A DNA stretch of 28,172 nucleotides from a virus: the IMG/VR virus record IMGVR_UViG_3300017755_000068, positions 1-28,172 of that record. One strand, written 5' to 3'. Of this stretch, positions 1-28,172 are shown piece after piece. Below the pieces are notes generated by a model. It saw nothing but the letters and a program-made list of their open reading frames with translations, was not told the origin of the DNA and ran no database searches. Made by a program: the position numbers and the translations under genes. Within the stretch, counting starts at the first letter, position 1, and every line of letters starts with the position of its first letter.

Positions 1-276
1 ATGTCCGTGTAGTTGTACACCATTTAATTTATGTCCGTGTGTATTATAAAGAGCTTGTTTTTCTAACTCTCTACCATTCCATAATTCCTCTGGTGTATGG
101 TCACGAAACCACTCAAGATTAAACTCTTCTGTTGCAATACCAAGCTGTACTGGTAGTACATCAGATAAATCTTCTCGTTCTTTTGCTCCAGTTTTCTCTA
201 GGAACAACTCATACCAGTTGCCATTAAGTAGTCTGTTAACGTCAGACCCACCGATACTATATTTATTTTTATTCAC
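1..276 (-). CDS. YqaJ-type phage recombination exonuclease, N-terminal part (cut by window edge)
   Basis: The first 92 codons are visible and the gene runs off the left edge. The protein opens with an IGGSDVNRLL segment, then YELFLEKTG, then LSDVLPVQLG with GIATEEFN. This is the N-terminal signature of YqaJ/lambda-exonuclease-like enzymes (PD-(D/E)XK fold), which resect double-stranded ends for phage recombination; the Glu of the G-x-x-x-E motif is present, while the catalytic D and E-x-K lie outside the window. The start is a GTG at 276, chosen because GAGGAG lies just upstream and the frame is open from there; no ATG fits. It is the most distal visible gene of the minus-strand operon, about 50 bases after the 171-aa gene. 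The family call rests on recognised sequence pattern. Confidence 0.8.
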   Translation of the reverse strand, partial: MNKNKYSIGGSDVNRLLNGNWYELFLEKTGAKEREDLSDVLPVQLGIATEEFNLEWFRDHTPEELWNGRELEKQALYNTHGHKLNGVQLHGH

Positions 277-325
277 GATAATCTCCTCAGATTGTTTACT
301 AAGTTATACTAAATTATGTATTACA

Positions 326-841
326 TTACAAGTTATTTAGTTTATTTTCTATGGTTTTTAATAGGCTTTGCCTTACTTCTAACTTAAAAACTATTAACTC
401 CCATAGTTCTGCATAAGTCGCCCAGAACTTTTGCTGTTTAGCATTAGTCTTGACAGCATATACAAGCAAATCTGCTGGTACATCACCAAGTAAGAGAGCC
501 ATTTGTTTGGCTTTCTTTTCGACAGATATGTTTTCGCCAACACGAGCTTGGACAGAATACAAAACTCGTAATTGTTTTTGTGCATCTTCAAATGATAAGG
601 GTTGTAAAGATTTTTTTGCTAAGTCTAATGCTTGCAGTAACTTCTCCCTACTATTTGATTTGATTACATAACCTCTGTGTATTGGGTCGAACCCATACTC
701 AGTACTTCTTGGTTGCCAATCTCTTTCAAGATGGTCCAGTACACCTTCTAACTTACCTTCTAATTCTTGTAGCGTTTCGCTTGGCTGTTTGGTTGCCAGC
801 TTCAACGCCCAAGAATAATTCTTTAACATTACATTACTCAT
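326..841 (-). CDS. Hypothetical phage protein, 171 aa
   Basis: Not recognised with confidence. The start at 841 (MSNVMLKNYS) is preferred over the ATG at 874 because GAGGAG followed by six bases sits directly before it, while the upstream ATG has no ribosome site. The protein is helical and charged. Its C-terminal third (DVPADLLVYAVKTNAKQQ followed by a YAELWELI segment) recalls a pattern seen in small phage proteins near replication genes, where a helix ends in a 'P-x-x-A-x-L' type motif; that resemblance is weak and no function is claimed. It lies between the zinc-ribbon gene and the YqaJ-like nuclease, so a role in replication or recombination is only contextual. Confidence 0.7.
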   Translation of the reverse strand: MSNVMLKNYSWALKLATKQPSETLQELEGKLEGVLDHLERDWQPRSTEYGFDPIHRGYVIKSNSREKLLQALDLAKKSLQPLSFEDAQKQLRVLYSVQARVGENISVEKKAKQMALLLGDVPADLLVYAVKTNAKQQKFWATYAELWELIVFKLEVRQSLLKTIENKLNNL

Positions 842-893
842 TATTATCTCCTCAAAAAAAGCTTGATTGAACATTTACTTAAAGTATATTGAG

Positions 894-918
894 GTTACAT
901 TCCTCCTCAGAATGTAAC
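894..918 (-). promoter_or_regulatory. Hairpin presenting a Shine-Dalgarno sequence in its loop
   Basis: A perfect 9-bp inverted repeat (GTTACATTC at 894-902 with GAATGTAAC at 910-918) encloses a 7-base loop. On the minus strand, the coding strand here, the loop reads TGAGGAG, an excellent Shine-Dalgarno core. The next ATG downstream (within the 3' arm) is followed at once by TAA, so the site does not start a normal gene; the 171-aa gene has its own site about 60 bases on. This could be a ribosome standby or regulatory hairpin, or the operator of an RNA-binding protein. The hairpin is seen directly; its function is inferred. Confidence 0.45.
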
Positions 919-932
919 TATAATTAATATTT

Positions 933-964
933 AAGAGGGTAGTTATCTCCATTTCTACCCTCTT
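933..964 (-). terminator. Stem-loop at the end of the zinc-ribbon gene, bidirectional terminator type
   Basis: AAGAGGGTAG (933-942) pairs perfectly with CTACCCTCTT (955-964) around a 12-base loop. The stop codon of the 46-aa gene lies in the stem. On the plus strand the stem is followed by a long T tract, a classical intrinsic terminator against antisense transcription; on the minus strand the following T tract is weak, so termination of the operon itself is probably only partial. Confidence 0.5.
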
Positions 965-1095
965 TTTATTTTTTTAAACTTAGGACGTTGATGAGCTGGC
1001 TTATCTTTTAAAGCTTTGATAGCACATTTATCACAGAAATATCTGTAAGTATTTTGTACTGTAGCTGGTGCTTTATTACAAACCATACATCTCAT
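955..1095 (-). CDS. Small zinc-ribbon protein, 46 aa
   Basis: A short gene of 46 codons (MRCMVCNKAP start, KKIKRG end). It has two Cys pairs, C3-x2-C6 and C21-x2-C24, spaced as in a zinc ribbon, and a strongly basic C-terminus, which fits nucleic-acid binding. Its ATG overlaps the TGA of the resolvase-like gene upstream (ATGA), a standard sign of translational coupling, which supports the start and the reality of the gene. The stop lies in the stem of the hairpin at 933-964. Specific function unknown. Confidence 0.65.
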   Translation of the reverse strand: MRCMVCNKAPATVQNTYRYFCDKCAIKALKDKPAHQRPKFKKIKRG

Positions 1096-1451
1096 AAAGA
1101 TTCTATTCCAAGAAGTTTTTTAATTTTTTCGTTCTTTATATTAAAACATAAGTACGCTTCACTATTCTTTTCTTTTAATAGCATTATATCAACACCAGAT
1201 TTCTTACCAAGGTATGATGATATCAAAGCAAAACCTTTTGCTCTGTACTTTGATTCGCATATCAACTTAATTGTTTTATGATTTGCTTTAGCTTCTTCTG
1301 TATTGTCTGGCACCCATAACTCTATGTCATTGGGAAAATCTTTTAAGATACCACTTAATGGTTGTCTTCTTGCAGACCAACGCCATTCTTTGAATAAAGA
1401 AACCCACCAATTTTCGTGGTAGGTTCCTTTTCTTTTTTCCTTACTTGACAT
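1092..1451 (-). CDS. Holliday-junction-resolvase-like PD-(D/E)XK nuclease, 119 aa
   Basis: Small nuclease of the RecB-like fold. In order: KG-x3-E near residues 8-13, a basic patch with RRQPLSG (28-34), Asp42 in NDIEL, and the ESK motif (E66-x-K68) after a beta strand, followed by KGFALISSYL. This order (Glu, R-x-P-x-SG, D, E-x-K) matches archaeal-type Hjc resolvases and similar phage enzymes, which cut branched DNA left by replication and recombination before packaging. The ATG at 1451 is chosen because GGAGG lies 9 bases upstream; a TTG three codons earlier would abut that site. It overlaps the 67-aa gene upstream by 11 bases and is coupled to the zinc-ribbon gene downstream. Confidence 0.7.
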   Translation of the reverse strand: MSSKEKRKGTYHENWWVSLFKEWRWSARRQPLSGILKDFPNDIELWVPDNTEEAKANHKTIKLICESKYRAKGFALISSYLGKKSGVDIMLLKEKNSEAYLCFNIKNEKIKKLLGIESL

Positions 1452-1644
1452 TGTTGACAACCTCCATATTGATTATGTCGACTAGTAAATCTAATTTAAC
1501 TTGAAACTCAATGTTTGATGGAGTTTTATTTTTAGCTTCACCTTTGTTAGTGATAGCATCACAACCCCATAGACTTCCAATATCTCGTATCAAGTTGTAT
1601 TTTACCTTATCAACTATTTCAGTTGGTGTATGTTTTCTATACAT
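1441..1644 (-). CDS. Hypothetical protein, 67 aa
   Basis: Not recognised. A small mixed-charge protein containing WGCDAITNKGEAKNKTP and ending IINMEVVNNVK. Its ATG shares one base with the TAA of the 93-aa gene (TAATG), with GAGG seven bases upstream, so it is coupled to its neighbour. It may also be a nucleoside-metabolism or nuclease partner, since such small genes cluster with resolvases in phages, but nothing in the sequence shows this. Confidence 0.6.
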   Translation of the reverse strand: MYRKHTPTEIVDKVKYNLIRDIGSLWGCDAITNKGEAKNKTPSNIEFQVKLDLLVDIINMEVVNNVK

Positions 1645-1925
1645 TATTTACCTCGCTTTACTTTCCATACTCGTTTTGAATTTTCTTTATAGCTTCTTGT
1701 GATGGCTGTAAAAGATTCTATTTTTTTAATAGCTCTTGCTAATCTTTGAGCTTGATTAGTTAATAGTATTACGCTTTCACCTTCTTTCATTTCTCTGGCT
1801 AAGTCTATCCAACGAAATAAATTAACGTGCGAATCGCTCACAGGTACTTCCTGTTCTATTGATATATTCGCCCAACCATTTAAAGAAACACGTCTTGTTT
1901 TATATGCAGTAGTATCATCACCCAT
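1644..1925 (-). CDS. Hypothetical protein, 93 aa
   Basis: Not recognised. The N-terminal half is polar and beta-rich (TRRVSLNGWANISIEQEV), the C-terminal half is helical and basic (AQRLARAIKKIESF, then KENSKRVWKVKRGK), compatible with DNA binding. The gene starts inside the end of the 63-aa gene (8-base overlap), with GGAG eight bases before the ATG. No catalytic motif is visible. Confidence 0.6.
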   Translation of the reverse strand: MGDDTTAYKTRRVSLNGWANISIEQEVPVSDSHVNLFRWIDLAREMKEGESVILLTNQAQRLARAIKKIESFTAITRSYKENSKRVWKVKRGK

Positions 1926-2109
1926 TGTCTGCTCTCCAGTTTGGATTTTGCATATACTCTATTATCAAATCTCTGGCTGTCCAGCAATCAAGTTCAAAGT
2001 CATCTTCAAGAAAAGGTCTTACTTGTAGTACATTGTACTCACCTTTGTCTCTGAACTTTCTAATGTAGTCAAAGATTTGTTTCTTTTCTTTATCACCTAA
2101 TTTATCCAT
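1918..2109 (-). CDS. Hypothetical protein, 63 aa
   Basis: Not recognised. Small acidic-basic protein with a helical start (DKEKKQIFDYIRKFRDKG) and the segment LEDDFELDCWTARDLI. It overlaps the ArdC-like gene by 13 bases and has AGGAG six bases upstream of its ATG, so it belongs to the same transcript and is probably expressed after the antirestriction gene by re-initiation. Confidence 0.6.
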   Translation of the reverse strand: MDKLGDKEKKQIFDYIRKFRDKGEYNVLQVRPFLEDDFELDCWTARDLIIEYMQNPNWRADNG

Positions 2110-3050
2110 TCGGCTCTCCTATAATTTATATTTGATGTGTGATGTTGATAGTCTTCATACAATATGTTTGCTGAATACACAGCAGTCTCTTGTACTGGTA
2201 CATTTTGCATTAGATAATCAACGGCCTTTTGTGCATCTGAACTTGCACTCCATAATACACTTGGCTTTTCTTTTAGTATCTTTATCCAAGATTTAAGATA
2301 GCTTAGTGTATCTGATTGACGTTCACTATATATACCAAACTTTGCACATAAGAATGAAGCACCCAGCTCTGCAACTAATTCTTCTCTGGCATACACATCT
2401 TCATTACGAATCTTTTGTGTGATACCATCTCTGTCTAGCCTGTGCTTTGCTCCTGTTGCGTGTATATATTCGTGGAACATTGTACTGTAGTAACCATTGG
2501 TTGACTTGAACCATTTGGTTTCTGGTAAATGAACAGCGTCTTCACTGATTCTGTAGTATGCTCTGCGTGTATCGCTGTGTTTAGTTTTGATATCACAACT
2601 CTTTAAGAAAGCATCTATGTCTTGGTTAGCTGTGAACTCAAGCTCAACCTCTGGCTTGTCGATAAATTTCTCTGGCAAGTTTTCTACTTGGTCCTTGTTC
2701 CATACTGGATAGGCTGAGAAACCACCAGCATATTTATCTCCAGTTTCTTCATCAGTTTTTATGTATGGACGGATAGCAAACTGTAGCCCAGCTTTGCTAC
2801 CTTTCTTTAGTTTACCACCTACACTATTCCATTGTTTGATTGTCGCCCAATCATTACTGGAATAGTTATACATCTGTGATGCAAACCATAACCACATTGC
2901 ATTGCCACCACTAAACTCTATGTTACTTACAACATTTCTTGGTGGCGTAACTGCTCCGTGCCAGGGGGCTTCCCACCCACTGGCACTCGCAACACCTGAT
3001 TCTAGATTCTTGATTATCTCCTCGACAATCTGTTGCTGTTTACTTGGCAT
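2097..3050 (-). CDS. ArdC-like antirestriction protein with zincin-type metallopeptidase domain
   Basis: 317 aa. The N-terminal half (about residues 5-130) matches the ArdC/TraC N-terminal ssDNA-binding domain pattern: helix, WEAPWHGAVTPPRN, SGGNAMWLW, then WNSVGGKLKKGSKAG. The C-terminal half carries H193-E-Y-I-H197 followed by ATGAKHRLDR, and EELVAELGASF (about 223-233), which supplies the usual third ligand region of this zincin family. ArdC-type proteins are known to shield incoming DNA from host restriction. The ATG at 3050 overlaps the previous gene by 11 bases and follows GGGG-AAAA. An early gene that protects the phage chromosome on entry fits its place in the minus-strand operon. The last 30 residues are poorly conserved in character and may be a lineage-specific tail. 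Confidence 0.85.
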   Translation of the reverse strand: MPSKQQQIVEEIIKNLESGVASASGWEAPWHGAVTPPRNVVSNIEFSGGNAMWLWFASQMYNYSSNDWATIKQWNSVGGKLKKGSKAGLQFAIRPYIKTDEETGDKYAGGFSAYPVWNKDQVENLPEKFIDKPEVELEFTANQDIDAFLKSCDIKTKHSDTRRAYYRISEDAVHLPETKWFKSTNGYYSTMFHEYIHATGAKHRLDRDGITQKIRNEDVYAREELVAELGASFLCAKFGIYSERQSDTLSYLKSWIKILKEKPSVLWSASSDAQKAVDYLMQNVPVQETAVYSANILYEDYQHHTSNINYRRAEWIN

Positions 3051-3345
3051 ATCTTTTCCCCCATTTTTTATTTGATTTGACCAAAGCTTTACGTATTGTT
3101 TCAGTAAAGTCTGCGATAGGAACTAGCTCATAGTCTTTGCTGATATCTTGAACTGTAAATATTGGAAGTTTTCTATCATCATTTTTACTTGTATGAAGAA
3201 AAGTAGAGATAGTTAACTCGTGGTCGTAACTACTATTTGGTTCTCTGCATTTAAACCTTATACTAACTACGTCGTCTGTTGGACTAACAACTATTGATAT
3301 TGATGTTGGATTGAATACGTTTACACACGTTTCGATTCTCTGCAT
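3040..3345 (-). CDS. Hypothetical protein, 101 aa
   Basis: Not recognised. The start at 3345 (MQRIETCVNV) is preferred over the ATG at 3366 because GAGGAGG lies five bases before it. The protein is beta-rich in the first half (SISIVVSPTDDVVSIRFKC) and ends in a basic tail (KSNKKWGKRYAK). It follows a hairpin and AT-rich block at 3362-3410, so it may be the first gene of a sub-operon, and it overlaps the ArdC-like gene. Confidence 0.65.
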   Translation of the reverse strand: MQRIETCVNVFNPTSISIVVSPTDDVVSIRFKCREPNSSYDHELTISTFLHTSKNDDRKLPIFTVQDISKDYELVPIADFTETIRKALVKSNKKWGKRYAK

Positions 3346-3356
3346 TTGTACCTCCT

Positions 3357-3410
3357 CGTACTGCAATTATAATTAATTTAAATGGGGGATAACACCCTAC
3401 CTTATCCCCC
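3357..3410 (-). promoter_or_regulatory. Intergenic hairpin plus AT-rich block (candidate terminator/promoter)
   Basis: GGGGGATAA (3384-3392) pairs perfectly with TTATCCCCC (3402-3410) around a 9-base loop. On the minus strand this hairpin is followed by AATTAATTATAATT and then the GAGGAGG ribosome site of the 101-aa gene. TATAAT within it is a perfect sigma70 -10 hexamer, but no good -35 is visible, so a promoter is only suggested. The same arrangement recurs at 905-964. The remaining bases up to 3479 hold no gene. Confidence 0.4.
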
Positions 3411-3479
3411 AACTACTAGATGTAATATTCATTAGCGACTTAAATCACCCAATTTTTGACCTTTCCTAGTTGTTAATGT

Positions 3480-3680
3480 TTATATGTGAGGTGGGTCGTC
3501 ATCATAGACTTCCCCAAAGTCTTCCCACTCTTGTTCCCAAGAGGGCTGACCATCTCCTTCGACTGAAGGGTCGCAGTCAAAACAGACATCAGGATTTTGA
3601 GAAGACATTTCGTCTGGCTTAAACCAAGCTTTACATTCTGTGCATTGGTAACCAGTATTTGATTTATAAGTAGGACTCAT
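3480..3680 (-). CDS. Small zinc-ribbon protein with acidic tail, 66 aa
   Basis: Cys pairs C13-x2-C16 (QCTECKAWF) and C33-x2-C36 (VCFDCD) form a zinc-ribbon pattern, followed by a very acidic, Trp-containing tail (WEQEWEDFGEVYDDDP). Such small phage zinc ribbons often contact RNA polymerase or act as adaptors, but no partner can be named here. The ATG overlaps the TGA of the 72-aa gene (ATGA) with GGAGG seven bases upstream, so the start is secure. Confidence 0.65.
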   Translation of the reverse strand: MSPTYKSNTGYQCTECKAWFKPDEMSSQNPDVCFDCDPSVEGDGQPSWEQEWEDFGEVYDDDPPHI

Positions 3681-3895
3681 TCTTTGACCTCCCTATTTCT
3701 AAACTTATTAAGAACAGACACAGCTAAGTCACGGTCTGTAAAGATTATAAACTTCTCACCACCCAGTTCGTACATAGAATCTGCATTGTGATATTGAATA
3801 TACTTACTAACTGGCACGTGTTCTAAGTGTGGGTCATTAGGGTCATCTGTAAATAACAGATAGAACTTATCTGTTTCGATATTTATATTATACAT
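3677..3895 (-). CDS. Hypothetical protein, 72 aa
   Basis: Not recognised. A compact, soluble-looking protein with YLLFTDDPNDPHLEHVP and GGEKFIIFTDRDLAVSVL. Start supported by GGAGG five bases upstream of the ATG; the end overlaps the following zinc-ribbon gene. Confidence 0.6.
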   Translation of the reverse strand: MYNINIETDKFYLLFTDDPNDPHLEHVPVSKYIQYHNADSMYELGGEKFIIFTDRDLAVSVLNKFRNREVKE

Positions 3896-3916
3896 TCCAA
3901 CCTCCTCAGGTTTAGT

Positions 3917-4048
3917 TTAAGTTAATGGTACACCGAAAAAAGCATACAAGTAAATAAATATTATATAGAGTATAGCACATAGTAATATTAACTTTACTGC
4001 TTCTATTATATACTCTTTTATTTCATCTATTATTCTATCTATCTTCAT
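3917..4048 (-). CDS. Small single-span membrane protein, 43 aa
   Basis: Short gene preceded by GGAGG six bases before the ATG. The product begins with a charged amphipathic stretch (MKIDRIIDEIKEYI), then a hydrophobic run of about 20 residues (roughly 19-39, LILLCAILYIIF and on) and a short tail. This is a plausible inner-membrane peptide with the N-terminus inside. It lies 21 bases before the next gene. It could be an early membrane-active or exclusion peptide; it is too short and badly placed to be called a holin. Confidence 0.5.
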   Translation of the reverse strand: MKIDRIIDEIKEYIIEAVKLILLCAILYIIFIYLYAFFGVPLT

Positions 4049-4097
4049 AACTTACCTCCATTGTAATACAGATAGCTTACTAAATTAGGAAAGACTT

Positions 4098-4137
4098 GTC
4101 AATGCCAGCTCGAATGAGCTGTGCATTTAGCATTGAC
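4098..4137. repeat. Nested inverted repeat (hairpin), left edge of the hairpin-rich island
   Basis: GTCAATGC (4098-4105) pairs perfectly with GCATTGAC (4130-4137); inside it CAGCTC (4106-4111) pairs with GAGCTG (4116-4121) around a GAAT loop. The flanks TGCCAGCT and AGCTGTGCA recur in another hairpin at 5677-5695, 1.5 kb away, so this is one copy of a dispersed hairpin module. Confidence 0.6.
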
Positions 4138-4203
4138 TAGGGTTTCCAATTTGGTATTGCGATTCATCATCTTAATAATAAATAAATTTTTCGACCTTTT
4201 CAT
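4099..4203 (-). CDS. Possible small protein, 34 aa
   Basis: A 34-codon frame (MKRSKNLFIIKMMNRN start) with GGGAG six bases before its ATG. The ATG overlaps the TGA of an even shorter frame (22 codons, 4200-4268), as in coupled genes. Its last third is encoded by the nested hairpin at 4098-4137, which argues that the DNA may be constrained as structure and not as protein. Low confidence. Confidence 0.25.
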   Translation of the reverse strand: MKRSKNLFIIKMMNRNTKLETLVNAKCTAHSSWH

Positions 4204-4310
4204 CTGGAACTCCCTACCTCCCCATAGATTACCACGTCATCAACTATATCATCTGTTAACTGTGTCATTCGTACAGCTCTCGTAAGGACGCTTCATCAAC
4301 GGCATAACTA

Positions 4311-4354
4311 CCACGCTCAGCGTGGCAATTCGTCGTGTCGCAAGTTAGACACGA
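4311..4354. repeat. Two consecutive hairpins downstream of the 176-aa gene
   Basis: CCACGC (4311-4316) pairs with GCGTGG (4320-4325) around TCA, and TCGTGTC (4333-4339) pairs with GACACGA (4348-4354). The second hairpin's core is repeated almost exactly at 5045-5062 (16 of 18 bases identical). The stretch 4204-4350 otherwise holds no convincing gene. Confidence 0.55.
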
Positions 4355-4378
4355 AAAAGGGGAGCCGAAGCTCCCCTT
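4352..4378 (-). terminator. Intrinsic terminator of the 176-aa gene
   Basis: AAGGGGAGC (4357-4365) pairs perfectly with GCTCCCCTT (4370-4378). On the minus strand the loop is the extra-stable TTCG tetraloop and the stem is followed by TTTTT, giving a textbook Rho-independent terminator about ten bases after the stop codon. It would separate the 176-aa gene from the rest of the minus-strand operon, at least in part. Confidence 0.85.
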
Positions 4379-4387
4379 GCAATTCGC

Positions 4388-4918
4388 TTACTTCTTAGCG
4401 AATCGCTGACTAGCTACGCTAGTCGTATCTTTGCCGTCATCAAGCTCTGGACGTCTTCTTTCGTCACACCATTTCTGGTAGCCAGCTTTCGTCCAGCCTT
4501 CATCTTTGATGACTTGTAACCAAACTCGTTGCTCAATCTCGTTGGTTATCTCACTCAACTCACACATACCTCGCATACTATCGTGTACATCAAGCACATA
4601 TTCTTTGGGGTTAAGACCTTCTTCAAGGTCTTGGCATATTGCCTTACCCCAATCATTGAACTTCTTGATTACAGTATCAAGTCCATTGTCAGCTTGTGAG
4701 CATCTATAACCTAGCTTATATCTCAAGCTGACGTTATCCTTAAGCCTATCTTCGTCGTTCGGCTTGTAACAGGATTGAGGTATCAATCCTACAAGCTCTT
4801 CGACAACGACGTCGATAGCTTTCTCAGTCTGTGCTGAGAAAGGTGTCTTAAGGTCAGCCCATTTGTATTGGTACTTTTTGTTAAGTTCTGCTACTGTTGT
4901 AATTTTTGATTTAGTCAT
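4388..4918 (-). CDS. Hypothetical protein, 176 aa, first gene of the leftward unit
   Basis: Not recognised. The ATG at 4918 (MTKSKITTVA) is preferred over the one at 4930 because GGAG lies six bases upstream of it. The protein is helical and charged, with WADLKTPFSAQTEKAIDVV near the start and a C-terminal WTKAGYQKWCDERRRPE segment. It is the first leftward gene next to the divergent non-coding region, has its own strong terminator and could be an immediate-early regulator, but no DNA-binding motif is clear. Its coding sequence is unusual: perfect hairpins at 4382-4403, 4408-4424, 4613-4632 (8 bp), 4762-4796 (13 bp) and 4819-4842 (9 bp). Base use is richer in G+C than the genes further left. 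Confidence 0.65.
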   Translation of the reverse strand: MTKSKITTVAELNKKYQYKWADLKTPFSAQTEKAIDVVVEELVGLIPQSCYKPNDEDRLKDNVSLRYKLGYRCSQADNGLDTVIKKFNDWGKAICQDLEEGLNPKEYVLDVHDSMRGMCELSEITNEIEQRVWLQVIKDEGWTKAGYQKWCDERRRPELDDGKDTTSVASQRFAKK

Positions 4919-4941
4919 TTGATTCTCCATTTATTGAATCG

Positions 4942-4970
4942 TTATATAACAACATTATTGTCATTATACT
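4942..4970. promoter_or_regulatory. Candidate divergent promoter region (-10 hexamers on both strands)
   Basis: Between the ATG of the 176-aa gene and the first stem of the structured region lies an AT-rich 55-base stretch. On the minus strand it holds TATAAT (4963-4968), a perfect -10. On the plus strand the same bases offer TATACT (4965-4970), which would start an RNA at about 4977, exactly where the long structured stem begins. No good -35 hexamer at 16-18 bases is seen for either, so the assignment is tentative. Confidence 0.35.
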
Positions 4971-4973
4971 GCT

Positions 4974-5213
4974 ATCACCCCCACAGCGAATGAACTGTCA
5001 AGAACAAGTGGGTCGTACGCCTTGCACAAAAGAGACTTGTCCGAGTGTCGCAATTCAGACACACGGACCAAGCTTAGATGTGCAAGACCCCTTGTCGGAA
5101 AGAATCTAACTATCCGACTCTTTGTCAGAGCAAAGCAAGGCTTTGTGAGTAGGATAGTTCTATTGTTTTCGGACTTGTTCCTTGATGGTTCAGCTCTTAG
5201 CTGTGGTAGTGAT
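4974..5213 (+). ncRNA. Structured RNA, 5' domain closed by a long composite stem
   Basis: From outside in: ATCAC (4974-4978) with GTGAT (5209-5213); CCACAGC (4981-4987) with GCTGTGG (5200-5206); 4991-5009 with 5173-5192, a 19-bp stem with one bulged C and a tandem G-U. It encloses two branches. Branch A: 5021-5028 with 5079-5086, 5036-5043 with 5064-5072, and GTGTC/GACAC at 5045-5062. Branch B: AACTATCC (5108-5115) with GGATAGTT (5152-5159), containing CAAAGC-AAG-GCTTTG (5131-5145). Positions were read directly from the sequence; the fold is my own pairing by eye. Confidence 0.6.
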
Positions 5214-5384
5214 GTATTCATCATCTTCTTAATAACATCATAAGATTAGTTCATCTCTTCCTATGGACGAGATGGAATCATCTTATCATTCACTACAATA
5301 AACCATACCTTAGTGTGGTTTATATGATGATTGCATATAATCAATGACAATCATTGTTGTTATATACTTCGTTCCCCTTGTAGG

Positions 5385-5462
5385 TTTCTCATTCTTAGCA
5401 GCGCTTGTTGCCGAGAAGCAACCAAGCGTGGCTAAGAAGCCAAAGCATAGCTTTGTGAGAAA
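5385..5462 (+). ncRNA. Structured RNA, compact three-way junction
   Basis: TTTCTCA (5385-5391) pairs with TGAGAAA (5456-5462). Directly inside, TTCTTAGC (5392-5399) pairs with GCTAAGAA (5431-5438), extended by CGCTTG/CAAGCG and TTGC/GCAA. Two bases later CAAAGC (5441-5446) pairs with GCTTTG (5450-5455). The three helices meet with almost no unpaired bases. The third arm repeats branch B's inner hairpin at 5131-5149. Confidence 0.55.
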
Positions 5463-5491
5463 GCTCTACCACTACAGCACTAGCGTGCGTA

Positions 5492-5604
5492 GTCGTGCGA
5501 GCGTGAAACTCGTGAGAGTTTTGTATGCACGACCTTTAGTTCCAATCACCGACAGAATTAGCTCGAGCTAGCGACACCTCTGGTGTCTGCTCTCGGACTA
5601 ATTC
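5492..5604 (+). ncRNA. Structured RNA, two extended hairpins including a GNRA-type loop
   Basis: GTCGTGC (5492-5498) pairs with GCACGAC (5527-5533) and encloses AAACTC-GTGA-GAGTTT (5506-5521), a perfect stem with a GNRA tetraloop, a common docking element of folded RNAs. Next, GAATTAG (5555-5561) pairs with CTAATTC (5598-5604) and encloses GACACC-TCT-GGTGTC (5573-5587). Confidence 0.5.
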
Positions 5605-5626
5605 GTGCGAGATTGAATAGCACGCA

Positions 5627-5887
5627 ACCTTTGCTCTGACGTCAACGCATCATCATAGCAAGACTCTGAAGAGCATTGCCAGCTAAAGCTGTGCAATCTC
5701 TTTAGAAGCTAATGATGACATACTAAGACTAATTAGCCAGAGCTTTGCTCGGCTAATCAATTAGACTGCGTTGGTAATGGATAGGCGAAACAAGGTAATC
5801 AATCAATCTTCCACGATAACCCAGCTTAGCTGGGTAGTGGCTTGATTGGTTTACCCCCTCGCCTAGCCATTTAGTCAGAGTAAAGGT
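5627..5887 (+). ncRNA. Structured RNA, 3' multibranch domain closed by a 14-bp long-range stem
   Basis: ACCTTTGCTCTGAC (5627-5640) pairs with GTCAGAGTAAAGGT (5874-5887), 14 pairs with a single G-U, across 233 bases. Inside are two sub-domains. The first is closed by CAACGC (5643-5648) with GCGTTG (5768-5773) and contains a hairpin arm (5650-5718) and the arm 5729-5764. The second is closed by AATGG-A-TAGGCGA (5776-5788) with TCGCCTA-G-CCATT (5859-5871) and contains 5794-5805 with 5843-5855, CCAC/GTGG and CCCAGC-TTA-GCTGGG (5820-5834). Chance formation of such nested long-range pairing is very unlikely. Confidence 0.6.
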
Positions 5888-5923
5888 ACGCAATCTCCGA
5901 TTGCACTTTTCGTTAGAAAAGAT

Positions 5924-5951
5924 TTGACAGTTAGCTAACGAACGCTATAGA
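5924..5951 (+). promoter_or_regulatory. Candidate sigma70-type promoter for the small terminase gene
   Basis: TTGACA (5924-5929), a perfect -35, is followed after 16 bases by TATAGA (5946-5951). A start about seven bases later would fall at 5958-5960, only two to four bases before the terminase ATG, giving a leaderless or nearly leaderless message. This would explain why no Shine-Dalgarno sequence precedes that ATG. The spacer contains the palindrome GTTAGCTAAC (5930-5939), a possible operator. Inferred only. Confidence 0.45.
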
Positions 5952-5961
5952 TTATCCGAAG

Positions 5962-6327
5962 ATGACACAGCAGTTAACACAAAGACAGGTTGCCCTAGTT
6001 GATACACTCGTAGCAACTGGGTGTAGCATAACCCAAGCTTCTCAAGAAGCTGGTTATGCCAAAGGCGAAGCTGGCAGAGTAAGTGCCAGCAAGGCTTTGA
6101 AGCAACCTCACGTCAAAGCATATATGATGTCGCAAGTACAAGAACAGCTCGGTATGAGTGCTACGAAGGCACTCAGTAGGATTGTGTCGCTGTCAGGCGA
6201 CGCTAAATCCGAGTATGTCCAGCTCGAAGCGAGCAAGGACATACTAGACCGAGCTGGGTTCAAGGCACCAGACAAGCATATGCATATTCACGCAGGAGAT
6301 ATCCGCGTGAATATAGACCTGAGCTAA
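5962..6327 (+). CDS. Small terminase subunit (TerS-like)
   Basis: 121 aa. The first 60 residues form a helix-turn-helix of the terminase-small type: LTQRQVALVDTLVATG, then CSITQASQEAGYAKG, then ASKALKQPHVKAYM. The middle is helical (oligomerisation region) and the C-terminus short and polar. TerS recognises the packaging site and regulates the large subunit. It is separated from the large subunit gene by 1.9 kb, a terminator and two genes. The ATG has no good ribosome site. The coding DNA is saturated with hairpins: 6026-6059 (14 bp), 6155-6175, 6186-6201, 6212-6245 (9 bp plus 5 bp), 6284-6314 (10 bp) and 6318-6334, the last with the stop codon TAA as its loop. Packaging sites often lie in or near terS, so this may be functional DNA or RNA structure. 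Confidence 0.75.
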   Translation: MTQQLTQRQVALVDTLVATGCSITQASQEAGYAKGEAGRVSASKALKQPHVKAYMMSQVQEQLGMSATKALSRIVSLSGDAKSEYVQLEASKDILDRAGFKAPDKHMHIHAGDIRVNIDLS

Positions 6328-6515
6328 GCTCAGGGCATAGGCTTGCTAGGTGCCGAAGCTTGACTCGACTAATCCTCCCACGCGCAGACCACGCGTGAGG
6401 ATACCCGAGTTAGTATTCGTTGTCCTCCGTTCGTTGAACACTCACGTCGGTGTTGTGTCGCACACCCTTGCACATATCTTTAGATATGCGAGGGGGGGAC
6501 AAAACTCGACCGAGT
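6318..6515 (+). ncRNA. Structured region downstream of the small terminase gene
   Basis: CCTGAGC-TAA-GCTCAGG (6318-6334) spans the stop codon. ATCCTC and ACGCG (6372-6384) pair with CGCGT and GAGGAT (6392-6402). TTGTCCTCC (6420-6428) pairs with GGGGGACAA (6494-6502), enclosing AACACT/GGTGTT (6437-6454) and CCCTTG-CA-CATATC with GATATG-CGAGGG (6465-6494), another three-way junction. Wobbles (6426/6496, 6469/6490, 6442/6449) again fit the plus strand as RNA. It is either a 3' untranslated structure of the terS message or a separate RNA. From 6540 to 6669 the DNA becomes AT-rich with no gene. Confidence 0.5.
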
Positions 6516-6669
6516 GTTTGGGTCACATCACTAGCACTCAGATTATTTTCCACAAGGTCCGTTTAAGAATCTTCCTTACAATTTATGGCTTTACATTATA
6601 TTATTTGCTTGATAGGTTTGGTGTGTAGTATTATTTTTTTATATTATAAATTCCTTCGACTCCCAACTT

Positions 6670-6705
6670 CCCCCTAGTTTGCGCATTTGCTAGGGGGTTT
6701 TTTTT
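6670..6705 (+). terminator. Strong intrinsic terminator
   Basis: CCCCCTAG (6670-6677) pairs perfectly with CTAGGGGG (6690-6697), followed by eight T. It ends rightward transcripts from the structured RNA and the small terminase gene and insulates them from the late operon. Confidence 0.9.
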
Positions 6706-6712
6706 ATTTGCC

Positions 6713-6718
6713 TATAAT
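6713..6718 (+). promoter_or_regulatory. Possible -10 box of the late operon promoter
   Basis: TATAAT stands directly after the terminator and 45 bases before the first late gene. The best upstream -35-like hexamer, TTGCTA (6687-6692), is 20 bases away, which is long, so an activator or a phage-specific polymerase may be needed. Tentative. Confidence 0.35.
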
Positions 6719-6763
6719 ATTTTTTTCTGCTAAGGCTTGATTATTATTTAAAGGAGAATCAGT

Positions 6764-8023
6764 ATGCCGTTTCATAGTAATCACGGTGGTGGTAGTAGAC
6801 CAGACAGAGAGAGTGGTTCTGACCAACGCCAACAAGAAAAGCTTAGACAAAGAGAAGCAGACAGAAAACAAAAAGAAAGAGACGACAGAGCAAGGGCGCA
6901 GAGAGAAAAGAAAGCTGAGCAAGCACGATTAGCAAAGTCAAGAGCAGAAGCACAAGCTAAGAGACAACGTGAAGCTGATGCATTAAGAAAACAAAAACAA
7001 GCTGAAGCTATTAAAGCAAAGCAACTTAAAGCACAGGAAGAAGCAAAAAGAAAAGCAAGGAACGCAGTTAAAACAGTTCCAAAGAAAACGCCTTCTCAAG
7101 ATTTGCCTAGAGTAATGATGAAACCTCCTCCATCAAAACCAGCAAAACCGAAACCAGCAACTATATTTGGTTATAAAGTAACAGCTCCTAAATCTGATGT
7201 TCAAAAGAAAATAGATTCTGGTCAAGCTACAGTTATAGCAACACGTAAATTAGACAGTGGTAAAAGTTTAATATCTACAAATAAACAAACTGGTAGAATA
7301 ACAACAAAGGCTGAAGAAAACAGAATGGTAAGTGCTGGTAGAAGTTCGACTATGCAAGGTGGCACACGAACATCTAATGTTCCATTACCAATATCAAGAC
7401 CTAAAGCTGGTGGTTCTACTATGGCTGTTAGACAAGTAGACCCTAGTGGAACAAAGACAATGACAGCTCTCACACCAAGAAGACCATCTACACCATTAAC
7501 TGGTCCTGTGTATAGTGGACAACCTTTAACACTTTTTAAATCTGGTGGTCAATCAACAAGGCTAAGCCAACTTGCAAGCAAAACTGGTGGGATATCTAAC
7601 ACTGGTTTAACTGGAGAAAAGGTTGTTACACCTAAAGTTACTATAAAAAAACTTGCACCTATAACTGGTAACAATGATGGTACTACAAGTATAAATACAT
7701 CTATTGGTCTTGTTCCAAAGATAAGTAAACCTACTTCAGATTTTACATTGTTGAGAGGAGCTAAAAGGTTACTGGGTTCTTTTCAAGGTGCTGAACTTAC
7801 GGCAAGAAAGATTTTTGGTAATATTGGTGGTATAGGTTCATCTTTTGGTGGAGGTAGCAACACAGCTACAACAAATACTTTAATAGGTGGTATGGCAAAA
7901 AATATATCTAATTCTGGAAGCTGGTGGAAAAACGCTGGTGATGCTCAGTTAAAAAAGAACAAACAAAACAATGCAAGAGTTAAAGCTCAACTAGGATTAT
8001 CGGCTGGTAAGTCACAGTTTTAA
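6764..8023 (+). CDS. Coiled-coil, low-complexity phage protein between the terminase genes, 419 aa
   Basis: Family not recognised. Residues about 15-110 form a long, extremely charged helix rich in K, E, R, Q and A, probably a coiled coil; 110-140 is a Pro/Lys linker (KPPPSKPAKPKPA); the rest is Ser/Thr/Gly-rich and probably disordered, with a Gly stretch (GGIGSSFGGGSN) and a C-terminal basic patch. AGGAG precedes the ATG by seven bases. It opens the late operon and overlaps the next gene (TAATG). A virion or assembly role is suggested by position only. Gly/Ser-rich composition is like that of internal or ejected proteins. Confidence 0.7.
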   Translation: MPFHSNHGGGSRPDRESGSDQRQQEKLRQREADRKQKERDDRARAQREKKAEQARLAKSRAEAQAKRQREADALRKQKQAEAIKAKQLKAQEEAKRKARNAVKTVPKKTPSQDLPRVMMKPPPSKPAKPKPATIFGYKVTAPKSDVQKKIDSGQATVIATRKLDSGKSLISTNKQTGRITTKAEENRMVSAGRSSTMQGGTRTSNVPLPISRPKAGGSTMAVRQVDPSGTKTMTALTPRRPSTPLTGPVYSGQPLTLFKSGGQSTRLSQLASKTGGISNTGLTGEKVVTPKVTIKKLAPITGNNDGTTSINTSIGLVPKISKPTSDFTLLRGAKRLLGSFQGAELTARKIFGNIGGIGSSFGGGSNTATTNTLIGGMAKNISNSGSWWKNAGDAQLKKNKQNNARVKAQLGLSAGKSQF

Positions 8024-8220
8024 TGAGTGATTTTTTACATATTTTAAAGCCTAATGAAAGACGTATGCTAAGAACTATTGTTAAGAAAGTAAACTTCCAG
8101 CACTACCCAAAAGAATTTATAACTGATAGAGAAGCAGATAAGTTTATTGCTGTGCTGGGTCCTGTAACAATAGAAAAATTATTGAAGGTAGGCAAGGACA
8201 ACAATATTGACAACCTTTAA
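8023..8220 (+). CDS. Hypothetical protein, 65 aa
   Basis: Not recognised. Small basic helical protein (LKPNERRMLRTIVKKVNF start, IEKLLKVGKDNN near the end). Coupled to the previous gene by TAATG, and its end overlaps the start of the large terminase gene by 14 bases, so it is made in step with the packaging motor. It could be a packaging accessory; nothing more can be said. Confidence 0.6.
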   Translation: MSDFLHILKPNERRMLRTIVKKVNFQHYPKEFITDREADKFIAVLGPVTIEKLLKVGKDNNIDNL

Positions 8221-9724
8221 GTATAAGCCAGATGGCGTAACAATAAAGGAGTTTATGAAAGATGACTCATTTTTCAGAGGTCTACGTGGTCCAGTTGGAA
8301 GTGGAAAGTCGGTGGCGTGTTGTGTCGAAGTCTTCAGACGAGCATTGGAACAAAAGAAAAACGAAAAGGGTGTTCGTAAATCACGGTGGGCGATTATTAG
8401 AAATACCAACCCCCAACTCAGAACGACGACAATCAAAACGTGGCTAGACTGGTTTCCAGAAAATGCTTGGGGAAACTTTCGTTGGGAGGTTCCTTATACT
8501 CATTTTATTAAGAAAGGTGAAGTTGAACTTGAAGTTATATTTCTCGCGCTTGATAGACCAGAGGACGTTAAAAAATTACTATCGCTCGAACTTACAGGAG
8601 TATGGATTAATGAAGCTCGTGAGTTACCCAAGTCTATTATTGATGCTTGTACTATGCGTGTTGGTCGATACCCTTCAATGCGTGAAGGTGGTCCAAGTTG
8701 GTCAGGGGTTATATGTGACACCAACGCACCAGAAGAAGACCACTGGTGGTCAATAATGTCTGGTGAAGTTCCAGCTCCAGACCACATACCAAAAGAAGAA
8801 ATAAGAATGTTAGTCAAGCCAGACAACTGGAAGTTCTGGACACAGCCTAGTGGTATGCTTGAAAAGAAACTAGAAGATGGGAGTGTAGATGATTACAGAC
8901 CTAATCCAAAAGCAGAGAATGTATCTAACCTTATTAAAAGCTATTACGCTAATACAGTAAAAGGTAAAACAAAATCTTGGATTGATGTATATGTAATGAA
9001 TAAGCTAGGAACAATTCAAGAAGGCAAACCAGTTTATCAAATGTTTGCAAGTGATGTTCACGTATCCAAAGAAGAAATTAATGTTGCAACAGGTCTACCA
9101 GTATATGTTGGAATAGATTTTGGCTTGACACCAGCGTGTGTATTTGGTCAAAAGGTAAGAGGTAGATGGTTGTTACAATCCGAGATAGTTGCATTTGATA
9201 TGGGGATTGTAAGGTTTGCAGAATTAATTAGACAGGAGTTAGCAACAAAGTATGCTTCCCAAGATGCCCTTATCTATGGCGACCCATCTGGTGACTTCAG
9301 GGCGCAGACGGACGAGTCAACGCCATTCCAAATCCTTAGAGGTTGTGGACTCAAAGCACTCCCAGCGTCATCAAACGACGTCACGCTCAGAACGGAAGCA
9401 GTCAACAAAGCCTTAACAAATATGGTAGAAGGTAAGTCTGGAATGTTAGTTGATTATAGATGCAGAACTATTATTAAAGGGTTTGAAGGTGGGTATCAAT
9501 ATAGGAGAGTACAAGTATCTGGTGAAAGATATAGTGACAAACCAGATAAAAATATGTATTCACATATACACGACGCTTTACAATATCTAATGTTAGGAGC
9601 TGGAGAAGGTAGACAATTAATAAATAATCAGAAGCCAATGCAAGTTTTTAATGCTAAGAAAGATTATGACGTATTTAAAAGAAGACCAAAACCTAGACGA
9701 CAAGGTATGTGGGCGAGATTATAG
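8207..9724 (+). CDS. Terminase large subunit (packaging ATPase/nuclease)
   Basis: 505 aa, full length for podovirus-type large terminases. ATPase domain: Walker A GPVGSGKS (28-35), Walker B/catalytic region VWINEARE (132-139), and a coupling motif near CDTNAP (170-175). Nuclease domain, RNase H-like: Asp304 in VGIDFG, Asp359 in YGDPSGDF and Asp456 in HIHDALQY as the likely metal ligands. It powers DNA translocation into the prohead and cuts the concatemer. The start is a TTG at 8207 with AAGGA upstream; the alternative ATG at residue 17 would remove FKYKPDG, a stretch typical of this family, so the longer form is preferred. Followed nine bases later by the next gene. Confidence 0.92.
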   Translation: MTTFKYKPDGVTIKEFMKDDSFFRGLRGPVGSGKSVACCVEVFRRALEQKKNEKGVRKSRWAIIRNTNPQLRTTTIKTWLDWFPENAWGNFRWEVPYTHFIKKGEVELEVIFLALDRPEDVKKLLSLELTGVWINEARELPKSIIDACTMRVGRYPSMREGGPSWSGVICDTNAPEEDHWWSIMSGEVPAPDHIPKEEIRMLVKPDNWKFWTQPSGMLEKKLEDGSVDDYRPNPKAENVSNLIKSYYANTVKGKTKSWIDVYVMNKLGTIQEGKPVYQMFASDVHVSKEEINVATGLPVYVGIDFGLTPACVFGQKVRGRWLLQSEIVAFDMGIVRFAELIRQELATKYASQDALIYGDPSGDFRAQTDESTPFQILRGCGLKALPASSNDVTLRTEAVNKALTNMVEGKSGMLVDYRCRTIIKGFEGGYQYRRVQVSGERYSDKPDKNMYSHIHDALQYLMLGAGEGRQLINNQKPMQVFNAKKDYDVFKRRPKPRRQGMWARL

Positions 9725-9733
9725 GAGAGAACA

Positions 9734-9937
9734 ATGTGTTTTTTTAAAAGACCTCAAATGGTAATGCCAGAACCAAAGGTAGACCCAGAAGTTGAAAAGG
9801 CTCAAGCAGAAGCTAAAGCAAAAGCAGAAGCAGAGAAAAAGAAAGCTGAGATGTTTCAAACTAAAGTACAAGGTGGTAAAGTTGGTAGACGCTCATTAAT
9901 CTCTGGTGAATCTGGAGGGATAGGGTTTTACAAATGA
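9734..9937 (+). CDS. Small charged phage protein upstream of the portal, 67 aa
   Basis: Function unknown. The middle is an Ala/Lys/Glu-rich helix (about residues 14-42) and the end is GRRSLISGESGGIGFYK, a basic and Gly-rich tail seen in small proteins encoded just before podovirus portal genes. AGGAGAG precedes the ATG. The stop overlaps the portal ATG (ATGA), so the two are translationally coupled. Confidence 0.65.
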   Translation: MCFFKRPQMVMPEPKVDPEVEKAQAEAKAKAEAEKKKAEMFQTKVQGGKVGRRSLISGESGGIGFYK

Positions 9938-11511
9938 TTACTTACAGCACAACTGAATCTTTAAATGTAGCAACAGATGATAAAGTAAAAGCAATACTAT
10001 CAAAGTATGAAAGAGCTAGGACAGTTAGAAAGAACTGGGTAGACTTGTTTGAAGAATGTTATGAGTATGCTTTACCACAAAGAGAAAGTTTCTATCAAGA
10101 ATCTGCTGGTCAAAGAAGAGATGATAAGATATTTGATGAAACAGCAGTCGTTGGTGTACAAGAGTTTGCTTCAAGACTACAAGCTGGAATGGTTCCAAAC
10201 TTTGCAAGATGGGCTGACTTTATGGCTGGCTCTGAAGTGCCAAAAGAAAGCAGAGAGAATGTAAACTCAGACTTGGAAGATGTAACAGAGTATGTCTTTG
10301 AAGTATTACAGAACTCAAACTTTGCACAAGAAGCACACGAATCTTTTTTAGACCTTGCTGTTGGAACAGGAGTATTACTTTGTGAAGAAGGCGACGCAAT
10401 TAATCCGATACGCTTTTCGGCTATCCCATTACCTCACGTTACACTTGATGTTGGAGCTGATGATAGCATTGACCACATTTATAGAGAACGTTATATTCGT
10501 GCTGGAGAAATTGAGATTGCGTATCCGAGAGCAAAAATTTCTAGTAAACTACAGGAAGCAACAAGAAAAAACCCAGATGATAAAAGAAAAATTCTGGAAG
10601 TAGTATATAGAGATTATTCAAAGAAAAATATAATGGCACATTTCTATTGTGTAATAGATATGATGACAAAAGAAAAGATACTTGAAGAACGATATGAGGG
10701 TATTGGTTCGTGTCCTATTATAGCCTATCGCTGGTCTAAAGCTAGTGGTGAAATATATGGGAGAGGTCCTCTAATCAATGCCCTCTCTGCAATTAAAACT
10801 ACTAACTTAACAGTTGAGTTGATATTAGAAAATGCACAAATGGCAATCTCTGGTATATATCAAATGGAAGATGATGGGATTATAAACCCAGATTCTATTT
10901 CGCTTTTGCCCGGCACTGTCATTCCTAAGTCTGCTGGAAGTGCTGGACTACAGCCAATTAATAGTGCTGGTAGATTTGATGTAGCTGATTTAGTTCTTGG
11001 CGATATGAGAAACAATATCAAGAGAGCTTTGTATAATGATATGTTAGGCGACCCTAATCGTACACCAGCTTCAGCTACAGAAGTTGCAGAGAGAATGGCT
11101 GACTTATCAAGAAGGATTGGTTCAGCTTTTGGTAGGCTACAAGCTGAGATGGTACAACCAGTTCTACAAAGAGTTGTGTATATTTTAAAGAAACAAGGAC
11201 GTATTAATATACCAATTATTAATGGCAGAGAAGTAAAGGTAAGGTCTGTATCACCTTTAGCTCAAGCACAAGCACAATCAGATGTTGTATCTGTAGATAG
11301 ATTTCTAGAATTAGTCGGTGGCAGATTTGGTCCACAGATGTTGAATATGTTAATTGATTCTCAAGAAGTATCTTTATATCTAGCAAGAAAGTTTGGCGTT
11401 CCAGATAACTTAATTAGAAGTCCAGAACAAAGAGCTATGATACAACAGATGGCACAACAGATGATGCAAATGCAACAACAACAAGGAATGGAGCAACCAG
11501 TTCAACAATGA
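9934..11511 (+). CDS. Portal protein (head-tail connector, T7 gp8 type)
   Basis: 525 aa, the usual size for T7-like connectors. Typical features: an N-terminal YERARTVRKNWVDLFEECYEY segment, RLQAGMVPNFARWADF, DLAVGTGVLL, YGRGPLINAL and the long helix near SATEVAERMADLSRRIG. Twelve copies form the ring at the capsid vertex through which DNA enters and leaves. The C-terminus ends in a Gln/Met-rich run (about residues 500-525). Placed directly after the large terminase and before scaffold and capsid, as in T7-like phages. Confidence 0.92.
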   Translation: MITYSTTESLNVATDDKVKAILSKYERARTVRKNWVDLFEECYEYALPQRESFYQESAGQRRDDKIFDETAVVGVQEFASRLQAGMVPNFARWADFMAGSEVPKESRENVNSDLEDVTEYVFEVLQNSNFAQEAHESFLDLAVGTGVLLCEEGDAINPIRFSAIPLPHVTLDVGADDSIDHIYRERYIRAGEIEIAYPRAKISSKLQEATRKNPDDKRKILEVVYRDYSKKNIMAHFYCVIDMMTKEKILEERYEGIGSCPIIAYRWSKASGEIYGRGPLINALSAIKTTNLTVELILENAQMAISGIYQMEDDGIINPDSISLLPGTVIPKSAGSAGLQPINSAGRFDVADLVLGDMRNNIKRALYNDMLGDPNRTPASATEVAERMADLSRRIGSAFGRLQAEMVQPVLQRVVYILKKQGRINIPIINGREVKVRSVSPLAQAQAQSDVVSVDRFLELVGGRFGPQMLNMLIDSQEVSLYLARKFGVPDNLIRSPEQRAMIQQMAQQMMQMQQQQGMEQPVQQ

Positions 11512-11771
11512 CAAAACAAACACCTTATACAGCCATAGATGGTTTTCAAAGAAAACAAGAAGATGATGTTAAAATTTCTCACGAAATGGCATCATTGTTT
11601 AGTACACCAAGTGGTCAGCAAATTCTACAATATCTTAGAAGCATAACAATAGATGCTGTCTCTGGTGCAAATATATCCGACAATGAACTAAGACATTTAG
11701 AAGGTCAGAGATACTTAGTTGGATTAATAGTAAGAAGAATTAATCATAGTCACGGAGTGAAAAACAAATGA
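11508..11771 (+). CDS. Bbp19-like phage protein, 87 aa
   Basis: The core FSTPSGQQILQYLRSI, an acidic spacer, then HLEGQRYLVGLIVRRI matches the pattern of the small Bbp19-like family found beside podovirus portals (start of 'F-x-S-x-x-G-x-x-x-L', later 'E-G-x-R-x-L/V-x-x-I'). Function is not established. It overlaps the portal stop and the scaffold start by ATGA-type junctions. Confidence 0.65.
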   Translation: MTKQTPYTAIDGFQRKQEDDVKISHEMASLFSTPSGQQILQYLRSITIDAVSGANISDNELRHLEGQRYLVGLIVRRINHSHGVKNK

Positions 11772-12502
11772 ATGAAGTAGCAGAACAAGTACAAACTGTA
11801 GCTGATGTAGTGCCTGATGTTCAAACAGAACCAGCACCATTAGATAATCCAAGACCAGAATGGTTAGCTGAAAAGTTTAATACACCAGAAGATTTAGCAA
11901 GTGCTTATTCAAACTTAGAGAGTAAGTTAGGACAATCAGAAGATACTGTTAGAACAACAGTTATGTCAGAGCTTGAACAAGAATTTAATGAAGGCAGACC
12001 ATCAAGTGCTGGAGAGTATGAACTTCCAGAATCTATTGACCCAGAGTTAGCAAATGAAAATGAATTATTACAATGGTGGTCTAATGAAGCTTGGGAAAAT
12101 GGATACAGCCAAGAAGAGTTTAATACTGGTATTGATATGTATGTTAAAGCATTAAATGCAAGCCAGCCAGATATTGAAGCAGAGTTTGCTCAGCTAGGAG
12201 ATAATGCACAAGATAGAGTTAATGCAGTAGAGCTTTGGTCTAATGCAAACTTTGGTGAAGAACATATGGACGCAATAAAGATGTTGGGTTCTACAGCTAA
12301 AGGTATTGAAGTCATAGAGATACTTATGGATAAATTAAAAGGTTCATCTATAAATGGACAAGGACAATTAGCTGGTGTGCAAGGTGAAGCTGAGTTACTT
12401 ACAATGATGAAAGACCCACGTTACTGGAATCCAAAAGAACGTGATAACAATTTTATAGACCAAGTTAATCAAGGCTTTGGTAGATTGTATGGAAATAAAT
12501 AA
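11768..12502 (+). CDS. Capsid scaffolding protein (T7 gp9 type)
   Basis: 244 aa, acidic and helical. The segment RPEWLAEKFNTPEDLASAY with SNLESKLGQ is the hallmark of this scaffold family, and the C-terminal part is the helical capsid-binding region. It directs assembly of the prohead and leaves before packaging. Located between the portal and the capsid gene, as expected; overlaps the previous gene by four bases. Confidence 0.85.
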   Translation: MNEVAEQVQTVADVVPDVQTEPAPLDNPRPEWLAEKFNTPEDLASAYSNLESKLGQSEDTVRTTVMSELEQEFNEGRPSSAGEYELPESIDPELANENELLQWWSNEAWENGYSQEEFNTGIDMYVKALNASQPDIEAEFAQLGDNAQDRVNAVELWSNANFGEEHMDAIKMLGSTAKGIEVIEILMDKLKGSSINGQGQLAGVQGEAELLTMMKDPRYWNPKERDNNFIDQVNQGFGRLYGNK

Positions 12503-12983
12503 CATTGGTCCAATAGAGATTGTACCAAGTGTAATTGAACACGCTGATTATCTGCATACTCGATTACGCAAAACAGATATGCGTGAGATATGGTTGCACG
12601 AAGCTGACCCAACCGAAGCTTTGCATTGTCCATTACAAGATAATCATAAGACAATGACTGCTTTAATTAATGGCGAACCTTTGTGTATGTTTGGTACAGT
12701 TGCTATAGATGATACCAATGATGCGATTGTTTGGGCGTTAGGTAGTGATTTAATAAATAAACATAAGAAAAGTTTTTATAAAGCATCACTTAAAGTAGTG
12801 CATATGCTTCAAGCAGACTATGAAAAGATATGGAATATAGTTCCTCACGACCATTTAGAAACAATAAGTTGGCTTCAGAAGCTTGGATTTACTGTAGCAG
12901 AAGAATATATATCTTTAAAAAATATACCAATGTTATACTTTTCTCGTTGCAATAAAGAAAAAAGTATGACAACAGTACATTAA
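12489..12983 (+). CDS. T7 gp13-like phage protein with GNAT-type fold
   Basis: 164 aa from the ATG at 12489 (MEINNIGPIEIV); a TTG four codons earlier is possible. The pattern 'REIWLHEADPTEAL ... ALINGEPLCMFG ... VWALGSDLI ... WLQKLGF' is that of the gp13-like/DUF2833 family, which has an acetyltransferase-like fold without clear catalytic use and takes part in virion assembly. The ending LETISWLQKLGFTV is the usual GNAT motif B position. It overlaps the scaffold gene by 14 bases, with only a weak AAGG ribosome site. Confidence 0.7.
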   Translation: MEINNIGPIEIVPSVIEHADYLHTRLRKTDMREIWLHEADPTEALHCPLQDNHKTMTALINGEPLCMFGTVAIDDTNDAIVWALGSDLINKHKKSFYKASLKVVHMLQADYEKIWNIVPHDHLETISWLQKLGFTVAEEYISLKNIPMLYFSRCNKEKSMTTVH

Positions 12984-13058
12984 GTGACCTAATTCAGAGT
13001 GTAGAGGTCTTGAAAAAGGCAACCTCGCTGACACAAAAGAAGTAGATAATCATATGGT

Positions 13059-13072
13059 GATACGAAAGTATC
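13059..13072 (+). terminator. Small hairpin upstream of the capsid gene
   Basis: GATAC (13059-13063) and GTATC (13068-13072) with a GAAA tetraloop, followed by an AT-rich stretch. It may be a weak terminator or an mRNA-stabilising or processing hairpin ahead of the highly expressed capsid gene. The 120 bases 12984-13103 hold no gene. Confidence 0.4.
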
Positions 13073-13103
13073 TTAAATTTTAATTGTTTAAAGGAGAAGT
13101 AAT

Positions 13104-13919
13104 ATGGCTAATACCATAGATACAGCCTTCATCAAACAGTTTGAAAGCGAAGTTCACTTGGCTTACCAACGTATGGGTTCTAAACTTAGAAATACTGTAC
13201 GAACAGTAGGAAGTGTCAGGGGTAATACTGTACGTTTTCAAAAACTTGGTAAAGGTTCTGCTAACACAAAGAGCAGAAACGGAATTGTAACTCCAATGGA
13301 GCTTACACACTCAACAGTAGAAGCAACAATGGCTGACCATTATGCACCAGAATACATTGATAAGTTAGATGAATTGAAGACTAACATCAATGAAAGACAA
13401 GCTGTCGCTATGAGCGCGGCTGGTGCATTAGGTAGAAAGACTGATGAAATATTAGTTACAGCTATGGATTCTGGAGCTAACTCTACTCAGTTACACGATA
13501 CAAGTTCAGCATTGCAAAGAGCAGATGTATTATCATTGTTTGAAACTTTTGGTTCAGCAGATGTTCCAGAAGACGGACAAAGATACTGTGCTATGCACCC
13601 AAAAGGTTTTGCTGATTTGTTTACTATAGACGAGTTCTCAAATGCAGATTACATTGGAGATGCACAACTACCATATGCTGGTGGTATGACAGCTAAGAAC
13701 TGGCTATCATTTATGTGGTTTAGTACATCATCTGTAACTGCTGGTAAAAACTTATGTTATCATACTTCAGCCGTTGGTCTTGGTATCGGTGCTGATGTTT
13801 CAACAGAAGTTAACTATGTTCCAGAGAGAGTTTCTCATTTAACCACATCTATGATGTCTATGGGTGCTGTTGTTATTGATGACAATGGTGTCTATGAACT
13901 ATTAGATAATAACAGTTAG
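13104..13919 (+). CDS. Major capsid protein
   Basis: 271 aa, short for the T7-like class. Features: N-terminal FIKQFESEVHLAYQRMGSKLR, then GNTVRFQKLGKG and a loop region, a long helix (ERQAVAMSAAGALGRKTDEIL) and RYCAMHPKGFADLF, in the order seen in HK97-fold capsid proteins of marine podoviruses. AAAGGAG lies eight bases before the ATG, the best ribosome site in this cluster, in line with high expression. Preceded by scaffold and gp13-like genes and followed by a small capsid-associated protein. Confidence 0.85.
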   Translation: MANTIDTAFIKQFESEVHLAYQRMGSKLRNTVRTVGSVRGNTVRFQKLGKGSANTKSRNGIVTPMELTHSTVEATMADHYAPEYIDKLDELKTNINERQAVAMSAAGALGRKTDEILVTAMDSGANSTQLHDTSSALQRADVLSLFETFGSADVPEDGQRYCAMHPKGFADLFTIDEFSNADYIGDAQLPYAGGMTAKNWLSFMWFSTSSVTAGKNLCYHTSAVGLGIGADVSTEVNYVPERVSHLTTSMMSMGAVVIDDNGVYELLDNNS

Positions 13920-13928
13920 GAGGTTTAA

Positions 13929-14192
13929 ATGGCTTATAGTGCAAGTGGACTCTGTAGAATGGGTGGAGATTCAAATGGTAATATGTGGACCTACACTTCA
14001 GCAGATGCAATAGCTACTGTTAATACTAGTGGTTATTTTAATGATTCAGCAAATATGTTGAAAGTTCGTGATACTATTATTGTAAAAGATACAAACACAC
14101 CAACTCAACATCATTGTATTGTTTTATCAAATACTGGTACTGTTGTAGATATTTCAGATGGTACTGTTATAGCTGAAACAGATGGCGACTAA
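13929..14192 (+). CDS. Small capsid-associated protein, 87 aa
   Basis: A short beta-rich protein (SGLCRMGGDSNGNMWTY start, then TSGYFNDSANMLKVRDTIIV). This motif set is common in small genes directly after phage capsid genes and suggests a decoration or stabilising protein, but no structure-proven match is claimed. AGGAGG lies five bases before the ATG, nine bases after the capsid stop. Confidence 0.6.
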   Translation: MAYSASGLCRMGGDSNGNMWTYTSADAIATVNTSGYFNDSANMLKVRDTIIVKDTNTPTQHHCIVLSNTGTVVDISDGTVIAETDGD

Positions 14193-14194
14193 TT

Positions 14195-14225
14195 AGGAGT
14201 GGGGGGAGAAATCCCCCTAATCTAA
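14195..14225 (+). promoter_or_regulatory. Hairpin bridging a distant ribosome site to the tail tubular protein A start
   Basis: The only good Shine-Dalgarno sequence, AGGAG (14195-14199), lies 26 bases before the ATG at 14226, too far to work linearly. Between them GGGGGA (14202-14207) pairs with TCCCCC (14212-14217) around a GAAA tetraloop. Folding of this hairpin would shorten the spacing to about ten bases. A larger fold (ATTAG with CTAAT outside) would hide the AGGAG, so the element could also switch translation. Confidence 0.5.
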
Positions 14226-14819
14226 ATGGCAGTAACAAGTACAACAGCGACCACACCTATTGATGTATGTAACAGAGCTTTAGTTCTTATTGGAGCTTCA
14301 CCTATGACATCATTTGAAGATGGTACGAATGAAGCACTTGTTGCTGTTAATTTATATGAAGATACAACACGCTCTGCTTTGGTAAATACAAGGTGGAGGT
14401 TTGCATCTAATCAATCAATACTTAATAGATTATCAGATGCACCAACTGGAAGATATGATTCGGCTTATGCAATACCTTCTAGTTCAATATATGTTCATAC
14501 ATTAACTGTAAACAAAAGTCCTATACAGTTTGATATATATGGTCGTACTGCATTTTGTGATGCAACAACGAATGATGAAGTTATTGCTGATTTTAGCTTT
14601 AGACAGACAGAAGTAAACTTTCCATCATATTTTACTCAAGCATTGGTATATGAATTAGCTGGACAGTTTGCATTAGGTATAGCACGTGATGAAGGTTTAT
14701 CTAATATGATGTTTACAAATGCAAGGTTCTATATGCAAAAAGCTAGGACAATGGATAGTCAGCAACAAACAACAAGGAAACTTAATACAAGTAGATTTAT
14801 AATAGAACGAAGGTCGTAA
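14226..14819 (+). CDS. Tail tubular protein A (T7 gp11 type)
   Basis: 197 aa, normal for the family. The opening TPIDVCNRALVLIGASPMTS, followed by LYEDTTRSALVNTRWRFAS, is the signature of gp11-like head-to-tail adaptor proteins, twelve of which form the ring between portal and nozzle. The C-terminus is helical and basic. Translation may depend on the hairpin just upstream. Confidence 0.9.
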   Translation: MAVTSTTATTPIDVCNRALVLIGASPMTSFEDGTNEALVAVNLYEDTTRSALVNTRWRFASNQSILNRLSDAPTGRYDSAYAIPSSSIYVHTLTVNKSPIQFDIYGRTAFCDATTNDEVIADFSFRQTEVNFPSYFTQALVYELAGQFALGIARDEGLSNMMFTNARFYMQKARTMDSQQQTTRKLNTSRFIIERRS

Positions 14820-14823
14820 GCTG

Positions 14824-16815
14824 ATGAAGATTCGTATTCCTCAAAATAACTTTGAGAGAGGAGAAATCAGTCCAGCTATGACAATGCGTACTGACTTGAA
14901 TACTTATGTTCAAGGTGCAGAAGAAGTACGTAACTTATTTCTTTTAGCAGAAGGTGGAGTTAAAAGAAGAACTGGCTCAGAGTATGTAGCTACATTACAA
15001 GGCACACCGAATCTTTCTAATAGATTAGAACAAAGATTAGAACCATTCTTATTTAGTGATGATGAAAGATATATAATGGCATTTAGTAATGCACGAATAG
15101 ATATCTTTAGAATCAATGCATCTACTGGAGCCATTACAACATTAACTGCTATTACGCAAGATACATCTAGTGCTTCCTTACCTTTTACACAAGCACGACT
15201 TGAGCGTATGACCATAACACAAAACGCTGATGTTATGTTTGTTGCTCACCCAGACTTTATGATACGAAAGATAACAAGAACAAGTGCTACTGCATTTGAA
15301 GTATCAACCTTTGCATTTGATGAAACAGATGCTAATGACCAGAAGTTTCAACCTTACTTTGCTTTTGCTCCAAGTGGAATGACATTAACACCAAGTGCAA
15401 CAAGTGGTACTGGTATTACTTTAACAACGTCTGCAAACTATTTTGATTCAGCACACGTTGGTACAATTATGAGGTATCAAGGTAATGAGATACTTGTTAC
15501 TGGATTTACAAGTGCAACAGTTGTAACTGGTAATGTAAGAAAAACTTTAGCTGGAACAACAGCTTCAACTAATTTTGATGAAGCAAGTTATTCTGACTAC
15601 AGGGGATACCCACAGGCTATTACATTTCACGAAGATAGATTATGGTTAGGTGGTACGACAAGTCAACCAGATGCTATATGGTCTTCTAAAACTGGTGAGT
15701 ATTTTAATTTTGACGTTGGCTCTGCAAGTGATTCAGATAGTATTCAGATTACTATTAATGTTGGTGAGTTTAATAACATACGTCATTTAACTGCCAATCG
15801 TGATTTACAAGTCTTTACTACAACATCTGAATTATATATACCATCTTTTGCTGATAAAGGTTTGACACCAACTAATGCACAAATAAGAAGACAAACACCT
15901 TATGGTGCTTCTTTTGTAAAGCCATTACCATTTGATGGTGCAACACTTTATGTAGAAAAAACTGGTAAGACAGTAAGAGAGTTTTTGTTTAGTGATAAGG
16001 AATCTGCTTATGTATCAACGCCTTTATCTTTGATATCATCTCATCTTATAAGCAATCCAACACAGACAGCATCAATTAAAGGTGCCTTTGATAGACCAGA
16101 ACAATATGCATTTATAATTAATGATGATGGTACTATGGCTGTGTTTCATTCTATTCGTAATGAAGAAAAGGCTGGGTTTACTAAGTGGACTACAAATGGA
16201 AGATATCATTCAGTAGTTCCTATAGATGATAGAGTGTTTGTTGCTACAGTTAGAAACTTAGGTTCTGGTACAAATAGTTATGTATTAGAAGAACTAAAGA
16301 CTACAGCTAAGTTAGATTGTTCTAAATCTTATACAGCTACGTCAACTGATAATGGAATATTTACAACATCAACACCTTTTGCAAATGGTGCATCACTAGC
16401 TGTTGTAGAAGGTAATAACTTTATTGGAACATTTACAATGGGTAGTAGTCAGATAAATGTTTCAGCAGTTAAATTAATTAATAGTGCAGAGATTGGATAT
16501 AGTTTTACAAGCAGTTTAAAGACATTACCTATTGATGCAACTGTTACTGGTGGTCCATTAACTGGAGAACCAAGAGCGATAACAAGAGTTAACCTTGACT
16601 TGATATCTACTTTATCTGTATCAGTTAATACAATACCACTAATAATCCAGGGGGTTACTGATACTGTTACAAGTAGTGAAATGGTTTTTAATTCGTTTAC
16701 AGGAAAGAAGGAGTTTAGATTGTTAGGTTATAGTCGTGACCCAAGAGTAGAGATAACACAAACAGCACCATTAGATTTACAGATAAATGGTATGATAGTA
16801 GAGGTGGCGTTCTAA
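14824..16815 (+). CDS. Tail tubular protein B (nozzle, T7 gp12 type)
   Basis: 663 aa, within the range of nozzle proteins. The start IRIPQNNFERGEISPAM, then RNLFLLAEGGVKRRTGSEYV, is diagnostic; the body is a beta-propeller-like repeat with HEDRLWLGGTTSQPDAIW as a characteristic strand pair. Six copies form the tail nozzle. It begins four bases after the previous stop and shares one base with the next start (TAATG). Confidence 0.9.
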   Translation: MKIRIPQNNFERGEISPAMTMRTDLNTYVQGAEEVRNLFLLAEGGVKRRTGSEYVATLQGTPNLSNRLEQRLEPFLFSDDERYIMAFSNARIDIFRINASTGAITTLTAITQDTSSASLPFTQARLERMTITQNADVMFVAHPDFMIRKITRTSATAFEVSTFAFDETDANDQKFQPYFAFAPSGMTLTPSATSGTGITLTTSANYFDSAHVGTIMRYQGNEILVTGFTSATVVTGNVRKTLAGTTASTNFDEASYSDYRGYPQAITFHEDRLWLGGTTSQPDAIWSSKTGEYFNFDVGSASDSDSIQITINVGEFNNIRHLTANRDLQVFTTTSELYIPSFADKGLTPTNAQIRRQTPYGASFVKPLPFDGATLYVEKTGKTVREFLFSDKESAYVSTPLSLISSHLISNPTQTASIKGAFDRPEQYAFIINDDGTMAVFHSIRNEEKAGFTKWTTNGRYHSVVPIDDRVFVATVRNLGSGTNSYVLEELKTTAKLDCSKSYTATSTDNGIFTTSTPFANGASLAVVEGNNFIGTFTMGSSQINVSAVKLINSAEIGYSFTSSLKTLPIDATVTGGPLTGEPRAITRVNLDLISTLSVSVNTIPLIIQGVTDTVTSSEMVFNSFTGKKEFRLLGYSRDPRVEITQTAPLDLQINGMIVEVAF

Positions 16816-17282
16816 TGTGTGTTCCTCAAGCAATGATGTTAACAACTATGGTATCAACTGTTGCAAGTATAAGTGCTGGCAATGCTCAAGCAAGAGCTAC
16901 ACGTCAAGCTGGTTTATTGCGTAATGAACAAATAGAAAGAGATAAAGAGCTAGCTGACTTACAAGCAAAAGAAATGGAAGCTCAGAGATGGATTGATTAT
17001 AATAGTTCTGTTTCTAATAATTTAGTTATGTCTGCGTTTGCTGGACGTTCTGCAACTGATGCTTCTAATATGGCATTAATGCAATCTAACTATCAAACAA
17101 TACAAGATGACATAAGAAGTTTAACTATTCAAAAAGATGCAGTAAATAAAAAGTATAGAACAATGGCACAGATTAATTTAGTAGACACAACACAAAGAGC
17201 TAGTGCATCTGAACGTATGGGTCTGTTAACTGGTGTATCAACAATGGCTGAAGGCTTATACAAGATTAGAGAAATTGAATGA
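16815..17282 (+). CDS. Internal virion protein, gp14-like position
   Basis: 155 aa. A mildly hydrophobic N-terminus (AMMLTTMVSTVASISAG) is followed by a long Ala/Gln/Glu-rich helix, SAFAGRSATDASN and a second helical part. Length, composition and place between the nozzle gene and two giant internal proteins match T7 gp14, which is ejected into the outer membrane at infection. Sequence identity to gp14 itself is not visible. Overlaps the next gene by four bases (ATGA). Confidence 0.75.
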   Translation: MCVPQAMMLTTMVSTVASISAGNAQARATRQAGLLRNEQIERDKELADLQAKEMEAQRWIDYNSSVSNNLVMSAFAGRSATDASNMALMQSNYQTIQDDIRSLTIQKDAVNKKYRTMAQINLVDTTQRASASERMGLLTGVSTMAEGLYKIREIE

Positions 17283-20119
17283 TAAGAGAGAAAAGAAAAT
17301 TTAGTAATCAACCAATCGGTATTGTTCAGCCAACAGAAGCAAGTGCTAGTGCTGAAACTTACAAAGCATTGGGTCAGATGGCAACAAGCATTGCTGGTAA
17401 TTTATATAAGCAAGGTGTTCAAGAAGCTGAAGCAAGAGGTATTGCAGAAGCAGAACAAGTTGTACTGCCATCTATTGATGATGAAGGATACTTTAACACA
17501 ATCGAATTACCTAATGCTGGAAGAATAAGACAACAAGCATTTGATAAGACATTAAAGTTTAAAATGGAAAAGGATATAGATAGAAAGTTACGTACTGTAA
17601 TGACATCTTTATCTGCTGACCCAATGTTACAAGCTGACCCTCAAGCATTTACTGACCAATCCTCTATCAAATTAGAAGCTATTATAACAAATGCTACGCC
17701 AGAACTTAAAGCCTATACACAACAAATAGGTTCTAACTACCAAGCATTAGGTTTGTTAAAGGTACAAAAGAATCAATTTGCAGAACAAGCAAAGAAAACA
17801 AAACTGATGGTACAAGAAGAAGCTTTACTATCAGCTTCACAAATAGGTTTGTTATTACAACAAGGCTCACCAGACGAAGCTATGGCAATATATAAAGAGG
17901 TAGGAGAGTTCATAAATAATACAAATGAATTATCTGTACCAGATAAAAGAGAATACAAATCCTATATGAGAATAGAGTTCTTAAATGGTATGATTGCAAA
18001 CCATACTAGAAGTATGAATAGACAACAGATGGAAGTATTTAAGAAAACGTTTTTAGGTGATAGAGCTAATTTACCAGAAGGCTTTAATGAAGTTATACAA
18101 GAGTTAGGTGTAAATGAACAAGATATAGATTCCATAGGAAGATATTTAAATCAATTAGTTGGTGTAGCTGACGAAGCTCCAAAGGCTATTCAATATGGAA
18201 ACAAACCAGCAACAAGGCAAGGATTAGACACACTATTTGATTCTTCATTAAGTGATGAAGATTCTGGAACTATGGGTTCTTTTAATTGGCGTGACCCAAG
18301 ATATAAAGGTTTAGTTGTTCAATATGGAGCAATACCTCAGAAGATGTTTAATCTTTTGGACTCTCTTGCTAAAGGCACAAGAGTAGATTCAGATGGTAGC
18401 ACTGGCTATGAAGCTTATAAATTTTGGGAAAATATGGCAACAGAGATAGGTCCTAATGGTTTTATGCATTTTGACAATGATATATTTCCAAAGAACTTTG
18501 ATACAAAAATGAGAGTAATGAGTCGATACTTAGATATTACTGATAATCAAGATATGTATAATAAAGTTTGGAGTGAAATGCATAACAATAAAATTGATTA
18601 TCAAAGTATAGGAGTATCGTTGGGGTTAGATGGAACAACACAGATAGCAAAAACTGCTGTAAGAAAAGCAGTCAAAGGTCAGTTAGTAGAACACGGAACA
18701 CCAATAGATATGACTTTTGATATGGCTGAAAAGTTTGTTGATGAAACAATAATGTTAATGCACGTATCACAAAGTGGTCAAGAAAATAGAAACCCAATGG
18801 ATATTAATGATGCAATAGATTTAGTATCCGACAGTATGAATAACTTTTATAAACACGACGAATATATTGTAAGTAGTGGCGTAAGATTTACAGAGGAAGT
18901 TCAAGGACCATCTGGAAATATAAATGATGTTAACGTTGCAAACAACGGAACAACATTAACTGATACTGGTAGTGAAGTTAAGAAACTAACAAATGTAAGA
19001 AAAACAATGTTTGCATTAGATACTACTCTTCAACCAGATAGACATATAGGTGTTAAAGAATTGTTCTTAAGGCACGCTGAAAACTTAGCTATAGCAAATG
19101 GAGCTGATGAAGGCTCTGTTATGGGTGATGGTGTTTTATTAGAAGTAGATACTAACTCTTCATTGAGTAATGCACGTTATATGATAATGGCAAAACAAGA
19201 TGGCACTATAATGCCATTAATGTATAAGAATACACAAGTACCAATCATTGTAACAACTGGTGATTTTATAAGAACAAGATATGCAACTAATCCTAATATA
19301 CAAGAAGTGTTAAGTGAAAAAGCATTTACAATTCAAAAGAAACAAAAAAAAGGAAGAGATATAGTTGGTAACATATTAGGAGCTATAATAACTGGTGGTA
19401 CAAGAATATTAAATCCTGTTCAAAATGAACAAAGAGAGTTTATTGCAGAGTCAGTATCAGATGGATTTCTAGGATTACAGTTACCATTTATAGAAAGCTC
19501 AGCAGATAAAGAAGTATTAAAACAGTTTGAAGCAAACAACTTTGATATGAGTACAGAGTTGCCAGATGATTTTTATGACACAACATTTAAACAGTTTACA
19601 GATGAATTTGATGCTGGTTTTTTTCAGAAGTTTAGTATTAAAAATGGTAGACCATCTTTCTCTGGCTTTGGTGCAATAGATAGAAACAACCCATTAAATA
19701 TAAGATTAACTGATGATAAATGGGTTGGCAAGATGGATAGTCCTAGTGGTGAGTTTGAAGCTTTTGATTCTATGATAAATGGTTACAGAGCTGGACTTAT
19801 TAACCTTAAGTCATATCAAAAACGTATGCCGAATATGAACTTATCTCAAATGATTAATACTTGGGCGCCACCTAAAGGCGTAAAGAATGATGGTACTCCA
19901 TATACAAATCCAACATCTAATTATTTAAAGTTTGTAGTACAACAATCTAATGTGCAACCAGATACAGTAATAGATTTAGCAGATGAAGATATGATGTTAA
20001 ATATTTTTAGAGCTATGACAATGTTTGAAATAGGTGAGAGCTATCAAGTACAAGGTGGTGATGGATATTTTTTACCAGAAATAGCTAGAGGTATCAAAGC
20101 TGGAATAAGAGATTTATGA
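17279..20119 (+). CDS. Internal virion protein with C-terminal muralytic-type domain, gp15-like position
   Basis: 946 aa. Most of the protein is helical and rich in charged residues, as in T7 gp15. The last part (about residues 797-915) has NNPLNIR, DKWVGKMDSPSGEFEAFDS, then GYRAGLINLKSYQ, LSQMINTWAPP and YLKFVVQQSNV: the pattern of the structural protein P5 type lytic domain that trims peptidoglycan during DNA entry. In T7 the transglycosylase domain is instead at the start of gp16, so the activity is placed on a different protein here. Catalytic residues cannot be named with confidence. Overlaps both neighbours by four bases. Confidence 0.75.
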   Translation: MIREKRKFSNQPIGIVQPTEASASAETYKALGQMATSIAGNLYKQGVQEAEARGIAEAEQVVLPSIDDEGYFNTIELPNAGRIRQQAFDKTLKFKMEKDIDRKLRTVMTSLSADPMLQADPQAFTDQSSIKLEAIITNATPELKAYTQQIGSNYQALGLLKVQKNQFAEQAKKTKLMVQEEALLSASQIGLLLQQGSPDEAMAIYKEVGEFINNTNELSVPDKREYKSYMRIEFLNGMIANHTRSMNRQQMEVFKKTFLGDRANLPEGFNEVIQELGVNEQDIDSIGRYLNQLVGVADEAPKAIQYGNKPATRQGLDTLFDSSLSDEDSGTMGSFNWRDPRYKGLVVQYGAIPQKMFNLLDSLAKGTRVDSDGSTGYEAYKFWENMATEIGPNGFMHFDNDIFPKNFDTKMRVMSRYLDITDNQDMYNKVWSEMHNNKIDYQSIGVSLGLDGTTQIAKTAVRKAVKGQLVEHGTPIDMTFDMAEKFVDETIMLMHVSQSGQENRNPMDINDAIDLVSDSMNNFYKHDEYIVSSGVRFTEEVQGPSGNINDVNVANNGTTLTDTGSEVKKLTNVRKTMFALDTTLQPDRHIGVKELFLRHAENLAIANGADEGSVMGDGVLLEVDTNSSLSNARYMIMAKQDGTIMPLMYKNTQVPIIVTTGDFIRTRYATNPNIQEVLSEKAFTIQKKQKKGRDIVGNILGAIITGGTRILNPVQNEQREFIAESVSDGFLGLQLPFIESSADKEVLKQFEANNFDMSTELPDDFYDTTFKQFTDEFDAGFFQKFSIKNGRPSFSGFGAIDRNNPLNIRLTDDKWVGKMDSPSGEFEAFDSMINGYRAGLINLKSYQKRMPNMNLSQMINTWAPPKGVKNDGTPYTNPTSNYLKFVVQQSNVQPDTVIDLADEDMMLNIFRAMTMFEIGESYQVQGGDGYFLPEIARGIKAGIRDL

Positions 20120-23100
20120 AATTTAAAAGCGTACAAGATGCAAGCAGAGAATACTACGCACCAAATACATATGTAAATAATATACAAGGCGATATGTTAG
20201 GTGACTTGCCAAATTCATTTGTTGAGCAAGTTGGTGATTCGTTGGGTTATCATTTCTCTCCTATAATGTGGAGTATAAGAAATGGTAAAGAGTTTGAAGT
20301 TGACCAAGCATTTAGACCAGAAGACCACATTGATTTTGCATTAGAAGAAGATACACATACTCTTTTAGATGCAGTATCGCAACAACACCTTGACCATCTT
20401 AGAAGACAGAATCAATTTAATAGAGAAGTAAAAAGAAAATCAAGTGAAGCTGGATTCTTTGCTCATATGACTGGAGCTTTGCTTGACCCATTAACTTGGG
20501 CGATTCCATTTAGTATTTATGGAAAAACTGTAACTGCTGGTATTAAGTCTGGTGCAAAGTCTGGTCTTGCATATGGTGCAATATCTGAAGGAATACGAGC
20601 GCCCTTTGATACAGTAGGAACATTAGGTGAATCAGCTTCTAATATAGCAATGGCTACAGCTTTAGGTGGTGTAGTTGGTGGTGCAATTAAATCACCTTAT
20701 GCATTTCGTGCTATGAGAAGTACAGCAAAAAAAGTAACAAAACACGAAAAAGATTTAAACACACCAATCTTAAAAGGTAGTGATGATTTAGATAAGCCAT
20801 ATGATTTAGCAGACGGAACAACAAATCCTATATCTGGGTTTTTACAAGGTGGTGCAAGAAAAGTATTAAAGGGTTCTTATCCACAAGAAATAAAGAAAAA
20901 CTTTTTAGAACTTATTGGTGATAGTAGTTTTTTAACTAATCTACAGAAAACTGGCAAAGGCAATATACAATCTGTTAATGGTACAATGGGTAGGCATTTA
21001 GGTCATCTTGGTAAAAGCATTACTGCATTAGAAGATATACATCATCAATTTATTATGGGTCGTTCAAAATTTAATAAACAACATAAAGCACCTCGTATTC
21101 CTATTACTGGTGTATATATGGGTGGCTCTGGTATAAAAGGTTTGTTTACTGGTAGAAGTGACTTTGATGATTTTCTTCAAAAGGTTTTAGAGTATAGATT
21201 TGTAGAGTTAGGTAATAAAGAATTTACTTGGAATGGTGTTAAGTATCGTGGTGATAGGATAAAGAAGCAAGTAAACAGAGATGCATATGAGTCTAGCAAA
21301 GATGCACGTATAAGAATATTTGGCACAGAAAAACTACACCCACTACATAGAAAAGCTATAGATGAAATGAATTCTTTTTTTCAAGAAGAAGGCGCTCAAG
21401 CTATGGAAGTTGGGTTATTAAATTATAGAGGATTACGAGGTCTTATTGAGTTTAGGTTAAACACAAAAATACCAGAAAGTATAGACTACTGGAAACAAGC
21501 TACTGCAAGATGGGAGAAAAAGAACAGAGACAAACTAGCTAAATTGCAAAAACAGTTTGCTGATAAGACACGAGGTCTTACAGATAAACAGATAAAATTT
21601 AAAAATAAATTAGAAAAAGATATTAATTATATACAAGCTAGGTTAAAGAACTTTGAACGAGAGTTAGTATCAGAACAAAAAGCTTTAGATGATTTATTAG
21701 AAGCAGAAAAAACTATAGCACCACCATTAGAAGAAAATCACTTTGCTAGAATGTATGACCATAGTGCTATTGTAGCAAACAGAGAAGCTTTTACAAAATT
21801 AGTAGAAGCTTGGTTTAAAGCTAAGCCTTCTAAGAATATGTTTGATAGCGAGCTTGGTAAATTTGTTGAAGTAAAATTTCGTACTGACCCAAAAGGATTA
21901 AGAGAAAGAGCAGAGAAGTTTGTAAAAAAGTTATTAAAAGAAACAGAAGACGAAGAGTTTATTGATAATATGCTACCTCTTAAAACTTCTTTTTTAAATT
22001 CAAGACAGTTTGATGCACCGAATTGGTTTAGAGCTAATGTTGGTACAAATGGTAAAGCTGTTCAAGTATCTGACTTTATAAACAAAAGCTATCTTGATGT
22101 AGCAAAGACTTACGTAATGCGTATCGGACCCAAGATTGAGTTTGCTAAAATATTCAATGGCAAAAAAGTTCGTCAAGTTATGGACGATATGAAAGATGAT
22201 ATGAAAGACTTTGGTAATACAGACAAAGAAATTACTGATGCTTTAGGTGCTTTTAAATTAAATTACGATAGGCTGGTTGGACAAGTAAAAACAGAACCAC
22301 ATAGATGGGATAATGTAGTTGCAAGCGAAGTAAGAAAATTAGCACAAGTTGTTTATCTTGGTGGCTCTGGTGTAGCATCAATAGCTGATATGGGTAACAT
22401 TATATTTCAACAAGGATTTAAACCATTTCAAGTTTACTTCAAAGCTTTACAAAGTGCAGATGGATATACAAAAGCTGTAAAAGGAATACTTGGAAGTGGT
22501 GAACATCAATATTTAATAAATCAAACACGACAAAGATTTACAGAAGACAATCTTTTACCACAAGGTGCAAGTGGTTACAGAAGATTTACTGATAGAGCAA
22601 CAGAAGTATTTTATAATGTAAATGGTTTGAAGCCATTAACACAGATATTTAAAACTATATCTGGTTTGTTTGCACAACACGAGATGATTGAAAAATCATT
22701 ACGTTTTAATAAGCTTACAGATATGGAAAAGTGGGAGCTATCAAGATTTGGTATAGGCAAAAGAGAAGCAGAGATATTAAAGAAGTCTCCACATACAACC
22801 TCAAGTGACAAAGCTGTACGTTATATGAATATGGATAACTGGAAACAAAGTATTACTTTAAATTCTGGTGAAGTTGTAACAGCTCGTGAAGCACAAAGAA
22901 TATGGAGTCAAGCAATCAAAGGCCACCAAAATATTATGGTCTTAACAGCACAAGCTTCAGATAAGTTTTCTTTAGTAGATGGTGTTGTCTATGCAAAGCG
23001 ACAACCTTTTATGAAAATGTTTCCAAAGTTTTTTAAAACTGATGACTCTGTATCATTGTATAAAATTGTAAATAAGAAAAAAGTTTACGAAAGAGAAATG

Positions 23101-23634
23101 GTTAGAATCGAAAGTGGTGTTATGGCTTTTCCATTTCAGTTTTGGAATTATGGTTTGGCGGCTCAACAGAAGATTCTTGGTGCAATGCTTGACCCACACA
23201 AACCTTTATCAAGAAAAATATATGGTGGTGCATTAATGGTAGGTCTTGGTTATATGATTGCAAAGTCTCGTATGCCAGATGGTATGTGGGATAAGATGCC
23301 ATTACAAGAAAGATTATTAAAAGGAATACATATGGGTGGTGTAACTGGAATGTACACAGACTTAGCTTATATGCAATCAGCAATGTTTCACGGAATGACA
23401 GGATTAAAGTCAAAGGACACAGGAATACCAACAATGTATAATCCAGACTTTGTTGATGCTGTTACTGAACCATTTGGAGCTGGTGTTGGTTTAACAGTTG
23501 ACACAGGAAGAGCAATAGGAAAGATGGTTGGTGGTGAAGTAAGTAGTGGTTTAGCAGACTTGCCAAAGCCATTTCAATACCTACCAATCTTTAGAGAATA
23601 CGTTAGAGATATGAATAGATACTTGCGTAATTAA
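20116..23634 (+). CDS. Internal virion protein, gp16-like position
   Basis: 1172 aa, similar in size to T7 gp16 (about 1300). N-terminal region with GFFAHMTGALLDPLTWAIPF and Gly/Ala-rich hydrophobic segments (about 115-195), a strongly charged coiled coil (about 458-535), then a large helical body and, near 1037-1055, a hydrophobic stretch (GALMVGLGYMIA). It is expected to form the ejected channel across the cell envelope with the two preceding proteins. No transglycosylase motif is seen at its N-terminus, in agreement with that activity lying on the previous protein. Confidence 0.8.
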   Translation: MKFKSVQDASREYYAPNTYVNNIQGDMLGDLPNSFVEQVGDSLGYHFSPIMWSIRNGKEFEVDQAFRPEDHIDFALEEDTHTLLDAVSQQHLDHLRRQNQFNREVKRKSSEAGFFAHMTGALLDPLTWAIPFSIYGKTVTAGIKSGAKSGLAYGAISEGIRAPFDTVGTLGESASNIAMATALGGVVGGAIKSPYAFRAMRSTAKKVTKHEKDLNTPILKGSDDLDKPYDLADGTTNPISGFLQGGARKVLKGSYPQEIKKNFLELIGDSSFLTNLQKTGKGNIQSVNGTMGRHLGHLGKSITALEDIHHQFIMGRSKFNKQHKAPRIPITGVYMGGSGIKGLFTGRSDFDDFLQKVLEYRFVELGNKEFTWNGVKYRGDRIKKQVNRDAYESSKDARIRIFGTEKLHPLHRKAIDEMNSFFQEEGAQAMEVGLLNYRGLRGLIEFRLNTKIPESIDYWKQATARWEKKNRDKLAKLQKQFADKTRGLTDKQIKFKNKLEKDINYIQARLKNFERELVSEQKALDDLLEAEKTIAPPLEENHFARMYDHSAIVANREAFTKLVEAWFKAKPSKNMFDSELGKFVEVKFRTDPKGLRERAEKFVKKLLKETEDEEFIDNMLPLKTSFLNSRQFDAPNWFRANVGTNGKAVQVSDFINKSYLDVAKTYVMRIGPKIEFAKIFNGKKVRQVMDDMKDDMKDFGNTDKEITDALGAFKLNYDRLVGQVKTEPHRWDNVVASEVRKLAQVVYLGGSGVASIADMGNIIFQQGFKPFQVYFKALQSADGYTKAVKGILGSGEHQYLINQTRQRFTEDNLLPQGASGYRRFTDRATEVFYNVNGLKPLTQIFKTISGLFAQHEMIEKSLRFNKLTDMEKWELSRFGIGKREAEILKKSPHTTSSDKAVRYMNMDNWKQSITLNSGEVVTAREAQRIWSQAIKGHQNIMVLTAQASDKFSLVDGVVYAKRQPFMKMFPKFFKTDDSVSLYKIVNKKKVYEREMVRIESGVMAFPFQFWNYGLAAQQKILGAMLDPHKPLSRKIYGGALMVGLGYMIAKSRMPDGMWDKMPLQERLLKGIHMGGVTGMYTDLAYMQSAMFHGMTGLKSKDTGIPTMYNPDFVDAVTEPFGAGVGLTVDTGRAIGKMVGGEVSSGLADLPKPFQYLPIFREYVRDMNRYLRN

Positions 23635-23661
23635 CAAAAATATGATTATAAGGATAGTATT

Positions 23662-26244
23662 ATGGCTTTAGATATTAGTGCAGAAACCCCCAGAGTTCAA
23701 TACACAGTTACTTCTGCTGACTCTACTTTTGATTATGATTTTGAAATATTCCAAGATTCAGACATAAAAGTTTTTGTAGACTCAACATTAAAGACTTTGA
23801 CAACTCACTATACAGTTAGTGGTGCTGGTACTACTGGTGGTGGTACAGTTACAATGACAAGTGGTAATGCAGTAACAAACGCAACAGTTACATTAGTGCG
23901 TGACATAACAATACAAAGAACTACTGACTTCCCAGCTTCAGGTGCATTTCAGGTAGACTCTTTGAATACAGAACTTGATAGAGTTACAGCAGTACAGCAA
24001 ACCCTTGAAGATAATATTGCACGTTCGCTTAGACTAGCAGATGAAGATGCTACCTCGACTTTAACATTGCCACTAAAAGATGCACGAAAAGGTAGATACC
24101 TTGCTTTTAATGCTACAACTGGTAACGCTGAAGCTGGACCAACACAAACAGATGCAACACTCATTGCTACTGTCACTACTGATATTGCTCTACTTGCTGA
24201 TATACAAGATGGCACAACAGCAACCAACACACTAACAACTCTTTCTCCTAAAGCTACCGAAATAGGATTACTTGGTAACTCAACGACAGTAGCTAATATG
24301 GGATTACTTGGAACAAGTGCTGTTATAACCGATATGGGATTATTAGGAACAAGTGCTGTTGTAGAAGATATGGGTTTCTTAGGTACGTCAGCCAATGTAA
24401 CAGCTATGGGTCATCTTGGTACAAGTGCAAATGTTACTGCAATGGGTAAACTTGGTAATGATGCTACTGTAGCAGATATGGCAATATTGGGTACTGATGA
24501 TGTTGTTGCTGATATGAATACGTTAGCAACATCTGATATTATTAGTGACCTAAATACTCTTGCAACATCTGATATTGTAACTGATATGAACCTACTTGCT
24601 ACTTCAGCAAACGTAACTGCAATGGGTCATCTAGGAACTTCAGCTAATGTAACAGCAATGGGATTGTTGGGTACAAGTGCAGTTGTTGAGGATATGGGAT
24701 TTCTAGGAACTTCAGCAAATGTCACAGCAATGGGTAATTTAGGTACATCTACTGTTGTAGGTCATATGGCTAACTTAAATGCATCTGGTGTAATAACAAA
24801 CATAGCTAATCTTAATGCTACTGATGTTATAACAAACATTGGAACTGTTGCTAGTAATGTATCAGGAGTAAATAGTTTTGCAGATAGATATAGAATAGCT
24901 AGTTCTGCACCAACAAGTTCTTTAGATGTCGGTGATTTATATTTTGATACTTCAGCTAATGAATTAAAAGTTTATAAAGCTAGTGGGTGGGCTTCTGCTG
25001 GTTCAACAGTTAATGGTACGTCAGCAAGATTTCATTATGATATTTCTGGAACACCGACAACTGTAACAGGGGCTGATGCTTCTGGAAATACTTTGGGTTA
25101 TGATGCTGGGTTTATAGATGTTTATGTCAATGGTGTTAGAATGGCACCTGATGATATTACAGTTACCTCTGGAACTTCAGTTGTATTTGGTGTTGCTTTA
25201 GAAGATGGAGATGATGTAGACATTGTAGCTTTTGGTACATTCTCTGTAGCAAACATTGTATCTACTGGAGCATTGAATACTGGTTCTATTACAAGTGGCT
25301 TTGGCAATATAGATACTGGGTCATCAACAATAACTACGACTGGTGCAATTAGTGGTGGAACATTAACTGGCACACTACAAACTGCATCTCAAACAAACAT
25401 TACAGCAGTTGGTACGTTAACTGGATTAACTACAAGTGGTGCTTTATCAGCAAAAGGTGGAGCAGTATTTAATGAAGATAGTGCAGATGTAGACTTTAGA
25501 GTTGAGTCAAACGGAAATGCTAATATGCTATTTGTTGATGGTGGCAATAACGCAGTAGGCATAGGTGTTTCAAACCCAGCAGATTATACTGAACATTCAG
25601 ATGATTTAGTTGTCGGTGGTTCTTCTGGCAATAGAGGTATTACAATCGTTGGTGCAGATAATGGTTATTCTATTTTAAGTCTTAATCGTTCCACCAATAC
25701 TTCTACTACACCTAATGGTGCATTAGAATACAACCATACTGATAATCAACTGTTCATCAAAGCCAATGGACTTAATTCCATACAAATTAATAGTGATGGG
25801 ACAGTACAAAAACCATATCAATCTGCGTTTTCAGTAACGTCAAATCAAATGAATAATTTAGCAATTAATACTACTACCACAATACAGTTTGCTAATGAAA
25901 TTTTTGACCAAAATGCAGATTTTGACCATACCAATTATACATTTCAAGCACCAGTAACTGGCAAATATATGTTAAATGTAAATTTAAGAATGGATAATGT
26001 TGATATAGCTCATATGTATATGTACATGATTTTAGCAACTTCCAATAGAGAATATGAATGGTTACTTGATATATCTGAATACCAGAATGACCTTGATTAT
26101 TTGCCATTCACTATTAACGTACTAGCAGATATGGACGCAAGTGATACAGCACAAGTAAAGATGCATATTCCAAATGCTGGTACTGCACAATCAGATGTAG
26201 TCGGTAGTAACAAAACAACTTTTAGTGGGTTTTTAGCGTGTTAA
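23662..26244 (+). CDS. Tail fibre with T7 gp17-type anchor, 12-residue repeats and C1q-like tip
   Basis: 860 aa. Residues about 8-125 match the gp17 N-terminal anchor (VQYTVTSADSTFDYDF, then VTLVRDITIQRTTDF and a helix LNTELDRVTAVQQTLEDN). Residues 202-393 are sixteen tandem 12-residue repeats of the type GLLGTSAVVEDM. Next come a DLYFDTSANELKVYKASGW linker segment and VDVYVNGVRM-like strands (here FIDVYVNGVRMAP), then beta-rich Thr/Gly repeats. The last 145 residues (start near PYQSAFSV, with YTFQAPVTGKYMLNVNL) have the look of a C1q/TNF-like jelly-roll, a common receptor-binding tip. AAGGA precedes the ATG. Confidence 0.88.
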   Translation: MALDISAETPRVQYTVTSADSTFDYDFEIFQDSDIKVFVDSTLKTLTTHYTVSGAGTTGGGTVTMTSGNAVTNATVTLVRDITIQRTTDFPASGAFQVDSLNTELDRVTAVQQTLEDNIARSLRLADEDATSTLTLPLKDARKGRYLAFNATTGNAEAGPTQTDATLIATVTTDIALLADIQDGTTATNTLTTLSPKATEIGLLGNSTTVANMGLLGTSAVITDMGLLGTSAVVEDMGFLGTSANVTAMGHLGTSANVTAMGKLGNDATVADMAILGTDDVVADMNTLATSDIISDLNTLATSDIVTDMNLLATSANVTAMGHLGTSANVTAMGLLGTSAVVEDMGFLGTSANVTAMGNLGTSTVVGHMANLNASGVITNIANLNATDVITNIGTVASNVSGVNSFADRYRIASSAPTSSLDVGDLYFDTSANELKVYKASGWASAGSTVNGTSARFHYDISGTPTTVTGADASGNTLGYDAGFIDVYVNGVRMAPDDITVTSGTSVVFGVALEDGDDVDIVAFGTFSVANIVSTGALNTGSITSGFGNIDTGSSTITTTGAISGGTLTGTLQTASQTNITAVGTLTGLTTSGALSAKGGAVFNEDSADVDFRVESNGNANMLFVDGGNNAVGIGVSNPADYTEHSDDLVVGGSSGNRGITIVGADNGYSILSLNRSTNTSTTPNGALEYNHTDNQLFIKANGLNSIQINSDGTVQKPYQSAFSVTSNQMNNLAINTTTTIQFANEIFDQNADFDHTNYTFQAPVTGKYMLNVNLRMDNVDIAHMYMYMILATSNREYEWLLDISEYQNDLDYLPFTINVLADMDASDTAQVKMHIPNAGTAQSDVVGSNKTTFSGFLAC
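24265..24840 (+). repeat. Sixteen tandem 36-bp (12-codon) repeats in the tail fibre gene
   Basis: The consensus unit is x-x-L-G-T-S-x-V-V-x-D-M with no gaps over 192 residues. Units 3-5 and 11-13 have nearly the same protein order, but their codons differ at many third positions, so the array is old and kept by selection on the protein. The regular hydrophobic spacing suggests a trimeric shaft. Confidence 0.85.
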
Positions 26245-26254
26245 GGAGAAAATT

Positions 26255-26536
26255 ATGGCAGAAATAACATTAACAATAAAGGTAGATGATACAGACCAAA
26301 CAGTATTAAAGAATGATTTATTAGACATTGATGCTTGGGTACAATCAGCAATGACAGGGAAAATTAATAATTGTTGGAAACGTATGCAACAGGAATGGAC
26401 TACAAAGCTAATGAATGACGATAGTTTTTCGGACAGCATACCATCTAACAAAGCAGACTTTGTAACATTAGTTACTAGCCGTTCTGATTATAAAGATAGA
26501 AAAGCTAGAGATGAAGCAAGTAAACTACCAGAGTAG
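26255..26536 (+). CDS. Conserved-looking small phage protein after the tail fibre, 93 aa
   Basis: Function unknown. The pattern LLDIDAWVQSAMTGKINNCWKRM, then FVTLVTSRSDYKDRKAR resembles small proteins encoded next to fibre genes in many marine phages. It is helical and basic toward the end. GGAG lies just after the fibre stop and eight bases before the ATG. Confidence 0.7.
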   Translation: MAEITLTIKVDDTDQTVLKNDLLDIDAWVQSAMTGKINNCWKRMQQEWTTKLMNDDSFSDSIPSNKADFVTLVTSRSDYKDRKARDEASKLPE

Positions 26537-26544
26537 GATAAACT

Positions 26545-27279
26545 ATGAGCCTAGCAAGAAACTTATCTAAATTCAAACCATCTAGTAGTGGTCTAGTTGA
26601 AACGGCTGATATTGCTGATGATGCTGTAACAACTGCCAAAGTAAATGCAGATGCTATAGGAACTACAGAACTTGCAAATGATGTTGCAATAACTACAAGT
26701 GGTGCAGTTAGTTTTACTGGAACTGTAGCTGGTACTGCAATGACCCTTTTAAATACAACTACAGCTTCTAACGTAGCAAATGTAACTTTTAGTTCGTCTT
26801 TAATAACTGATACATATATGTTTTACCGAATTATGTATAGTGCTGTTCTTCCAGTAACTAATGCTCAAAAACTTTTTCTTTATGCATCAATAGACAATGG
26901 TTCTAATTACAATCTTCCAGTTGAACAAATACTTATGTATCACGATTTAAAGTCTGTAAGTGATAATGGTGTTGCTTCAAGTAGTGATACTAATAATCGT
27001 TTTAATTTAAACTCTTCAATTGGTAATTCATCAAGCAAAGGAACTAATGGAACTGTTGAATTATTAGGTTTAAGAAATGACAATGCATCTTTTAAAGGAG
27101 CAGTTTGGGATTCAGTTTGTGGTATTTCAAGTGATAGTGGTCACACTTCTGGTAATGATTATTGGTGGAATGGTGGTGGAAAAATAATAACTGCTTCTAA
27201 AGTAAATAATATAAAGTTAGAGTTTGCGAGTGGTAATGTTTCGCAAGGTACATTTAGTTTGTATGGGATAAAATCATAA
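26545..27279 (+). CDS. Probable second tail fibre or receptor-binding protein, 244 aa
   Basis: The N-terminal part has a fibre-like element (VETADIADDAVTTAKVNADAI), typical of phage tail fibre and collar proteins, then Thr/Ser-rich strands and a globular beta domain (about 80-244) with WDSVCGISSDSGHTSGNDYWW. It probably attaches to or extends the main fibre; an adhesin tip role is inferred. AGGA lies before the ATG and the stop shares a base with the next start (TAATG). Confidence 0.65.
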   Translation: MSLARNLSKFKPSSSGLVETADIADDAVTTAKVNADAIGTTELANDVAITTSGAVSFTGTVAGTAMTLLNTTTASNVANVTFSSSLITDTYMFYRIMYSAVLPVTNAQKLFLYASIDNGSNYNLPVEQILMYHDLKSVSDNGVASSSDTNNRFNLNSSIGNSSSKGTNGTVELLGLRNDNASFKGAVWDSVCGISSDSGHTSGNDYWWNGGGKIITASKVNNIKLEFASGNVSQGTFSLYGIKS

Positions 27280-27575
27280 TGAAAAAAATAGTTGATGGTA
27301 TAGAAATTGAAATGACTTCTGAAGAAGTTACAGCAAGAGAAACAGAAGAAAAAGCAAATCAAGCAAAAGAGCCAGAGCAAAGAATGGCTTGGTTAAGAGA
27401 TAAAAGAAATATTTTACTAGCCGAAACAGATTGGACACAGAATAGAGATGTTACTCTTTCAAATGATGCAGATTGGAAAACATACAGACAAGCATTACGA
27501 GATATTACTAAAACAGAACCAGCAGATATGGCTTTAAGTAATATAACATTCCCAACTAAACCAAGTTATAATTAA
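27279..27575 (+). CDS. Phage tail assembly chaperone-like protein, 98 aa
   Basis: The C-terminal half (WLRDKRNILLAETDWTQNRD, then WKTYRQALRDI) is the characteristic core of the small tail-assembly-chaperone family found beside fibre genes: R-x-x-L-L-x-E-T/S-D-W-T-Q, then W-x-x-Y-R-Q-x-L-R-D. The N-terminal half is a charged helix. It likely helps fold or attach the fibre proteins. Coupled to both neighbours by TAATG. Confidence 0.8.
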   Translation: MKKIVDGIEIEMTSEEVTARETEEKANQAKEPEQRMAWLRDKRNILLAETDWTQNRDVTLSNDADWKTYRQALRDITKTEPADMALSNITFPTKPSYN

Positions 27576-27679
27576 TGTTTTCCGTATATCCACTATCGAC
27601 TAAATCTCTATCAGAAACACTTGCTGAAATCAAACGACAAGTTGATGCTGGTGAACTTACAATAGAAGAAGCTGATTAA
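27575..27679 (+). CDS. Small protein, 34 aa, coupled to the chaperone gene
   Basis: A 34-codon frame (MFSVYPLSTKSLSETL start, VDAGELTIEEAD end) whose ATG overlaps the chaperone stop codon (TAATG). The helix followed by 'GELTIEEA' is typical of short helical phage peptides. Function unknown; too short for a firm call, but the coupling supports translation. Confidence 0.45.
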   Translation: MFSVYPLSTKSLSETLAEIKRQVDAGELTIEEAD

Positions 27680-27702
27680 TGACTAAGAAGACTGTTTAAT
27701 GT

Positions 27703-28172
27703 ATGGACCCTATTACAGCTCTCGCAACTGCCAGTTCGGCATTTCAATTAATAAAAAAAGGATTCCAAGCAGGACGTGACGTGGAATCTATGTATGGAGA
27801 TATCGGAAAATGGCTTGGAGCTGTGTCTGATGTCAACCACGCAGAGAAGATGTCTAAGAATCCACCTCTGTTTAAGAAATTATTTCTTGGGTCAAGTGTA
27901 GAACAAGAAGCAATGGACGCTTTCGCCGCCAAAAAAAAAGCACAAGCAATGGAAGACGAGTTACGAAGTTGGATTAATATGGTTCACGGTCCTAATGCTT
28001 GGGCTGAACTACTGAAGATGCAATCGAAAATTAGAAAGCAAAGGCAAGAACAACTGTATGCTCAAGCAGAATTTCGTTCTAAGGTAATGAACATAGTTGG
28101 CATTGTATTATTATGTACAGTATTAGGTGGTGCAATAATGTATATTGGATATTTATTTTATTTAAAAAGAAC
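27703..28172 (+). CDS. Phage protein with C-terminal membrane anchor (cut by right edge)
   Basis: 156 codons are visible and the frame is open to the window end. It starts MDPITALATASSAFQLIKKG, then GKWLGAVSDVNHAEK, NPPLFKKLF and EQEAMDAFAAKKKAQAM, a charged helical middle, and a hydrophobic segment near residues 128-150 (VGIVLLCTVLGGAIM). This set is common in a protein of unknown function encoded near fibre genes of marine phages. No strong ribosome site precedes the ATG. A membrane-linked assembly or lysis-accessory role is possible but not shown. Confidence 0.7.
   Translation, partial: MDPITALATASSAFQLIKKGFQAGRDVESMYGDIGKWLGAVSDVNHAEKMSKNPPLFKKLFLGSSVEQEAMDAFAAKKKAQAMEDELRSWINMVHGPNAWAELLKMQSKIRKQRQEQLYAQAEFRSKVMNIVGIVLLCTVLGGAIMYIGYLFYLKR

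Follow-up and report, generated by a model that had tools for sequence, protein, structure and literature searches.

Plus-strand base pairing is under selection in the gap that separates two divergent gene blocks across a family of marine phages, as the computational comparison of relatives shows. In this gap closing stems are retained while entire sub-structures are swapped, and both the sequence and the identity of the arms change quickly. In the window (the whole stretch analysed here, 28,172 nucleotides, a viral record of 28 kb) the gap lies at 4931–5961. Judging from sequence comparisons, the constraint probably falls on a structured RNA of the plus strand, and we tentatively read the region as a fast-evolving plus-sense RNA that would serve in cis as a leader of the transcript of the terminase small subunit (TerS) and the late genes.

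The window carries leftward genes followed by a rightward block, and the skew changes at the divergent gap. The rightward block opens with TerS (5962–6327, plus strand; PHROG 2538, E = 3e-12; Pfam Terminase_2), which is followed by TerL, a head–tail adaptor, and the major head protein. Compared by TerL, the nearest annotated phage, with 66% identity, is Pelagibacter phage EXVC031P Hodr, whose host is Pelagibacter HTCC1062 and whose gap lies at L082:6594–6930. Relatives of TerS are found by the hundreds in IMG/VR; the group is a family of podovirus-like marine phages, large and widespread in the ocean, which includes the cultured Hodr. The Pfam model for single-subunit RNA polymerase had no match in 14 relatives, but the controls were without a match as well.

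Divergent from TerS is an orphan gene of 180 aa (4388–4930, minus strand), for which Pfam and PHROG searches gave no match. It has just three relatives, near-identical, and the changes in them fall mostly at third codon positions. Translation more likely begins at its second ATG (4918), which GGAG precedes; a comparable start is present in the relative L012, where the longer frame contains a stop codon. The leftward genes also include an ArdC-like anti-restriction protein with an MPTase-PolyVal domain (2097–3050). Downstream of TerS, a 419-aa gene belonging to no family (6764–8023) shows 15–20% nucleotide change in the near relatives L084 and L085, against about 1–2% in its neighbours, which suggests that this gene is changing fast or has been exchanged.

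The plus strand of region 4974–5940 has a minimum free energy (MFE) of -386 kcal/mol, compared with -254.6 ± 6.5 kcal/mol for dinucleotide shuffles (z = -20.3); the minus strand gives z = -17.6. The pairs of the MFE structure have a mean probability of 0.90, and in a 200-nt scan the excess was about -10 to -25 inside the region and averaged -2.2 kcal/mol elsewhere in the window. The ornate fold described in the original prediction is recovered: its long-range stems are nested, its junctions have several branches, and the GNRA hairpin has the loop GUGA. Four domains are predicted on the plus strand. Domain I (4943–5366) is closed by an outer stem at 4943–4965/5343–5366 (pair probabilities 0.92–0.97) and has two arms, both branched according to fold and pair probabilities (4981–5206 and 5212–5336), with a tip hairpin at about 5042–5067 that is exchanged in near relatives. 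Domain II (5380–5467) is a branched stem with two hairpins; Domain III (5483–5625) is branched and includes the GUGA hairpin at about 5505–5522; and Domain IV (5627–5887) is a three-way junction closed by a stem of 14 bp (5627–5640/5874–5887, probability 0.99).

The gap is not the limit of the excess pairing, which spans about 4300 to 6520 and includes the genes on either side. When synonymous codons were shuffled with the protein and codon usage unchanged, TerS reached z = -11.1 (the most extreme value among 47) and the orphan gene z = -12.6; for the first 543 nt of TerL, of the major head protein, and of ArdC, the values were +0.3, -2.9, and -5.5, so ArdC is moderately structured too. TerS folded together with its tail (5962–6520) has z = -13.4, and the structured tail itself (6328–6520, plus strand) is probably part of the TerS transcript. 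In this combined fold, all six silent TerS changes of L085 keep a plus-strand pair or are unpaired. Pairing through TerS is what a transcript continuing through this gene would show. The strong codon structure of TerS and the orphan gene is mostly peculiar to this phage, unlike most relatives, and the two genes show almost as much excess pairing on one strand as on the other, which leaves room for a cause at the DNA level.

The corresponding gap was analysed in 43 relatives, with the window and Hodr in addition, and then in a wider sample of about 100 loci, where it is usually folded as well and its length varies from about 150 to 1386 nt; in L012 and L092 the automatic extraction took an ORF as the upstream gene and shortened the gap. 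Most of the 43 gaps are significantly folded (z from -3 to -13). The plus-strand MFE is lower than or equal to that of the minus strand in every gap, those of the window and Hodr included, and shuffling each strand separately favoured the plus strand in 33 of 41 gaps. At the nucleotide level, the window gap could be aligned by blastn only to L083–L085, near-identical contigs, among the TerS relatives, and the search of cultured phages with the region returned only 35-nt matches at chance level. Motifs common to clades inside the gap are essentially limited to the ribosome site of the minus-strand gene and a GCGAAGC mini-hairpin, besides some 7-mers hardly more frequent than in shuffles. The plus strand is enriched in GCGAAGC/GAA mini-hairpins; GNRA accounts for 7 of its 155 perfect-stem tetraloops and for one on the minus strand, about the chance level. 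The absence of a known RNA family, which had been expected from the letters, agrees with the Rfam searches at gathering and relaxed thresholds: there was no match in the window or in 26 relatives at the gathering score, and none at E ≤ 5 in 3900–6900.

A selected RNA stem of the plus strand tolerates a G.U mismatch, not an A.C mismatch. For the strand test, folds were built without G.U pairs, and isolated mismatches inside good helices were counted. The G.U:A.C counts were 44:7 on the plus strand and 6:45 on the minus strand, compared with 34:21 in shuffles; with one gap per clade they were 36:8, and the coding control gave 8:9. The window alone presented 4:1, numbers too small to decide. Single-stranded DNA (ssDNA) of the plus strand would yield a bias of equal sign.

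Covariation in homologues, whose absence the original prediction had named as one possible refutation, is present in this family. Over 94 aligned gap pairs, double changes at predicted pairs kept the pairing in 583 cases and broke it in 135 (81% kept, against 41% in the coding control), and since these counts ignore shared ancestry, the comparison with controls weighs more than the totals. Per single change there were 0.50 double changes, against 0.17 in the coding control, and pair-keeping single changes made up 29% on the plus strand, 20% on the minus strand, and 24% in the control on both strands. For the structure of the window itself, covariation lends weak backing, since the three relatives close to it hardly differ in sequence and the others are unalignable.

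A covariance model of the three-way junction adjoining TerS on its upstream side was built from L016 and L006, and it found L087 and L003/L090 (E = 5e-24 and 6e-9) with place and strand unchanged. The joint alignment of this domain, which is fitted to its model and thus biased in favour of pairing, has 99.1% of its cells paired and two-sided change in 23 of 55 pairs, with 1–6 in slid controls. The closing stems of L087 and L003 have largely different letters and intact pairing. The retrained model, R3, adds L012/L092 (E = 4e-9) and gave no match in the window or in further clades; the TerS-proximal domain is common to five lineages only. A model of a window arm, R2, matched nothing elsewhere but the window's own opposite strand. 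Domain IV resembles the covariation-supported domain of the relatives in position and topology, a resemblance that does not imply homology.

Entire arms are swapped between close relatives. In L086 and L088 the first domain retains its closing stem, but the interiors are unrelated; the TerS of L087 equals that of L086 over the matched residues, yet much of the gap is unalignable. In L084 and L085, the tip hairpin of the window, CCGAGTGTCGCAATTCAGACACACGG, is swapped for AGCCACGCT, and the remaining gap changes affect unpaired positions, with one exception in L084. Among 215 replaced blocks, many of which overlap and which were drawn from related gap pairs, the value for pairs crossing the borders was 0.40, compared with 0.55 at random positions; block swaps tend to respect sub-structures. 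Point change in the L085 gap is 0.7%, mostly in the tip and one loop, against 6 of 122 third codon positions in TerS, and this slow change may be due to a recombination tract.

The hairpin GTGTCGCAA(G/T)T(T/C)AGACAC occurs in nearly identical form at 4335–4352 and 5045–5062; the second copy is the tip missing in L084 and L085, hinting that tips may be copied from site to site. In the contig L083 (1–123), the left flank is joined to the reverse complement of 5640–5518 at a perfect 12-bp inverted repeat (5124–5135/5629–5640), both arms of which lie inside the region; the junction could be an inversion, a template switch, or a chimera of assembly or amplification.

Signals for transcription were sought at both ends of the gap. 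The TATACT box (4965–4970) had been proposed as a -10 element located where the first stem starts. The letters are there, but the fold does not start at that point: the outer stem begins at about 4943 and its left side runs into the box. The promoter itself is not supported, as the box lacks both a good -35 and a conserved equivalent in relatives, which share no plus-strand promoter at the left end of the gap. On the minus strand, a possible promoter of the orphan gene (4957–5002) is composed of TTGACA (5002–4997), GTGGGGG, and a TATAAT-like box near 4963–4968, with non-canonical spacing and in overlap with the structured region; L012 has a comparable TTGAGG..GTGGGGG arrangement, and no canonical minus-strand promoter is conserved in relatives. 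The candidate TerS promoter, TTGACA-16-TATAGA (5924–5951, plus strand; TTGACA-18-TAGATT in the version of the promoter scanner), lies so near the ATG that its transcript would be nearly leaderless. Almost every relative has a TTGACA in front of TerS. The terminator scan indicated a short hairpin followed by ACTTTT (5890–5904, plus strand) as a terminator candidate, if a weak one; in relatives the hairpin in this place has no T-run, and no consistent or conserved terminator was found before TerS among them.

The reading that we tentatively favour is a large structured RNA of plus sense with which the late (structural) gene block opens, and which would be read rightwards into TerS as a long TerS/late leader. 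It ranks as the most likely because no conserved terminator precedes TerS and the TerS codons share the constraint in this phage. The bulk of pairing, and not a specific sequence, would set the amount, retention, or translation of the TerS/late mRNA, with folding, RNase resistance, or attenuation as candidate means of control; a second TerS transcript would start from the TTGACA promoter, and in this phage the pairing constraint would extend through TerS itself. Counting against the leader are the lack of a conserved left-end promoter, the failure of the relatives' models to match the window and of the window-arm model to match anything elsewhere, the slight strand asymmetry of the window itself (4 G.U to 1 A.C), and the TerS codon structure, which is mostly this phage's own. 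In addition, the TTGACA promoter lies between the structured region and TerS, so that TerS can dispense with the leader.

Other explanations account for part of these data. A free-standing large noncoding RNA that acts in trans, in the manner of GOLLD or ROOL, from an unrecognised left-end promoter and with its end before TerS, is somewhat unlikely: the size of 0.3–1.3 kb, the multi-branched form, the plus-strand covariation, the separate promoter of TerS, and the weak terminator-like hairpin of the window would suit it, but no core is conserved across clades, arms are replaced rapidly, GNRA is unenriched, neither promoter nor terminator is conserved, and the pairing runs on through TerS in this phage. 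We consider it unlikely, too, that the region belongs to a new class of phage RNA set by position, strand, and amount of pairing instead of sequence or a fixed fold; such RNAs would have cassette-like arms and a late-phase role beside terminase, for example as structural decoy or scaffold, and in some phages the need for pairing would have extended to the codons of TerS and the gene opposite. That the constraint acts on plus-strand ssDNA, with replication, primosome assembly, or packaging starting between the divergent blocks, is quite unlikely. Kilobase nested folds and the G.U tolerance by covariation suit RNA more easily, and an origin or packaging motif was not identified; on the other hand, the divergent position with its skew change, the plus-strand mini-hairpins, and the nearly equal excess on both strands of the flanking genes are in favour of DNA, and G.T is milder than A.C in DNA hairpins as well.

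A purely mutational origin, in which template switching at quasi-palindromes makes or perfects hairpins and produces concerted changes of two arms with little function, would be in line with the swapped tips and arms, with the hairpins that fill synonymous sites too, and with the near-relative contig inverted at the 12-bp repeat. It is very unlikely nonetheless, for it does not predict the strand bias of G.U over A.C, the gap point change of L085 is far slower than that of third codon positions (recombination being possible), and long-range nested three-way junctions outlast the full replacement of stems. Extremely improbable are unrecognised small protein-coding genes. Three ORFs of 73–86 aa are present in the gap, but the search for families and relatives gave nothing meaningful, two of them are frameshifted in L084 and L085, and no protein-like conservation was seen; these ORFs were rejected as genes, and the kilobase is without a credible gene, as first described.

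Among known RNAs, GOLLD is large and multi-branched, occurs in phages and prophages, and is known from marine samples too, and ROOL is one class with a complex secondary structure that forms a nanocage (PMC12286853). The gap resembles GOLLD in size, multi-branched fold, and phage and marine setting, and ROOL in size range, phage location, and ornate fold. However, no Rfam model of either matches this gap; the 3′ region of GOLLD is universally conserved, whereas no region is conserved throughout the gap family; GOLLD is often linked to tRNA genes, whereas this window has no tRNA; and the gap RNA, in which no common fold was found, exchanges its arms. GNRA loops usually abound in highly evolved tertiary RNAs. 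The proposed likeness to GOLLD and ROOL as a kind of molecule is therefore not sustained, given the lack of a single conserved fold, the swapped arms, the unenriched GNRA, the missing tRNA, and the pairing through TerS.

The pRNA of phi29, a structured RNA with a part in DNA packaging, has about 174 nt, is conserved in phi29-like phages, and works without TerS. Its likeness to the gap is limited to the position adjoining a terminase gene; this phage has normal TerS and TerL, and there is no sequence or Rfam link, pRNA families included. The Q/6S leader of lambda and put of HK022 are structured plus-sense RNAs at the start of operons, upstream of the terminase genes in the late case. Lambdoid leaders and antitermination sites are short or sequence-specific, while the gap here has about 150–1400 nt and its sequence is not conserved. 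The literature on structured or noncoding RNA near terminase genes or in pelagiphages does not describe this element, which is weak evidence, as subscription papers were mostly outside the scope.

Large phage RNAs supported by covariation are few, and the fixed place of this one in a widespread ocean group that includes a cultured Pelagibacter phage makes it testable. Its pairing outlasts the replacement of sequence and arms, a pattern absent from the RNA-family database; family-based searches such as Rfam would miss such an RNA.

In L018, L031, L045, L066, L069, and many other relatives, the TTGACA located 20–70 nt upstream of TerS is followed, at the expected place of the -10 box, by two G-runs, GGGGGGG-AACACAA-GGGGGGG with variants. 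This element, which is absent from the window, may be a phage promoter of unusual form or a site for a protein.
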